A stretch of DNA of 64,000 nucleotides from Hirschia sp. (GTDB taxonomy: Bacteria; Pseudomonadota; Alphaproteobacteria; Caulobacterales; Hyphomonadaceae), in assembly GCA_002709235.1 (NCBI GenBank), contig PAQI01000011.1:187632-251631 (forward strand), in the 5' to 3' direction. The position numbers were made by a program, and so were the translations under genes. Positions 1 to 64,000 of the stretch are shown piece after piece. Numbering within the stretch: the first letter of the stretch is position 1; each line of letters opens with the position of its first letter. The notes beneath the pieces are model-generated. The model was not told the DNA's origin. It saw nothing but the letters and a program-made list of their open reading frames with translations, and made no database searches.

Positions 1-358
1 CCCGCCCCGTCGCGAGCCAGAGCGTGTGTGGCACGTTGGCCTCCTCGCCCTGGACCGCCAGTCGCCCCTCTCGCTCGAGCATATGCGCAAGGAATATCGG
101 CAGCTCCCAGCTATCGCCTTCGGTGATCTCACCATCAACATCGGTGCGATAGGCCTTGTCACCGGTCAGCCGTGAGACGATCCCCGTCTGGTAGTCGACA
201 AACCGGTGATAGGCCCGGCTGACACCGGTTTCCTTCGCTGTCCTGTTGATGCACATGACCGAACGCCGGGCGGCATTGTCCTTTTGCATGCGCTGCACCT
301 GCACGACGGATTGGGTCGTCAGAACGGCCAGCCGGATGTGGGCAATCAGCTCAGCCAA
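1..358 (-). CDS. Hypothetical protein, truncated by window edge
   Basis: This reading frame stays open on the minus strand from about 358 to the first base, giving 119 residues with no stop; the C-terminus lies outside the window. The most likely start is the TTG at 356-358, which overlaps the end of the upstream gene by 13 bases; the first residues would read (M)AELIAHIRLAVLTTQ. There is no convincing Shine-Dalgarno sequence, so translation may be coupled to the upstream gene, and a start at an internal GTG or ATG is possible. No signal peptide or membrane segment is visible and I do not recognise a family. It is the last visible member of the minus-strand run that begins with the lytic transglycosylase. 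Confidence 0.55.
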   Translation of the reverse strand, partial: MAELIAHIRLAVLTTQSVVQVQRMQKDNAARRSVMCINRTAKETGVSRAYHRFVDYQTGIVSRLTGDKAYRTDVDGEITEGDSWELPIFLAHMLEREGRLAVQGEEANVPHTLWLATGR

Positions 359-897
359 ATCTGCGCATCCGGTGTTTGCAAAGCGCGAAGTTCGGGCGAG
401 TCATGGTCAACCAGCGCTTCGACGAGATCATCCTCCTGATCATCATCGAGAATGAGAACTTCCAGCGCATCACTGGTCTTGATGACCAGCCGTCTGAGCG
501 GCCGCATGGCCTCTGGCGCGATCAGCCGCACGAAATAGGTGTTGGGTTCTGCCTCGGACTGCACAATGTGCAACTCCACACCGCTGTCGATTTCCCGTCG
601 CAATGTGACACGACCGCTGGAGGCCGCAGCCGCCATGGGAATTTCCAGACGGGAATGCTCTGCGATCAGCATGTCGAAGACAGTCTGGAAGCTCGCATTT
701 GTCCGCATCGCAAATACCAGCTGGGCCCTCGACACACGAGCTGTCCGGCCGATTGCGAAATCCGCAATGTCAGCGAATGTGACCCGGCCTGCGATATTGT
801 CCGATTGCTCTTCTGTCATGAGGCGATCTTCGTGACGCGCGGCAGCCCGTTGGAGGCTGGCGTTCTGCGCATCTTGAGGCAATTCACTCCACTTCAT
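346..897 (-). CDS. Hypothetical protein, 183 aa
   Basis: A soluble-looking protein of 183 residues that I cannot assign to a family. It has no signal peptide or membrane helix. The C-terminal third is acidic, with the run DDDQEDD near residue 152. The start is well supported: an AAGGAG Shine-Dalgarno overlaps the TAA stop of the upstream 511-residue gene, so the two are probably translationally coupled. Its own stop overlaps the likely TTG start of the next gene. The tight packing suggests that the three genes work together, but the sequence does not say on what. Confidence 0.8.
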   Translation of the reverse strand: MKWSELPQDAQNASLQRAAARHEDRLMTEEQSDNIAGRVTFADIADFAIGRTARVSRAQLVFAMRTNASFQTVFDMLIAEHSRLEIPMAAAASSGRVTLRREIDSGVELHIVQSEAEPNTYFVRLIAPEAMRPLRRLVIKTSDALEVLILDDDQEDDLVEALVDHDSPELRALQTPDAQIWLS

Positions 898-906
898 ATT
901 ATCTCC

Positions 907-2442
907 TTATCCAAAGGACAGCTGATGCACTGTCAGCAGTGTCTTTTGAAAATGCGCGACTTCGGACGAAAATTGCGGGCCTGACCTGCAATTCATGACA
1001 GAGACCTTCAGTTTTGACAGTTCACGCTCCAGTCTCTGCATCAGCTGACCGGAATAATGAACAGCAATATCAAGGTGTTCACTGGGCGATACGCCCGATA
1101 AGGGCTTGAATGCGTTTCGGCGCTTCAACCGGCTCCACGCCTCATTGCCCTGTTTCAGAAAACCCGCAATGAGTTCTGGCGGCTCTGCCCCCTCGGACAG
1201 GAAATCCGTTGCCCCTGACAGAGACTGCAAATCATCCGCCGTCAGCAAGCCATAGCTGACCAGCAGGGTCATTGCGTCCTTCCTGTCGCCATCACTCCAC
1301 AACAGGTAAAATTGAGCCTTCAGGAGCGATGCCAGCTCATTGCAGAGACTCGATTGCACCACGAGGGTTTCACCATGATCAGAAGCGGTCAGATCTTCAT
1401 ATATGCCATTCGCTGACAGACCGGACTTGTCACGCTTGGCCTGAATGAGCTTGTTCTCTGCGGAACGAAATGTCAGCGCCCGCATACGCGACAGATGCAC
1501 TGCCCGCAAATTGCGTAAATCCATCAGCAGGTAATGCGAGCTCCATCCGCCATCGCGTCCCAGCAGTGCTGCAACGATGGGATCAGCGAGCGCCAGGCTC
1601 ACGGAGTCTTCATCGGTTTGCGATCCTTGCGCGAGCGAAAGGTCTTCATCCAGCTGGTAGCTGACCTTTTCGTCATGCATGTCCAAGGCAAATTCCAGAG
1701 GTTGTACGGTCGATGTCTCGTCAACGCTCGCCGTCAGTTCGGCGAGAATTTTCAGCCATTCGGTAAACCGGGTTGGTGCTTCTTCGCTGCTATAGAGTTC
1801 CCAGCCCTGCAATACATGCTGATCCTGCAGGGCATGGCAATCAAACCCATCTTCGCAGGCCGATTCCATGACACGCACAACAAGTGAAAACTTCCGGTGC
1901 GTGTGGTCACTATAGCCCTTTTCCTGTTGCATGCTTGCGATTTCGCGATTGATCATCTGGTTCAGCTGTTTGGCGTGAGCAGCAGAATTGCTCACCCCAT
2001 CTCGCTGTTTCATCGTTTCGATCAGGCTGACCGCAAACAGCTCGATCAGCATGAAACCAAAGCAGGACAGTTTCGGAAGATCTGCGATGTAAAAGAATGT
2101 ATCTGGCGCGGAAGGATTGCGGACCGTGCCATCCTTTTCGATCCAGTCAGCGGGCACATGCTGTTTTAACACCTTCAATGCTGCCTGCGGTGTGACCGGC
2201 GGCTCCAGCACCAGATAGAGAAAGTTCGCTCCCGCATCTGCCAGCACCGCCACCAGGTTTGAAAAGCGGAAAATGAGCCTCGCCCGCTCCCCGGAGCGAA
2301 GATCATTCAACAGATCGAGAACGATCTTGTTCGCCCGGAAATGGATATTCGGATTATCTGTCTGGAACGTCACCCGCTCCAGATAGCTCCGTGCAACGTC
2401 CCGAAACGACCCGATCCGTCCCTCACCAAAGTAAGTCGCCAA
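907..2442 (-). CDS. Hypothetical protein, 511 aa
   Basis: A 511-residue protein without signal peptide or clear transmembrane helix, probably cytoplasmic. It opens with MATYFGEGRIGSF and has hydrophobic stretches near residues 65-80 (FSNLVAVLADAGANFLYLVL) and 125-140 that look like buried core helices. I do not recognise a domain or catalytic motif. It begins 18 bases after the lytic transglycosylase gene ends and ends with a TAA embedded in the ribosome binding site of the following gene, so these genes are very likely one transcript. Whether the transglycosylase is functionally linked is inference from position. Confidence 0.8.
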   Translation of the reverse strand: MATYFGEGRIGSFRDVARSYLERVTFQTDNPNIHFRANKIVLDLLNDLRSGERARLIFRFSNLVAVLADAGANFLYLVLEPPVTPQAALKVLKQHVPADWIEKDGTVRNPSAPDTFFYIADLPKLSCFGFMLIELFAVSLIETMKQRDGVSNSAAHAKQLNQMINREIASMQQEKGYSDHTHRKFSLVVRVMESACEDGFDCHALQDQHVLQGWELYSSEEAPTRFTEWLKILAELTASVDETSTVQPLEFALDMHDEKVSYQLDEDLSLAQGSQTDEDSVSLALADPIVAALLGRDGGWSSHYLLMDLRNLRAVHLSRMRALTFRSAENKLIQAKRDKSGLSANGIYEDLTASDHGETLVVQSSLCNELASLLKAQFYLLWSDGDRKDAMTLLVSYGLLTADDLQSLSGATDFLSEGAEPPELIAGFLKQGNEAWSRLKRRNAFKPLSGVSPSEHLDIAVHYSGQLMQRLERELSKLKVSVMNCRSGPQFSSEVAHFQKTLLTVHQLSFG

Positions 2443-2460
2443 AACCGCCCCCGAATGGCT

Positions 2461-3453
2461 CTAGTTCAGCAGTTCACTTTCATGCCGCTCGAGTGCTGCG
2501 CGAAAACTGCGTCTTGCTTCAAATATATCGTCTGAAATCGTAGCAGGTTGTGTGCCGCCGGTCACGGCACGCGAGCCGGATGACATTGAATAAATCGACC
2601 CTCGCTGTCTTGGCGAAGCAATAGCTGGCTGAGCGCGCGTTTGAGGCGCTTCAGATACCGGTGCTGCGGCTGACGCAGCCGGACGTTCCTGTATGACGAT
2701 CCGCTCAACCGGAGTCTCGACTGTGGATGCAGGCAGGTCCTGCTCGGGCAGGTCTGGCGCAGTCTTGCTTTGAATGCCCGCAGTGTCAGCGGGGCTTGAA
2801 GGCTGCGATGCAGGCGCGGTGGCCGTGGGCATTTGGGGGCCGCCCAGCAATATCTGGTCATCCGGGCCACCCGCCAATTCAAACGGCACACCTTCCGCCT
2901 TGATCCCTGCAACAATCTCAGCGACCTGCACATCCTGTTTGTAGCTATCCCAATGACGGTTCACCAGCGACACATAGTCCTCCGTATAACCATGCGGAAT
3001 CGGCGTGCCATCGGCCGCTGTCCGAAGCGTTCCGCCATTATAGTGGGACAATGCAGCGTCCCAGTCATTGCCATACATCCGGTAGAGCTGTTCAAGATAG
3101 GCAACGCCGATCCTGATATTGACGCGCGCATCATAGAGACTGGCGGCTTCAACGCCGAACTCGCCCTTGCCGGTGGCGGGCATGATCTGCATTACGCCAA
3201 TGGCACCGGCATGGGATCTGGCTGTTACATTGAAATTGGATTCCACACGGGCCACGGCAATCGCCAGCTCCGGGGGCACGACCGTGTTCAGATAGGCTTC
3301 CTCTGCGACCATGGTCATGATGGCTTCGCGCGAGAATGGCTTTGGCGATGTGATTTCGCTTTTCAGATTGGCGTTCGCGTCTGGCAATTGCGCGACCGTG
3401 CCGCAAAGGGCGAGTGCCACGATCAAAGACGTTCTGTTCAGGGGGAGTTTCAT
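2461..3453 (-). CDS. Exported lytic transglycosylase (SLT/goose-lysozyme-like fold)
   Basis: A periplasmic lytic transglycosylase predicted to cleave the MurNAc-GlcNAc bond of peptidoglycan, releasing anhydro-muropeptides. The chosen start (ATG at 3451-3453) gives 330 residues, with a signal peptide (MKLPLNRTSLIVALALCG) and a GAGAGGA-type ribosome binding site; the longer open frame upstream has no signal sequence. The SLT domain spans roughly residues 45-170, with catalytic Glu71 in ARVESNFN, followed by GAIGVMQIMPATG and the ALSHYNGGT motif. The C-terminal 130 residues are Pro/Ala/Ser-rich and low in complexity. It precedes two unknown cytoplasmic proteins by a short gap, an arrangement seen when transglycosylases serve an envelope-spanning machine, although no such machine is recognisable here. 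Confidence 0.88.
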   Translation of the reverse strand: MKLPLNRTSLIVALALCGTVAQLPDANANLKSEITSPKPFSREAIMTMVAEEAYLNTVVPPELAIAVARVESNFNVTARSHAGAIGVMQIMPATGKGEFGVEAASLYDARVNIRIGVAYLEQLYRMYGNDWDAALSHYNGGTLRTAADGTPIPHGYTEDYVSLVNRHWDSYKQDVQVAEIVAGIKAEGVPFELAGGPDDQILLGGPQMPTATAPASQPSSPADTAGIQSKTAPDLPEQDLPASTVETPVERIVIQERPAASAAAPVSEAPQTRAQPAIASPRQRGSIYSMSSGSRAVTGGTQPATISDDIFEARRSFRAALERHESELLN

Positions 3454-3529
3454 CGGATGTCCTCTCAATGCGTTTGAACAGTCAATGAGAGGATCAGGAA
3501 GATTTCTGCACGCGGGGGTGGCGCTTTTT

Positions 3530-3841
3530 TCAGTTCTCGGCGTAGGGCGTTCCGAAGACATAGCCAGTCGGACCGGCACTGATGGAGAGCTTGCGCCATT
3601 CTGCCTGCGAGCCGAATGTCTCTGTCGCGCTGAAGCTGTCGCCAGCATGAATGCGCGCAATGTCAGGTGCCTCCATGCTTGGGGCACTTCGCAGAGAAAA
3701 ATCACGCAGGGCGACATAATCGCGAACGTCGATCACCTGTTCAGCGGGCACGGTGGCGACGGGTGGTTGTGAGGTTGATGCACAGCCAGTTGCAATCACT
3801 GCAACGAGGCCGATCACGGGTAACAATCGAAGCTTTCTCAT
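3530..3841 (-). CDS. SH3-like domain lipoprotein, 103 aa
   Basis: A small predicted lipoprotein. The N-terminus MRKLRLLPVIGLVAVIATGC is a lipoprotein signal peptide with a lipobox ending at Cys20. Residues 36-100 resemble bacterial SH3 (SH3_3-type) domains: ALRDFSLRSAPSMEAPDIARI is followed by a GDSF turn, W82 and a GYVFG strand near the end. Such domains often bind peptidoglycan or peptides. It lies 76 bases upstream of the transglycosylase start, in the same orientation, which fits a shared cell-wall role (inference). Confidence 0.78.
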   Translation of the reverse strand: MRKLRLLPVIGLVAVIATGCASTSQPPVATVPAEQVIDVRDYVALRDFSLRSAPSMEAPDIARIHAGDSFSATETFGSQAEWRKLSISAGPTGYVFGTPYAEN

Positions 3842-3868
3842 GGTTAGGAGTCCAGTTCAGAATGAAGA

Positions 3869-4219
3869 TCAGTAAATCTTGTCGATAAGGATGCCGCCAT
3901 CTGCGGACAGGACCATTTTCACCTGGGATGCCGGATATCCCATGGCACCAAGCGTATCCAGGGCACGCGATGCAATCGTGGTGGCGTCACCCGGACCAAT
4001 GACATTTACGCTGTAATAGTTTGAACTACCTGTTGGCGCTTCGACAGTATAACCCGGCAGGGCATCAAATTCCTGCTGAAGCTTCAGCGCTTCCTGAAAG
4101 GTGAAATGTTCAAGCGTGACCAGGTGATGTGAGCTTGGCACGCTCTGCTGTGAGGTGGTGGCGCATGCAGTGGTAGACATTGCGACCAGTGCAAATGCGG
4201 CTTTGGCGATATTGGACAT
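3869..4219 (-). CDS. Small exported protein sharing a domain with the 4395-5351 product
   Basis: A 116-residue exported protein of unknown function. The first 20 residues form a signal peptide ending ACATT; the Cys at 19 could be lipidated, but the lipobox is weak. Residues 32-115 resemble residues 218-303 of the next gene upstream. Both have an EH followed by a hydrophobic segment, GSxN(Y/F)(Y/F)S(V/L)N, a TT pair, a GY about 15 residues later, and a terminal G(I/D)xIID(K/R)I. This looks like a stand-alone copy of that protein's C-terminal domain. A hairpin lies between the two genes, so the smaller gene may be transcribed separately. Confidence 0.8.
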   Translation of the reverse strand: MSNIAKAAFALVAMSTTACATTSQQSVPSSHHLVTLEHFTFQEALKLQQEFDALPGYTVEAPTGSSNYYSVNVIGPGDATTIASRALDTLGAMGYPASQVKMVLSADGGILIDKIY

Positions 4220-4353
4220 GATATTGCTTTCATGAACGCAGATCCGCGTTCTGCTGGTTCTGATGCCCGCATCCGCCTGATCCCGGCATGGCCCGGCGCA
4301 AGTGATGGGGCAATTCCAAACGTCTGGCTAAGGCATGGGATGGATACAAATCA

Positions 4354-4388
4354 CCCCTGCCCGGTAAACCGGCCAGGGGCTTTTGTGT
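4354..4388. terminator. Hairpin terminator between two minus-strand genes
   Basis: A symmetrical hairpin: CCCCTG, C, CCGG, loop TAAA, CCGG, C, CAGGGG. On the plus strand it is followed by CTTTTGTGTCTT; on the minus strand the trailing sequence is less T-rich. It sits 15 bases beyond the stop of the gene ending at 4395 and probably marks the end of the five-gene protease run. Confidence 0.5.
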
Positions 4389-4394
4389 CTTGCC

Positions 4395-5351
4395 TTATTG
4401 ATACAGGCTGCCGGTGCGTACCGGGCGGAAACCACTATCAACAATGCGGTCGATGATGATGTCGCCATTGGCACCTGTGTAGATCTTGAAATTGGCAAGA
4501 TCATAACCGCGGTCCTGCAACATGAGCGGGATCCACTCCAGCAGCTTGGTGGTCTTGGCGCGCGTGTTCAGGTTGAGGCTGAAGAAATTACCGCTACCCA
4601 TCGGTGCCGAGATGTCTTCAGTCATCGGAAACTCATTTTCCATCAGGGATTTGAGCGGGATGATTTCTGTCAGTTCCATGTGTTCGAAGGTGATCTTGTA
4701 TGTGTTCACAAGACCCGCAGCCGCTGACTGACCTGTCACTGCACCACCTGTTGACGCCGACTGACCCAGGGCCTGCTGGTCGAGCATGCGACGCAGCGTG
4801 TCAGAAAGGTTGAGCGCGACCTTGCGGGAGTTTTCGCCAACCACATCTTCCAGACAGATCTGGTTACAATTTGCAGGAGCGTTGAACTTCAGCGTTGGTG
4901 CTTCCCAACCGCCCAGATAGGCATTGGTCTGGGCATCGATCAGCTCACCTGTCATGCGAACCTTGGCGCGGGTGCCGTAACCCAGATCTTCAGCCGATGC
5001 CATGGTGCGAACCAGAACGATCACGCGTGGGCAGGTGCGCGAATTTGCATCCTGACAGGCCTGCTTGACCATACCGATGGTCTGCTGCTTGTCGGCACGG
5101 TCCGGGGATTTCCACTCCAGCTCGGCCATCATGGCATCTGGAAATATCGCTGTGTAGCCAAAGCGCTTCATCTCTTCATTGAGCGGGATCTGAAGGCGGT
5201 GATAGACATCCGATGAACGCACAATGGAGTTCTTGTTGGAGTCATCTGCTGCGACCAGTACACGCACGCCATTATAGTTCTGCTGCGCGTGAGCCACGCC
5301 ACCGCCGGCCAGGAGTGCAAGTCCGAGAGCTGCCAGGATTTTCTGTTTCAT
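4395..5351 (-). CDS. Exported two-domain protein, 318 aa, unknown
   Basis: A secreted or periplasmic protein with a clear signal peptide (MKQKILAALGLALLAGG...AHA, cleavage near residue 22). Residues 25-195 contain strand-rich segments (VRVLVAADD, PRVIVLVRTMA, KVRMTGELIDAQTNAYLGGW) that resemble the TolB/CsgG-like pattern of exported proteins with paired strands and a terminal helix; this is a pattern resemblance only. Four Cys (98, 107, 162, 166) could form disulfides. A linker rich in Gly, Ser and Ala (195-215) leads to a C-terminal domain (218-303) that is also found in the product of 3869-4219. It is the last gene of the protease-headed run, 77 bases after its neighbour. Confidence 0.82.
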   Translation of the reverse strand: MKQKILAALGLALLAGGGVAHAQQNYNGVRVLVAADDSNKNSIVRSSDVYHRLQIPLNEEMKRFGYTAIFPDAMMAELEWKSPDRADKQQTIGMVKQACQDANSRTCPRVIVLVRTMASAEDLGYGTRAKVRMTGELIDAQTNAYLGGWEAPTLKFNAPANCNQICLEDVVGENSRKVALNLSDTLRRMLDQQALGQSASTGGAVTGQSAAAGLVNTYKITFEHMELTEIIPLKSLMENEFPMTEDISAPMGSGNFFSLNLNTRAKTTKLLEWIPLMLQDRGYDLANFKIYTGANGDIIIDRIVDSGFRPVRTGSLYQ

Positions 5352-5428
5352 TTTTCTGTTCCTTTTGAATGTATGGGCCTGATGAAACTGGTAATGAGCG
5401 CATCAGGCAAAAATCTGCCGGGGTCGGA

Positions 5429-6349
5429 TCAAATAAATGATACATCCTTGCCCTGAAGCTCTTTCCGGACCTTCTTGGCTTCTTTCTGAGACTGTTTGCG
5501 GGCGTTCTTCTCGGCCTTTTTCCCATCACTGGCTTCACGCGAAACCTTGCCGATAGCCTGACGCAATGTGACCGTCCCCTTCATGGTTGCGCCCAGCGAT
5601 TTCAATTGTTTTCCAAGATTCTTGATCGCATCTTTGTCCATGCCGACGCTGGCGATGACCGTCTGGACCTTCTCGACATTCTGAACATCACTGCTCGCGA
5701 AATAATCATTCAGAAGCTTCAACCCCGCCAGGGCCGTGCCTCCGTAATAATCAACTTCATCAAGCGCCCTGGCTGCATCCGCAAGATGCTGCTTGGCGGC
5801 GTCCGTCAAAGCTCCATCCGATTTCATTGCTTCAACCTTGGATCTCAACAACGCAGCCTGGGCAGAGGCCGACTGGATGGTGACAACGGTGACATTGCTG
5901 CCGCCTGTACCCAGCCCTTCCAATGCCCGCTCGATCTGAGCGGCCTCGTTCAGCATGGTCTGTTTTTCACCCAGCGCAGCCTGGGCCGAGTTGATCCCCT
6001 GAGCGGCTGACAATGCCGCATGGTCCAGCAACAATGCTGTCAGAATCCAGCGCTCATCATGTGATTTGGCATCGCAAACCACGCTGGTCTTGAACAATCC
6101 GCCTGCCTTGGATTTGAGCATATCCTTTGCATCACCGCCCCATTCACCCAAACGGCCGCCACCTATATTCAGCTTGTCGATCCTGCTGCCGATGAAACCG
6201 CCCTCGCCCTTGCTGGTCTTTCCAGAGCTGTCGAGGACACAGAGATTATCCATTCCCGCATCGAGCAATCCGGCATGCGCCTGAGGCACTGTAAGGAAGC
6301 TGGTCCCAGCGACGAGGCAGGCGGCTGCCCCAAGAATTGAAGTTTTCAT
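5429..6349 (-). CDS. Exported helical protein, 306 aa, unknown
   Basis: The start at 6347-6349 is preferred because it gives a clean signal peptide (MKTSILGAAACLVAGTSFLT...AHA). The mature protein is about 280 residues and is predicted to be almost all helix after residue 110, with Ala/Leu/Lys/Glu-rich heptad-like stretches (around AAQIERALEGLG and AAKQHLADAARALDEV), and ends in a very basic segment (roughly residues 270-305, rich in KK and KE). The only cysteines, near residues 36 and 88, could pair. I do not recognise a family. It lies in the same run as the trypsin-like protease, 52 bases after the preceding gene. Confidence 0.78.
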   Translation of the reverse strand: MKTSILGAAACLVAGTSFLTVPQAHAGLLDAGMDNLCVLDSSGKTSKGEGGFIGSRIDKLNIGGGRLGEWGGDAKDMLKSKAGGLFKTSVVCDAKSHDERWILTALLLDHAALSAAQGINSAQAALGEKQTMLNEAAQIERALEGLGTGGSNVTVVTIQSASAQAALLRSKVEAMKSDGALTDAAKQHLADAARALDEVDYYGGTALAGLKLLNDYFASSDVQNVEKVQTVIASVGMDKDAIKNLGKQLKSLGATMKGTVTLRQAIGKVSREASDGKKAEKNARKQSQKEAKKVRKELQGKDVSFI

Positions 6350-6401
6350 GATCACTTGTCCCAATCTGATCGTGAGTTTGATTTTGATTGCAGCATGGCT
6401 T

Positions 6402-7337
6402 TCACCTGAGGCTGCATGATTGTTCATGCGCGAAGTTGGCGAGTTTCTGCGTCGCATCCCTGGCAGTTGCCGCGACAAGTTGTGCGGACGCATCCGATAC
6501 GGCGGCACGCACGCCTCCCAGATCAACCGCGCCTGTTATCTCCTCGGAGAATGGCGCGATCGGTGTCGCAAGCTCGTTGAGGCTGATGAAGTCGGTATTG
6601 ATCGTGGCATTCATGTCGTCATCATCAGCATTGATCGCAATTTCACCGATGATGAGCATGCCACCACACGCGCTCCACTCGCCAAGGTCTTCATCTTCGT
6701 CCTTGTATTCGCCGATCGCCCGGCGCAATCGAGATGCCATCGCGTCTCTGGCGAGCATGTAATCGTCATAGGATTTCTGGCACTTCTGCGCGCCCTGCTC
6801 ACCGGTAAAGGCGCATTGCTCGACGAGACTGAGCCCCTGAATTTCGTGCTCGAACTGGCTCAGATTGATGATTTTGAAATTGTTTCTTTCAAGCGCCGTC
6901 GTCAGATATCCGATGGCTGCCTTGGCCGTGCGGTCATCCTGTGCGTTGTTCACATCCGCTCGCAGCAATACACCAATCGGTATCGGATCGCTGACGGCGG
7001 AACAGACCCGGCTGGCTTCCAGAAGCTCACGGCGGTCATATCCTGCAACATATTGCACCACACAACGGCCAATCATCGGATAGTCCGTCTGCTTGTATTT
7101 GACACTGACAGCGTCTGGCTTGGCCGACTTCATACATTGCTGATTGTTTGTCGGCAGCGCACTTGCTCGCAATGCCCGCGTCCATGCCGTCGATTCGGCC
7201 TTGTCCAAAGTTGCGCTCCTGCACTCGCGGACTGTCTTGCCAGCAGCATCAATCCTGAAGCTTCCAACAGATGAATCCGCCACCGCGGAAGATGTGGCAA
7301 AAAGGGCCAGGCAGAAAAGAGAGACCAGATAACGCAT
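6402..7337 (-). CDS. Exported protein, 311 aa, FlgT/CsgG-like layout
   Basis: A signal peptide covers residues 1-20 (MRYLVSLFCLALFATSSAVA). The mature N-terminus (AAGKTVRECRSATLDKAESTAWTRAL begins near residue 31) has the conserved small-residue/helix pattern of LPP20/FlgT-type N-terminal domains. Residues 120-260 alternate strands and helices in the manner of CsgG/TolB-like periplasmic domains, including IPIGVLLRADVNN and GGMLIIGEIAINA. These are resemblances, not confident assignments. Cysteines are numerous (Cys39, 68, 92, 112, 176, 186 and others). The gene starts 4 bases after its neighbour ends, so the two are almost certainly co-transcribed. Confidence 0.78.
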   Translation of the reverse strand: MRYLVSLFCLALFATSSAVADSSVGSFRIDAAGKTVRECRSATLDKAESTAWTRALRASALPTNNQQCMKSAKPDAVSVKYKQTDYPMIGRCVVQYVAGYDRRELLEASRVCSAVSDPIPIGVLLRADVNNAQDDRTAKAAIGYLTTALERNNFKIINLSQFEHEIQGLSLVEQCAFTGEQGAQKCQKSYDDYMLARDAMASRLRRAIGEYKDEDEDLGEWSACGGMLIIGEIAINADDDDMNATINTDFISLNELATPIAPFSEEITGAVDLGGVRAAVSDASAQLVAATARDATQKLANFAHEQSCSLR

Positions 7338-7341
7338 GGAG

Positions 7342-8760
7342 CTACTTCCTCAGTTTCCGGGCGAGAGCCTCAAAGGCTTCATTGATGGCTATGAAATAAA
7401 GGATCTGTCGGGAACTCTGATCGAGCTCCGTCTCCGTCTCTGGCCGCACTTCGCTATGCAAGCCTTCGGCCTGAAGCGTCTCGAATGCGGGGCCATAGAT
7501 CTGTGAGCAGTCTTCAGAATCGGTTTCCCACCCCGACACAGCAAGGAATGCTGTGTAGGCATCGGCTGCCAGACCCATATCCTGTTTGGTGGTACCAGTG
7601 GTCAGGCCTATTCCCTGAAGGCTGGGCAAGACCTTGTAGCTGGCCCGGTTCGGGTCAAAGGTGAATGGCGTTGAGCGTGCCAGTTCGGGCAAACCGCTCA
7701 TCGGGAGCCTGAGATTATAGCGCGCCAGCTGGTCTGCGGTTCGGCTGCTCTCCTGCCAGACGGGCGGAGGCATCACCTTGTAGCCAGCCTGCGACAGCGC
7801 ACGACTGGTTGCGCCCACCATGAACCCGACCATGGCGTTGCACGCCGCTGAGCCCGGCTTGCAATAGCTGGCCGGTGCACATGCATTGGGCGTGCGCCCG
7901 GATGTCATGGGATAAAGGTCGCGATTCCAGTCAAACGCTGCTTCAACACGCTGGGCGTTCAGTTTTGTGTCTGCCTGGTCGGCGCGATCTGGGTCCATCA
8001 CCATCGCACCGGTCACCATATAGGTTTCCCAGCTGTCCGAGATCTGTTTCGGATTGGCCCGCTCTGCCAGACGGAACAGATTGAACATCGCGCCATCTGC
8101 CGCCTTCTTGTAGGCAGCCAGATATCGTGTGGCCCATTCAGCGTCAGACAGATGAGGCGAAGACAGGACAAAATCACCGCTGTCCTGAACGATCACCGCG
8201 TCAGATGCCGACAGCACGATCTCATGCTGGCCCATCAAATCAATCAGACTGACCGACACACCGACCATATTGTAGGGCCGATATTGAACACCGTCTGACG
8301 TCTCGCCACGAAACATGGCGTCATGCTCGAAATTACCGGTGAGGACCAGCATATAGGCGTGATCAAACTCCCGGAACATGATCTCGGAGTCGAATTCCTC
8401 ATAGCCCGTCAGGCTCTCATAGGCGCTGGACAGATCAGAACTACTGAAGATGACGGGATGAGAGGTCCAGCGCTCAAGATGGCGGCGCGGCAAGCTGCGG
8501 ACATTCTGCTGAACGGAACTTTGCAGCTCACGCCCGATATCGGAAAAGGCTTCATTACGCTTGACGAAGGAGTTCAGCCATTTCAGACGCGCTTCGTCAA
8601 AATATCCAAATCCGCCATAAATGATAAGCGATCTGTCAGCATCAAACCCGTCATCCGCCGATGCCTGCGAGACAACCGACCCCAGAGACAGGCCGACAAA
8701 GAGCAGGAATGCTGTGACCATTCCCGCCATACCGTCAAATTTCTGCTTACTCTTACGCAT
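7342..8760 (-). CDS. Exported protein, 472 aa, unknown
   Basis: The start at 8758-8760 (MRKSKQKF) is preferred over an upstream in-frame ATG at 8839 because it has an AGGGGACA ribosome binding site and opens directly into a signal peptide (MAGMVTAFLLFVGLSLGSVVSQASA). The mature protein has about 435 residues. Hydrophobic strands YMLVLTGNF and MVGVSVSLIDLMGQHEIVLSA near the middle suggest a beta-rich periplasmic fold, and a cysteine-rich patch (CAPASYCKPGSAAC) lies near residues 305-320. I do not recognise a family. It follows the trypsin-like protease by 61 bases and is followed after 4 bases by the 311-residue protein. Confidence 0.8.
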   Translation of the reverse strand: MRKSKQKFDGMAGMVTAFLLFVGLSLGSVVSQASADDGFDADRSLIIYGGFGYFDEARLKWLNSFVKRNEAFSDIGRELQSSVQQNVRSLPRRHLERWTSHPVIFSSSDLSSAYESLTGYEEFDSEIMFREFDHAYMLVLTGNFEHDAMFRGETSDGVQYRPYNMVGVSVSLIDLMGQHEIVLSASDAVIVQDSGDFVLSSPHLSDAEWATRYLAAYKKAADGAMFNLFRLAERANPKQISDSWETYMVTGAMVMDPDRADQADTKLNAQRVEAAFDWNRDLYPMTSGRTPNACAPASYCKPGSAACNAMVGFMVGATSRALSQAGYKVMPPPVWQESSRTADQLARYNLRLPMSGLPELARSTPFTFDPNRASYKVLPSLQGIGLTTGTTKQDMGLAADAYTAFLAVSGWETDSEDCSQIYGPAFETLQAEGLHSEVRPETETELDQSSRQILYFIAINEAFEALARKLRK

Positions 8761-8821
8761 TGACCTGTCCCCTGACGGCGCGCCGTCCCCTTCATTCCAT
8801 GATTTCAACACCCATCCCGGC

Positions 8822-9841
8822 TCATGGTCGGGGGACTTCATTCAGGCTGTCGATCCGCTCAGCGAAATTGATCATCGCAGCGTTGGGGCGCCGCCCCTGG
8901 ACCACTCTGCCATTGTCATCGAAGACAACTCTTCCATTTACATCGCGGGCCACTTCACCAAACACGTTCCCACCGAAGAGAATTGCGACAACGGTTCCAT
9001 CAGGCGTGAAAATCGGGCTCCCCGATGCGCCGCCTGTTGCTGGCAGATTGTGCCTGATCATGCGGTTTGCATCGTAACCACCATCGGACAGAAAATAGTC
9101 GCTGATCGACGTCACAATGCCCGTCTGCATGGTCGCGATCGGCATGCTCACATTGAGATTGCCACCACTCAGACGCTCCATCGGAAAGCCGAGATATCCA
9201 ACCTTCACGCCAGACCGGAGAAGCTTCAGACTGCTGTCATTGGCAAGATTGAAATGTACGGGGGCCGACTGCGCGGTTCTGATGACCGCAATATCGTAAC
9301 CGCCTGCTGACTCTCGACCGTCAAAATCGACTTCAACCGATCCATATTTCGGGTGTTTCCTGTAGGAAAGCACCTTGAGCCGCAGATCGGGCCGACCATT
9401 GATCGCCACAAAAAAGGACGTGCCGGGAAAAGCCTCCGCATAGTCTGCGATCGCCCCCACCACATGAGAATTTGTCGCGAACAATTTGTCGTCAAACGCC
9501 CAGGCTGTACCGATAGGTGTTGGCCCTTGTCCCGGAATGGATGCGACGACAACACCAACGGCTTCGCGATAGGTATAGGCCGCCTCTGCCAGCTGCGTGT
9601 CACTATCGCCGCCTGATCGCTGTCGCGCATTCGCAGTATCAGTTCTTCTTTCCGCAGCTGTGCTGGTCTTTGCAGGCGTTTCTGTCGTGTCTTCACCGGT
9701 AAACGAGATCTGCGCGAAAGCAGGCATCGCCAGGCTCGCAAGGGCAAATGCAGCCGCGCCGAACATGGCCTTGCGCGAATAGGAGCTGCGAGAAGGGAAC
9801 CTACCGACACCCGACAAGCTGATTGATTTTTCTTTCGACAT
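8822..9841 (-). CDS. Exported trypsin-like serine protease
   Basis: A 339-residue protease of the S1/trypsin fold. A long N-region (residues 1-24) precedes a hydrophobic segment ending AMPAFAQ, so export is expected after residue 43. The catalytic triad is visible: His126 in FATNSHVVG, Asp183 in GYDIAVI, and Ser273 in ATGGASGSPIF. No PDZ domain follows, unlike DegP-type proteases; the protein ends about 65 residues after the catalytic serine. It heads a run of four further exported proteins, which could be substrates, partners or a regulated complex (inference). A TTAA-N7-TTAA site lies about 155 bases upstream. Confidence 0.9.
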   Translation of the reverse strand: MSKEKSISLSGVGRFPSRSSYSRKAMFGAAAFALASLAMPAFAQISFTGEDTTETPAKTSTAAERRTDTANARQRSGGDSDTQLAEAAYTYREAVGVVVASIPGQGPTPIGTAWAFDDKLFATNSHVVGAIADYAEAFPGTSFFVAINGRPDLRLKVLSYRKHPKYGSVEVDFDGRESAGGYDIAVIRTAQSAPVHFNLANDSSLKLLRSGVKVGYLGFPMERLSGGNLNVSMPIATMQTGIVTSISDYFLSDGGYDANRMIRHNLPATGGASGSPIFTPDGTVVAILFGGNVFGEVARDVNGRVVFDDNGRVVQGRRPNAAMINFAERIDSLNEVPRP

Positions 9842-10304
9842 TTGATGTCCCCCGAATGGACTGCTTCTGACTTCGACAGTTTCCCAATGCTCGGGTCAGG
9901 ACCAAATCTGCTGGCGCGCCGGAAAAATCAGCGATTTTCCTGACAACACCCATCCCTGCAGTTTCGGTTGCTCTGCTCTCAAGCACAAATACTCGGTTTA
10001 ACAGTAATTTAATCACCGAGTTTAGGCCATATACAGATATCATTTTCGCGAAAACAAAACTCACGAAATACAAATCTGATAACAATTGTCAGGATATACC
10101 GGGAAGAATAGATAGATCGAAGTCTAGGTGAAGATGCGCAGGATTGCTTGCTTTCACGCGCCTGAACCATACCAGAACACCCCGAACCAGGGCATGTCTG
10201 ACCGATCTCGAATGCTGAATCAGGAGAATTGGTGCAGGAGAGAGGTGAAACCTCGAACCGTAACCCGCACATTGGGTTGGCGGGCGGCAATGTGCAGATA
10301 AAGA
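9842..10304. other. Non-coding interval between the protease gene and tRNA-Leu
   Basis: This stretch holds no plausible coding region. It includes an AT-rich patch (about 9990-10100) with a CtrA-like site, presumably the promoter area of the minus-strand protease run. A perfect 8-bp stem, GCACATTG (10267-10274) with CAATGTGC (10288-10295), lies ten bases beyond the 3' end of the tRNA; it has no T-run, so a role in tRNA 3' processing or termination is only possible. Confidence 0.5.
9998..10012. promoter_or_regulatory. CtrA-like binding site (TTAA-N7-TTAA)
   Basis: The 15-base sequence TTAA-CAGTAAT-TTAA matches the full CtrA consensus used by cell-cycle-regulated promoters in Caulobacter and relatives. 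It lies about 155 bases upstream of the trypsin-like protease start. It is the only full-length match I saw in the window. Function is inferred from the match alone; an AT-rich region can produce it by chance. Confidence 0.35.
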
Positions 10305-10391
10305 TGGTGCGGGCGGCGGGACTCGAACCCGCAAGGGCATTCGCCCGACAGATTTTAAGTCTGTTGTGTCTACCGGTTCCACCACGCCCGC
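10305..10391 (-). tRNA. tRNA-Leu (anticodon UAA)
   Basis: Read on the minus strand, the gene starts GCGGGCGTGGTGGAA and ends CGCCCGC-A-CCA, so the 7-bp acceptor stem is perfect and the CCA tail is encoded. The anticodon loop is CTTAAAA between CAGA and TCTG, giving anticodon TAA. The variable arm is long (CGGGCGAATGCCCTTG region), as expected for a class II leucine tRNA, and the T-arm contains GGTTCGAGTCC. Length with CCA is 87 nucleotides. It decodes UUA, a rare codon in this sequence, and wobble may extend it to UUG. Confidence 0.95.
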
Positions 10392-10401
10392 AAGCGGTTG
10401 T

Positions 10402-10431
10402 CAGATGCGCCATGAATGGCCGCCACGTCAA
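10402..10431 (-). promoter_or_regulatory. Possible promoter of tRNA-Leu
   Basis: On the minus strand TTGACG (10431-10426) is followed after 18 bases by CATCTG (10407-10402), about 10 bases before the tRNA 5' end. The -35 box is good and the -10 box is poor, so this is a tentative call. Confidence 0.3.
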
Positions 10432-10446
10432 GCACTGACTTCACCG

Positions 10447-11208
10447 TCAAGTCGATCGGCCCCCCGTCAGGCCCATTTCCGCCACCATGTCTTCCAGCGC
10501 GATAACCGCATTTGCCAATGCGGCTTCATCCGTGCTGCGCGCCACCAGGTTTACAAATGGCACCGGCGCATCAACCGGGCCCGGATAGGATCCAAATGCG
10601 ATATTAGGCATGGCCTGCGCGACCTTTTTCAACGGTCCAGCCACATCGCCTTCCTTCAGACCTTCAACATGCAGACTCACCGCGTGAATGCGCGCGCCCT
10701 GTTTCAGCGTGGGGATAATAGTGTCCAGCATGGCCTGCATGATGCGCGGCACGCCTGCCATCACATGCACATTCTCCAGCCTGAATCCCGGCGCACCCGA
10801 CACCCGGTTCTCGATCAGTTCAGCTCCCTCGGGGATACGCGCCATGCGCAGGCGTGGCTCTGTCAGCTCCACGCCCTTCGCATCATACCAGGCCTTGAGG
10901 ATGGCCCTTGCATCATCGCGCACATCGATGGACCGCCCGAAGGCCGCAGCGACCGCATCCGCCGTGATGTCGTCATGCGTCGGCCCGATACCGCCCGTGG
11001 TGAAGACGTAGGTATAGGCCGCCGACAATTCCCGCACGGCTTTGACAATGTGGCGCTGCTCATCACAGACCGTGCGCGCCTCTTTCACAACCACACCGAT
11101 CAGGCCCAGCGTGGTTGCGATATGGCGCATATTCGTATCATGCGTACGTCCGGAAAGGATCTCGTCGCCAATGACAAGCACGGCAGCTGTGGGGTTGGAT
11201 GTGTTCAT
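10447..11208 (-). CDS. CinA-like/MoCF-domain protein (molybdopterin-binding fold)
   Basis: A 253-residue protein of the MoaB/MogA fold as found in the N-terminal half of competence/damage-inducible protein CinA; in CinA family members this part hydrolyses nucleotide conjugates such as ADP-ribose. The fold is marked by VLVIGDEILSGRTHDTN near residues 8-24 and the signature TTGGIGPTHDDIT near 75. There is no C-terminal NMN amidohydrolase (CinA-C) domain, so this is a stand-alone version. The start at 11206-11208 is fixed by an AGGAGG sequence 8 bases upstream. It faces away from the exported protein at 11321. Confidence 0.88.
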   Translation of the reverse strand: MNTSNPTAAVLVIGDEILSGRTHDTNMRHIATTLGLIGVVVKEARTVCDEQRHIVKAVRELSAAYTYVFTTGGIGPTHDDITADAVAAAFGRSIDVRDDARAILKAWYDAKGVELTEPRLRMARIPEGAELIENRVSGAPGFRLENVHVMAGVPRIMQAMLDTIIPTLKQGARIHAVSLHVEGLKEGDVAGPLKKVAQAMPNIAFGSYPGPVDAPVPFVNLVARSTDEAALANAVIALEDMVAEMGLTGGRST

Positions 11209-11320
11209 GATCAGGCCTCCTGTCGCATGCCAGACCATGCAAGCTTTCACATATAGTCCTCCTGACAGAACAGTAAAATTCGACTATGATAAGTTAGACA
11301 GGACAGGTGGGGATCAAGTC

Positions 11321-12163
11321 ATGCAACGTGTCATTTCTTTAGTGATATTCATACTGCTGTCTGCCGGACCGCTGGCACATGCACAGAGCTGCGATTCATC
11401 TGAGATGGATGCAAGCTGGAGCGCGATGATCGAAGCCTACCAGGCACAGGATCTGGATCTGACGATCATCGCCATAGACCACATTATCGATTTGTGTGGA
11501 GACGATCCGCGAACAACTGTCCCGCGTATGATGCGTGCGGATATCGCGATGAATCAGAACAAACCGGAAGACGTCCTGAAATGGTTGAATACTGTCGCCT
11601 ATGAACCCGGTGGTGCGCTGACCAAGCACATGTACTGGCTCTACATGATGGCCAACTACCAGACCGGCGACATGGAACAGTTCAGACGTGCCCGTGCTGC
11701 GGTAGCGAAAACGGTCGAAATCAACCTGACCGCTCCTGACAGCTCGGCCCAAGGTCATCTGGTCGAAAGCTGGGACACGAAGGCAGGCCATGTCCGCGCT
11801 TTTTCGATGAACCTCGACCAGGAACATTTCATCCGGCGCCACTATTTTCTCGTCGAGCCGACCGAGGATGAACCCTTGTGGAGCGTAATGATCACAAATT
11901 CGAAAGTTGTAAGCTTGATGCGATTGGACGATCCGCAAAAATCTCCAATCATGGCTGTCGATGTCTATAATTGCGCGGGACACTACACGGCTGGTTGGCT
12001 GGTCGCAGAAGAGACAGAAAGCGGCCTCAATGTCAGCTACGAAACAGCCCGCAAGGCCGTGGACAATATTGTCTCAGGCGACAATTATGAGATCACCTCT
12101 TCTACGGAGGGAGACGGCGTAAACTGCGCATTTCCCAATTATATCGCGCCTTATGCTGAATGA
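11321..12163 (+). CDS. Exported protein of unknown function, 280 aa
   Basis: The start at 11321 gives a signal peptide (MQRVISLVIFILLSAGPLAHA) with an AGGTGGGGAT ribosome binding site. The mature region from residue 22 to about 125 is helical and may form TPR-like hairpins (SWSAMIEAYQAQDLDLTIIAIDHI, then DVLKWLNTVAYEPGG). The C-terminal half is strand-rich and ends with two Cys (residues 227 and 271) that may pair with Cys24/Cys53. No family is recognised. It stands alone, divergent from the CinA-like gene, with methionine aminopeptidase following after about 150 bases. Confidence 0.78.
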   Translation: MQRVISLVIFILLSAGPLAHAQSCDSSEMDASWSAMIEAYQAQDLDLTIIAIDHIIDLCGDDPRTTVPRMMRADIAMNQNKPEDVLKWLNTVAYEPGGALTKHMYWLYMMANYQTGDMEQFRRARAAVAKTVEINLTAPDSSAQGHLVESWDTKAGHVRAFSMNLDQEHFIRRHYFLVEPTEDEPLWSVMITNSKVVSLMRLDDPQKSPIMAVDVYNCAGHYTAGWLVAEETESGLNVSYETARKAVDNIVSGDNYEITSSTEGDGVNCAFPNYIAPYAE

Positions 12164-12320
12164 AGCTGATGCGGTTGATACGCAGGACTTGAAATTTTCG
12201 TCTAGTCTTGCGACTTGTCAGGGCATTAGGATTTGTCCACACGCGATATATGGCGCACAATAGTGCCCTGCACCGCTCGCGCAGCTGGATATGACCAGAC
12301 CTGAAGGAAGACCTGCCTTG

Positions 12321-13160
12321 ATGAATTTCGTCGAAGCCGCCGCTGCGCCCCTGCGCAATACAGGCGATATCAAGTTGCACGGACCAGAAGGTTTCGAAGG
12401 CATGCGAAAGGCTGGCCGCATTGCAGCCGCCTGCCTCGACATGCTGGCCAGCGAAGTCAAACCCGGCGTGACAACTGGGCATCTGGATGATCTGGCGCGC
12501 GATTTTGTACTGGATTCAGGCGCGATTTCTGCCACGGTGTTTTATCGCGGCTACAAGAACTTTCTCTGTACCTCGATCAATCACGTCGTCTGTCACGGCA
12601 TTCCGACGCATGACAAGGCGCTCAAGGAAGGCGACATCCTGAACATTGATGTCACCGTGATCGTCGATGGCTGGCATGGCGACACATCGCGCATGTATGT
12701 GGCAGGCGAGGCCAAGCGCAAGGCACAACGCCTGATGGATGTGACGTGGGAATGCCTTCAGCGCGGTCTTGCAGTCGTCAAACCCGGGAACACCACCTAT
12801 GATATCGGCAAGGCCATTCAGGACCACGCCGAGCGCCAGCGTTGTTCCGTGGTGGAAGCGTTTTGCGGTCATGGTCTGGGTCGCCTGTTTCATGACAGCC
12901 CGAACATCCTGCATTTCGGCCAGAAGAATGCCAGTGTCGAACTCAAGCCCGGCATGTTCTTCACCATCGAACCGATGATCAATCTCGGCAAGAAGGATGT
13001 CGCCCTGCTGCCGGATGGCTGGACCGCCGTGACCCGCGACCGCTCCTTGACCGCACAATTCGAGCACTCCATCGGCGTGACCGAAGATGGCTGCGAGATC
13101 TTCACGCTCTCGCCCGCCGGTATCCACACGCCGCACACGCAATCCACCGACGCAAGCTGA
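12321..13160 (+). CDS. map: Methionine aminopeptidase type I
   Basis: Removes the initiator methionine from nascent proteins in the cytoplasm. All five metal ligands are present (279-residue numbering): Asp110 in LNIDVTV, Asp121 in HGDTSR, His184 in GHGLG, Glu217 in TIEP and Glu248 in EHS; substrate-site His92 is in CHGIP. The start at 12321 is chosen because an AAGGAAG sequence lies upstream and alphaproteobacterial MetAPs typically begin about 20 residues before the HGPEGFEGMRKAG segment; an alternative ATG at 12291 would add ten residues. radC follows after 67 bases in the same direction. Confidence 0.95.
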   Translation: MNFVEAAAAPLRNTGDIKLHGPEGFEGMRKAGRIAAACLDMLASEVKPGVTTGHLDDLARDFVLDSGAISATVFYRGYKNFLCTSINHVVCHGIPTHDKALKEGDILNIDVTVIVDGWHGDTSRMYVAGEAKRKAQRLMDVTWECLQRGLAVVKPGNTTYDIGKAIQDHAERQRCSVVEAFCGHGLGRLFHDSPNILHFGQKNASVELKPGMFFTIEPMINLGKKDVALLPDGWTAVTRDRSLTAQFEHSIGVTEDGCEIFTLSPAGIHTPHTQSTDAS

Positions 13161-13227
13161 CGCGAAGCCGCTTGCATTCGCCTGCAAGACATCAATACTG
13201 ATCCCCGATGGATTTGATGGGGGCCAC

Positions 13228-13995
13228 ATGTCTGGCGATGGTATGAAGGAAGGCGGCGGCCTGTTTGGCAAGCTACCTGAAGGCGTGACCCTGCCGACCG
13301 CTGATGTCGGCAAACCCGCCGCGCGCAAACATTATCATGGCCACCGTGAACGCCTGCGCCAGCGCCTGATCGATGGCGAGGACAATGCCCTTGCAGATTA
13401 TGAATTGCTGGAACTGCTGTTATGCGCCTTTATTCCGCGCCGTGATGTCAAACCCATTGCCAAGGACCTGGTGGCCCGGTTTGGCGGTGTATCCGGTGCC
13501 CTCGCCGCGCCGGTGAACAAGCTCGTGCAGGTGGACGGCATAGGCGAAACCGCTGCTGCCTATATCCACACCACCCATCTTCTCAACCAGCGCGCCACGC
13601 GCGAACAGATCGCGAAAAAGCCGGTGATCGGCTCTTGGGCGGCTGTGCTGGACTATGTGAAGATCAGCCTCCAGCACGAAACCGAAGAACAGTTTCGTGT
13701 GCTGTTCCTGGACCGCAAGAACCAGCTGATCATGGATGAACGTCAGGCGCGCGGAACGGTGGACCATGCCCCTGTCTATCCGCGCGAGTTGGCCCGCCGG
13801 GCGCTGGAGCTGTCGGCCTCGGCAATGATCCTGGTGCACAATCACCCATCCGGTGACCCTACCCCCTCAAGCGCCGATATCACCGTCACGCGAGAGATCA
13901 TGGATGCCCTCGACCCGCTGGAGATCACCGTTCACGATCATCTGATCGTCGGCAAATCCGGCGTGGTCAGCCTGAAGACATTGGGAAAGATCTAG
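13228..13995 (+). CDS. radC: RadC family JAMM-domain protein
   Basis: A 255-residue member of the RadC (UPF0758) family. A helix-hairpin-helix-like region (about 55-115, with LVQVDGIGETAA) precedes a JAB/JAMM domain with Glu154, His204, His206 (VHNHPSGDP) and Asp217 (SSAD), the expected zinc ligands. RadC was named for DNA repair, but its actual role is not settled. The start at 13228 follows GGGGG; the first 30 residues are poorly conserved. It follows map on the same strand and ends shortly before a strong terminator. Confidence 0.93.
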   Translation: MSGDGMKEGGGLFGKLPEGVTLPTADVGKPAARKHYHGHRERLRQRLIDGEDNALADYELLELLLCAFIPRRDVKPIAKDLVARFGGVSGALAAPVNKLVQVDGIGETAAAYIHTTHLLNQRATREQIAKKPVIGSWAAVLDYVKISLQHETEEQFRVLFLDRKNQLIMDERQARGTVDHAPVYPRELARRALELSASAMILVHNHPSGDPTPSSADITVTREIMDALDPLEITVHDHLIVGKSGVVSLKTLGKI

Positions 13996-14035
13996 GGGGC
14001 AAGATCTAGCGGCCTGTTCAACCACAATGCAAAAG

Positions 14036-14099
14036 CAAAAACCCCCGCCAGTTTCCTGACGGGGGTTTTCTCAGCCCGAAGGCTTTTTCTTGTCAGCCC
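14036..14099. terminator. Bidirectional terminator between radC and the repeat protein
   Basis: The stem ACCCCCGCCAG / CTGACGGGGGT with loop TTTC lies at 14041-14066, flanked by an A-run on the left and TTTT on the right, so it can work in both directions for the convergent genes. A second small hairpin, AGCC-CGAA-GGCT followed by TTTTTCTT, lies at 14083-14099. Confidence 0.85.
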
Positions 14100-14103
14100 G
14101 TGA

Positions 14104-15075
14104 TCAGAACGGGGTCACGCCGAGCGAACGCACGGTGTCGACAGTCAGGTAACCGACTGGCAGGCCGTTGGCACGCTGATAGGATTCCATTGCACGCAGG
14201 GTCGAAGGACCAAATGCGCCATCTGCTGGCACATCATAACCGGCTGCAGTCAGAGCACGCTGAACTTCGGAGATCTTGACGGTGGTGGTGTTGGAGTCAC
14301 ACAGCACTTCACGCCACTCAAGGCCGCCACCACCGGTGACAACACGCTTTTCGAGTGTCTTGTATGTCGCAGGAATGGTGATGACTTCTTCAGTCGCCGG
14401 GGAAACCAGACGACGAACGGAAACGGTCTTGGTTACCGCTGGAATGACTTCTTCGACAACTTGCGGCGGCTGAGCCACAACCTGCTTGGAAACGGTTTCA
14501 TATTTGGCAGGAATTACGCGCGTGTCAGTTGCCTCGGCGGATACAACACGTGTGCGGGTCACGGTCTTGTATTCGGCAGGCACTTCAACCTTACAGAGCA
14601 GTTCACCGGTTGCGGAAGCAACGCCATCAGCGGATGTGCCAAGGCCAGCTGCGCCACGACCAAAGAGGCCGGCACCGGGCTTCCATGTGGTGTATGCCGG
14701 ACGCACCATGACCTGCTCGGTGTAGGTTTCGTACTTGGCAGGAACAACCATTGATTCTGTACGCTCAGGCTCAACAATGACCTGCTCGGTCACGGTCTCG
14801 TAAGACGCCGGAATGACCTTGTACTGAGTGGTTTCTTCCTTGACGACGACTGTTTCGGTGACAGTTTCATAGGTCGCGGGAATGATCTTGATCTCGGTGC
14901 GTTCCGGCTGGTCGACAACCTGTTCGGTCATTACTTCAGTTGTTTCCGGAATCAGGACGCGCGCAAAGCACTGACCTGGTTGTGCTTCCGGCGGATATCC
15001 CGCCGATTGTGCGTTAGCAACGCCCGCAAGACCAATAATGGTCGCTGCGGATAGCATGAGTGTTCTTGTAGCCAT
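14104..15075 (-). CDS. Exported repeat protein with C-terminal peptidoglycan-binding domain
   Basis: A 323-residue exported protein. The start at 15073-15075 gives a signal peptide (MATRTLMLSAATIIGLAGVANA) behind a GGGGAGAG site. The central part is about seven repeats of roughly 22-38 residues built on (V/I)(I/V)PAxYETVTxxVVV: PATYETVTETVVV, PASYETVTEQVIV, PAKYETYTEQVMV, PAEYKTVTRTRVV, PAKYETVSKQVVA, PAVTKTVSVRRLV and PATYKTLEKRVV. A Gly/Ala-rich insert splits the third and fourth. Residues 268-320 form a PG_binding_1 domain (VQRALTAAGYDVPADGAFG, then TLRAMESYQRANG). It is probably a periplasmic or outer-surface structural protein anchored to peptidoglycan. Confidence 0.87.
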   Translation of the reverse strand: MATRTLMLSAATIIGLAGVANAQSAGYPPEAQPGQCFARVLIPETTEVMTEQVVDQPERTEIKIIPATYETVTETVVVKEETTQYKVIPASYETVTEQVIVEPERTESMVVPAKYETYTEQVMVRPAYTTWKPGAGLFGRGAAGLGTSADGVASATGELLCKVEVPAEYKTVTRTRVVSAEATDTRVIPAKYETVSKQVVAQPPQVVEEVIPAVTKTVSVRRLVSPATEEVITIPATYKTLEKRVVTGGGGLEWREVLCDSNTTTVKISEVQRALTAAGYDVPADGAFGPSTLRAMESYQRANGLPVGYLTVDTVRSLGVTPF

Positions 15076-15450
15076 TTTCAGCTCTCCCCTGGATCGCACA
15101 GCCCAATCTGTGCACCTAGTAATGCGAAGAGGCCGCAATCCAACGAACCATCGCCTTTGGAACCGCATCAGCTCTGCTGTTCCAGCCCCTCTTCATTGGC
15201 GTATATTAACGGAATATAATTCGGCAACCAGCAGAAATAGCAGTGAATCATCTACATTACAGGAAATACATGCTTCATTCACTTTGATAAAAGCGTCATA
15301 AAACAAAATCTTCCCCAAGGACTAGAAAAGATGGATGCGTGTCTTTGCTTTTCCTCGATTGCTGACTAGAAGCATCGGCTTATTGAATCTGGTGACTTAC
15401 TGTCACCTCTGCGCAATTGCACACATCCTCTACTTCAGGGAGCTCCCTCA
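15076..15450. other. Intergenic region between divergent genes
   Basis: This region separates the minus-strand repeat protein from plus-strand purB and must hold both promoters. It has an AT-rich core (about 15195-15330). I see no small gene or regulatory RNA that I could defend. An AGGGAG ribosome binding site for purB lies at 15438-15443. Confidence 0.5.
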
Positions 15451-16755
15451 ATGATTCCCCGCTATGCCCGCCCGCAAATGGAAGCCATGTGGACACCGGA
15501 GGCGCGCTACGGCATCTGGCTGGAAATCGAGACGCTTGCCGCTGAAGCGATGGCCGAGCTCGGTGTCATCCCAAAGGAGGCCGCAGAAGCTGTTCGTGCA
15601 CGCGGCGGATTTGACGTGGATCGCGTCGACGAGATCGAGCGCGAAGTCAAACATGACGTGATCGCCTTCCTGACCTCCGTTTCCGAACATGTCGGCGAGG
15701 AAGCGCGCTTCCTGCACAAGGGCATGACCTCCTCGGATGTGCTGGACACCTGCCTGGCCGTGCAACTGGTCCGCGCTGCTGATGTCCTGATGGAAGGGCT
15801 GGACCGCCTGCTGGCCGCGCTCAAGGCACGTGCATTCGAACACAAGCTCACCCCCACGATCGGTCGCTCTCACGGCATTCACGCAGAGCCGACCACATTC
15901 GGCGTCAAGCTGGCCCGTTTTTACGCTGAGATGTCACGCAATCGCACGCGCCTGCTCGCCGCACGCGAGGAAGTCGCCACCTGCGCACTGTCTGGCGCGG
16001 TCGGCACATTTGCCAATATTGATCCCAAGATCGAAGAAATGGTCGCCGAGAAACTTGGCCTGACACCAGAGCCGGTCTCCTCGCAGATCATTCCGCGTGA
16101 CCGCCACGCCGCCTATTTTGCAACGCTTGGCGTCATTGCCTCGTCCATCGAGAATGTCGCGGTGGAGATCCGCCACATGCAACGCACGGAAGTTCTGGAA
16201 GCGGAGGAATTCTTCTCGGCCGGCCAGAAAGGCTCCTCTGCCATGCCGCATAAGCGCAATCCGGTGCTGACGGAGAACCTGACCGGACTGGCCCGCCTCG
16301 TGCGCTCTGCGGTCTATCCCGCCATGGAAAATGTGGCGCTCTGGCATGAACGTGACATCTCGCACTCCTCTGTTGAACGCGGGATCGGCCCTGACGCGAC
16401 GATCCACCTGGATTTCGCACTGCACCGCCTGGCCATGGTCATCGAGAAACTGGTCGTCTACCCTGACAACATGAAGGCCAATCTCGACAAGCTGGGCGGC
16501 CTGCACAATTCACAGCGTGTGCTGCTGGCACTGGTGGAAGCGGGTATCTCGCGTGAGGACAGCTATCGCCTGGTCCAGCGCAATGCGATGAAGGTCTGGG
16601 ATAATCCAAACCGTGCCGAGGGTGATTTCCTCAACTATCTGAAGGCGGATGACGAAGTGACCCTGTCAGACGACAAGCTCGCAAGCCTGTTTGACCTCGA
16701 CTACCACTTCAAGAATGTCGACGTGATCTTCAACCGGGTTTTTGGTGAAAATTGA
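15451..16755 (+). CDS. purB: Adenylosuccinate lyase
   Basis: Cytoplasmic enzyme that releases fumarate from SAICAR in IMP synthesis and from adenylosuccinate in AMP synthesis. At 434 residues it is full length. The fumarase/aspartase superfamily signature GSSAMPHKRNP is at about residues 263-273 and carries the mobile-loop serine; the other superfamily motifs are TSSDVLDT near residues 92-99 and GRSHGIHAEPT near 140-150, with the catalytic-region His. The ribosome binding site AGGGAG ends 7 bases before the ATG. It is the first purine gene in the window; purC, purS, purQ and purL follow at intervals on the same strand. Confidence 0.97.
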   Translation: MIPRYARPQMEAMWTPEARYGIWLEIETLAAEAMAELGVIPKEAAEAVRARGGFDVDRVDEIEREVKHDVIAFLTSVSEHVGEEARFLHKGMTSSDVLDTCLAVQLVRAADVLMEGLDRLLAALKARAFEHKLTPTIGRSHGIHAEPTTFGVKLARFYAEMSRNRTRLLAAREEVATCALSGAVGTFANIDPKIEEMVAEKLGLTPEPVSSQIIPRDRHAAYFATLGVIASSIENVAVEIRHMQRTEVLEAEEFFSAGQKGSSAMPHKRNPVLTENLTGLARLVRSAVYPAMENVALWHERDISHSSVERGIGPDATIHLDFALHRLAMVIEKLVVYPDNMKANLDKLGGLHNSQRVLLALVEAGISREDSYRLVQRNAMKVWDNPNRAEGDFLNYLKADDEVTLSDDKLASLFDLDYHFKNVDVIFNRVFGEN

Positions 16756-16906
16756 AGGTTAACGAAACGGGCCTGTTTTATTCACAAACTTTCCGTTTGG
16801 TTGCACCGCGTTTCAATCTGTCTGTGGCAAGGTCCATCTATCGAGACAGGCAAAAGACCTGTCCGGCATTAAAAGAGATGACCAGACCTCAACGGAGACG
16901 CCCATC

Positions 16907-17218
16907 ATGACTGCCCTGTCAAAACGCGCACGGTTCGAAGAAACCGCGTTTGCCAATCACCGGACTGAAGAATTTCTCGCACGGGCCAACAGCCTGAGAA
17001 AACTTGGTGAATGGGCTGCAAGTCAGATGATGGACGACCAGTCGCCCGCTATCGCCAAATATGCGGATGCACTGGTACGCTCAGGCAGTATTGATCCCAA
17101 CGCCATTCGTGGTGTTGCAGACAGCCTGTCGCTGCACGGTTGCACTGTAGATGAAACAGTCGTGGTCGGTAAATTCGAGGAATTCCTGCACGCTGCGCGC
17201 ACAGAGCGAGGTGTGTAG
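16907..17218 (+). CDS. DUF1476-like protein, divergent paralogue of the ATPase zeta subunit
   Basis: A 103-residue soluble helical protein. It aligns along its length with the canonical zeta inhibitor encoded at 17938-18261. Shared positions include K/R-R-x-x-FE near residues 6-11, FAxxxxxE at 15-22, (R/S)LRKLGxWAAxxM at 29-41, an AxxYAxxxVxS segment at 49-59, and a C-terminal helix ending FEEFL. The divergence is large and the EEPGEED loop of canonical zeta is missing, so inhibition of F1-ATPase should not be assumed. It sits between purB and a terminator, and a ribosome binding site (CGGAGA) precedes it. Confidence 0.7.
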   Translation: MTALSKRARFEETAFANHRTEEFLARANSLRKLGEWAASQMMDDQSPAIAKYADALVRSGSIDPNAIRGVADSLSLHGCTVDETVVVGKFEEFLHAARTERGV

Positions 17219-17255
17219 GCCTTAAGGCGATGTTCTCTCCATAGATCAAAGCCAG

Positions 17256-17296
17256 TTCACCCCGTTTCCCAACAGGAAGCGGGGTGAATTGTTTTG
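17256..17296. terminator. Bidirectional terminator
   Basis: A long stem, TTCACCCCG-T-TTCC, loop CAACA, GGAA-G-CGGGGTGAA, followed by TTGTTTTG. It lies between the convergent DUF1476-like gene and the thioredoxin-like gene. Confidence 0.8.
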
Positions 17297-17299
17297 CGA

Positions 17300-17836
17300 T
17301 CAATCGATCCGCACACCTTTATTTGTCGATGGGCACATCACTGCGCCATCACTGCGGCCCCCAACCGGGCGTGTGCGCACCATTTCGACCGCCATGTCCA
17401 TATAGGTCCGCATGACTTCCGGCGACATAGCCGCAACAAGGCACTCAATGGTCTCACCAGAATCAGCAGCCACCAGAACACCGATCCCGGTGATTCCCAG
17501 ATAATCAGCATATGGATTGGCCAGCAAACTGCCATTGACCCGGTCATAGGCTGCCTGGCTGGTTTCGGCAGATGTAAAATCCAGCTCCAGCCGCGCCACC
17601 CGGGCAGGATCATATCCCGCCATGGCCTGATCCAGACGCGGGTCCAGCACCTTGCACACAGAACAATATTCCGATGTGAAATTGACCAGCACGACTTCCT
17701 GGGCAGCACTAACAGGTGCGGTGGCTGCCATGCATACCCCCAGTAAACCCGCCATTGCGAAAACAGCCGAAGACCTGAAGGTGCGGCTTCTGCCCATCAC
17801 CCTGCCAGTCTTTGGGATTATTCCTTGACCGAACAT
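17300..17836 (-). CDS. Exported thioredoxin-like protein (CSVC active site)
   Basis: A 178-residue periplasmic thioredoxin-fold protein, probably a disulfide reductase or a redox chaperone. The start at 17834-17836 is selected by a GAGGGGGTGAT ribosome binding site and gives an N-region MFGQGIIPKTGR followed by a hydrophobic signal (SSAVFAMAGLLGVCMAATAPVSA). The active site is YCSVC near residues 62-66, preceded by VVLVNFTSE as expected for the first strand. The cis-Pro loop is not obvious (GITGIGVLVA instead), and the protein lacks a TlpA/DsbE insert. Substrates are unknown. Confidence 0.8.
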   Translation of the reverse strand: MFGQGIIPKTGRVMGRSRTFRSSAVFAMAGLLGVCMAATAPVSAAQEVVLVNFTSEYCSVCKVLDPRLDQAMAGYDPARVARLELDFTSAETSQAAYDRVNGSLLANPYADYLGITGIGVLVAADSGETIECLVAAMSPEVMRTYMDMAVEMVRTRPVGGRSDGAVMCPSTNKGVRID

Positions 17837-17937
17837 ATCACCCCCTCGATCCATTGCGCCTGCATGGTTGCGGCGCAATATCCCTATCAGCATCCAGATG
17901 AACGCTGGCTGAGCAGGTCTGGAAGCGGGCTCAAAAA

Positions 17938-18261
17938 TCAGTCGTCAGCGGTAAGCTGCTCGACAGCCACACCCATCAGTTCATCCATCTGCTTGACGAT
18001 CTGGTGGTCGGAGCGATCAATACCCTTGGCGTCGAAATCCTGGCGGATCTTGCGGAAGACATCCTCTTCGCCCGGCTCTTCGAAATCGGACTTGATGACT
18101 TCCTTGGCATAAGCATCTGCATCTGCACCGGTCAGGCCCATGATCTCGGCTGCCCACAAGCCCAGCAGCTTGTTGCGGCGCGCTGTCGCCTTGAAGCGCA
18201 GCTCTTCATCATGGGCGAACTTGGCCTCAAATGCCTGTTCTCTTTTTTCGAAAGTCGTCAT
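17938..18261 (-). CDS. ATPase inhibitor zeta subunit (DUF1476)
   Basis: Canonical alphaproteobacterial zeta subunit, a natural inhibitor of F1-ATPase known from Paracoccus. The 107 residues match the family consensus closely: MTTFEKREQAFEAKFAHDEE, then ARRNKLLGLWAAE, and the loop DFEEPGEEDVF near 59-69. The start at 18259-18261 follows GGAGAAG. It lies alone, minus strand, about 1 kb from its divergent paralogue at 16907 and upstream-divergent from purC. Confidence 0.93.
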   Translation of the reverse strand: MTTFEKREQAFEAKFAHDEELRFKATARRNKLLGLWAAEIMGLTGADADAYAKEVIKSDFEEPGEEDVFRKIRQDFDAKGIDRSDHQIVKQMDELMGVAVEQLTADD

Positions 18262-18496
18262 GATCTGTCTTCTCCAACTCGTCAGCGCGCCTGACCTGTA
18301 CCTATTATGGGTTTCGCGCATCGTTTGCGCTACCGCAATATATGAGTTTTTCCAAAATCAGGCATCGTTACCATGCGGCATAACGTGATATAAGGGGCGA
18401 CTCTCAAGCGCAAACACCTTATAGGGGAACGCCTTATCGTTTTGGCGTATTGCGCCGACCGCCCCGATCGGGGCCCCGACTGGAGATGAGACACGC

Positions 18497-19276
18497 ATGT
18501 CGCGACGTCGCAAGATATATGAAGGCAAGGCGAAGATCCTTTATGAAGGCCCCGAACCGGGAACGCTGATCCAGTATTTCAAGGATGATGCGACGGCCTT
18601 CAACGCAGAAAAACGCGCCGTTCTGGACGGCAAGGGCGTATTGAACAACCGCATTTCCGAGCTGGTGATGAGTCGCCTGGGTGCCATCGGCATTCCCAAT
18701 CACTTCATCAAGCGCCTCAATATGCGTGAGCAGCTGATCAAGCAGGTCGACATCATTCCGCTTGAGGTTGTCTGCCGCAATGTCGCCGCCGGGTCGATCT
18801 CCAAGCGTCTTGGTATTGAGGAAGGCACACCCCTGCCCCGTTCGATCATCGAGTTCTACTACAAGAAAGACGAACTGGGTGATCCGATGGTGTCCGAAGA
18901 GCACATCACCGCGTTCAACTGGGCCAATCCCCAGGAAATCGACGACATGATCTCGATGACCATCCGGGTCAACGACTTCCTGTGCGGCATGTTCGCGACG
19001 ATCGGCATCAAGCTGATCGATTTCAAGCTGGAATATGGCCGACTGTTCGAAGGCGATATGGTCCGCACCATCCTTGCTGACGAGATCAGCCCCGATAGCT
19101 GCCGGTTGTGGGATGTTGAAACCAATGAAAAGATGGACAAGGACCGCTTCCGCCGTGATCTTGGCGGTGTGACCGATGCCTATGCGGAAGTGGCGCGCAG
19201 GCTGGGCATCATCAAGGAAAGCGAAGGCGGCGGTGCGGAAATCGTCTCGATCAATGGCGACAAGGGAGATAAGTGA
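18497..19276 (+). CDS. purC: Phosphoribosylaminoimidazole-succinocarboxamide (SAICAR) synthase
   Basis: Joins CAIR and aspartate with ATP to give SAICAR in de novo purine synthesis. The 259 residues are normal for the bacterial short form. Motifs: [13 protein letters not shown] at residues 6-18, [16 protein letters not shown] near 90-105, and the ATP-grasp-like segment IDFKLEYGR near 174-182, with [12 protein letters not shown] near 194-205. GGAGATGAG precedes the start. A 12-base palindrome CCCCGATCGGGG (18462-18473) lies in the leader. Its stop overlaps the purS start by one base. Confidence 0.97.
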
Positions 19277-19518
19277 TGAAGGCGCGCGTACAGGTCAATC
19301 TGAAACCCGGCGTTCTGGATACACAGGGCAAGGCCGTGGCAGACACGCTGGGTCGTCTGGGCTTCTCCGAAGTCGATAATGTGCGCGTCGGCAAGGTCAT
19401 CGAACTGGACCTTGAAGACGGCCTGAGCCATGAGCAAGCCACAACCCGCGTCCGCGAAATGTGCGAAAAGCTGCTCGCCAATACTGTCGTTGAAAACTAC
19501 CAGATCGAGTTTGCGTAG
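19276..19518 (+). CDS. purS: Phosphoribosylformylglycinamidine synthase, PurS subunit
   Basis: Small subunit that bridges PurL and PurQ in the three-part FGAM synthase. The 80 residues fit PurS: KARVQVNLKPGVLDTQGKAV at 2-21, LGRLGFSEVDNVRVGKVIEL, and CEKLLANTVVENYQIE at the C-terminus. The ATG overlaps the purC TGA (TGATG), so translation is coupled; an in-frame GTG one codon earlier is less likely. purQ, its usual neighbour, is displaced by 4.1 kb of unrelated genes. Confidence 0.96.
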   Translation: MKARVQVNLKPGVLDTQGKAVADTLGRLGFSEVDNVRVGKVIELDLEDGLSHEQATTRVREMCEKLLANTVVENYQIEFA

Positions 19519-19521
19519 CGC

Positions 19522-19890
19522 TCAATCCTGAAGCAATTCCAGCTCTTGCGCCGTGAAGGCGTGAGAGCGGGTCAGGAACCGTTTCTCGCGGCCATTGTCC
19601 AGCGAGAACATGCCGCCGCGGCCGGGCACGACATCCAGTATCAGCTGTGTATGCTTCCATGCCTCGAACTGGCTGGCAGAGATATAGACCGGCACGCCGT
19701 CTATTTCTCCCAGCTTCACATCATGCTCACCGATCTTGAAGTCATCAGCCGGATAGCACATCGGGCTGGACCCGTCACAGCATCCGCCGGACTGGTGAAA
19801 CAGGATATCGGGATGATCCGCCCTTATCTCGGCGATCAGGGTGCAGGCAGCATCTGTTGCGGTCACGCGTGCGGGGGGCATTATTGTCAT
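19522..19890 (-). CDS. DUF779 domain protein
   Basis: A 122-residue cytoplasmic protein of the DUF779 family, which is found beside aldehyde dehydrogenase genes in many bacteria. Recognisable parts are HQSGGCCDGSSPMCYP near residues 32-47 and ASQFEAWKHTQLILDVVPGRGGMFSLD near 72-98. The Cys cluster (CC...C) suggests a metal site or redox role; the biochemical function is not established. It follows the aldehyde dehydrogenase after 92 bases on the minus strand and stops 3 bases from the convergent end of purS. Confidence 0.88.
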   Translation of the reverse strand: MTIMPPARVTATDAACTLIAEIRADHPDILFHQSGGCCDGSSPMCYPADDFKIGEHDVKLGEIDGVPVYISASQFEAWKHTQLILDVVPGRGGMFSLDNGREKRFLTRSHAFTAQELELLQD

Positions 19891-19982
19891 ATCATCAAAT
19901 ACCTCATGTTCAGGAACGATCCGCCCAACCGGGTTGGAATGGGGACGCTGGGAGAATCGCTCCTGAATCGGGTTCTTCTGAC

Positions 19983-21506
19983 TTAGAAGAATCCGAGCTT
20001 TTGGGGCGCATAGCTGACCAGCATGTTCTTTGTCTGCTGATAGTGGTCGAGCATTTTGAGGTGGTTTTCACGGCCAATGCCGGACTGCTTGTAACCGCCA
20101 AAGGCAGCATGCGCCGGATAGGCGTGATAGCAATTCGTCCAGACCCGGCCCGCCTGAATGGCACGCCCAAAGCGGTAGCAGGTATTGGCCTCACGCGACC
20201 ACACACCGGCCCCGAGGCCGTATAGCGTGTCATTGGCGATCTCGAGCGCTTCGGCCTCATCCTTGAAGGTCGTCACGGACACAACGGGACCGAAGATCTC
20301 CTCCTGGAAGACGCGCATCTTGTTGTGGCCCTTCAGAACGGTCGGCTTGATGTAATAGCCACCGGACAGCTCACCGCCCAGATCCGCCGCCGATCCGCCA
20401 GTCAGGATCTCAGCCCCCTCCTGGCGACCAATGTCGAAATAGGAGAGGATCTTTTCCTTCTGCTCGGAGGATGCCTGCGCACCGATCATGGTGTTCAGGT
20501 CCAGCGGATTGCCCTGCACAATGGCCTCGACCCGCTTGAGCGCGCGTTCCATGAACTCATCATAGATCGACTCATCGATCAGCGCGCGTGATGGACAGGT
20601 GCAGACCTCGCCCTGATTGAGCGCGAACATCACAAAGCCCTCAATGGCCTTGTCGAAATAATCATCATCTTCGCGCGTCACATCCTTGAAGAAGATGTTC
20701 GGGGATTTGCCGCCCAGTTCCAGCGTCACCGGAATCAGGTTTTCCGATGCATATTGCATGATCAGGCGACCCGTCGTGGTCTCGCCTGTAAAGGCGATCT
20801 TTGCGATGCGGTTGGAGGATGCAAGAGGCTTTCCCGCTTCCAGGCCGAAGCCATTGACGATGTTCAGCACGCCCTTGGGGAGGATATCCGCGACAAGTTC
20901 GGCAAACACCATGATCGTCGCCGGGGTTTGTTCCGCCGGTTTGAGGACCACGCAATTGCCGGCTGCCAATGCGGGAGCGAGCTTCCATGCCGCCATGAGA
21001 AGCGGGAAATTCCAGGGAATGATCTGACCCACGACACCCAATGGCTCGTGGAAGTGATAGGCCACCGTGTCATTGTCGATCTGGGACAGGGAGCCTTCCT
21101 GTGCGCGGATGCAACCGGCAAAATACCGGAAATGGTCAACTGCCAACGGCAGATCTGCCGCCATTGTTTCGCGCAGTGGCTTGCCATTGTCCCAGGTTTC
21201 GCAGGTGGCCAGCAGTTCCAGATTGGCTTCCATTGCATCTGCAATACGGTTGAGGATCTGCGCGCGTTCGGCCACTGCGGTCTGGCCCCAGGCCTGGCGG
21301 GCAGCATGCGCAGCGTCCAGTGCGGCATTGACGTCTGATGCATCGGACCGAGCGATCTCACCGATCGCCTTGCCGGTCAGCGGTGAGACATTCTCGAAAT
21401 AGCGACCGGCATTGGGCGCACGAAATTCGCCACCGATGAAATTGTCATAACGCGATTTGAAGGGCGATCTGGTCAGCGCCTCTGCTGCGTGAACGGTATC
21501 AGCCAT
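19983..21506 (-). CDS. NAD-dependent aldehyde (acetaldehyde) dehydrogenase, ExaC/AcoD-type
   Basis: Cytoplasmic aldehyde dehydrogenase of 507 residues, oxidising acetaldehyde or similar short aldehydes to the acid. Catalytic Cys302 is in [11 protein letters not shown]; general base Glu264 is in LELGGKSPN; Lys189 is in LKPAEQTP; the substrate-side motif IPWNFPLLM is at about 163-171. The [11 protein letters not shown] sequence and the DUF779 partner point to the ExaC/AldB/AcoD subgroup. The start at 21504-21506 follows GGAGGAAG. An AcoR-like regulator lies immediately upstream, and a palindrome between the two genes is a good operator candidate. Confidence 0.94.
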
Positions 21507-21617
21507 TGTCTTCCTCCATGTGTTTTTGTGTCTTTGCACCGTCGAAACAGTGATGGAGGCAGACTGGAGAGGAGATGTGCGGCTGTCACGACACCCGAAT
21601 CGGACAGCTGGGTCAAA

Positions 21618-21647
21618 CTGTCTCAGATGTGAGACAGAAATGTCTCA
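21618..21647. promoter_or_regulatory. Palindrome upstream of the aldehyde dehydrogenase (operator candidate)
   Basis: A perfect inverted repeat CTGTCTCA-GATG-TGAGACAG (21618-21637) is followed by a third half-site TGTCTCA (21641-21647) that overlaps the stop codon of the AcoR-like gene. It ends about 110 bases upstream of the dehydrogenase start, a sensible distance for an activator. Binding by the adjacent Fis-type regulator is inference. Confidence 0.55.
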
Positions 21648-22622
21648 GCGATGTGTATCAAGGCCGTGCTTGGCCATGCGCCGGTAGAGCGTGGCGCGGC
21701 TGATACCCAGATCCCGCGCCGCTGCCGTCATGTTACCCTTGGCCCTTGCAAGCGCCCGGTGCAGTTCCCGCGCTTCGGCTTTTTCAAACCCCACGCCGCG
21801 CTGATCTGCATCACCAAGAATATCGGCGGCAGGCAGAGGCTTGGCCAGCACATCGCTTGAGAGATGATAGAGCTTGCGCGCCGCGCGGGTGGCACCCACG
21901 ATCAGGTCATTGCGATCGACCGCGAACAGCACCGCACCCTTCTGCCCATCGCCGCGCCCGCGCACGATGCGCTCTCGGGTATAGACCTCTTCGAAATGGT
22001 CCGCTTCGATCTGCTGGGCCGTGCTGGCGACCGTATGAGAGATCAGGCTGACAAGCGCACCGTCCACATCCTGACGGCATGAGGATACATCCAGCACAGC
22101 CGCCAGTTCACCTTTCGCATCGAATATGGGCGCGCCCATGCAGCTCATGGAGATGTTGCAACTGTGAAAGTGCTGGTCACGATGAATGGTCACGGCGCGC
22201 GCATCCGCAATACATGTGCCGATGCCGTTCGTACCCTGCGCGCTTTCCGACCAGTCTGCCCCAATTGTCAGCCCTGCCCGAGCGAAATGCTCTGCATCAG
22301 CATCACGCACACGCTGGTCGATTATTGCTCCCGATGCATCACACAGATACACGCTGCATCCGGACGCGCCAATGATCGACAACAAGCGGTCCATCGCCGG
22401 TTGAGACACACGCACGACCTGCTCGATTGCTTCACGGCGTAGTGCAAGAGATCGTGAATCCAATCGGGAGTCTGCCGGGTTTTCGCCGGGAGACAGGCCG
22501 TATTGATTGACTGAACGTGACCATGACGCCGCCACGGCAGATGTGGCCGCTGCGCTGTTTGATTGCGCAATGCGAAGGATCTTTTCCGCATGGTCACGTG
22601 GGTTGGGATAATCACGGTTCAT
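21645..22622 (-). CDS. AcoR-like transcriptional regulator lacking the sigma-54 ATPase domain
   Basis: A 325-residue regulator with a GAF-like N-terminal domain (about 70-190, including GCSVYLCDASGAIIDQR and GTNGIGTCIAD) and a C-terminal Fis-type helix-turn-helix (about 285-322, with GNMTAAARDLGISRATLYRR). Full AcoR-type activators have an AAA+ module with GAFTGA between these; it is absent here, so direct activation of sigma-54 polymerase is not expected. The start is uncertain: ATG at 22620-22622 or an in-frame GTG 15 bases upstream. It probably senses an alcohol, aldehyde or acetoin-like signal and controls the adjacent dehydrogenase. Confidence 0.87.
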   Translation of the reverse strand: MNRDYPNPRDHAEKILRIAQSNSAAATSAVAASWSRSVNQYGLSPGENPADSRLDSRSLALRREAIEQVVRVSQPAMDRLLSIIGASGCSVYLCDASGAIIDQRVRDADAEHFARAGLTIGADWSESAQGTNGIGTCIADARAVTIHRDQHFHSCNISMSCMGAPIFDAKGELAAVLDVSSCRQDVDGALVSLISHTVASTAQQIEADHFEEVYTRERIVRGRGDGQKGAVLFAVDRNDLIVGATRAARKLYHLSSDVLAKPLPAADILGDADQRGVGFEKAEARELHRALARAKGNMTAAARDLGISRATLYRRMAKHGLDTHR

Positions 22623-22690
22623 GAACGCTGATATCACGAACGCAGTCAGATTTCCAAATCATCGCCCGCAACATGCAAATTCACAGCATG

Positions 22691-22724
22691 AAAAAGCCGT
22701 CACCATTTTAAATGATGACGGCTT
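22691..22724 (-). terminator. Terminator after the first entericidin gene
   Basis: On the minus strand AAGCCGTCA and TGACGGCTT form a stem, extended by partial pairing of the ATCATTT/AAATGG interior, and followed by TTTTC. It lies 20 bases beyond the stop of the 48-residue lipoprotein gene. Confidence 0.75.
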
Positions 22725-22743
22725 ATCTGCAATCAAGCGCAGC

Positions 22744-22890
22744 TTACTTGCCCGGATTGGCCTGTTCAGCGCGATCTTCAATGTGGTCGCCTGCCTGTTC
22801 CATGTCCTTGCCAACACCTTCAACAGTGTTGCACGCAGCAGCTGTCAGCAATGCAGCCAGCGCCAGGGCGGCCTTGATGGAATTATTCAT
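22744..22890 (-). CDS. Entericidin-like small lipoprotein (copy 1)
   Basis: A 48-residue lipoprotein. The signal peptide MNNSIKAALALAALLTAAAC ends in a lipobox with Cys20, followed directly by NTVEGVGKDMEQAGDHIEDR, the hallmark of the entericidin A/B family. Enteric EcnA/EcnB are an antidote and toxin pair of membrane lipoproteins, while alphaproteobacterial members are usually single and their roles unclear. It is the most downstream of three tandem copies on the minus strand and has its own terminator. Confidence 0.88.
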   Translation of the reverse strand: MNNSIKAALALAALLTAAACNTVEGVGKDMEQAGDHIEDRAEQANPGK

Positions 22891-22965
22891 GATCAAACGT
22901 TCCTTCCGTGAACATCAGGTTGATGGAAGTTAAACGCCGGATCGATCAGCCGGTTCCCGAAGGGA

Positions 22966-23115
22966 TCAATCTTTTGTGGCAACGTTCTCTATGGCGCGCC
23001 CGCCTGCCTGAAGATCCTTGCCCACGCCGCGCACCGTGTTGCAGGCGGTCAGCGCGAACGCCGTCATGGCCATGATGGCGGCAAGCCAGATAGAGCTGTG
23101 TTGGCGCACTTTCAT
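22966..23115 (-). CDS. Entericidin-like small lipoprotein (copy 2)
   Basis: A 49-residue lipoprotein with start ATG at 23113-23115. The signal sequence begins MKVRQHSSIWLAAIMAM and ends LTAC, with the lipidated Cys near residue 25; the mature part NTVRGVGKDLQAGGRAIEN matches the entericidin pattern (NTVxGVGKDxxxxGxxIE). It lies 75 bases upstream of copy 1. The N-region is more basic than that of copy 1 and the C-terminus is shorter, so the copies are diverged rather than recent duplicates. Confidence 0.85.
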   Translation of the reverse strand: MKVRQHSSIWLAAIMAMTAFALTACNTVRGVGKDLQAGGRAIENVATKD

Positions 23116-23244
23116 ATCTGCTATCCTCTACTCTACACTCAACAACGATATGCGTGAAAAACCGCCACGAATCGCCCTTATCCACAGACTCTAATAAGAT
23201 CTGACGCAATTTTCATCCCAAATTTCTGTCATATTTGCGAAGAA

Positions 23245-23526
23245 TCAGCAGGGCGGCTTTCCAGATCCGCCCGCGAGGTCGGCATCGGGGTCGCAATCCG
23301 GCTGTGAATTTGCACCCGGCTGGGGATAACGTTTGCGAGCATTACCGGCCATATCGGCCGTGCTGCTGCCCGTAGACGCATTGGCCTGCGTCGCGTCTGC
23401 AGCATGGGAGATTCCACGCCCTGCTGCCTGCATGTCCCGGCCCAGTCCGGCCACAGTGTTGCATCCTGCGAGCGTCGCGGCACAAATCGCCAGACCCGCA
23501 ACTATCGTCAATTGACCCGTCTTCAT
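23245..23526 (-). CDS. Entericidin-like lipoprotein with C-terminal extension (copy 3)
   Basis: A 93-residue lipoprotein starting at 23524-23526 (MKTGQLTIVAGLAICAATLAGC, lipobox LAGC). The entericidin segment NTVAGLGRDMQAAGRGISHA follows the cysteine at once. Unlike the other two copies it carries a further 50 residues of Ser/Ala/Pro/Asp-rich sequence ending in two Cys (residues about 79 and 93). An ATG four codons upstream is possible, but the ribosome binding site AAGGGA would then be too close. It is the most upstream of the trio and diverges from purQ. Confidence 0.82.
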   Translation of the reverse strand: MKTGQLTIVAGLAICAATLAGCNTVAGLGRDMQAAGRGISHAADATQANASTGSSTADMAGNARKRYPQPGANSQPDCDPDADLAGGSGKPPC

Positions 23527-23646
23527 GCGTTCAGTCATCCCTTCGCACAGAAACAACGCCCTTGCCCAACAGATTAACTAGCAAATCCTGCAGGACTTGA
23601 CGATACGGCCCTTCTGCCGCAAGGCGAAACTTGCTAAGGAGCGAAC

Positions 23647-24324
23647 ATGAAATCAGCTGTCATCGTCTTTCCGGGGTCCAATTGCGATCGTGACGCAAGC
23701 GACGCCCTTTCGCGCATTACCGGTCAGGCCCCCAGCATGGTCTGGCACAAGGATGCTGAACTGCCCTCCGGGCTGGATCTTGTGATGGTACCAGGCGGGT
23801 TTTCCTATGGCGACTATCTGCGCTCCGGGGCCATAGCCGGTAACTCGGCGATCATCACGGCGCTCAAGGCCCATGCCGACCGCGGCGGATATATCCTCGG
23901 CGTCTGCAATGGCTTTCAGGTTCTCACCGAGACCGGGCTTCTGCCCGGTGCCCTGATGCGCAATGCCACGCTGCATTTTGTCTGCCGTCCACAGCGCCTT
24001 CAGATCGTCAATGCACAGAGCGATTTTACCCGCGCCTATGCTGGGCGTGATGAGATCACCATCCCGGTCGCGCATCATGACGGTGCCTATTTCGCAGATG
24101 ATGCCACGCTTGATCAACTCGAAGGCGAAGGCCGTGTGGCGTTCAAATATGCCAGTGGCGAGAACCCGAATGGTTCACAGCGCGATATCGCCGGTATTCT
24201 GTCGCCCAATGGCCGCATACTCGGCATGATGCCACACCCGGAACGCGCCATCGGAACAACCGAAGGCGGCGCAGACGGCGTCGGACTGTTTGAAAGCCTT
24301 GTAAATTCACTCGAAACCGCGTGA
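23647..24324 (+). CDS. purQ: Phosphoribosylformylglycinamidine synthase, glutaminase subunit PurQ
   Basis: Class I glutamine amidotransferase subunit that feeds ammonia to PurL. At 225 residues it is full length. The nucleophile is Cys87 in GVCNGFQVL; the partner His/Glu are in MPHPERAIG near residues 196-204; the oxyanion strand is [16 protein letters not shown] at 49-64. It has a TAAGGAG ribosome binding site. purS lies 4.1 kb upstream and purL 4.5 kb downstream, so the usual contiguous purS-purQ-purL order is interrupted twice. Confidence 0.97.
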
Positions 24325-24363
24325 ACTCCATAACAGGTCAAGGTTCAAGGAGGGGATGTGCGA

Positions 24364-25566
24364 ATGAGGAATAACCTGCTGATCGGGGCCCTGTCGGCCC
24401 TCGTTCTGGTCGCCTGCTCACCGGATGAAAGCGACGTTGAAACAGCGGTTACGCCCACACCCGAAACAACCCCGACACCAGCACCCTCCGCAGCGGATTA
24501 TTCCAATCTGGATCTCTGGCTCTGCCATCCTGACAAGGACAATGACGTCTGTGAAGCTGACGCATCCTATACAGTGGTATCCGCCGACAGTGCCGAAACC
24601 GTGGATGTGGAAGCCATACCAGACCCGGCCTATGACTGCTTTTACATCTATCCCACCATCTCTATGGATGCCGGTGCCAATTCCGATCTGACCCCCGGTG
24701 AACATGAAGAGATCCGCGCCGTCTCCCAGCAATTTGCGCCCTTCAAGGATAAATGCCGTCAGTTCGCGCCCCTCTATCGCCAGCTGACACTGGCCGAGCT
24801 GGCAAGTTTCACAGAGACCGGAAAGCTCTCCGGTGACCTTCTGATGCGCTATCTCGATGTGAAAGCCGCATGGGAAGACTATCTGGCCAATGACAATGAA
24901 GGCCGCGGCGTCGTCCTGATCGGACATTCACAAGGCGCGGCGATGATCCAGGAATTGCTGGCCAAGCACATCAACAACTCCGCCGAGATGGACCTGATCA
25001 TCTCAGCCTATGCCATCGGCTACAATACACCTGTGGCACCGGACGGCTCGGCTTTCAATATGGGCCTGCCCCTGTGTACGCGCGCCGATCAGGCCGGATG
25101 CATGGTTTCATGGGTATCCTTCCGCGAAGATGCCCCACCACCAGCAGAAGCATTGTTCGGTCAGAAACTGCCCATCGGCGTGCGCGAAGCCTGTGTAAAC
25201 CCTGCCGTACTGCTTGAGAGTGAGAACAACGCTCTGGATGCCCGCCTGCCGCTTCAGCCGCTGGGATCTTTCGCGCCGGTTGACTATCTGCCTGGCACAG
25301 CCATCGAAACATCCTTTGTCAGCCTGCCTGGTATGCTGTCGGCGACATGCAAGGCCAATGACACCCATGACTGGCTGGCGATCAGCGTATCCGGCAATGG
25401 CGAGGACACACGTCTGGATGACATTCCCGGCGATGTGGTGATGGCTGGCAAGGCAGATCCCAATTGGGGCCTGCACCTTGTCGACATGAACATCGCACTT
25501 GGCGATATCAAAGCGCTCATGGATCGCCAGTCCACCGCCTGGACCGCCCGTCACATCGAGGAGTGA
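24364..25566 (+). CDS. DUF3089 alpha/beta-hydrolase-like lipoprotein
   Basis: A 400-residue lipoprotein: signal MRNNLLIGALSALVLVAC with lipobox, then a Thr/Pro-rich spacer (about residues 30-50). The rest matches DUF3089: DCFYIYPTISMD near residues 95-106, a nucleophile elbow GHSQGA near 187-192 and YAIGYNTPVAP near 218-228. It is probably an envelope esterase or lipase-like enzyme; substrate unknown. The start ATG at 24364 is preferred over a GTG two codons earlier because AGGAGGGG is better spaced. It follows purQ after 39 bases on the same strand. Confidence 0.85.
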   Translation: MRNNLLIGALSALVLVACSPDESDVETAVTPTPETTPTPAPSAADYSNLDLWLCHPDKDNDVCEADASYTVVSADSAETVDVEAIPDPAYDCFYIYPTISMDAGANSDLTPGEHEEIRAVSQQFAPFKDKCRQFAPLYRQLTLAELASFTETGKLSGDLLMRYLDVKAAWEDYLANDNEGRGVVLIGHSQGAAMIQELLAKHINNSAEMDLIISAYAIGYNTPVAPDGSAFNMGLPLCTRADQAGCMVSWVSFREDAPPPAEALFGQKLPIGVREACVNPAVLLESENNALDARLPLQPLGSFAPVDYLPGTAIETSFVSLPGMLSATCKANDTHDWLAISVSGNGEDTRLDDIPGDVVMAGKADPNWGLHLVDMNIALGDIKALMDRQSTAWTARHIEE

Positions 25567-25679
25567 GCCAACCAATCACAGTTGGTGCTGTTGCCGCCGA
25601 GCCGCTAGACGGATAACCATCCTCCATCGCGAGGGGGTAATGCGCTTCGTGTTTCAATGTGGGGACAAGGGGCGGGACA

Positions 25680-26288
25680 ATGAGCGCGATTGCAGAACTT
25701 CTGGATATTTCCTCGCCTGCGCTCGGCCCCGACACGCAAGCTGCAAGGCTGAAAGACAGCGGGCTGCAATCTCTGTTGCAACAGCGCAATGGCTTCTTCG
25801 CCCTGCAAAATGCGCTCTGGGTGTTTTCCGATAACAGCCTGCTGGAACTGCCCGGCCATGACGAACCCGCCATTGCTGACTGGCTGACACATTATCCCAA
25901 GACCCGTGGCTGCACACATTGCTTTGCCGTTGACGCAATCGGCTATCCCTTCGTCACATCCGAACATGGCATCTTGCGCATGGACCTTGAGACCGGCGTA
26001 TTCACCCGCATCGCGCCGGATATCGAAGGCTGGGCAAGGCTGATGCTGGCCAAGTTCCAGCAATTGTCTGCCTGGGCCGTATGCAAGCAATGGCAGGATA
26101 TTCACGGGCCCCTGCCCGATGGTCACCGCCTGTTACCGCGCATGCCTTTTGTAGGTGGCGGCACTGAAACCGCCGACAATCTGCTCGCCACGCCCCTGAT
26201 CGAGCTGATCAGGTTCTATTCTGATCTGGCGACACAGATCCGGAACATGCCGGAAGGTGGCACAATCGAGATCCGTTTGGCCGAATAG
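25680..26288 (+). CDS. SMI1/KNR4-like (SUKH superfamily-like) protein
   Basis: A 202-residue cytoplasmic protein. The sequence LQSLLQQRNGFFALQNALWVF near residues 30-50, then CFAVDAIGYPFVTSEHGILRMDLETG near 82-107 and a C-terminal GWARLMLAKFQQLSAWAVCKQW segment, follows the strand-helix layout of SMI1/KNR4-type proteins. In bacteria such proteins often act as immunity partners of polymorphic toxins, but no toxin gene is adjacent here and housekeeping versions exist. The assignment rests on pattern only. It stands between the DUF3089 lipoprotein and the short-chain dehydrogenase. Confidence 0.6.
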   Translation: MSAIAELLDISSPALGPDTQAARLKDSGLQSLLQQRNGFFALQNALWVFSDNSLLELPGHDEPAIADWLTHYPKTRGCTHCFAVDAIGYPFVTSEHGILRMDLETGVFTRIAPDIEGWARLMLAKFQQLSAWAVCKQWQDIHGPLPDGHRLLPRMPFVGGGTETADNLLATPLIELIRFYSDLATQIRNMPEGGTIEIRLAE

Positions 26289-26506
26289 CGGCTCTCACGC
26301 TCACAACAGGCTTGCGGACAACGCTGTTAGAAGCGCCCTGATGACTGGTGCCACATGCCAGTTCGGGCAGGCCATGGTTCAACGACCATGATGCGTGGCT
26401 ACCCTGCGAATTGGGCGGCTTTAATTTAATGGAACAATGCGAAGTCCGGCATCGTTGAAGCCGAAGAGGGGAAAACTGCAAATCAACCAGGCGAAAGGAA
26501 CATCTC

Positions 26507-27412
26507 ATGGCCGATGACATTCCCTCCCGCGTCAGTCCACTTCGCGACCCGCGCAAGATCTATCCCAGCCCTCCATTTGATCGTCAGCCGCAGGACAAGC
26601 CCGGCCTTGATCAGTCCATGCAGCCCAGACCCGATCACGGTGAAGACACCTATCGCGGAACGGGTCGCATGCAGGGCCGCAAGGCACTGATCACCGGCGG
26701 CGACAGCGGCATAGGCCGCGCTGTCGCGATAGCCTATGCCCGAGAAGGTGCCCACGTGGCGATCAACTATCTTCCGGACGAGGAACCCGATGTCGACGAC
26801 CTCTGCGAGGTGCTCGCCAGGGACGGTCTGGACCTTGTACGCATTCCCGGCGACATCCGTGACAGGAATTTCTGCAACACGCTGGTCTCACAGACCGTGG
26901 ACAGGCTTGGCGGGCTCGACACGCTGATCAACAATGCTGGCTGGCAGGTCTTTCAGGAATCGATCCTGGACATTTCACCAGAACAGCTCAGTCGCACCTT
27001 TGAGACGAATATCTATGCAATGTTCTGGATCACTCAGGCAGCGATTCCGCATCTGCTGCCCGGCGCAACGATCATAAACACCACATCCACGCAGGGTTCA
27101 CACCCTTCCTCGACCCTGCTGGACTATGCCTCGACCAAGTTTGCGATCATCGGCTTCACGCAGGCCCTGTCCCAGGAACTGATCAAGAAAGGTGTCCGTG
27201 TGAATGCTGTGGCCCCCGGTCCGTTCTGGACTGCGCTTCAGCCGTCTGGCGGGCAATCCCAGGAGAAGGTCATGCATTTTGGTGAACAGACCCCTTATGG
27301 GCGCCCCGGCCAACCTGCCGAGATCGCTCCTGTCTATGTGTTTCTGGCGACCGAAGACTCAAGCTATGTGACCGGCGAGACCTATGGCGTCACCGGCGGC
27401 AAGCCGCTTTGA
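26507..27412 (+). CDS. Short-chain dehydrogenase/reductase, YghA-like
   Basis: A 301-residue classical SDR with the N-terminal extension (about 45 residues with PPFDRQPQDKPG) typical of the YghA/GsiB-type subgroup. The cofactor motif ITGGDSGIGRA is near residues 62-72, NNAG near 142-145, catalytic Ser in NTTSTQGS and Tyr-x-x-x-Lys in YASTK near 207-211, and PGPFWT near 237. It probably reduces an aldehyde or ketone with NAD(P)H; YghA itself has been linked to aldehyde reduction. A GGCGAAAGGAA ribosome binding site precedes the start. Confidence 0.92.
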   Translation: MADDIPSRVSPLRDPRKIYPSPPFDRQPQDKPGLDQSMQPRPDHGEDTYRGTGRMQGRKALITGGDSGIGRAVAIAYAREGAHVAINYLPDEEPDVDDLCEVLARDGLDLVRIPGDIRDRNFCNTLVSQTVDRLGGLDTLINNAGWQVFQESILDISPEQLSRTFETNIYAMFWITQAAIPHLLPGATIINTTSTQGSHPSSTLLDYASTKFAIIGFTQALSQELIKKGVRVNAVAPGPFWTALQPSGGQSQEKVMHFGEQTPYGRPGQPAEIAPVYVFLATEDSSYVTGETYGVTGGKPL

Positions 27413-27430
27413 TGCGAGACATGGCTGGCG

Positions 27431-28582
27431 TCATAGCTGCGAGGCCAGCCATGCATGACCCTCCACCATGCGCGTGACTTCATCTGCGCGCGGTGTGAGA
27501 TCCCAATCGCCCTTGTCGACCGAACCACCCAGCAGGATGCCGGTCTTGCGCGGGAAGGAATATAACAGGCCATAATCCTTCGTGCCGAGCGCATAGCCGT
27601 AATCGATATCATTCTGTGGCAGCAGGAATGATAATTGCCCACGCGCCGGGATAATGGTTTCATCGCCAAACACCTTGCCAGCGCCCAGCCCCATGCAATT
27701 GACCAGAGTGTTCTGCGGCAAGGCCATCAGATCGGCTTCATCCTCGAAGGAGATCTCCATCATGCGTCCGCCCGAGATGAGAAAGTCCTTCACTAGCGCG
27801 CGCAAATAGATGTCAGGGTCGATCATCAGCGTGTAATAGGCGTCGTGATACGCAAAGCCGAATGGCCCGCCTGGCTGGTTGCGAACGAGACCGGGATAGA
27901 GGTCATCATAGCCAATATAAGGCTCGCTGACATTCATCTCCTTATTGCTCATGGAATGCTGGCGAATCCAGTAGACGCCGTAATTGGGATCGTTTGCGTA
28001 GCGGATGAAACGTGAGAACGCGATGCGTGATGCATTGTGCAGCATCGTCATGGTCTCTGGCGTGACCTGGTCCTTTTCGTACAAGGTCACCGGATGCCAC
28101 ATCGCTCCCGCGACATTCGATGTTGTGTAAGGTGGAAAGGCTTGGGCATAGATCGTCACATCCGCCCCGGCACGCTGCAATACAATGGCTGTGGAAAGCC
28201 CGATAGCGCCCGAGCCCAGCACGCCAATCTTCGGACGCCCATAGCCCTTGGCCAGCGTCGCCGCCATTTCGGCCACACCCCATGACAGCGAAACCCCGCC
28301 GCCGCCATGTCCGTAATTGTGCACCACATCCTTGTCGCCAACCTTCACCGCCTCCAGCCGAGGGCCAGGCTTGCGAAAAGGCCGCAGCCCGACAATCGTG
28401 CGCGTCACCCTGTCCATGGACGATTTGATCGGCTTGAACGGCGCGCCAATCGGCTGGACCAGCGCGTCACCCGTCAGATCTGGCGCAGTATTGCTCGCAT
28501 AGACATCGCTGACACTCACGCATCCGGACAATGCCCCTGCGCCCAATGCCGCCCCTGAAGTCAGAAAATCCCGCCGCCTCAT
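27431..28582 (-). CDS. Tat-exported D-amino-acid-oxidase-like flavoprotein, apparently circularly permuted
   Basis: A 383-residue FAD enzyme related to D-amino-acid oxidase. The N-terminus MRRRDFLTSGAALGAG...LSGC is a twin-arginine signal with a possible lipobox. Unusually, the motifs that normally end the family come first: GLRPFRKPGPRLE at 65-77 and VVHNYGHGGGGVSLSWG at 86-102. Only then comes the Rossmann motif KIGVLGSGAIGLSTA (118-132), followed by FPPYTTSNVAGAMWHP (149-164), IDPDIYL (254-260), NCMGLGAG (295-302), PARGQ (312-316) and GILLGGSVDKGDW (348-360). The protein ends soon after the point at which ordinary relatives continue into GxRPxR. One intact frame carries all of this, so it is not a frameshift. 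An upstream ATG at 28640 is disfavoured. Confidence 0.88.
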   Translation of the reverse strand: MRRRDFLTSGAALGAGALSGCVSVSDVYASNTAPDLTGDALVQPIGAPFKPIKSSMDRVTRTIVGLRPFRKPGPRLEAVKVGDKDVVHNYGHGGGGVSLSWGVAEMAATLAKGYGRPKIGVLGSGAIGLSTAIVLQRAGADVTIYAQAFPPYTTSNVAGAMWHPVTLYEKDQVTPETMTMLHNASRIAFSRFIRYANDPNYGVYWIRQHSMSNKEMNVSEPYIGYDDLYPGLVRNQPGGPFGFAYHDAYYTLMIDPDIYLRALVKDFLISGGRMMEISFEDEADLMALPQNTLVNCMGLGAGKVFGDETIIPARGQLSFLLPQNDIDYGYALGTKDYGLLYSFPRKTGILLGGSVDKGDWDLTPRADEVTRMVEGHAWLASQL

Positions 28583-28838
28583 GATCTCGCCCTCTATTCC
28601 CGTACTCTGGTCGAGGCTTGCGGCGAGACGCGGCCGGGTCAAGGCAGGATTTGGGGAGATATGGAACTAATGCGCGATTGCCTGTTTCTCAGGCTTGGGA
28701 CGATGGTGTGGCAACTGCCGCTACTGCATCTTCGCGGGCTCAACCTTTCACCGCGTAATTCAGACTGATTTCGCTTGAACTGTCTGGCTTGATCAATCTC
28801 ATGCTTGCAGAATCCATTCGCTGTCGTAAACAGCCTTC

Positions 28839-31085
<2,247 letters not shown>

Positions 31086-31099
31086 GCCCTTTCCTTCCA

Positions 31100-31156
31100 G
31101 TCATCCTCGACGTCATTGCAACGAAGCGAAGTGAAGACGGGATCCACTCTTCATCC
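31100..31156 (+). repeat. Direct repeat flanking the ORF6N gene (left copy)
   Basis: It shares with the right copy the skeleton GTCATCC(T/C)CGACG ... GCGAAG ... GG(G/A)(A/T)CC(A/G)ACT ... TCATCC, in the same orientation. The left copy is about 57 bases, with extra sequence between the GACG and GCGAAG blocks. This composition is typical of small intergenic palindromic repeats in alphaproteobacteria. Confidence 0.6.
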
Positions 31157-31179
31157 GCACACAATGAGAATGACAGAGT

Positions 31180-31980
31180 TCACTTCAATCGCTTTGAAGT
31201 CGTTCCGCTCAGTCCGTCCATCATATCGATGAAAGCGTGCGGTTCCATCTCACGATACATGCGTTGGAGGCGTTCAACGATCGCAATCTTCTTGTCCAGA
31301 TTGGCCAGATCCATCCCATCTGCTTCGCTGTTTAGTTTACGTGCCTCGGCCAAAACCAGCTGGGTATCCGCCGCCAGCTTGTCATTTTCCAGCGGCTTGC
31401 TTTTCAGTCGGGCGATAACATCCTCTTTCAACCCGGACAGAAACTCGGCCCCTGACCTCAAGACAGCGTCTTCTTCCAACCGCAATACACTATCGAGCAG
31501 GGCTTCAACCGCCTTTGACAACTTTTTCCTGATCTTGTTTGCAGCGTCGCGCTCTTCCTCATTGGGCTGATAGCGGGACGGCGACACAATGGCGATCTGT
31601 TCCCGCCCCGCTTTCAACTGGACATAAACCTGTAGAAACGTGTCCAATATCAGGTCACTGGCCGCCAGCGCCTGAGATGTATCAAGTATCATGGCCAACC
31701 GCCCGACACCCTTGATTGTATAGACCCAAGGGGGTGTCCGTCGTCCCCCACGACCAGCGTTTGCGGTCGCAATATGCGACTTCAAAGTTTTCCATTCAGC
31801 CGGAGACAATTGAAATGCATGCTCGTCATTAAATTTTGCTGCATTTCGCCCCCGCGCCTCATTGACCCGCTTCGTTTCAATACCGAACGCGCTTGCGACA
31901 TCCACATCCAGCATGACTTCCACGTCCCGAAATCGGAAGATGGAGGTTTCCTCTATCACTGTGAGCGTTTTATCGACCAT
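31180..31980 (-). CDS. ORF6N domain protein (phage-type)
   Basis: A 266-residue protein with an N-terminal ORF6N domain (about residues 12-105): MLDVDVASAFGIETKRVNEA, AFQLSPAEWKTL and the signature GRGGRRTPPWVYTIKGVGRLA. ORF6N and related KilA-N domains occur in phage antirepressors and in chromosomal genes moved by phages or mobile units. The remainder is helical and charged, with likely coiled-coil segments around residues 150-250. It is bounded on both sides by copies of a short direct repeat and interrupts a row of metabolic genes, which suggests acquisition as a unit. Confidence 0.82.
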   Translation of the reverse strand: MVDKTLTVIEETSIFRFRDVEVMLDVDVASAFGIETKRVNEARGRNAAKFNDEHAFQLSPAEWKTLKSHIATANAGRGGRRTPPWVYTIKGVGRLAMILDTSQALAASDLILDTFLQVYVQLKAGREQIAIVSPSRYQPNEEERDAANKIRKKLSKAVEALLDSVLRLEEDAVLRSGAEFLSGLKEDVIARLKSKPLENDKLAADTQLVLAEARKLNSEADGMDLANLDKKIAIVERLQRMYREMEPHAFIDMMDGLSGTTSKRLK

Positions 31981-32042
31981 TTAGTTACCCAACCTTTGAT
32001 GTCGCACATTGCGACCTCAAAGGATAAATGACAACAAACCAT

Positions 32043-32090
32043 GTCATCCCCGACGCAGCGTAGCGAAGATCGGGGACCGACTGCTCATCC
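32043..32090 (+). repeat. Direct repeat flanking the ORF6N gene (right copy)
   Basis: A 48-base copy of the repeat seen at 31100-31156, same orientation. It contains GTCATCCCCGACGCAG, GCGTAGCGAAGATCGG and GGACCGACTGCTCATCC. Its core can pair (CCCCGA with TCGGGG), giving a hairpin around CGCAGCGTAGCGAAGA. Confidence 0.6.
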
Positions 32091-32167
32091 AATTCACATT
32101 TACAATCTCTGGCTCGGCAGATTCGGGATATTGACTCCGTCGAGCTCGGAATGCCAATGCCAGTCAA

Positions 32168-33016
32168 TTACCCCGACACCCCCTCCAGCCATGCCAGGAT
32201 ATCGCCCTTCTGCGGAGCGTCGCCATCGAAGAAGCGCGAAAGAACCCGCGCCGTGTCGATATGGGTGAGTTCAGGATAGACATGCTCGGTCACATCCACG
32301 CCATTCTCCCGCAGGATGCGCGCCAGTTCGGTCGTGTTTTTCGGGTCGACCGTTTCATCATCGCTTCCGGTGATCAGCAGAACAGGCGGATCACCAGCAG
32401 ATGCGATATTCACCGGTCCGTCATCGCCTGTCATGCGCTTTGGAAAGATGGAGATATAGGGTTTGTCCGTCATCGGCGTGGCACCATAAGGCCCGGACAG
32501 GCCGACCATGCCTGCAATCACCTGATCACGATCCACACCCACATCCGCAAGCCAGTGCGGATCGAGCGTCAGCATCATCCCGTTATAGGCACCTGCTGAA
32601 TGGCCCATGAGAACGATTTTCCGATCAGGAAATTCCTGCGCCACACGCGCAACGGCATGGGCGGCATCCTCGACAAAGGCGGGATATTTCACCTTCGGAT
32701 AAAGCCTGTAATCGGGGATCACAACGTCATATCCGGCAGAGGCAAAGGCATCGCCGACAAATTTGTATTGCGCCTTCTCGCCCCAGGTCCAGCCGCCGCC
32801 ATAGAAGAACACCAGAACCGGTGCGTCCTCTTTGGGTGACTTGGCGCGATAGATATCCATCGACTGGCGCTCACCTTCACCAAAGGCAATCGTCTGCTTC
32901 TGCTTGTAATTGAAACTTGGTGTCGCCGTATTCAGCAGACGCACAGGAGAGCACGCCGCGAGGACCAAACACAATGCGAGAGCGCCCAGGCCCGCGAAAA
33001 CCCTGTAATCCATCAT
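32168..33016 (-). CDS. Alpha/beta-hydrolase lipoprotein (BD-FAE/carboxylesterase-like)
   Basis: A 282-residue esterase-like lipoprotein: signal MMDYRVFAGLGALALCLVLAAC with lipobox LAAC. The oxyanion motif FFYGGGWTWGEK is near residues 70-81, the nucleophile elbow GHSAGA near 138-143, the acid in TGSDDETVDP near 214-223, and the histidine in LTHIDTARV near 249-257, so the triad is complete. It probably hydrolyses carboxyl esters at the outer or cytoplasmic membrane. No neighbour suggests a substrate. Confidence 0.88.
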   Translation of the reverse strand: MMDYRVFAGLGALALCLVLAACSPVRLLNTATPSFNYKQKQTIAFGEGERQSMDIYRAKSPKEDAPVLVFFYGGGWTWGEKAQYKFVGDAFASAGYDVVIPDYRLYPKVKYPAFVEDAAHAVARVAQEFPDRKIVLMGHSAGAYNGMMLTLDPHWLADVGVDRDQVIAGMVGLSGPYGATPMTDKPYISIFPKRMTGDDGPVNIASAGDPPVLLITGSDDETVDPKNTTELARILRENGVDVTEHVYPELTHIDTARVLSRFFDGDAPQKGDILAWLEGVSG

Positions 33017-33088
33017 GTATTTGCCGGTCCATCATTGTTAGTCATCGACACAACAATGTTCATTTACCAGCTTCGTTCCGGCATAGCC

Positions 33089-34054
33089 TCAGGCAATTGC
33101 AGTTGAGCCGTTCACGGTTTCGACATGAACAGGCACCAACAATGTGAAGACCGATCCTTCGTTGAGCTTGCTCGACAGCTGGATCTTGCCACCCATTGCA
33201 TTCATCAGTTGTCGCGTGATCGTCAGCCCCAGCCCCGTGCCGCCATGTGTGCGGGTTACGGATGCATCTGCCTGCTCGAACGGATCAAAGATCCGGGCCT
33301 GCTGTTCGTCATCCATGCCGATCCCGGTATCGGCCACCGAGAACCGCACAAAGCCCTCATCCTTGCCTTTGCCATTCTCGACAGACAGGACAATCTCGCC
33401 ATTCTGAGTGAACTTGCAGGCATTGGATAACAGGTTCAACAAACACTGGCGCAGCCTCACATCATCGCCGCTGATCATGGATGCCTCATCGGAATGACGC
33501 ACCAGCAGGCGGTTTTTCCCGCGCTTGGGCGCATCCCCCAGAACCACCAGCACATTTTCAACGACCTTGCCCGGGCAAAGACATTCTTGTTGTACCGACA
33601 TCTTGCCAGCATCCAGCTTGGCAATATCCAGAAGGTCATTGATGACCGTCAGAAGGTGTTGTGAGGAAGACAATATGCGATCCAGATCGCCGGTCAGCTG
33701 GCTATTGCCATCTGCCTCGGCATCTTCGCGGCAGAGTGAGGAATAACCGATGATCGCATTCAGCGGTGTACGCAGCTCATGACTCATATTGGCAAGGAAT
33801 TGTGACTTGGCGAGGCTGGCCACTTCAGCAGCACGTTTTTCCTTTTCCAGCTGCAATGCGCGTTCACGCATATCCAGCATCCGGTTGAGCTCGCTCGCCA
33901 TGATGCGAGCAGCCCTGTCCAGGCGGTCACGCTCTTCTTCCTGCTGGATATAGGTCTGCGACACCTGTTCCAGAACAGTATCCATGTCGACCTGACCATC
34001 CGGTGCGGTGGCACGTTTCAACTGGCGCTGAAGAAGGCGATGCTTATCGGTCAT
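33089..34054 (-). CDS. Soluble sensor histidine kinase
   Basis: A 321-residue kinase without membrane segments. A coiled coil (about residues 35-80, RDRLDRAARIMASELNRML and onward) leads to HisKA with His92 in NMSHELRTPLNAI, then HATPase_c with the N box NLLSNACKF, G1 DTGIGM, F box FEQ and G2 GGTGLGL. It has no input domain of its own; the FIST protein encoded immediately upstream probably supplies the signal. Its ATG shares one base with the stop of that gene (TGATG), so the two are translationally coupled. No response regulator gene is adjacent. Confidence 0.93.
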   Translation of the reverse strand: MTDKHRLLQRQLKRATAPDGQVDMDTVLEQVSQTYIQQEEERDRLDRAARIMASELNRMLDMRERALQLEKEKRAAEVASLAKSQFLANMSHELRTPLNAIIGYSSLCREDAEADGNSQLTGDLDRILSSSQHLLTVINDLLDIAKLDAGKMSVQQECLCPGKVVENVLVVLGDAPKRGKNRLLVRHSDEASMISGDDVRLRQCLLNLLSNACKFTQNGEIVLSVENGKGKDEGFVRFSVADTGIGMDDEQQARIFDPFEQADASVTRTHGGTGLGLTITRQLMNAMGGKIQLSSKLNEGSVFTLLVPVHVETVNGSTAIA

Positions 34055-35190
34055 CACGAAGCTTCCTGCAGGGTGCAGATCGTCATGGTCTGGTTGTGCA
34101 GGCCGCAATAGCCGCCTTCAGCCGGTAGCGAGATTTCGCCGTGAGAATAAAAGCCCAGCACATTGTCACGTGTGCCCAGCACATTGATGACCGCGTCGAT
34201 CTCGTCGATGACGTTTTCACCCATCAACAGGCGGCGTCCCACACAGCTGAACATCAGGCTCAGCCCGGAACTGTCGTCAACGCCACCCGCAAAGGCTTGT
34301 CTGGCTGCTTCTGCCGCGCCTGCATTGAGATTGGAAAATGCACCGCGCATCATGCGTGCGTTCCAGCCTTCTTCGATGCTGGAAGCGAAAATCAGGCACT
34401 GCGTGTCTTCATCAACCCCCAGCACAGTCCGAATCACCTGATTCTTTTCGTTGTCAGGGTCCCAAAGCTTCAGTGGAAACCGCAATGCTGATGCGGGCAG
34501 CTGGCTGCACTCATCGCCCAGATAACGCTTGTAGATCTCCAGCGCTGGTTCGCCGTCCAGTTCGAACAGCTTGTTTCCGGCGGCATATGTGACCCGGCGC
34601 GGCGGCCCGAAATCATCCCAGCCATGCGCTGATCCCTGCGAAAACCGGAGCTTGTCGCCATAAAGCCCGATCGCCGCGACAGTCCGTTCGGCGATCACAC
34701 CATCCGCGCCCGCAAGCGTACGTTCGAACTGCTCGCCATCTGCCGCCAGTCCGCCACTGATGGGAACGGCGCGGGTAAGACCTGCCTTGAGGCCCTGCAC
34801 AAGTGCCACGCCATCTACATTGAGGCTGTCACAAAGGATCAGGACACCAGCAAGATCAGGCGCATCGAGAAGCCCCGCAAGTGCGCCGCCCGCTTCTGCG
34901 GAGGTTTCGAAACTGACTGGCAGGCAAGCGGTGCGCGCGCTGGAGTGATCAAGCTTCACAGCAACCAGATAGGCTTTTCCTTCCTGGATATCATCATCGC
35001 CAACAAGGCTTCCCGCCGTGCAGCCCATCTGGCAGGCCCCCGGAAAAGCTGTCGACATGGCGGTTTGAAAAATGTCGGATTCAATGATCTCGTTCGGCCC
35101 GAAATAGGCCAGAAAGCTGACCCCGGTCATATCCACTTCCGGAACAAAACAGGTCTCTGCCGCATTCCATTGATGCATGCTCGAATTCAC
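34054..35190 (-). CDS. FIST-domain sensory protein
   Basis: A 378-residue cytoplasmic protein with FIST_N (about residues 20-220) and FIST_C (about 225-365) domains, a sensory module thought to bind small ligands such as amino acids. Landmarks are GCTAGSLVGD near residues 56-65, ISGGLAADG near 144-152, NKLFELDGEPALEIYKRYLG near 208-227 and LFSCVGRRLLMG near 318-329 (LMFSCVGRR). The start is the GTG at 35188-35190, chosen because GGAGG lies 6 bases upstream; GTG two codons earlier and an ATG four codons later are alternatives. It is coupled to the histidine kinase at 33089. Confidence 0.9.
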   Translation of the reverse strand: MNSSMHQWNAAETCFVPEVDMTGVSFLAYFGPNEIIESDIFQTAMSTAFPGACQMGCTAGSLVGDDDIQEGKAYLVAVKLDHSSARTACLPVSFETSAEAGGALAGLLDAPDLAGVLILCDSLNVDGVALVQGLKAGLTRAVPISGGLAADGEQFERTLAGADGVIAERTVAAIGLYGDKLRFSQGSAHGWDDFGPPRRVTYAAGNKLFELDGEPALEIYKRYLGDECSQLPASALRFPLKLWDPDNEKNQVIRTVLGVDEDTQCLIFASSIEEGWNARMMRGAFSNLNAGAAEAARQAFAGGVDDSSGLSLMFSCVGRRLLMGENVIDEIDAVINVLGTRDNVLGFYSHGEISLPAEGGYCGLHNQTMTICTLQEAS

Positions 35191-35360
35191 GGTCACCCTC
35201 CACTATTTTGCGAAAGATACAAAACCATCCTTAAATTCGAGTGATCAGGATGCATTGAGATTTAGCTTGATGTTAGTCTCCCTGAAATCATCCGAACCCG
35301 CGTTCTGGGCACGCGCTGTGGTTCCACCATTCGCCCAACTGGAATTTGAGGATCACCGAC

Positions 35361-36068
35361 ATGCCGACGACGCCGCATATCGTGTTCATTCCCGGCCTTT
35401 TATGTACCGGCGAACTCTACACAGCGCAGATCGCGGCTCTTGGAACACGGATACGCTATTCCATCGCCAATCACGGAGGCCATAACGAGATCCGCAATTG
35501 TGCCGCAGCCATTCTCGATCGCGCACCTGAAAAATTCATTCCCGTCGGTCTGTCCATGGGTGGCTATATCCTGCTGGAATTGCTGCGCCAGGCTCCTGAG
35601 CGCATAGAGCGCTTCGTGATCATCGACAGCTCCGCTGCGCCGGATGCGCCTGAGCAGGGCGATAAGCGCCGCGCCATGATCGAATTGGCGAAAACAGATG
35701 GAATGGACGCCGTTGCCGAAGCGCTGGTGCCCTCCATGCTGGGCCGGTCCAACCGTCAGGATGAAGACCTTCTGGGCCTCATGTATGACATGGCGCGCGA
35801 TACCGGACCTGAACGATTCGAGTTTCAGCAGAACATGATCATGTCACGTGTCGACAGCCGCCCGGACCTGCCCGCCTGCGAGATGCCCGGGCTGGTGATT
35901 GTCGGCGAAGAGGATGTGCTCACCCCCATCGCACGTGCCGAGGAGATGCTGGAAGCCCTGCCCAATGCCGAACTCGCCGTGATTCCACAGGCGGGCCATC
36001 TCTCACCGATTGAATCGCCCGAGGCCGTCACCGCCGCCCTGGAGGATTTCCTGTTCGGCGATGACTGA
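35361..36068 (+). CDS. Alpha/beta-fold hydrolase
   Basis: A 235-residue cytoplasmic hydrolase. The oxyanion strand is FIPGLLCTGELY near residues 9-20, the nucleophile is in GLSMGGY near 69-75, the acid in GEEDVLTP near 181-188 and the histidine in AGHLSPIESP near 209-218. The start at 35361 follows GAGGATC. Substrate unknown; the short lid region suggests a small ester, thioester or lactone. It diverges from the FIST-kinase pair and runs into the convergent RcnB-like gene with a 6-base gap. Confidence 0.9.
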   Translation: MPTTPHIVFIPGLLCTGELYTAQIAALGTRIRYSIANHGGHNEIRNCAAAILDRAPEKFIPVGLSMGGYILLELLRQAPERIERFVIIDSSAAPDAPEQGDKRRAMIELAKTDGMDAVAEALVPSMLGRSNRQDEDLLGLMYDMARDTGPERFEFQQNMIMSRVDSRPDLPACEMPGLVIVGEEDVLTPIARAEEMLEALPNAELAVIPQAGHLSPIESPEAVTAALEDFLFGDD

Positions 36069-36074
36069 CATCGT

Positions 36075-36440
36075 TTATTGCGCGCCGAGGATCACGCCCA
36101 CGATCACACCGGTTGCAATCGCGGCGAGCAGAACCTGACCATCCTTTTCGACATAGTGCTGGCCTCTGGCAGGTGGTGGCAGATTGCGCTGGCGATAATC
36201 GACCACATGAAATGACCGGATATCCCTGATGGTTTCACCCTTGTGGTAACGGTGATGTTGCTGGACGTGCCTGACATTTCCACCCTGCTTGACCTGTTTG
36301 ACATGGGTGGTCTTCGTCACATGCGTGACCCTGATCTCCTGCTGACTGTTATTCCGATGATTGTCATTTGACGGCGCAGCATAGGCAGCTGGAATGGTGA
36401 GCGCGGATGCCAAGAGAATGGCGGTGAATTTCCTGATCAT
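36075..36440 (-). CDS. RcnB-like periplasmic protein
   Basis: A 121-residue exported protein (signal MIRKFTAILLASALTIPAAYA). The mature part is basic and His-rich (VTHVTKTTHVKQVKQGG, then HVQQHHRYHKG). The C-terminal half matches the RcnB domain: VVDYRQRNLPPPARGQHYV, then GQVLLAAIATGVIVGVILGAQ. RcnB in Escherichia coli helps control nickel and cobalt efflux; the many histidines fit metal binding, but most alphaproteobacterial members have unknown roles. Confidence 0.85.
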   Translation of the reverse strand: MIRKFTAILLASALTIPAAYAAPSNDNHRNNSQQEIRVTHVTKTTHVKQVKQGGNVRHVQQHHRYHKGETIRDIRSFHVVDYRQRNLPPPARGQHYVEKDGQVLLAAIATGVIVGVILGAQ

Positions 36441-36642
36441 GAAATGCTCCTTTGCAATCTGGCACTTTCATGAACATTCAACGCGCCGACTGTGTGCGAC
36501 CCGTTGCGGCCATATGATCACTTTCTGCTGAAGAATGTGACACTCAGAGATTTCCACCATTGACCCGGCACGGTTAACGGGCTTGTCTTGCCCCCAAAAT
36601 CACGTGAGCGCGGTATGATCCGCCCGCCAAGGGGAAAGAGAC

Positions 36643-38514
36643 ATGAAGAAAATTCTAACCGGAGCGGTCGCCTCCATTGCCTTGATCACAGCTGGTTGTG
36701 TGGCCACAGCCGGAAGCGACGCAGATCTGGCAACTGCCGAGATGGAAGCTTCCTCCGCCGCCATGAACGCTGAAATGGTGACAGTCGATGACGCCTACGC
36801 CTTCATCGAGAAGGTTGAGGCCGAGATGTCGGAAATGTCCGAATATGTCGCGCGCATCTACTGGAACCAGGCCACCAATATCACCTTCGACACGAACTGG
36901 CTGGCAGCAAAGGCTGGTGGTGAATTCACCGAAATGGCGGTCAAATACGCCAATGAGACCAAGAAATATGAAGGTCTGGATCTGCCACCTGAACTGGCCC
37001 GCAAGTTCCAGATCCTCAAATCCGGCATCACCCTGCCCGCTCCCCAGACAGAAGGCGCTGCGGCTGAACTGGCCGAGATCACAACCAGCCTGGACGCCAC
37101 CTACGGCACCGGCAAGTTCGAATACAAGGGCGAGGTCCTGAACCTTGAGGAACTGTCCAACATCATCGCCACCAGCCGCGACCCCGAAGAGCTGAAAGCC
37201 GTCTGGGAAGGCTGGCGTACCATCTCACCACCCATGAAAGACGACTATGCTCACATGGTCGAGATCGCCAATGAAGGCGCGCGCGAACTGGGCTTTGCCA
37301 ACCTCGCCGACATGTGGCTGTCAAACTATGACATGCCATCCGACGACATGGCCGCCGAAGTCGAACGCCTGTGGTCGCAGGTTGAACCCCTCTATGAAGA
37401 GCTGCACTGTCATGTACGCGCCAAGTTGAACGAACAATATGGCGATGAGGTCCAGCCTGCTGACGGCTATATCCGCGCCGATCTGCTCGGCAATATGTGG
37501 GCCCAGCAATGGTCCAACATCTACCCGCTGGTTGCGCCCGAAGGCACGTCCGGTCCGTCCTATGACATCACCGAAAAGCTGGTGGCCAAGGGCTATGACC
37601 CGCTCAAGATGGTCAAGACCGGTGAAGCCTTCTTCACTTCCTTGGGCCTCAAGGAACTTCCCGAGACGTTCTGGGAACGCTCCATGATCACCCGCCCTGC
37701 TGACCGGGAAGTGGTGTGCCACGCCTCTGCATGGGATCTGGATAATCAGGAAGACATCCGCATCAAGATGTGTACCCAGGTCAATTCAGAAGACTTCCAG
37801 ACCGTCCACCACGAGCTGGGACACAATTACTACCAGCGCGCCTACAAGGATCAGGATTACCTGCACCAGAATGGCGCGAATGACGGTTTCCACGAAGCCA
37901 TCGGAGACTTTCTCGCTCTGTCGATCACGCCATCCTATTATCAGGAACTGGGGCTGATCTCCGAAGACGAGATCCCACCCGCCGAAGCCGATACCGGATT
38001 GTTGATGAACCAGGCGCTCGACAAGATCGCCTTCCTGCCCTTTGGCCTGATGGTCGACAAATGGCGCTGGGATGTGTTCCGCGGTGAAACCACGCCGGAT
38101 GAATACACGGCCAGCTGGGTGGAACTGCGCCAGAAATATCAGGGCATCACTCCTCCCGGTGAACGTCCGGCAGATGCCTTCGACCCCGGCGCGAAATACC
38201 ACATTCCAGGTAACACGCCTTACCTGCGCTATTTCCTGTCATTCGTGATGCAGTTCCAGTTCCACAAGGCCGCCTGTGAGCAGGCCGGATGGGAAGGACC
38301 GCTGCACCGCTGTTCGATCTATGGAAATGAAGAGGTCGGTGCCAAGTTCAACGCGATGATGGAAATGGGAGCCTCCAAGCCCTGGCCGGATGCGCTGGAA
38401 GCCTTTACCGGCACACGTGAAATGGATGGCGGAGCGATCATCGAATATTTCGCGCCGCTGATGACCTATCTGGAAGAGGAAAACAAGGACCGCAATTGCG
38501 GCTGGTCCGAATAA
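36643..38514 (+). CDS. M2 family peptidyl-dipeptidase (ACE-like) lipoprotein
   Basis: A 623-residue zinc peptidase of the angiotensin-converting-enzyme family, predicted to remove dipeptides from peptide C-termini in the periplasm. The signal MKKILTGAVASIALITAGC has a lipobox. Zinc site: His390-Glu391-x-x-His394 in VHHELGHNYY, with the third ligand Glu in GFHEAIGDFLAL about 24 residues later. Other M2 landmarks are RIYWNQATNITFDTNW near residues 69-84 and HIPGNTPYLRYFLSFVMQFQ near 522-541, ending in ACEQAGW. A terminator follows. Confidence 0.95.
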   Translation: MKKILTGAVASIALITAGCVATAGSDADLATAEMEASSAAMNAEMVTVDDAYAFIEKVEAEMSEMSEYVARIYWNQATNITFDTNWLAAKAGGEFTEMAVKYANETKKYEGLDLPPELARKFQILKSGITLPAPQTEGAAAELAEITTSLDATYGTGKFEYKGEVLNLEELSNIIATSRDPEELKAVWEGWRTISPPMKDDYAHMVEIANEGARELGFANLADMWLSNYDMPSDDMAAEVERLWSQVEPLYEELHCHVRAKLNEQYGDEVQPADGYIRADLLGNMWAQQWSNIYPLVAPEGTSGPSYDITEKLVAKGYDPLKMVKTGEAFFTSLGLKELPETFWERSMITRPADREVVCHASAWDLDNQEDIRIKMCTQVNSEDFQTVHHELGHNYYQRAYKDQDYLHQNGANDGFHEAIGDFLALSITPSYYQELGLISEDEIPPAEADTGLLMNQALDKIAFLPFGLMVDKWRWDVFRGETTPDEYTASWVELRQKYQGITPPGERPADAFDPGAKYHIPGNTPYLRYFLSFVMQFQFHKAACEQAGWEGPLHRCSIYGNEEVGAKFNAMMEMGASKPWPDALEAFTGTREMDGGAIIEYFAPLMTYLEEENKDRNCGWSE

Positions 38515-38540
38515 TCCTTTCCGTATCGGAATGAAACAAG

Positions 38541-38571
38541 AAGGACGATCTCTGCGGAGGTCGTCCTTTTT
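38541..38571 (+). terminator. Rho-independent terminator after the M2 peptidase
   Basis: Stem AAGGACGA / TCGTCCTT with loop TCTCTGCGGAGG, followed by a run of T (TTTTTG), 26 bases after the peptidase stop. Confidence 0.85.
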
Positions 38572-38719
38572 GCTGATAACCAGAAAACCAAAGGCCTATT
38601 AAGGCACAAGCTCGATTTTCACCTTGGTTTCAACGCTTTGGAAACCTTGTCTGTGTAGAACCGATGCCGGTGGCGGGATAACATACGAATTGCGCAAAAT
38701 GCGCAAAGGATGAAGTCCC

Positions 38720-41383
38720 GTGAAGCTTCAGTACAAACTTGTCATCACCAGCCTCCCAGTCGTCATGCTGGCTGCGCTTCTGGCAGCCTTCAGTATTGTC
38801 TGGCTTCAATACACTCAGTATCACGACCGCTATAGCCGTACGCTGGAAACCTATATCCAGGAGCGCGGCAAGCGCGAAGCATCCCAGTTTCAGCAATTGG
38901 AAAAAGCCCACGCGATCGCTGAGGGACTGTTTCTTGCCACGCATGAGCACCTGACAGACGCCGAGATTGCGGCCGGTTTCGACAAATTCTTCGATGAAGC
39001 CGAAGACGGCTCCTTTCGCTCACGCGATGGTGTCTATGATGGCATGCTTGATCGCAATCTTGGTTGGATCAGCGGCATTGGCGCGATGGGGTCATCATCA
39101 TCGCCCATGACGATAGATCGCAAACGCACCGTCTATTCGGCCTTGCTGGCCATTGCCCGCACAGCGCCCAGCTTCCAATCCGAAATCGAGAGCCTGTGGT
39201 ATTTCACGCCCACAAACGACATCGTCATTCATGCGCCCAACCGCCCGGACAATCTTGAATTCTATCGCAAGACAGCACCGTCCAGTTTCAGGGTCCAGGA
39301 TCACGCCACATTTCTCGACAATATCACCTGGGAGAACAATCCCGATGGCGTTACCTTGTGCACGGCACTCTCGCGACTGGTCTATGTGCAAGATGGCGTC
39401 GCGCTGACAGCAGGATGTCAGACACCATCGCGCCTTGGCACGCAGCAATTTGGAGCATGGGGCACGACAATGCCCATGGCTGGCCCCTTCAAGCGCGCCG
39501 TGTCTGAAACTCCCATGCCCGAAGCCGAGCTCTTCCTGTTGGGGCCAAAGGGTGAGCTGATGGCCCACCCCGATCTGGTGGAAGCCGACAATCTGACCTA
39601 TGACGCCATAGAAGAAGTCATTCCCAAGGTCCGGATTGACCAGCTGATGACGCGCATACACGCGAAAGACCAGCAATATGGTGTTATCTCGGATCGATGG
39701 TTTGGCCTGCCCGGTGACATCTACAGCTTCTATGAAATCGAGACGCCCGGCTGGTTCGTGATCGTGAAGCTGGAAAAGGGATTCATCTTCTCAGAAGCCC
39801 TGCATGCCGTTACGCCCGTCTTCCTTGCGACCGTCCTGCTCATCGCACTGACCATCTATGCCTTGTCCTACCTGATTACCCATTATGGAATCCGGCCCAT
39901 CGGGCGCCTGGCCAGGACCTTTGCGAATGTCGATGGTGCAGATCGCGACAACAAGGACACGCTCAGTATCCACGATCTTCTGGAACGCAATGACGAACTT
40001 GGCGATCTGGCCAGATCGCTCAATGGCTATCACGAGCGCAGTATCGAGAATGTCGAACTGCTCGAGAAGAAAGTGTCTGAGCGGACCAGCGAACTTCAGC
40101 GCGCCACGGATGCCAAGACGATCTTCCTCGCCAATATGAGCCATGAACTGCGCACACCGCTTAATGGCATATTGGGAATATCCGGCTCATTGCGTCGCCG
40201 TACGAAATGCACGGACACAATCGAAATGGCTGACCTGATCGAACAGTCGGCGCTGACACTCGAAAAACTGCTGTCGGATGTCCTCGATATTTCGAAGGTG
40301 GAATCCGGCCAGCTGGAACTGGAAGAAACTCAGTTCAACCTGAACGCTGCCTTGCGCTCGGTGATTGATCTGCAAGCCATCTCGGCTGATGACAAGGGCC
40401 TGCGGATCGAAACCGATCTGGACGACAGATGCGATGCCGTCTTTACTGGAGACCCCGTCAGACTGAAGCAGATCGCCACCAACCTGCTTTCAAATGCGGT
40501 GAAATTTACCGATGACGGGCATGTCAGGTTTTCGCTCCGCCAGATTGCAGAGCAAGGCGACAGACGCAGCTTCACAATGACCGTGGAAGATACCGGATGC
40601 GGTATCGCGCTTGAAGACCAGGACAATATCTTCGATCGCTTCAGCCAGGCAAACCCCACTATCCACCGCAAATATGGCGGCACCGGATTAGGCCTTTCCA
40701 TTGTCAGATCGCTGGTCGAGCTGCTGGGGGGGGCCCTGACGGTCAAATCCAATCCGGGCGTCGGTAGCCAGTTCATCTGCACATTCGACCTGCTGGCAAC
40801 CGATCTGGAGGCACAACCGCCGCAATTCCTGCGCACAGATCACATGCCGACTGTTCAGCAAGATCCCAAGGCCTCAAGCGGCAACATGACTGCATCTGAT
40901 GAACCGATCAGAATATTGCTGGCGGAAGACCATGCCGTGAACCGCCGGGTGGTGGAGCTTATCCTGGATTCTCAGGGCATTGAGGTTGTCAGTGTCACAA
41001 ACGGTCGGGAGGCGATCGACACCTTCGCCAAGGAGGCATTTGACCTGGTGCTGATGGATGTACGCATGCCTGAATGTAGCGGGCTGGACGCGACGCGCCG
41101 GATCCGCAGCATGGAAGCAAAAGCTGCTTCCACACCTGTTCCGATCATCATGTTGTCAGCAGATACCTCAGACCACGACATCCAGACTGCTGAAAGAGCC
41201 GGGGCCACAATGCATATCAGCAAACCGATCACCCCCGAAAAGCTGCTGTCTGCCATTGCCAGCGTTCTTGAAAATGATCGGCCCGTTTTTGAAATTCAGA
41301 CCACGGGCAGCAGCAGACCTGCGCAGTCGAGCTCATCAGGAAAAAGCCAGGACGAGGTTCTTTCAATCAGATCACAATCCTGA
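38720..41383 (+). CDS. Membrane hybrid histidine kinase (Cache-like sensor, HAMP, HisKA, HATPase, REC)
   Basis: An 887-residue hybrid kinase. TM1 is near residues 8-30 and TM2 near 365-388 (FLATVLLIALTIYALSYLI), bracketing a roughly 330-residue periplasmic domain that resembles dCache sensors. HAMP follows (about 390-445), then HisKA with His475 in NMSHELRTPLNGI, HATPase_c with NLLSNAVKF, DTGCGIAL and GTGLGLSIV, and a receiver domain with phosphoacceptor Asp780 in LVLMDVRMP. The start is GTG at 38720 with an AAGGATGAAG upstream. The internal receiver suggests phosphorelay to an unlinked Hpt protein, since none is nearby. Confidence 0.94.
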   Translation: MKLQYKLVITSLPVVMLAALLAAFSIVWLQYTQYHDRYSRTLETYIQERGKREASQFQQLEKAHAIAEGLFLATHEHLTDAEIAAGFDKFFDEAEDGSFRSRDGVYDGMLDRNLGWISGIGAMGSSSSPMTIDRKRTVYSALLAIARTAPSFQSEIESLWYFTPTNDIVIHAPNRPDNLEFYRKTAPSSFRVQDHATFLDNITWENNPDGVTLCTALSRLVYVQDGVALTAGCQTPSRLGTQQFGAWGTTMPMAGPFKRAVSETPMPEAELFLLGPKGELMAHPDLVEADNLTYDAIEEVIPKVRIDQLMTRIHAKDQQYGVISDRWFGLPGDIYSFYEIETPGWFVIVKLEKGFIFSEALHAVTPVFLATVLLIALTIYALSYLITHYGIRPIGRLARTFANVDGADRDNKDTLSIHDLLERNDELGDLARSLNGYHERSIENVELLEKKVSERTSELQRATDAKTIFLANMSHELRTPLNGILGISGSLRRRTKCTDTIEMADLIEQSALTLEKLLSDVLDISKVESGQLELEETQFNLNAALRSVIDLQAISADDKGLRIETDLDDRCDAVFTGDPVRLKQIATNLLSNAVKFTDDGHVRFSLRQIAEQGDRRSFTMTVEDTGCGIALEDQDNIFDRFSQANPTIHRKYGGTGLGLSIVRSLVELLGGALTVKSNPGVGSQFICTFDLLATDLEAQPPQFLRTDHMPTVQQDPKASSGNMTASDEPIRILLAEDHAVNRRVVELILDSQGIEVVSVTNGREAIDTFAKEAFDLVLMDVRMPECSGLDATRRIRSMEAKAASTPVPIIMLSADTSDHDIQTAERAGATMHISKPITPEKLLSAIASVLENDRPVFEIQTTGSSRPAQSSSSGKSQDEVLSIRSQS

Positions 41384-41427
41384 AAAACTGACGGCGAATC
41401 TATAGTGTCGGCCGCTGGTAAGCTCTC

Positions 41428-42873
41428 ATGACCTCACATATGCGCGCATTCTGTGCTGCAACTCTCGCAAGTCTTGCTCTCTTGGCTTGTGCGGATAACC
41501 ATCAGACCCCACCCACACCCGGGAGCGTGTTGTTCACACATGTGCGTATCCCTGACCTGACCGATCCGTCCGGCAAGACATTGCTGGATGCTTCCATCCT
41601 TGTTGAAGGTGATCGCATTACCGCGGTTGAAACCGGTGATGGCGCGGCAAGGCTGGAGGCCCAGCGCACGATTGATGCGACTGGCATGACGGCCCTTCCC
41701 GGCCTTTATGACATGCATGTCCATCTGTGGGATGAACCAGAGCTGGCAGCCTATCTCTCCTATGGCGTGACCACGGTACGCAATATGTCTGGCATGCCCT
41801 TTCACCTGGAATGGGCGGAACAGATCAAAGCGGGAGAAAGGACAGGCCCGCGCCTTCTCACCACCGGGCCCATTCTCAACAGCCATGGCCCGAATGAGCA
41901 GATCAATCACCAGATCGTCGAAACCGCTGACGAAGCACGCGCCGCCGTGCGTCAGCAGAAGGATTGGGGCTATAAGGACCTCAAGGTCTATTCCAATCTC
42001 ACCCGTGAGGCTTATGACGCCATACTGGATGAAGCGAGCACACTTGGCCTGACCATATCAGGCCACCCGCCCGAAGGACGCAGAGACCCCGGCATTCCTC
42101 AAGAACGACCCTTCAACATCGCCTTTGAAGAGATCCTTGATGATGGCTTCCTGACGCTGGAGCATAGCGAATCCATCGTCTGGCACGGCCTTTATGACAG
42201 CCACGACCCTGAACCTGCGCGCGTCCTTGCACGCGCTATCGCCGCCTCCGGCACCGCCGTCACGCCTACGCTACTGGCCTATCACAATTTGCTGCGCGTG
42301 GCAGAGACGAGCGGCGAAGCGGCCCGACGCCCGGAGGTCGAGCTGCTGAACCCGGTAATCATGCAACAAGAACAGGCAGGTGTGGAATTCTGGGCACAAC
42401 AGCCCGCCGACGCCATGACCATCCATGACCGCTTCCTCGGCAGCTTCACGCAGATGATGCAGGAAGAAGGTGTATTGCTTGTGGCCGGTTCAGATGCTGG
42501 CATCTTCATCAACATTCCGGGCCTGTCGCTTCTGGAGGAAATCCAGCTGCTTGCGCGCGCCGGGCTCACGCCATTGGAGGCGCTGCAAACCGCCAGCTAC
42601 AATCCGGCCCTTTTGCTGGATGAAGCGGACCAGCGCGGACAGATCGCCAGGGGCTATATTGCGGATCTGGTGCTCTATGCCTGTGATCCCCTCACCGATC
42701 TCACCTGTCTGGAAAAACCTGCCGGTGTCATGGCCCAGTGTGTGTGGCATGACGCTGCCAGGCTGGAAGCCCTCAAGGCAATAGCTCGCCAGCATGATGC
42801 AGACCGCACAATGTCGCTGGTCTTTCCCGCCCTTGAGGCACAAGGCGTCGATCTGAGCGTGCTGGCCCAGTAG
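41428..42873 (+). CDS. Amidohydrolase family lipoprotein
   Basis: A 481-residue metal-dependent hydrolase: signal MRAFCAATLASLALLAC with lipobox, then the amidohydrolase beta-barrel. Metal-site candidates are MHVHLW near residues 96-101, the lysine in YKDLKVYSN near 182-190, His in ISGHPPEG near 211-218, His in LEHSESI near 247-253 and Asp in AGSDAGIF near 353-360. It resembles imidazolonepropionase/prolidase-type exported amidohydrolases that act on peptides or N-acyl compounds; the substrate is not determined. It follows the hybrid kinase by 44 bases, which may be incidental. Confidence 0.9.
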   Translation: MTSHMRAFCAATLASLALLACADNHQTPPTPGSVLFTHVRIPDLTDPSGKTLLDASILVEGDRITAVETGDGAARLEAQRTIDATGMTALPGLYDMHVHLWDEPELAAYLSYGVTTVRNMSGMPFHLEWAEQIKAGERTGPRLLTTGPILNSHGPNEQINHQIVETADEARAAVRQQKDWGYKDLKVYSNLTREAYDAILDEASTLGLTISGHPPEGRRDPGIPQERPFNIAFEEILDDGFLTLEHSESIVWHGLYDSHDPEPARVLARAIAASGTAVTPTLLAYHNLLRVAETSGEAARRPEVELLNPVIMQQEQAGVEFWAQQPADAMTIHDRFLGSFTQMMQEEGVLLVAGSDAGIFINIPGLSLLEEIQLLARAGLTPLEALQTASYNPALLLDEADQRGQIARGYIADLVLYACDPLTDLTCLEKPAGVMAQCVWHDAARLEALKAIARQHDADRTMSLVFPALEAQGVDLSVLAQ

Positions 42874-43053
42874 ATCTGCGTGCAGACATTCCAATTACGC
42901 CTGTCCTGATAAACACAGAAAATTATGCATATCAGACGATGTCTGCCCTTGTTTCCTTTTTTAGAATGATTATAAATTAGTGCAGAGAGATTGCTGGGGA
43001 CGGGCTGACCGCACGCCTATTGGTAATCGCTCTGACACAGAAACTTTCAGGCA

Positions 43054-43078
43054 GACATCTCTTGTGAGGAGAGATGTC
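43054..43078 (+). promoter_or_regulatory. Perfect hairpin/palindrome upstream of ahpC
   Basis: GACATCTCT (43054-43062), loop TGTGAGG, AGAGATGTC (43070-43078): a flawless 9-bp inverted repeat 54 bases before the ahpC start. It could be a DNA operator for a peroxide regulator or a leader hairpin. It does not match the OxyR spacing convincingly. A GAGGAG sequence is partly inside the right half. Confidence 0.55.
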
Positions 43079-43131
43079 AAATGCGTCCCCTGAACCGGGA
43101 CGTCGCCTTATATTTTACAGATGGAGATCTC

Positions 43132-43695
43132 ATGTCGCTGGTCAACACCCCTATCAAGCCATTCTCTGCCACCGCTTATAAAGCCGGTGAATTCGTGGAC
43201 ATCACCGAAGCTGACGTCAAAGGCAAATGGGCCATCTTCTTCTTCTACCCGGCTGACTTCACATTCGTCTGCCCGACCGAGCTGGAAGACCTTCAGGACG
43301 AATATGCAAACCTTCAGTCCATGGGCGTGGAAGTCTTCTCCGTATCCACGGACACTCACTTCTCCCACAAGGCATGGCACGACACATCGCCAGCCATCGG
43401 CAAGATCCAGTACTACATGGTCGGTGACCAGACCGGTACGATCACCACCAATTTCGACGTGATGCGCGAAGGTGCTGGCCTGGCTGACCGTGGTACATTC
43501 GTGGTTGACCCGGACGGTATCATCCAGGTCATGGAAACCACCTGTGAAGGTGTTGGCCGTAACGCCAAGGAACTGGTTCGCAAGGTGAAAGCCGCCATCC
43601 ACGTCCGTAACAACCCGGGCCAGGTCTGCCCGGCGAAATGGGAAGAAGGTTCCGAAACACTCGCACCTTCCCTCGACCTTGTCGGCAAGATCTGA
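43132..43695 (+). CDS. ahpC: Alkyl hydroperoxide reductase subunit C (typical 2-Cys peroxiredoxin)
   Basis: Reduces hydrogen peroxide and organic hydroperoxides in the cytoplasm. The 187 residues carry the peroxidatic Cys47 in DFTFVCPTE and the resolving Cys166 in GQVCPAKW, with the GGxG-like and YF-type features of sensitive peroxiredoxins near the C-terminus reduced to KWEEGSETL. The start at 43132 matches the conserved family N-terminus MSLxNTxIKPF and has GGAG upstream. An in-frame ATG at 43081 with a good ribosome binding site would add 17 atypical residues and is not chosen. ahpF follows. Confidence 0.97.
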
Positions 43696-43712
43696 TCTGA
43701 GCCGATAAGACC

Positions 43713-43763
43713 GCGGTCCCGCCTGGCAAGCGTCCCCCCCACTAGCCTTCCTCGCGGGACCGC
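43713..43763 (+). other. Long-loop inverted repeat between ahpC and ahpF
   Basis: GCGGTCCCGC (43713-43722) and GCGGGACCGC (43754-43763) form a perfect 10-bp stem with a 31-base C-rich loop. No T-run follows, so it is more likely an mRNA stability element or partial attenuator than a full terminator. It would fit the common need for more AhpC than AhpF. Confidence 0.55.
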
Positions 43764-43838
43764 ACCCTTACCCCTCATCCCCCAAACGCCCCCCCTTTCA
43801 ATAGACGGGAGACGCTCACCACGCAGGAGACATGCATC

Positions 43839-45422
43839 ATGCTGGACGACACTCTGAAAGCCCAACTCAAGGCCTATATGGAAAACATTCGCCACCCGAT
43901 CGAACTGATCGCGGCGCTGGATGACCGCAAGGCAAGCCAGGACCTTGAAGAACTCCTCCAGGAGATCACTGCACTCTCCGACAAGGTGAGCTGGACACGC
44001 GGCGAAGACGCTCGCGCGCCTTCCTTTGCGATCACTCGCCCCGGCACCGATATTTCCGTGCGCTTTGCCGGTATCCCGCTGGGCCACGAATTCACGTCGC
44101 TGGTGCTGGCCCTGCTGCATGTTGGCGGACACCCGCCCAAGGTGGACGATGCCACAATCGAGCAGATCAAGGCGCTCGACGGTGAGTTCAACTTCGAAGT
44201 CTATTTCTCGCTGACCTGCCAGAACTGCCCGGATGTGGTGCAGGCTCTCAACACGATGAGCGCGCTCAACCCCAATATCCACGCAACCTCCATCGATGGT
44301 GCCCTGTTCAAGGAAGAGGTCGATGCGCGGGAAGTCATGGCGGTGCCCAGCATCTATCTCAATGGCGAGCCCTTCGCATCCGGCCGCATGGATCTGCAAC
44401 AGATCCTCGCCAAGATCGACACCGGCGCGGAAGCTCGCATGGCCGAGGAGATCAAGCAGAAGGACCCGTTCGAGGTGCTTGTTGTCGGTGGTGGTCCTGC
44501 CGGTGCTGCCGCTGCAATCTATGCCTCCCGCAAGGGCATCCGCACAGGCGTGGCCGCCGAACGCTTTGGCGGTCAGGTGCTCGACACGATGGGCATTGAA
44601 AACCTGATTTCAGTGATCCACACCGAAGGCCCCAAACTGGCCAGCGCGCTGGAAGCGCATGTCGGCGAATATGATGTCGATGTGATGAACCTTCAGAACG
44701 CCACCAAGCTCATCCCGGCGTCTGAACCAGGCGGCCTGCATGAAGTGCAGCTGGAGAATGGTGCGAGCCTGAAATCCAGATCCCTCGTGCTCGCCACAGG
44801 CGCACGCTGGCGCCAGATGGGCGTGCCCGGCGAAGACGAATATCGCAATAAGGGCGTGGCCTATTGCCCGCACTGTGACGGCCCCCTGTTCAAGGACAAG
44901 CGCACGGCTGTGATCGGCGGCGGAAATTCCGGCGTGGAAGCGGCCATCGACCTTGCAGGCATCGTCGCGCATGTCACGCTGATCGAGTTCGACACCCAGT
45001 TGCGTGCCGATGCCGTGCTGCAAAACAAGCTGCGCAGCCTGCCCAATGTGAAGATCATCACCTCCGCCATGACGACAAAGGTTGAAGGCGATGGATCGCG
45101 CGTCACCGGTCTGGTCTACAAGGACCGCAACACGGATGAGACGCATGAAATCGCGCTGGAAGGCATATTCGTTCAGATCGGCCTGGTGCCGAACACCGAA
45201 TGGCTCAAGGGCACGATCGAGCTCTCCCAACGTGGCGAGATCGTTACCGACATGCGCGGCGAAACCTCGATCCCCGGTATCTTCGCCGCGGGCGATGTGA
45301 CGACCACGCCTTACAAGCAGATCGTGATCTCCATGGGTGAAGGTGCCAAGGCGGCGCTGTCAGCCTTCGACTATCTGATCCGTCTGGCCCCTGTTGAGAC
45401 ACCGGCGCTGGAAACAGCCTGA
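43839..45422 (+). CDS. ahpF: Alkyl hydroperoxide reductase subunit F
   Basis: NADH-dependent flavoprotein that re-reduces AhpC. The 527 residues show the family order: an N-terminal double thioredoxin-fold domain with Cys127 and Cys130 in [11 protein letters not shown], then the FAD motif [15 protein letters not shown] near residues 213-227, the active disulfide in YCPHCDGP near 345-352, the NAD site [14 protein letters not shown], and a final FAD contact in [15 protein letters not shown]. The ribosome binding site is AGGAGA. A terminator follows. Confidence 0.97.
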
Positions 45423-45459
45423 GCCTCTTGCGGTCCATGACCGAACCAAATCGAAAACC

Positions 45460-45494
45460 GGGTCGCATCCTGACGGGTGCGGCCCTTTTTCTTT
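45460..45494 (+). terminator. Rho-independent terminator after ahpF
   Basis: Stem GGGTCGCA / TGCGGCCC (one G-T pair) with loop TCCTGACGGG, followed by TTTTTCTTT, 38 bases after the ahpF stop. Confidence 0.85.
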
Positions 45495-45512
45495 GCGTCA
45501 AACCTTGAATAT

Positions 45513-45527
45513 TGAGAATGATTCTCA
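45513..45527 (+). promoter_or_regulatory. Fur box upstream of the siderophore-interacting protein gene
   Basis: TGAGAAT-G-ATTCTCA is a perfect 7-1-7 palindrome and a textbook Fur-type operator. It lies in the gap after the ahpF terminator and 168 bases before the siderophore-interacting protein gene, in an AT-rich stretch suitable for a promoter. It implies iron-repressed expression of that gene. Confidence 0.75.
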
Positions 45528-45694
45528 CACATTAAAGCTACATCACTGGATGCAGGCCAAGCGTGTTCATCCACGTAAGCGTTAACGTCAATCAACGCCT
45601 ATCTGATGCCTCATCTCAAGGATGATGGCCAAAGGGAGAGAGGCACTCGTCTTTTCAGACGAAGCACCTGCCTTTTCGACCCGAAAGGACAATC

Positions 45695-46462
45695 ATGACA
45701 GCTGCCTTAACATCCGCCACCACGCCTCCCACAGTGCGCCGCGTGCGCCACGAAACCCGTATTCGACCACTGGAGGTCACCGCCGTCGACCGCCTGACAC
45801 CGCACATGATCCGCATTGCGCTCCGTGGTGACGACATGGCTGATTTCATTTCCGCATCGCCTGATGATCATCTCAAAGTGCTCATTGACGGGCCCGAAGG
45901 GGAACGACAGATGCGTGATTACACGCCGCGTCGCTTTTCCTGCGAAGACCAGACATTACTGCTCGATTTTGCGGTTCATGATGCCGGCCCTGCTACGCAA
46001 TGGGCGCTGGATGCCAGACCTGGCGACCAGCTGAACATTGGCGGCCCCCGTGGATCACGCATCATCGAGGGTGATATTCGCAACTGGCTCCTCATCGGTG
46101 ACGAAACCGCCCTGCCCGCCATCGGGCGGCGCATAGAAGAAGCCAGTGCCGACACCCAGTTCACAACCGTGATCGCCATTCCCGGCCCAGACGATCGGCA
46201 AACCTTCGACACAGCCGCAAAGGTCAATTCCGTCTGGATCTATCGTCCGGTCGCAGATGCCGCCAAGGCCGAACCGTTCATGAAGGTGATAGAGGATGTG
46301 ACCGTGACAGACGACACCTTTGTCTGGATCGCGGCAGAAGGCCTTGTCACACGCGGCCTGCGCCAGCATTTTCTGGACACCCGGCAACACCCGCCAAACT
46401 GGCTGAAAGCAGCCGGATATTGGGTGAAGGGACAGGCGGACACGACCGAGTCATTCGAATAA
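45695..46462 (+). CDS. Siderophore-interacting FAD-binding reductase (SIP family)
   Basis: A 255-residue cytoplasmic ferric-siderophore reductase of the SIP/ViuB family. The FAD-binding motif RDYTPRRF (R-x-Y-T-x-R) is near residues 74-81, with FAVHDAGPATQWAL near 92-105; the C-terminal NAD(P)H domain contains LLIGDETALPAIGRRIE near 131-147 and ends with GYWVKGQ. It would release iron from imported siderophores. No TonB-dependent receptor or transporter is in the window, so it may serve a system elsewhere. The Fur box upstream supports iron regulation. Confidence 0.93.
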   Translation: MTAALTSATTPPTVRRVRHETRIRPLEVTAVDRLTPHMIRIALRGDDMADFISASPDDHLKVLIDGPEGERQMRDYTPRRFSCEDQTLLLDFAVHDAGPATQWALDARPGDQLNIGGPRGSRIIEGDIRNWLLIGDETALPAIGRRIEEASADTQFTTVIAIPGPDDRQTFDTAAKVNSVWIYRPVADAAKAEPFMKVIEDVTVTDDTFVWIAAEGLVTRGLRQHFLDTRQHPPNWLKAAGYWVKGQADTTESFE

Positions 46463-46612
46463 TCCTAGCCGACGGAGCACTTTTCCTGATTCAATCCGTG
46501 AAACAGGGCGAAACTTCATTAAAGGTCAGAAATTCTGCGCATCACTCTGGTGTAAGCAGTTGCCAATCCCTAGATTTCAGTCAACCCTCATCTGATCAGG
46601 AGACCGCTCAAT

Positions 46613-46855
46613 ATGGCAATGAGCCACGATGACCTCATGTCCCATCTGCGCGAAGGCTTTCCGGACGCAGAGATTGTCCTGACCGATCTGGTTGGTGACA
46701 ATAATCACTGGCAGGCCGAGATCGTGGATGAGTCATTTCGCGGCAAACCCCGCGTCGCCCAGCACAAAATGGTCTATGCATCCCTGAAAGGTGCAATGGA
46801 TGGTGCTGACGGTGAACTGCATGCATTGGCACTGAAAACCCGGGCACCCGCATGA
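46613..46855 (+). CDS. bolA: BolA family protein
   Basis: An 80-residue BolA/YrbA-type protein that partners CGFS glutaredoxins in Fe-S handling. The conserved region DNNHWQAEIVDESFRGKPRVAQHKMVYASL spans about residues 29-58, with the metal-ligand histidines His32 and the C-terminal His52; the C-terminus HALALKTRAP is typical. AGGAGA lies 9 bases before the ATG. The next gene starts inside its stop (ATGA). Its natural partner grxD is 1.5 kb downstream. Confidence 0.93.
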   Translation: MAMSHDDLMSHLREGFPDAEIVLTDLVGDNNHWQAEIVDESFRGKPRVAQHKMVYASLKGAMDGADGELHALALKTRAPA

Positions 46856-47763
46856 GCAAAACCTCCCCGCCGACTCCACAAGCCACCAATATGGCCGAGG
46901 TACTGAAAAGGTCGGGGACTGGACAGATCGGATTGCCACGCCGCGCGCTGGGACGTACCGGGCTTGTGGCACCCGTTCTCGGCTTTGGCCTCTCAGGCGC
47001 GCTGGCCACACCCTTTGTCGGCAAGAATCTTGTCACCCAGTTGATCCGCAATGCGGCACTGCATGGCGTGGAATTTTTCGACACTGCCCCCTTTTACGGT
47101 GATGGGCGTGCGGAATACAGGCTGGGCCAGGTGCTCTCCAGCATGCCCGGCAGATGTGCCCTGATCTCCACCAAGGGCGGCACACGTCGTGTCGGACGAC
47201 GCCTTGTAAAGGATTTCTCGCTGGAAGGCCTGCGTCACCAACTTGAGGAAAGCCGCACCCGGCTGCCGCGCATTGATGCCTTCTTCCTGCACGGCCCCTC
47301 CTCCAGCCAGCTCACGCGGGAACTGATTGACGGACTGTTACAGCTTCAGGCCAAGGGCTATTTTCGCTATCTGGGCATGGCTGGTCGCGGGTCCGAGCTG
47401 GACACGGCGATCAATACCGGCGCGTTCGACCTGATCATGGCACCGGCCTATAAAAATCTCAGCCCTGATGAGCTGGACCGGCTGGAGCACGCGCGCGTCA
47501 GCGGATTGGGCGTCATTGGCATAGAATGCCTCGCGCCCGCGGCCAGGGGTGCGCGACTGTCGCTACGTCCGGCGGATCTGTGGTATACGGCGCGCGCAAT
47601 CATGCGTGACCGTCCCTCGCGTGACGCATCCGCCAATGGCCCCAGCGCCGAGGACTGTTTGCGCTGGACCCTGAATTCCGGCCTTGTCGATATCGCCATG
47701 ATCACCACCACTCGCCCGGAAAATCTGACAGCCAATGTTGCGGCTGCGCGGACCTGTGGCTGA
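46852..47763 (+). CDS. Aldo/keto reductase family protein
   Basis: A 303-residue protein with the AKR (beta/alpha)8 pattern: RRALGRTGLVAPVLGFGLSG near residues 30-49, the catalytic-region EFFDTAPFYGDGRAEYRLGQ near 74-93 with Asp and Tyr, STKGG near 106-110, and DAFFLHGP near 143-150. The usual C-terminal cofactor motif is weaker, so substrate and cofactor preference are open. It overlaps bolA by 4 bases and is followed by an acetyltransferase after 10 bases, forming an insertion between bolA and grxD. Confidence 0.85.
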   Translation: MSKTSPPTPQATNMAEVLKRSGTGQIGLPRRALGRTGLVAPVLGFGLSGALATPFVGKNLVTQLIRNAALHGVEFFDTAPFYGDGRAEYRLGQVLSSMPGRCALISTKGGTRRVGRRLVKDFSLEGLRHQLEESRTRLPRIDAFFLHGPSSSQLTRELIDGLLQLQAKGYFRYLGMAGRGSELDTAINTGAFDLIMAPAYKNLSPDELDRLEHARVSGLGVIGIECLAPAARGARLSLRPADLWYTARAIMRDRPSRDASANGPSAEDCLRWTLNSGLVDIAMITTTRPENLTANVAAARTCG

Positions 47764-47773
47764 AAATCCGGCG

Positions 47774-48265
47774 ATGAACGAGCTTGTCATCCGGCCAGCA
47801 AAAGCGAGCGATGCAGAGCAGATCGCACAGATATTGCAACCTGTCCTGCAAGCTGGCGGGACCTATGCACTCCCGCGTGACTGGTCATCAGATGAGACCA
47901 TCGCCTATTGGCTGGCGGCTGATAAAAACAGCCTTGTCGCAACCCTGAATGATGAGATCGTCGGAACCTATTATCTCAAGACCAACCAGATGGGTGGCGG
48001 GTCTCATGTCTGCAATTGCGGCTATGTCGTCGCGCAGCAGTCTGGCGGCAAGGGAATAGCCGCCGCCATGTGTCGCCATTCTCTCAGATTGGCGCGGGAG
48101 ATGGGCTATCAGGCCATGCAGTTCAATTTCGTGGTATCGACCAATGAACACGCCATCAGGCTCTGGCGCAGGCTGGGATTTGAGGAAGTCGGCCGCCTGC
48201 CCGGCGCATTCCAGCATCCCGAACTTGGCCAGGTCGACGCCCTTGTCATGTATCAGCGGCTCTAG
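47774..48265 (+). CDS. GNAT family N-acetyltransferase
   Basis: A 163-residue acetyltransferase. The acetyl-CoA binding loop is around VVAQQSGGKGIAAAMCRHSL (about 87-106), with the preceding strand GSHVCNCGYVV, and motif B as YQAMQFNFVVSTNEHAIRLWRRLGFEEVGRLPGAF near 115-149. An ATG at 47774, 10 bases after the reductase gene, is chosen because it starts the conserved IRPAKASDAEQI. Substrate unknown. Confidence 0.9.
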   Translation: MNELVIRPAKASDAEQIAQILQPVLQAGGTYALPRDWSSDETIAYWLAADKNSLVATLNDEIVGTYYLKTNQMGGGSHVCNCGYVVAQQSGGKGIAAAMCRHSLRLAREMGYQAMQFNFVVSTNEHAIRLWRRLGFEEVGRLPGAFQHPELGQVDALVMYQRL

Positions 48266-48334
48266 TTTCATACAGCGCTTGAAACAAACAATGATGCACA
48301 CTAGCTTAGTCTCAACCATTGCAGAGGTAAGATC

Positions 48335-48670
48335 ATGAGCGCTCAAGAAACCATCAAGTCCGCCATCGACAGCAACAACGTCATGCTGTTCATGAAAGGC
48401 ACGCCGATCTTTCCCCAATGTGGCTTCTCGTCGACCGTGGTTCAGATCCTTGACTATCTGGGCGTGGAATTCGGCGCGATGAACGTGCTGGAAGACCCTG
48501 AGATCCGCCAGGGTATCAAGGACTTCTCCCAATGGCCAACCGTCCCTCAGCTTTACGTGAAGGGCGAATTTGTCGGCGGCTGTGACATCGTCAAGGACAT
48601 GTTCGAGCAAGGTGAACTACGTGAGTTCCTGATCGATCAGGGTATCGAGATGTCGGCAGAGGCCCGATAA
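48335..48670 (+). CDS. grxD: Monothiol glutaredoxin (CGFS type)
   Basis: A 111-residue monothiol glutaredoxin that carries and transfers [2Fe-2S] clusters with BolA proteins. The active site is Cys29 in FPQCGFSST, and the glutathione-binding motif [19 protein letters not shown] is near residues 69-87. Length and motifs are normal. bolA lies 1.5 kb upstream, as in many alphaproteobacteria, where the two are often adjacent. Confidence 0.96.
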
Positions 48671-48813
48671 GAACGCGTTAACCACAATCGCAAGTAATCA
48701 TCTCCCGCATTCTCATCGGTGCGTTGTATTTATTGTTTTTTACTGAAATTAAAGACCTGAATGCTGTAATCATCCCATGAATACCAAAGGCAGAATGCCG
48801 CTGGGGTGACGAG

Positions 48814-49158
48814 ATGAAAAAACAAGGACTTCTGGATCGCGTATCGACGCTTTTTGCGTCCCGACCCGAACCGACGCCAGCATCCATTGCAGCGCAGGCT
48901 GAAATAACGCGCCGTGAACGCCGTGGCGGAGATCGTGTCAACACCTACAAGGACACCACGCTCTACCTGACAGGTAATCGCCGCAAGCGCGCCATTATCC
49001 GCGATATGAGCGAAACCGGATTGCGCATTGCCTGTGATGGATCGATATCCCTGCCCGATTATGTCGACATCAGTGTCTTCAATGATCGCTACACCTGCCA
49101 TGTGGTCTGGCGTACGCCATTTGAGGTCGGTCTGGAATATTGCGCCGTCGAGGCGTGA
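48814..49158 (+). CDS. PilZ domain protein (c-di-GMP binding)
   Basis: A 114-residue single-domain PilZ protein. The c-di-GMP signature is present in two parts: R-x-x-x-R in ITRRERRGGDR near residues 31-41 and D-x-S-x-x-G in RDMSETGLRI near 63-72. The N-terminus is amphipathic rather than a signal. It probably acts as an effector that transmits c-di-GMP levels to a partner; none is identified nearby. rimO follows after 43 bases. Confidence 0.85.
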   Translation: MKKQGLLDRVSTLFASRPEPTPASIAAQAEITRRERRGGDRVNTYKDTTLYLTGNRRKRAIIRDMSETGLRIACDGSISLPDYVDISVFNDRYTCHVVWRTPFEVGLEYCAVEA

Positions 49159-49201
49159 ATCATCTGGTGGCGCCGGGCTCACAATCTGCTAAAGACGCGC
49201 C

Positions 49202-50560
49202 ATGACAGACATTCAGGCCCCCATCCGACCACACGTCGCCCCCATTGCACCCAAGGTCGGCATTGTATCCCTCGGCTGCCCCAAGGCGCTAGTGGATTCA
49301 GAACGCATCATCACGCGGCTGCGCGCTGAAGGCTATGAGATCTCGCCCGATTATACCGGCGCGGATCTCGTGCTCGTGAACACGTGCGGCTTTCTCGATT
49401 CTGCCCGCGATGAAAGCCTTGAAGCGATCGGCGAAGCGCTCACCGAAAATGGCCGAGTCATCGTCACAGGCTGTCTGGGTGCCGAGCCGGAAGTGATCGA
49501 GGAGCGCTATCCCAAAGTGCTCGCCGTAACCGGGCCGCACCAGTATGAGCAGGTGATGGATGCCGTCCACACACACTGCCCCCCACGCACCGACAAGTTC
49601 GAAGCGCTGGTGCCTGAAAGCGGCGTGCGTCTGACCCCGCGCCATTATGCCTATCTGAAGATCTCCGAAGGCTGCTCAAACCGCTGTTCATTCTGCATCA
49701 TTCCGTCATTGCGCGGCGATCTGGCCTCGCGCCCGATTGATCAGGTTTTGCGTGAAGCCGAACAGCTGAAGAATGCCGGCGTTCGCGAACTACTGGTCAT
49801 CTCACAAGACACTTCCGCCTATGGCCTGGATGTGAAATACGCCCCGCGCACCTGGAAAGACAAGGAATACGAGACCCGTTTCCTCGATTTGTGCGAGGGC
49901 CTTGGCGAAATGGGCATGTGGACACGGCTGCATTACGTTTACCCCTATCCGCATGTCGACAAGGTGATCCCTTTGATGGCCGAGGGCAAGATCCTGCCCT
50001 ATCTGGACATCCCCTTCCAGCACGCCTCACCGGCAGTGCTCAAGAACATGAAACGCCCCGCCAAGCAGGACCAGGTGCTCGAACGCATCCTGCAATGGCG
50101 CAAGGATGTGCCGGACATTGCCATCCGCTCGACCTTCATTGTCGGCTTTCCTGGCGAGACCGAGGACGACTTCCAGCAATTGATGGACTTCATGACCGAA
50201 GCGCGCATAGACCGTGCGGGCTGCTTCAAATATGAGGACGTCAAAGGCGCGGTCAGCCATGACCTGCCCGACCACGTGCCCGAAGAGGTCAAGGAGGAAC
50301 GCTGGCACCGCTTCATGCAGCTCCAGCAGGAAATCTCCCATGAGCGCTCCGAAGCCCAGATCGGCCGTATTCTGGATGTGATCGTGGATGATTCCAATGG
50401 CAAGGAAGCTGTTGGCCGCACAATGGCGGATGCGCCAGAGATCGACGGATTGGTCAATCTGGAAGATTATCCAGACCTCAAGCCCGGCGATATCGTCAAA
50501 GCAGTGATCACGGATGCTGACTTCTATGACCTCTGGGGACGTCCGCCCAAGGCAGACTAG
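49202..50560 (+). CDS. rimO: Ribosomal protein uS12 methylthiotransferase
   Basis: Radical-SAM enzyme that methylthiolates an aspartate of ribosomal protein uS12. The 452 residues show the MiaB/RimO order: UPF0004 domain with cysteines in [21 protein letters not shown] and TGCLGAEPE; the radical SAM cluster C-x3-C-x2-C in [16 protein letters not shown] near residues 158-173; and a C-terminal TRAM domain (about 382-448). The sequence [14 protein letters not shown] before the cluster favours RimO over MiaB. Confidence 0.96.
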
Positions 50561-50567
50561 ACGGGTT

Positions 50568-52358
50568 CTACTCCTGGCCAGCTGTCTTCAGCACTCTGTC
50601 CAGATCCCTGTAGAGGCCTTGCAGCATGTCCTGGTTTGCGCGTCCCTGACACAAACGCGGTATGACAGTATTGGCCGTATGGCCCGCATCCAGATTGGGC
50701 CAGGTCTCACGATAGGGCTCCAGCATTGAAACAGCCTCGTCCCAGCGCCCCAGGCGCACCAGCAATGCCGCATGTTGCATTCGAATCAATGGGTTCGAGA
50801 CCATTGTTTCCAACCGCTGATGCAGTTTCAACGCTTCACCGAAATGGCCCGCATCAATCTGCATTGTGGCAGTTTCAGATAACAGCACCCACCGTGCAGG
50901 ATGATCCGCAGGCAAGGAAAGGTCCAGCGCGCGTGCTTCATCAAGCGTGTCGGGCGGCGGCTTTTGGCAGATATGAGGCATGGCCAGCAACTCAAATCGT
51001 GCCAGAACGTGATTGGGATCAATCGAGACGATCCGATCCATCAAGCTCACCGCACGATCCAGCTGACCGGTCCGGTAATAGAAGAGCGCTACATTGAACA
51101 TCGCGTCCGGATTGGACCGCGCCTGCTCCTGAGCCTGTTGAGCATGAAACTCAGCTTCGGCAAGGCGCTCAGGCGTATCAGATGGCGGATCCACCATGGC
51201 CAGATAGGTTAGCTTGTCGGCAATCACGGAATGCGCTTCACCAAATGTCGGATCAAGTTCGATGGCACGACGCGCAAGCGCCAGACGCTCCAGCTCCCAG
51301 ACACGTGTGTCAACGCCAGACCCCGGCACGAAAGTGGCTTGAAGAAACAATTCCCAGGCTGTCGCATCCTCCGTCGCCCGGTTTTCAATATCACGCCTCG
51401 CCGCAACATAGATCTGAGGGCGTATATCCATGGCGATGGCGTCTAAGATCTCATCCTGCATGGCCATCACTTCACCACCATCACGGTCATATGTGTCTGA
51501 CCAGACGGTCTCACCCGTATTGACATCAACCAGCCGGATCGTTGCGCGCACTCCCTCGTCATGACGCCTCAAGCCACCTTCCAGCCTGAAACTGGCTGGC
51601 CTGTAACCGGATTGTAGCCGGTCAGTCTCGACGAGGTCTTCACTATCCGGTCCGGTGTCAGCAGACCACACCCTGAGTTCACCGATACGAGACAATGAGG
51701 CCACCAGGTCCTGCGTGAAACCCGTTGCATCGCCCCGGCGCTCACCTTCCGGTGTCAGGTCTGCAAACGGCACCACAAGGATGGCTATGCCCTCCTGCCC
51801 GCGCTGCGCCTGAGCCGCGTTCAACATATCGGACTCATGATCATCACGCTGATCCAGGACATGTGACAACATGAAAACCGTACCCGCCAGCACGAAGACA
51901 CAGATCAGCCAGGCTAACGGATAGCGAAGCTGCGGTACGTATTGTCCCTGGGAGTTTTCCAATGATGCTGCTTCTGCATGACTGTCACAATCGACAGCCC
52001 GTGAGGCGACCGGAGCAATACTTTCCTGTGCGGAAAAAGTCGCCGCATAACCGCCTTTAGGCACATCAATACGCAGCGTGCTGGCACGTCCCTCAGGTGA
52101 CCTGTAATATGCATCAAGATTGCTTCTCAGACGACCGACCTGAACACGCACGATGGAATCTGTTGAAGAATCGAAGGTATCGGGATCACGACCGAAGACA
52201 TCAACGGCAATGGAATAGCCTTTCAGCCGATCTTCAAGGCCGAGCAAGGTCTGCTCTACAAGATAGCTCAGCAGTGACTGTAACTTCTCTGCTTTCGCGA
52301 AGCTATCACTTTTCAGAATGCGCTCTAATTGCGCCTCTATCTGATTTCGGTCAACCAC
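50568..52358 (-). CDS. Membrane-anchored TolB/TPR-type regulatory protein
   Basis: A 596-residue protein with an N-terminal winged-helix-like domain (about residues 5-105) that contains LQSLLSYLVEQTLLG, RLKGYSIAVDVFGRD and SIVRVQVGRLRSNLDAYY. A single transmembrane helix lies near 150-170 (LAWLICVFVLAGTVFMLSHV). The periplasmic side begins with a TolB-like segment IAILVVPFADLTPEG, followed by several TPR-like repeats (about 325-590). The layout resembles CadC-like or adenylate-cyclase-associated regulators that sense envelope conditions. Its target is unknown; a 760-base intergenic region lies upstream. Confidence 0.82.
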   Translation of the reverse strand: MVDRNQIEAQLERILKSDSFAKAEKLQSLLSYLVEQTLLGLEDRLKGYSIAVDVFGRDPDTFDSSTDSIVRVQVGRLRSNLDAYYRSPEGRASTLRIDVPKGGYAATFSAQESIAPVASRAVDCDSHAEAASLENSQGQYVPQLRYPLAWLICVFVLAGTVFMLSHVLDQRDDHESDMLNAAQAQRGQEGIAILVVPFADLTPEGERRGDATGFTQDLVASLSRIGELRVWSADTGPDSEDLVETDRLQSGYRPASFRLEGGLRRHDEGVRATIRLVDVNTGETVWSDTYDRDGGEVMAMQDEILDAIAMDIRPQIYVAARRDIENRATEDATAWELFLQATFVPGSGVDTRVWELERLALARRAIELDPTFGEAHSVIADKLTYLAMVDPPSDTPERLAEAEFHAQQAQEQARSNPDAMFNVALFYYRTGQLDRAVSLMDRIVSIDPNHVLARFELLAMPHICQKPPPDTLDEARALDLSLPADHPARWVLLSETATMQIDAGHFGEALKLHQRLETMVSNPLIRMQHAALLVRLGRWDEAVSMLEPYRETWPNLDAGHTANTVIPRLCQGRANQDMLQGLYRDLDRVLKTAGQE

Positions 52359-53121
52359 CCCTGTCCCTATCCGCGGCCCCCGTTACCGCCCCTGTTACAT
52401 TTTCTTATTAACAGATACAGTATCGCAAAAATCACGCCCTTAACATGCCCAAACATATGTTTCGGTAGTAAATTTCGGAAGTTTTCACGTCAAAATCAGA
52501 ATAATATTTGGTTGAATCGAAAAACATGCCCAACATGAAACGGGCGAAAAATCGGTAATATCATCGCCATCTATGATGGATCAAACCCACTCACACCAGA
52601 TTCGGCAGCACTGAACTGCTGCATTGTTCACCTACAAGATGTGCAGCGCACCGCCTTCATACGGGGCACGCGCAGTGAACGCGCCTTAATTCAAATCAAT
52701 AAAAGGGGTGAATCGGAACATACTCAAGACCATCAATGATATGCATGAGCGAATACCTCATATGACCCATTAATGCCTGTTCCGACCCGAGCATATCTCG
52801 AGGGAATGGCCCAATCAGCCAAACCTCGATTTCACATACACGTCACATCCAGGATACTCATGTTTTTGCAGTCGGTTATGTCATTGATATTTTATGGTTA
52901 ATTTAAAAAGCGACACTTATGTAACAGTGTGTAACTGCACTCGTAACTGGCACCCTCTGCGCAATTCTCCTATCTCCGCTGGCTGGGTGCACACTGGTAT
53001 ATTCGTTGTTGCTTTCGTCCCCCCCCACCCAAGAGGCAGCAAGGGGTGAACTGGTGTGCATCCTTTTCCCGATTGCCTTGCATGTACTCGCAGGCCAAAC
53101 ACCCACCACATGACCGGATGC
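52359..53121. other. Long intergenic region with no convincing gene
   Basis: 763 bases between two minus-strand genes. The left half (52380-52560 and 52840-52920) is AT-rich and probably holds the promoter of the membrane regulator. In the right part GGGTGCACACTGGT (52984-52997) and ACTGGTGTGCATCC (53050-53063) form an imperfect long-range inverted repeat around a C-rich stretch. It may be a structured RNA or a decayed element. A 68-codon minus frame here lacks a ribosome binding site and coding character. Confidence 0.5.
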
Positions 53122-54105
53122 CTATCCCGCGACTTCCATCACGATTTCCATTGAGCGCTTGCGCTTGTCCAGATCATAGATTGGCGCAGATATGATGAGC
53201 TCGTCCGGTTGCAGGGCCTGCATCATCTCATCCAGCCGCGCCTTTACGGTCTGCGGTGATCCGACCACGGACATTGCAAGGGTCGCTTCCACTCCACGGC
53301 GCACGCGCGGATCAAATTCAAAATCAGGGTCCGGCGGCGAGAACAATCCCATCACATTCATCTGCATGTCCTGGAACCTGCGCCTGACCGTGCTCGCCTG
53401 AAAGTCGGCCTCCTCATCGGTATCTGCGGCGACCACCTGGCTGGCCATCATGAAATGTGGCTTGTCCAGATAGTCCGACGGCCGGAACGTCTCGCGATAG
53501 ATACGCGCGGCATCCACCAGCGCAGCCGGCGCAAAATGCGAGGCAAATGCGTATGGCAAACCAAAATGCGCTGCCAGTTGCGCACCATAAAGACTGGAAC
53601 CCAATATCCAGATCGGCACACCCAGCCCTTCGCCCGGCACGGCATTGACCCGACTCTCCCGGCCTTCACCGGAAAAATACATCAGCAATTCCTGCACATC
53701 ATTGGGAAAGCGGTCCTCACCACCCATCATCGTTCGGCGCAAGGCCCTGGCCGTCGCCTGACCACCACCTGCAGCACGCCCCAGACCAAGATCGATCCGG
53801 CCAGGATAGAGGCTTTCCAGCGTTCCAAACTGTTCGGCAATCATCAGCGGTGCGTGATTGGGCAGCATGATACCGCCTGCCCCCACGCGGATTGTCTTGG
53901 TCGCACCCGCAATATGGCCGATTAGTATGGATGTCGCCGAACTGGCCACACTGGCAATGTTGTGATGTTCGGCAAACCAGTAGCGCTTGTAACCAAGGCG
54001 TTCAGCGAGCTGGGCCGTTTCCACGGATTCCCTGTAACTATGCGCTGCGTCATGTCCCTCCAGAACCGGAGACAGGTCGAGAATGGAAAGCGGAATGGAA
54101 CCCAT
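53122..54105 (-). CDS. LLM class flavin-dependent oxidoreductase (luciferase-like)
   Basis: A 327-residue TIM-barrel flavoprotein of the bacterial luciferase-like superfamily, group with MsnO8-type members. Landmarks are [17 protein letters not shown] near residues 7-23, [21 protein letters not shown] near 41-61, [23 protein letters not shown] near 75-97, and [12 protein letters not shown] near 103-114. It probably uses reduced FMN or F420 with an unknown organic substrate. It stands alone, with nothing nearby to suggest a pathway. Confidence 0.92.
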
Positions 54106-54286
54106 GTCAGATCACCCTTGGTAGAAAGCCAGACCTTGCAGATGGGCGCGCAGGCGCGCGGACTCAATTAAAAAAAGCTAATACTGTGTTTACCCATTTA
54201 TAACCTTCGCCGCTGAGGATGGTTAACAAGGGGTAGTGAGAAACCTTTTGGCGATGGGTGGGGCTAAACGCGTACGGAGCTTGCCC

Positions 54287-56161
54287 ATGACTTCATTGCT
54301 ACACCGCGTGATCGTCGCGCATCGCTGCCGATCCACGCATCACCATATCGCCATCAATGCGCTCAATCTGATTTCCTATGATCGTGCAGATCAATGGCGC
54401 GACTTGTTTCTGGTAAAGCATGAAAAACTGCTGGAAGGCGCGAAAGCACCTGATGCCGTATTCAAGGATTTCAAGAACCACGTCCTGCATGTTGGCGATG
54501 GTGACTGGGGCGGCGCACCCGATGCCGCGCTTCATTGGTATGCCGTTTTCGTCGAAGCCCTGCGCAATAACAAATGGACTGACGCCGCCTATGCGTTTGG
54601 CGTGATGAGCCATTATTATGCCGACCCGATCCAACCTTTCCACACCGGCCAGACCGAAGAGGAAGGTGCCATGCACCGGGCGCTGGAATGGTCAATTGCC
54701 AAATCACACCTGAAGATCGAGGCGCGCATCGCCAAGGGCGGTTATCCCAAGGTCGAAACAGGCGACAATCCCACTTTCGTCTGCGACATGGTGCGCCGCG
54801 GTGCGCGCAAATCCCACGCCTATTACCAGACCTTGCTGGACCATTATAATCTGGATGCTGGCGTCAAGAACCCTGAAGACGGGTTGGACGACACGCTGAT
54901 CAATATCCTGTCTGGCCTGATCGCCTATGCCACATCGGGCCTTGCCGCAATCCTGGATCGCGCCCTTGCCGAAGCAGCTGTGAAGCCACCCCAGACCTCG
55001 ATTGACCTGCATGGCTATCTGGCATCGCTCGACATTCCGATCCGGTGGATCACGAAAAAGCTCGGCGATGCAAATGACCGGCGCACGGTCGAGGCCATGT
55101 ATAAAGAGTTCAAGAAGACCGGTAAGGTGATCAAGACCCTGCCCGATGACGACAAGGCCATCCGCGCCATGCATGCCCGGCAGATCCTGCGCATCCCGCT
55201 CAAGGAGCTGGACGCCCGGCCGATTGGCCCTATCGGCACAAAGCACAAGCCAAGCTCCGAACCGAAAACCACCGATGCCCCTCGTCCGGTTGCCAAACAG
55301 ACGCCCGCTCCCGACAGCAGACCGAAAGCAAAGAACGCCGCGTCCAAGCCAGCCAGGCCCACCAATACGCAGAAGCCGCCCGAAAGCGCTGGCAAACCAC
55401 GCAATGTCGCTGCGGACTCCGTGAAAAAGCCAGATGCCGCAAAGCAGAAGGCCGCTGCTCCGCCTTCAGCTGTCACGGCTAAATCCAGCCCGGCACCAGA
55501 GACGAGGGCAGAACCCGGCCCCGCCCCAAAACCGGTCGAAAAGCCCGCCATCAAGCCAGACGCCGCCAAGCCAATTACTGCCACGGCTCAGACCGATGCG
55601 CCTGCATCAAAGCCAGAGCCAGCCGTAAAACCATCACCCGCACCACAGCCGGAACCGGTAAAAGCCGAAGAACCTGCTACTCCCAAGCGCTCGCTGGCGG
55701 CCCGTCTCAACGGTGCCGAAGCCGAGGATGAACGCCCGGCCCGCGCTCGCTTTGATCTCGATTCCCCGGTCAAGGCTGCGCCTTCCATTGGTCCGATAAC
55801 GGCCAAGCGCCTGGCTGAAGCTGGCGTGGAGACCATTGAGGACCTCCTGGATTCCAACCCTGTCAAACTGTCCGCAAAAATCGACGCCAATTACATCACA
55901 CCGGACGCCATTGCCGACTGGCAGGACCAGACACGCCTGATGATGGCGCTTCCCGGCCTGCGGGCCCTTGATGTGCAGATCCTTGTCAGCTCGGGCATTC
56001 ACAGTGTTGACGATCTGGCCTCTGCCTCTGTTGGCAGCGTCATGACCGCGACCAAGGAATTCCTCTCCGCTCCCAGCACGACCGACCGGATGAAATCAAC
56101 CAAGCCACCGGTCGAGGATGCCGTATCGGAATGGATTGAACGCGCCCGCAATACGGGCTGA
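54287..56161 (+). CDS. Zinc-dependent phospholipase-C-like domain fused to a DUF4332-type HhH domain
   Basis: A 624-residue three-part protein. Residues 1-230 match the phospholipase C/P1 nuclease fold: HHHIAINAL near 18-26, DWGGAPDAALHWYAVF near 73-88 and AFGVMSHYYADPIQPFHTGQ near 104-123 supply the His/Asp zinc ligands. Residues 310-480 are a Pro/Ala/Lys-rich linker. The C-terminal 125 residues hold helix-hairpin-helix segments (SIGPITAKRLAEAGVETIEDL and LPGLRALDVQILVSSGI) typical of DUF4332. There is no signal peptide, so unlike classical phospholipases C it should be cytoplasmic. The start at 54287 follows GGAG; a GTG at 54236 is possible. It abuts ppk2 tail to tail. Confidence 0.85.
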   Translation: MTSLLHRVIVAHRCRSTHHHIAINALNLISYDRADQWRDLFLVKHEKLLEGAKAPDAVFKDFKNHVLHVGDGDWGGAPDAALHWYAVFVEALRNNKWTDAAYAFGVMSHYYADPIQPFHTGQTEEEGAMHRALEWSIAKSHLKIEARIAKGGYPKVETGDNPTFVCDMVRRGARKSHAYYQTLLDHYNLDAGVKNPEDGLDDTLINILSGLIAYATSGLAAILDRALAEAAVKPPQTSIDLHGYLASLDIPIRWITKKLGDANDRRTVEAMYKEFKKTGKVIKTLPDDDKAIRAMHARQILRIPLKELDARPIGPIGTKHKPSSEPKTTDAPRPVAKQTPAPDSRPKAKNAASKPARPTNTQKPPESAGKPRNVAADSVKKPDAAKQKAAAPPSAVTAKSSPAPETRAEPGPAPKPVEKPAIKPDAAKPITATAQTDAPASKPEPAVKPSPAPQPEPVKAEEPATPKRSLAARLNGAEAEDERPARARFDLDSPVKAAPSIGPITAKRLAEAGVETIEDLLDSNPVKLSAKIDANYITPDAIADWQDQTRLMMALPGLRALDVQILVSSGIHSVDDLASASVGSVMTATKEFLSAPSTTDRMKSTKPPVEDAVSEWIERARNTG

Positions 56162-56992
56162 TCACTTAAAGTCGAACTGTTCAGGCCGATAGCCCGGATC
56201 GGGGATCTGCGGGTCCATATCCTCCAGCGCACCGCGTACAAGACGCGCGGCAATCGCCTTGCGCCGGGTGCGGCTGTCGGAAGGCACTACATACCACGGG
56301 GCCCAGGGTGTCGAGCAGCGTTCCAGCGCCAGTTCATAGGCACGCTGATAATCATCCCACAGCTTGCGGTCATCCAGGTCACCCGGATTGAACTTCCAGC
56401 GCTTATTGGGGTTTTCCAGGCGCTCTCTTAGCCGCTCACCCTGCGTTTCCTTCGAGATATGCAGCATGATCTTCAGCACAGTGACGTCATTTTCGACGAG
56501 ATGCTTTTCAAAATTCGCGATCTGCTCATAGCGCTGTTCGATCTTGTCTCTGGGGGCCAGCTCACGCACCCGCGCCACCAGCACATCCTCATAGTGAGAC
56601 CGGTTGAAGATCGCGACCTCACCCTTGCGCGGCACATAATTGTGGATGCGCCAGAGATAATCACGCGCCAGCTCATTTGCGGACGGCTTACCAAAGGCAT
56701 GCACACGCAGGCCCAGCGGCGATGTCTGCGAGAACACGGCTTTCGTGGTGCCGTCCTTGCCGGATGTATCTATGCCCTGAAACACCACGAGCAGCCCGCG
56801 TTCCTTTTCAGCATAGAGCCGATCCTGAAGCTCATCGATTTCATAGGCATCCTCCTTCAAGGATCGCTTGGCGTCATCCTTGTCGGGAAACAGGTCATCA
56901 GCCTCGGTGGCACGATCATCCAGGTCAACCTTGTCTCCGGGCGTCACGATCAGGTCATCTCGCAAATCCTCGATGGAAGGCTGATAAGACAT
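56162..56992 (-). CDS. ppk2: Polyphosphate kinase 2 family protein
   Basis: A 276-residue PPK2 enzyme that moves phosphate between polyphosphate and nucleotides. Walker A is GIDTSGKDGTTKAVF near residues 73-87, Walker B-type FNRSHYEDVLVARV near 129-142, and the lid region LENPNKRWKFNPGDLDDRKLWDDYQRAYE near 192-220 fits the one-domain subgroup. Start at 56990-56992 with AAGGAAA. Whether it prefers AMP, ADP or GDP cannot be read from the sequence. Its stop abuts the stop of the convergent gene with no gap. Confidence 0.94.
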   Translation of the reverse strand: MSYQPSIEDLRDDLIVTPGDKVDLDDRATEADDLFPDKDDAKRSLKEDAYEIDELQDRLYAEKERGLLVVFQGIDTSGKDGTTKAVFSQTSPLGLRVHAFGKPSANELARDYLWRIHNYVPRKGEVAIFNRSHYEDVLVARVRELAPRDKIEQRYEQIANFEKHLVENDVTVLKIMLHISKETQGERLRERLENPNKRWKFNPGDLDDRKLWDDYQRAYELALERCSTPWAPWYVVPSDSRTRRKAIAARLVRGALEDMDPQIPDPGYRPEQFDFK

Positions 56993-57194
56993 CTGGGCGG
57001 TTTCCTTTCCTGCTAATCGGGTCCTGCAAATCGGGCTGACACAACACCATGGTGCCGTTTGCGTGACAAGTTGAAACACGCAGTCGGAAAGGTTGCAGAT
57101 TTAAGCTCTCTTTTCGCGCGCCAGCACTGGACCTTGAGGCTACAATGTTGAAACCTTCCCAGCGACACGATGGTCCTCACCGAGAGTTTTTCCC

Positions 57195-59207
57195 ATGACG
57201 AACTGGCGCACTGCGAAACTGGCCCTGGCATTTGCTGCCAGCGGGGCTCTAACCTCCTGCGCCCTGCTCCAGCAAGGCAGCCTGAAGCAGCCCCCCGATT
57301 TCGACAATGGCAGGATCGAGCAAGGCGCACTCGTCATCGAAGGCGTGCCCGACATTCCGCTGGAGGTGAAGGAAAACCTCCTGCCCTATCAGAATGTGCG
57401 CTCGCACAGCTTTCAGGACTGGTTCCTGGGCGGCGTGTTGATCACCACCCGTTTTGGCGAAACCAGCCAGGCACACCATCTGGTGATGCCCGGCGGCATG
57501 CGCCGCCAGCTGACCTTCTATGACGAACCCGTCAGCAATGTGGATGCAAGCCCCACCCAATCCTCCTTCCTGTTCAGCAAGGATATTGGCGGTGATGAAT
57601 TCTATCAGGGCTACAACTATACCTTGAAATCGGAAAAAGCCGTTGCCTTCACCCAGTCTGGCACCCGCAATGGCGGGTTCACCTGGGCCGATGATGGCCT
57701 CCACGCCGCCTGGTATGAAGCCCAGGATGGCGATCCGAACTATGTGATCAAGGTTGGCGACCCCAATTTTCCATCCACCATCCACACAGCCCTCAGAGGT
57801 GCCGGTGCGATCTTCCCGATCGACTGGTCAGCAGATGGCAAGACATTGCTGTTGCAGCAATATGTGTCGATCCTGAAAAGCCGGATGTTCACCTTCGAGC
57901 TGGAAACCGGCGCGCTTACCGAGATCAACCCCGATGACAATGTCGCCTATTCAGGCGGCTATCTTCTGGAAGATGGTTCGGTGCTGACGGTCACCGACAA
58001 GGATTCGGAATTCCGCAATCTCGTCCGGCTCACCACAGACGGCAACATCACCTCCTTCACCTCCGATATCAACTGGGACGTCAACGCCTTTACCCTGTCG
58101 CCAGATGGCAAGACCGTGGCCTTCAGCCTCAATGCAGATGGCCTCGGCGATATCCGCCTGCTGGATCTGGCAACAGGCAAGATCTCGAGCGGGCCCGATC
58201 TTCCCCCCGGCGTCGTCTATGGCCTCACCTTTGACCCCACCGGAAAACAGGTCGGCTTTACCTTCAACGCGGCCAATTCGCCTTCCGATGCCTGGTCATT
58301 CGACGTGGCTTCGCTGGAACTGACCCGCTGGACGCGTGCGGAGGTTGGCGGCCTCAATGCAGAGAAATTCGTCACGCCGGAATTGATCCATTTTGCCAAT
58401 GATGATGCGATGCAGATCCCGGCCTTTGTCTACAAGCCCACCACTGAAGGCCCACACCCCGTCATCATCTCCATTCATGGCGGACCTGAGAGCCAGGCCC
58501 GGCCGACATTCTCTTCAACCTTCCAGCATTGGGTGAACGAGCTGGGCGCAGCCGTCATCACACCCAATGTGCGGGGCTCGGCGGGATATGGCAAAAGCTA
58601 TGTGGCGATGGACAATGGGCTCAACCGCAAGACATCGGTTGAGGATATCGGCGCGCTACTGGACTGGATCGCAGACCAGCCGGATCTCGATTCAGACCGG
58701 GTGATTGTCTATGGCGGGTCATATGGTGGCTATATGGTTCTGGCCTCGATGATCGACTATGGCGACCGGCTGGCGGGCGGTGTGGACATTGTCGGCATCT
58801 CCGATTTTGCCACTTTCCTCACCAATACAAAGGGCTATCGCCGGGATCTGCGCCGTGCCGAATATGGTGATGAACGCGACCCGGAAATCGCAGCCTTCTT
58901 CGAGAAGATCTCACCGCTCAACAATGCTGCTCAGATCGACAAGCCGCTCTTCATCATTCAGGGCCTGAACGATCCGCGCGTGCCCGCATCGGAGGCTGAA
59001 CAGATCCTTGCTGCGGTCCGCGCCAATGGTGGTGATGCCTGGTATCTGTTGGCCAGGGATGAAGGCCACGGTTTCCGCAAGAAATCCAATCGTGACTATA
59101 TGCGCGAAGCCGTCACCATGTTCCTGCGCAAAGTCCTGCTGGAAACAGATGAGACCGAAACTTCCGAACCGCTGGCCGTGACCACCATGCCCGACGATCA
59201 GGGATAG
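57195..59207 (+). CDS. S9 family peptidase (prolyl oligopeptidase/acylaminoacyl-peptidase-like), lipoprotein
   Basis: A 670-residue serine exopeptidase. The signal MTNWRTAKLALAFAASGALTSC ends in a lipobox. A beta-propeller (about 60-405, with repeated WSADGKTLLL and LSPDGKTVAF blades) covers an alpha/beta-hydrolase domain with nucleophile Ser509 in YGGSYGGYM, acid Asp in GLNDPRVP near 593-600 and His in DEGHGF near 625-630. It probably degrades short peptides in the periplasm. A second S9 peptidase lies 1.6 kb downstream; the two are diverged, sharing only family motifs. Confidence 0.94.
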   Translation: MTNWRTAKLALAFAASGALTSCALLQQGSLKQPPDFDNGRIEQGALVIEGVPDIPLEVKENLLPYQNVRSHSFQDWFLGGVLITTRFGETSQAHHLVMPGGMRRQLTFYDEPVSNVDASPTQSSFLFSKDIGGDEFYQGYNYTLKSEKAVAFTQSGTRNGGFTWADDGLHAAWYEAQDGDPNYVIKVGDPNFPSTIHTALRGAGAIFPIDWSADGKTLLLQQYVSILKSRMFTFELETGALTEINPDDNVAYSGGYLLEDGSVLTVTDKDSEFRNLVRLTTDGNITSFTSDINWDVNAFTLSPDGKTVAFSLNADGLGDIRLLDLATGKISSGPDLPPGVVYGLTFDPTGKQVGFTFNAANSPSDAWSFDVASLELTRWTRAEVGGLNAEKFVTPELIHFANDDAMQIPAFVYKPTTEGPHPVIISIHGGPESQARPTFSSTFQHWVNELGAAVITPNVRGSAGYGKSYVAMDNGLNRKTSVEDIGALLDWIADQPDLDSDRVIVYGGSYGGYMVLASMIDYGDRLAGGVDIVGISDFATFLTNTKGYRRDLRRAEYGDERDPEIAAFFEKISPLNNAAQIDKPLFIIQGLNDPRVPASEAEQILAAVRANGGDAWYLLARDEGHGFRKKSNRDYMREAVTMFLRKVLLETDETETSEPLAVTTMPDDQG

Positions 59208-59228
59208 CAATACAGCCCCGGATATTGA

Positions 59229-59813
59229 TCAGTAGCGGCGACGTCTGGGAATGCAGGTATTGATATCGCGCTCATAGAATGGGTCACAATCCCAACCATT
59301 GCCGCTATAGTCGATATGGGCATTGGCCGGCACGGTGAAGGCATTGCACCTGTTCTCATCCTGGGCAAAACCACGCTCACATTTCCAGCCTCGCCCATAG
59401 CCGCCTTCAGACAGATAGGCATTGGCCGGCAGGTTGATGACCTCACATGAATCCGGTGTCTTGCGATAGCCGCGTTCACAGTCAAATCTGTCACCAAAGG
59501 CATTGAGATAACCGTTTTCGGGAATGTGGATACCCACACAGGCCTCGCCAACCTCCTTGAAGCCGCGAATGCACTGCCAACCCGTGCCATAGCTTTCCCA
59601 TGTCAGCATGGCGTTATCGGGCGCAACCACTCCCACACACACTTCATCGACATTGCGATACCCCGGATCACAGCTCCAGCCATCGCCATAATTATAGGCT
59701 GTGGCATTCACCGGCACTTCGACGCCCTGCGCCATTGCGGCTCGTGTCGAAAATAGGCTCAGCACCAGAAAAGCCAGTAGTGTAACCGGCGCGCCAAGGC
59801 GTTGGATTGTCAT
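59229..59813 (-). CDS. Exported protein with five two-cysteine repeats
   Basis: A 194-residue exported protein with signal MTIQRLGAPVTLLAFLVLSLFSTRAAMA. The mature part is five tandem repeats of about 30 residues with the pattern P-x-N-(A/G)-x-(L/A)-x4-6-G-x2-(W/F)-x-C-x2-(G/F)-(Y/F)-x6-C. For example, VPVNATAYNYGDGWSCDPGY and IPENGYLNAFGDRFDCERGY are repeats one and three. Ten cysteines would give one disulfide per repeat. The tail is basic (RRRRY). I do not know the family; a surface or matrix role is inference. It is convergent with the S9 peptidase, 21 bases apart. Confidence 0.82.
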   Translation of the reverse strand: MTIQRLGAPVTLLAFLVLSLFSTRAAMAQGVEVPVNATAYNYGDGWSCDPGYRNVDEVCVGVVAPDNAMLTWESYGTGWQCIRGFKEVGEACVGIHIPENGYLNAFGDRFDCERGYRKTPDSCEVINLPANAYLSEGGYGRGWKCERGFAQDENRCNAFTVPANAHIDYSGNGWDCDPFYERDINTCIPRRRRY

Positions 59814-60287
59814 GAAAGGTCTTTCCATAAGGAAAAGCAGGAGCTGGGACTTCCTGCAAAAAATGGAATCACACCCAGCGCGGCCTGTATTCAGCTAGTT
59901 CCTGATACGTATTTTGATCGGCACACTCAAGAATAGCACAAATATTCGCTAATCCGCGATTTAATACAGAAAACTTTTTTATTTTGAATGATTGTGCAAC
60001 AGCAATATGAATTTGCAAGAAGTATTGAATGGTCGTATGATCAGGCCAGCAAGAAGGGGAGCTGAGATTTCAGTTTCAGCGCGACCCCGCCGACTGACAG
60101 CATTTTTCCAGTTTGCATTCTGCTCAAGCCAAGGACGGCGAGACGCTGTTTCGAGTCAACTCGGAATGCGCGCCACGCAAGTCTGGCGGGGCGTGCTTAT
60201 GGAACGCCTAATGCGGCTTGCAACACAAATATACGCCGCCTGACGCTCGACCGCATGTGGCTGAAACAGATCCACAAGGAGTCCGCA
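59814..60287. other. Intergenic region without a supported gene
   Basis: 474 bases. The left part (59900-60010) is AT-rich and probably holds the promoter of the minus-strand Cys-rich protein and the plus-strand gene that follows. Short open frames here lack ribosome binding sites. The only definite signal is AAGGAG at 60276-60281, which serves the gene at 60288. Confidence 0.5.
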
Positions 60288-60626
60288 ATGGCAGACGAAA
60301 CCCAGACAGAAACCACCGAAGAAACAACAGCCGCCGAAACAGCTGAGCCCAAAGGTCCGTCGTCAATGGCCGACCAGATTCCGGAAATGTCCGATTCCCA
60401 GCTCGCAGCCCTTCTGGCCAATGCCGAAAAAATCTCGGCGGCACCAAAACACGCCAAGAAGGACATGGCCGCAGAACTGATCCCGCTGATCGGTGAAGAA
60501 CTCGACAAACGCGCCGTGATCAAGCAGGCCGAGCAGGCCGAACGCCGCCAGCAGCAAGCTGCCAAGCGCGCAGAGACCCGCCGCATCGCCAAGGCCCAAA
60601 AAGAAGCAGAACAAGCCGAAAGCTAG
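60288..60626 (+). CDS. Charged helical protein, 112 aa, unknown
   Basis: A 112-residue soluble protein with a strong AAGGAG ribosome binding site. Three parts are visible: an acidic, Thr/Glu-rich N-terminus (MADETQTETTEETTAAETAE, pI low), a conserved-looking helix-turn-helix segment around SDSQLAALLANAEKISAAPKH and AAELIPLIGEELDKRAV, and a basic, Gln/Ala/Arg-rich coiled tail from about residue 77 (EQAERRQQQAAKRAETRR). No family recognised. The charge polarity from acidic to basic is distinctive. Confidence 0.75.
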   Translation: MADETQTETTEETTAAETAEPKGPSSMADQIPEMSDSQLAALLANAEKISAAPKHAKKDMAAELIPLIGEELDKRAVIKQAEQAERRQQQAAKRAETRRIAKAQKEAEQAES

Positions 60627-60771
60627 GCACAATACCCGAGCTGGCGCACACTAGAATCGGCAGCACCAGTGACGGGCCACTCTGCGAGAAACTTCCCGCA
60701 GAACTTGCAATTCAAGGCCATTCCCTTATCAATGATGTCGGACACAGAACATCATTGGGAGGGGGATGGTC

Positions 60772-62769
60772 ATGTTGCGTTTTCTGGCTGCGATTTTCAG
60801 CATGTGCGTGCTGGCAACAGCTGCAAAGGCAGATGTAAGCGCTGACGCCGATCTGTTCGGCAAACTGCCACAGTTTTCCGACGTCATCCTCTCTCCTGAT
60901 GGTAATACACTTGTCCTGCTCCAGGAGCGCGGGAGCGAAAGCGCTATCTACGTCAAGGACCTTGATTCCGGAGAATTCACCCTCTCCCGCCTCGTGCCGA
61001 ATGCCTACACGCTGCATGCAGAATTTGTGGATGATCGCTACCTGCTGGTCACAAACAGCTTTTACCGGCGCAGGTTCCAAGCTGGAAATGACACAATTGT
61101 GCCCTACAGCGAAACCCTTATCTATGACCTCGACAAAGGGAAATCATATGGATTCCTGCTCAAGAACCGCACGGTCCATGACCACCCTTTTACAGCGCGC
61201 CGGATAGTCGGCACCTCTCCCAATGAGGGGCATGTCTACGCCACGGCCTGGGGGTCAGGCGCATCAGGCGGTTTGAGCTTCAACCTCTATGAGGTGAGGC
61301 TTTCCAATGGGCGCGGCAAGATCGTCATGCGTGGAGATCCGGATCTGAGGACAAAATTCCTTCCCTCACCGGACGGCCAGACTGTTGTCCAGGAAAGCCG
61401 CGCCTATGAAAAACGCATCTACCAGATCGATGCTTGGTCGAACGACAACGCCCACCGCCTTTTTGAGAGCGATGTGATGGGCATCGAAGCCGTCAATTCT
61501 GTCGGGTACGATGCGGCAGGCAAGACACTCTACTACCCCCTCGACCGAGGCAATGGATCGAATGGTGCGTTTACAGTCGTGAGCAGCACGAACATCGATG
61601 GCAAAATCGCCCTCGATGGACAATCAAATCCCACAGCCTTTGGCCGGATCGGCGTTGATGTCGACAAGATCCTGACTGATTTTTCCAACGTCGTGCACGG
61701 CGTGCGATATGCCGGATCCAAACCTGAACACGAGTTTTTCGATATCCGCGTGAACGAAGCGCTGGAGGCGCTTGAACTGGCGTTCCCGGATGACGCGATC
61801 ACAGTACGAAGCTGGTCGCGGGATCATGAAAAACTGGTAGTACTGATCGGCGGATCCAGTCAGGCAGGTACATTCTATCTCTACGAACTGGCATCGCAGA
61901 AGCTAACGGAGCTAGCGGATCAATATCCCGGCCTGCCGAATGAACGTATCGGCAGGGTGGAGGTAATCAGCTACACTGCGCGCGATGGGTTGGAGATACC
62001 TGCCCTGCTCACACACCCGACAGGCACGTCCGCCACCGACACCAATGCAGATGAGCAACCCCTCCCGCTTGTGGTTTTGCCTCATGGTGGCCCTGAGAGT
62101 CATGTTGAACTGGAATATGACTACTGGGCCCAGTTTCTGGCAAATCAGGGCTATATGGTCCTGCAACCCAACTTCCGGGGATCGGACGGGTTCGGTCGAC
62201 AATTTCGGCTTTCCGGCCGCGGAGAATGGGGCCGCAAGATGCAGGATGACATCACAGATGGTGTCAATCACCTGATCCAGACCGGTCGCGCAGACGCTTC
62301 GCGAATCTGCATCATGGGCGGAAGCTATGGTGGCTATGCGGCACTGGCAGGCGGCGCATTCACGCCAGAGCTCTATAAATGCGTCATCTCGTTCGCAGGC
62401 GTTGCCGACCTGGAAAAAATGCTGAAATATGAACGCGAAGAAGGTGGACGGAGCAATAACTACTCTCTTGCCTACTGGGAAACCGTCATCGGATCACGAT
62501 GGAATCAGGACGCGCTATTCGCCGCCTCGCCAGCCCGCAATGCTGACAAGTTCCATGCACCAGTCCTACTGATCCACGGCGCATTCGACTGGATTGTTCC
62601 CGGTGACCAGTCCGCAATCATGGAGCGCGCACTGAAGGATGCAAACAAGGATGTCGAGATCTACACCCTTCTGGGTGGTGATCACTATTTGTCACAGGAA
62701 GCACATCGCCAGGAACTCCTAAAAATGGTTGGCAACTTCCTCGACAAGCATATCGGCAAAACGGAATGA
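60772..62769 (+). CDS. S9 family peptidase, exported
   Basis: A 665-residue prolyl-oligopeptidase-family enzyme with signal MLRFLAAIFSMCVLATAAKA. The beta-propeller covers about 30-400, and the catalytic domain carries Ser518 in MGGSYGGYAAL, an acid in HGAFDWIVPGD near 604-614 and His in GGDHYLSQ near 638-645. This acid/His layout (AFDWIVP, GDHYLS) places it in the dipeptidyl/acylaminoacyl-type subgroup and separates it from the copy at 57195. The ATG at 60772 is preferred over 60766 because GGGAGGGGG is then properly spaced. Confidence 0.94.
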   Translation: MLRFLAAIFSMCVLATAAKADVSADADLFGKLPQFSDVILSPDGNTLVLLQERGSESAIYVKDLDSGEFTLSRLVPNAYTLHAEFVDDRYLLVTNSFYRRRFQAGNDTIVPYSETLIYDLDKGKSYGFLLKNRTVHDHPFTARRIVGTSPNEGHVYATAWGSGASGGLSFNLYEVRLSNGRGKIVMRGDPDLRTKFLPSPDGQTVVQESRAYEKRIYQIDAWSNDNAHRLFESDVMGIEAVNSVGYDAAGKTLYYPLDRGNGSNGAFTVVSSTNIDGKIALDGQSNPTAFGRIGVDVDKILTDFSNVVHGVRYAGSKPEHEFFDIRVNEALEALELAFPDDAITVRSWSRDHEKLVVLIGGSSQAGTFYLYELASQKLTELADQYPGLPNERIGRVEVISYTARDGLEIPALLTHPTGTSATDTNADEQPLPLVVLPHGGPESHVELEYDYWAQFLANQGYMVLQPNFRGSDGFGRQFRLSGRGEWGRKMQDDITDGVNHLIQTGRADASRICIMGGSYGGYAALAGGAFTPELYKCVISFAGVADLEKMLKYEREEGGRSNNYSLAYWETVIGSRWNQDALFAASPARNADKFHAPVLLIHGAFDWIVPGDQSAIMERALKDANKDVEIYTLLGGDHYLSQEAHRQELLKMVGNFLDKHIGKTE

Positions 62770-62810
62770 CAGAATAAGCCTGCCGGTCTGGAGCGGCCTT
62801 AACTGTCCAA

Positions 62811-62857
62811 ACACAAAAAGCCCCGCCCATCATGACGATGAGCGGGGCTTTTTGTGT
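62811..62857. terminator. Strong bidirectional terminator
   Basis: A perfect 16-bp stem ACACAAAAAGCCCCGC / GCGGGGCTTTTTGTGT with a 15-base loop. It lies between the S9 peptidase and the convergent cold-shock gene, and the A- and T-runs allow it to stop both. Confidence 0.92.
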
Positions 62858-62878
62858 CCGTTACCGGTTGCTGTGGAC

Positions 62879-63088
62879 TTAGTCCGCCAGCTTCAGATTG
62901 GTCGCGGAAGACTTGCCGCGACGGTCTGTGGTTTCTTCAAATTCGATGCGGTCGCCCTCGTTCAGACCATTGAGGTCGGAAGCTTCCACTGCGCTGATGT
63001 GCACGAAAACGTCGTTTGATCCGCCTTCAGGCGCAATAAAGCCGTAGCCTTTGGTGGAGTTGAACCATTTTACGGTGCCGATAGTCAT
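62879..63088 (-). CDS. Cold-shock protein (CspA family)
   Basis: A 69-residue single cold-shock domain that binds single-stranded RNA or DNA. RNP1 is KGYGFIAPE at residues 13-21 and RNP2 is DVFVHISAVE near 26-35; TVKWFNSTKG opens the fold. It could be constitutive or cold-induced; no clear leader thermosensor is visible. It is transcribed towards the strong terminator at 62811. Confidence 0.96.
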   Translation of the reverse strand: MTIGTVKWFNSTKGYGFIAPEGGSNDVFVHISAVEASDLNGLNEGDRIEFEETTDRRGKSSATNLKLAD

Positions 63089-63297
63089 TGTCGTGTCGTC
63101 CTTGGTTGTAGCGTAACGCAGTCGCGTCCTTGCCTGGATGGGTCGAATTTCGGTTAGATGTCGTTAGCAAGGGCGCTATCCAGCGCTGGCAGCCAAGTCG
63201 TCGGCTAAAACTCGATGTCCCGCCTTATCGCCTGATATTGGTCAGGAGACAATGCGTACAACGCGAAATTTTCACCTGAGAAACACGCAGAACCGAA

Positions 63298-63324
63298 AAC
63301 TCCCGCAGTAGAACCGCGGGAGTT
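63298..63324 (-). terminator. Rho-independent terminator after rpsD
   Basis: Stem AACTCCCGC / GCGGGAGTT with a 9-base loop, followed on the minus strand by TTTCGG. It lies about 50 bases beyond the rpsD stop. Confidence 0.8.
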
Positions 63325-63372
63325 GAAAGGTAAATACAGTAGAAACAATCGCCTGATCGTCGAGAACCGAGA

Positions 63373-63990
63373 TCAGGAAGAATAGTATTCCACGACCAGG
63401 TTGGGCTCCATGCGTGCCGCATAAGGCACATCGGACAACACTGGAAGACGCATGAAGGTCGACGTCATCGCCTTTGGCTCGACATCGATATAGTCAGGAA
63501 TGTCACGCTCACCGGAACCCAGGGCTTCGATAACCAGCGCCATGTTGCGCGAGCGTTCCTTGACCTGCACCACATCACCCGGCTTCAGGCGCATGGAAGG
63601 CACATTGGCCTTCTTGCCGTTGACCGTGACATGACCGTGGTTCACGAACTGGCGTGCGGAGAAAATGGTCGGCACGAATTTCGAGCGGTAAACCAGCGCA
63701 TCAAGGCGCGATTCCAGCAGGCCGATCAGGTTTTCAGCGGTGTTGCCCTTACGGCGAGCTGCTTCGTCATAAGTCCGACGAAACTGCTTCTCGGTGATGT
63801 CACCGTAATAGCCCTTGAGCTTCTGCTTTGCCATCAACTGCAGACCGAAGTCGGACATCTTGCCCGCGCGGCGTGCGCCGTGCTGACCCGGACGGTTCGG
63901 ACGTTTGTTGACAGGAGATTTCGACCGGCCCCAGATGTTTTCGCCAACGCGGCGGTCGAGTTTGTACTTGGCGGACGTACGCTTCGTCAT
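63373..63990 (-). CDS. rpsD: 30S ribosomal protein uS4
   Basis: Primary 16S rRNA-binding protein of the small subunit. The 205 residues match the alphaproteobacterial form: [22 protein letters not shown], then [20 protein letters not shown], and the S4 domain [36 protein letters not shown] near 90-125. The N-terminal zinc-type cysteines are absent, as in other proteobacterial uS4. GAGG precedes the ATG near the window edge. It appears to be monocistronic. Confidence 0.98.
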
Positions 63991-64000
63991 GAAATACCTC

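Follow-up and report, generated by a model that had tools for sequence, protein, structure and literature searches.

An eleven-gene cassette in Hirschia that pairs exported proteins with a membrane-anchored Lon-like protein, and its relatives in two classes of Proteobacteria

The run of genes at 4395-9841 of the window (the whole 64,000-nucleotide stretch of Hirschia sp. DNA analysed here) had been described in an earlier note as a five-gene unit of exported proteins headed by a trypsin-like protease. The five adjacent minus-strand genes, here A to E, are present as described, with gaps of 61, 4, 52 and 77 nt, apart from a shift in the start of B, whose open reading frame opens at 8841 but whose signal-type N-terminus is obtained from a start at 8760. 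The limits of the unit, on the other hand, need to be redrawn. Genes F, G, H, I, J and K continue on the same strand after E, at gaps of 175, 27, 76, 18 and 9 nt and finally with an overlap of J and K, and K leaves the window at base 1. The true run is thus one of 11 close-packed minus-strand genes, A to K, extending from 9841 past the window start (Table 1). Signal peptides in the run were assigned by eye.

Table 1. Genes and other features of the cassette and its upstream flank, in the direction of transcription.
Feature	Position	Strand	Description
tRNA-Leu(TAA)	10305..10391	-	Directly upstream of cassette
CtrA-type half-site pair, TTAA-N7-TTAA	9998..10012	.	157 nt upstream of A
A	8822..9841	-	Exported trypsin-like serine protease, probable lineage-specific addition; Pfam Trypsin_2 5.5e-13
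B	7342..8760	-	Exported protein of ~472 aa; homologues in L007, L008, L035 and L038
C	6402..7337	-	Exported protein of 311 aa; same position as C genes of L007 and L008
D	5429..6349	-	Exported, helical, with a basic tail; positional counterparts in L007, L008 and L035; no Pfam or NCBIfam family
E	4395..5351	-	Exported two-domain protein; N domain predicted to have a CsgG/PelC/FlgT-type fold, C domain found a second time in F
Hairpin between E and F	4325..4394	-	Folding z -3.24
F	3869..4219	-	Small lipoprotein-like protein that repeats the C-terminal domain of E; also in L007 and L008
G	3530..3841	-	Small lipoprotein-like SH3_3 protein; Pfam SH3_3 8e-7; also in L035
H	about 2461..3453	-	Exported SLT lytic transglycosylase; Pfam SLT (PF01464) 7.8e-22
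I	907..2442	-	Cytosolic protein of ~510 aa, no signal peptide; no known family
J	346..897	-	Cytosolic protein of ~183 aa; no known family
K	1..358	-	First ~119 of ~381 residues; remainder at G000:C11:186844-187631 (L009)

Few of these proteins resemble anything named. B to E match no family in Pfam, NCBIfam, PHROG or PADLOC, in agreement with the original description of four genes without recognised function, and I and J match none in Pfam, NCBIfam or PHROG. Profiles of I and of E retrieve no credible relative among PDB sequences. The C genes of L007 and L008 match each other at 1e-29 and that of L035 is recognised by an HMM. Profiles of B, C and D, set against those of the partner families in other cassettes, gave no match. 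The assignment of H is aided by its E-S-N-F and GVMQ motifs. The suggestion that one of the exported proteins has a C-terminal domain repeated in a separate small protein is borne out by F, which aligns with residues 194-303 of E at 28% identity (4e-7). E itself is 32% and 28% identical to its relatives.

Two of the proteins had also been thought to have a FlgT- or CsgG/TolB-like layout. For E, this gains support from a structure model (pLDDT 85.4), whose N domain is matched by Foldseek to an LPHT ring protein (7e-6), FlgT (9e-5), CsgG (1e-4) and PelC (2e-4 to 1e-3), so that the domain resembles the CsgG/PelC/FlgT alpha/beta fold. The TM scores of about 0.25-0.6 are those of a common fold that is found also in unrelated lipoproteins. 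Pfam shows no match of E to CsgG, PelC or FlgT at the sequence level, and hhalign relates E to the CsgG-like family of other cassettes weakly, with a probability of 18%. The C-terminal domain of E is most like ribosomal eL22 in fold (Z 9.9), a likeness that says nothing on function. For C, the FlgT-like layout is a judgement by eye only.

K is the last gene of the run. Lon-type peptidase domains are known mainly within cytosolic or membrane-bound AAA+ proteases, and Lon-fold domains can, as in RadA, be non-proteolytic. When a K profile built from 43 sequences is compared with the PDB, 17 matches fall below 1e-3; every one of them is a Lon protease, the best at E=2e-5. Residues 1-187 of an AlphaFold model of K (pLDDT ~96) superpose in VIA on the human Lon protease domain (2x36) with Z=15.0 and an rmsd of 2.9 over 157 aligned residues. 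Ser79 and Lys129 are invariant in 43/43 sequences; the Lys sits within the stretch aligned to Lon, and the Ser is equated with that of Lon by motif (GxSWQL vs GPSAG) and spacing only. By modelled fold and by dyad, then, the N-terminal half of K is predicted to be a Lon-type Ser-Lys peptidase domain. In the window genome the two residues are S83 and K135, and a single TM segment near residue 218 is followed by a periplasmic C-terminal part. An Arg/Lys-rich flank before the TM segment suggests that the Lon domain is cytoplasmic. Most copies are ~381-470 aa long, with the Lon domain followed by the TM segment, and Pfam finds no AAA+ ATPase in K, which is therefore not LonA or LonB, only a Lon-domain protein. 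The Foldseek ranking of the whole K model was not used, since beta-sandwich matches to the C-terminal part dominate it; two independent sources, VIA and the sequence profile, supply the Lon match. In the source genome the K gene (L009:18845-19990) has a single ambiguous base (N), which puts an X into the translated Lon-like domain. Some Alteromonadales copies are natural fusions, with a Ser/Thr kinase and TonB_C in L091 (9989-12607) and with FHA in L093, L099 and L102.

How widely the cassette occurs was assessed at increasing phyletic depth. Among 100 genomes of the family, the source genome apart, E is present in two and B in one; both E-bearing genomes have B-C-D-E-F-H-I-J-K in the same order, and an order-wide search added one genome (G203), again with the same gene order. 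B to E recur in order together with H-I-J-K in three other genomes (L007, L008 and L035), which upholds the expectation of a conserved neighbourhood for these four genes; A is absent from it. B is kept only in Caulobacterales-type cassettes and one further genome, and B, C and D are missing from most related loci. In a class-wide search E was found in 16/385 genomes, with H-I-J-K the constant part of the surrounding regions. Scanned with an alignment of K sequences, 84,980 species genomes yielded 60 loci, among them those of Aestuariispira, Terasakiella, Thalassobaculum, Nisaea, Pseudoalteromonas, Colwellia, Alteromonas, Glaciecola and Paraglaciecola. The K profile also picks up ~800-aa open reading frames at model positions 100-200 in most genomes, and matches of the scan at E 1e-7 to 1e-3 were set aside, nearly all being such frames, presumably Lon itself. 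The K scan and the class-wide search share genomes (L051 and G613, for example), so the two sets are not independent.

In the 48 K loci with enough upstream sequence, the same-strand partners are I (46/48), J (40/48) and H (31/48). Genome-wide, K is present in 20/385 genomes and accompanies E in 11/12 (Fisher 3e-15), an association that stays at 1e-12 when the two genomes from which the E profile was built are removed and that holds where the genes lie apart, as in G779. Distance matrices of I, J and K correlate strongly (r=0.82-0.88), those of E and H less so (r 0.43-0.72; permutation p 0.001, shared ancestry included), as expected if the core travels together. The conserved core is H-I-J-K, usually with E, and it is seen in about 60 named loci of Alphaproteobacteria and Alteromonadales. 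Its carriers, about 60 species-level genomes, are Rhodospirillales-type Alphaproteobacteria, relatives of the Caulobacterales and Alteromonadales; related cassettes span two classes of Proteobacteria. These data support the assignment of B to E to a conserved, unnamed envelope system, as the earlier note had proposed.

The protease presents a different picture. All three residues of its triad, His126, Asp183 and Ser273, are in place, and with domain and triad together A is a trypsin-like (S1) protease, as first described. The Pfam scan also confirms that it has no PDZ domain, so A lacks the PDZ-after-protease arrangement of HtrA/DegP. No homologue of A passes E<=1e-3 in 100 further family genomes, and 67 related loci gave none either. 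As far as sequence searches can tell, A is a local, lineage-specific addition and not part of the conserved cassette. Other exported proteases are found elsewhere: an HEFGH metalloprotease in L007 and L008, a caspase in several Rhodospirillales-type loci and an OmpA-subtilase fusion in L083, where a gene at 12548-14779, adjoining E, joins an OmpA domain to a subtilisin-type protease. The exported proteases of these cassettes look like interchangeable accessories. The constant protease, a putative one, is instead the membrane-anchored Lon-like K of the downstream core, which the earlier note had not included.

Fuller versions of the cassette add families N, P, Q, R, S and T, OmpA proteins of wall-anchor type, a CsgG/DUF4384 protein, caspases and kinase-FGE proteins, as well as TonB-like parts, kinases and FHA domains. 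Family S matches the MotA/ExbB family (PF01618) weakly in 10/19 members, which suggests that it may provide a proton-driven motor in the full versions. N has one TM segment with an invariant Glu and, by eye only, resembles ExbD/TolR; Pfam gives no ExbD match for it, and neither the S nor the N profile matches the PDB. Neither S nor N turned up in the source genome (G000) or in G036, G005 and G203, the three cassette carriers nearest to it; the search for N had no positive control among the genomes covered, and the S profile gave no match below E=0.18 in G000. The window accordingly appears to hold a motor-less form. Beside the module in some loci lie proteins that combine a kinase, PG_binding_1 and FGE-sulfatase, or a caspase and FGE-sulfatase (L099:314-3091; L088:11733-14480; L101:5368-7071). 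In ten Alphaproteobacterial loci (L055, L059, L060, L061, L065, L067, L068, L069, L072 and L076) K has a gene for an exported, vWA-like DUF1194 protein no more than about 10 kb away, and the two share a strand in 9/9 tested.

Two flanking signals had been proposed for the unit. The CtrA-like site upstream of A is indeed a perfect TTAA-N7-TTAA, the one such site in the window against 0.04 expected, a count that is reached by 4/100 shuffles. The hairpin placed at the end of the unit does fold, but it lies ahead of genes F to K, was missing from the terminator scan and has no T tract, and is therefore not a classical terminator. The cassette adjoins a tRNA-Leu(TAA) gene, and two congeners (G006 and G016) keep map, a moaB-like gene and the same tRNA nearby without the cassette, so that the tRNA may be an island-type insertion site. 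The cassette does not stand out as foreign by its GC content; plasmid searches with E and with an Alteromonadales K gave no match, nor did a phage search with A. In the source genome K is followed on the same strand by a type I secretion ABC transporter and an HlyD-type protein (L009:15475-18650), a pair that the relatives inspected do not have at this place. Elsewhere in the window, and unrelated to the cassette, 14104-15168 encodes many YETVTEQVVV-type repeats and a peptidoglycan-binding-like end.

We favour, with a probability of roughly 0.45, an explanation in which H, I, J and the Lon-like K, usually with E, form a trans-envelope complex. A to E would then be the promoter-proximal, exported half of an 11-gene cassette joining a wall-cutting enzyme, ring-type proteins and an inner-membrane protease. 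The explanation starts from demonstrated features of the cassette: its gene order and conservation, E and K occurring in the same genomes, a Lon fold with its dyad in K, the fold of E and the SLT domain of H. E, with B, C, D, F and G, may build a ring-like assembly in the periplasm or at the outer membrane, for the seating of which H would open the peptidoglycan. The periplasmic tail of K could be the link between this assembly and the Lon-like domain in the cytoplasm; together with I and J, that domain would cleave a cytosolic target upon a change of state on the envelope side. Slightly less probable still is the broader proposal that SLT enzyme, I, J, K and CsgG-fold E define a new class of trans-envelope machine in Proteobacteria, in which changes in the state of the outer membrane or wall, driven by the proton motor in full versions, are turned into cytoplasmic proteolysis or phosphosignalling.

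Since the protease, caspase and kinase parts are exchangeable, the main rival to the trans-envelope complex is a stress-sensing or conflict device (self-killing or anti-invader), in which envelope damage would activate K and an exported accessory protease, be it trypsin, caspase or subtilase, to destroy components of the cell. In favour of such a device, the cassette is patchy in occurrence, and the way in which trypsin, caspase, subtilase, HEFGH metalloprotease, kinase, FHA and FGE-type parts replace one another is like the swapping of effectors in NTP-dependent conflict systems (PMC7159879, PMC8195603). However, the cassette proteins scanned include no STAND, MoxR or AP-ATPase; in PADLOC, A has only weak matches to protease domains, and B to E, I, J and K have none; and the locus is chromosomal, without the plasmid or phage matches sought above. 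The SLT enzyme, the OmpA parts and the ring-fold protein point rather to a standing envelope structure, and we regard a conflict device as a possibility of clearly lower weight.

A further reading, an improbable one, takes the window copy for a remnant, in decay or put to another use, that was acquired beside tRNA-Leu and is no longer a machine once deprived of the MotA/ExbB-like and OmpA parts. This would account for the failure to find S and N in the source genome and its nearest carriers, for congeners that lack the cassette beside the same tRNA and for the high divergence of cassette sequences. Against it, four short versions (the window, L007, L008 and L035) keep all of B to K, with open frames and the Ser and Lys of K, which argues that the short form is stably kept; the ambiguous base in the window K is an N from sequencing and makes no stop. 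The original model, with A controlling or maturing an assembly of B to E in the outer membrane or periplasm, fares worst and now seems very unlikely. A does come first in the run, 61 nt before B and with an intact triad, but the searches for its homologues in 100 family genomes and 67 related loci came back empty and the order of B to E is kept without it in L007, L008 and L035, so that the system in general can do without A.

E, I, J, K, N, P, R and S fall outside all family models, and no description of the gene combination was found in the open-licence literature. What sets the cassette apart is a Lon-type domain on a single TM segment with a periplasmic tail, whose gene shares a conserved operon with those for a wall-cutting enzyme and for envelope proteins of ring-type fold. 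If these make up one machine, it would represent a novel route by which information or force crosses the entire envelope, and the natural Lon-kinase-TonB_C and Lon-FHA fusions make such coupling directly testable.

Comparison with known systems brings out what is shared and what is particular. NTP-dependent conflict systems (VMAP, iSTAND and EACC1) have the same interchangeable trypsin, caspase, kinase, FHA and FGE-type parts (PMC7159879, PMC8195603), whereas the cassette parts differ in being mostly exported and include no NTPase switch among the proteins scanned; neither a Lon peptidase nor a transglycosylase is mentioned in these two papers. Like Tol-Pal and ExbBD-TonB, the full versions carry a MotA/ExbB-like protein, OmpA domains and TonB_C. 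The core is of another composition (SLT enzyme, I, J and Lon-like K), with no recognisable TolA, TolB or ExbD, and the MotA/TolQ/ExbB channel protein is missing from the window cassette. The N domain of E shares its predicted fold with the outer-membrane ring proteins CsgG, PelC and FlgT, from which E differs by its extra C-terminal domain, found again in F, and, in the window copy, by having no lipobox. Finally, K has in common with the proteolytic domain of Lon (MEROPS S16) its predicted fold, a TG motif and the invariant Ser and Lys at matching positions, but it has GxSWQL in place of GPSAG and no AAA+ ATPase, and its Lon-like domain is joined instead to a TM segment and a periplasmic region, in some Alteromonadales with a kinase, TonB_C or FHA.
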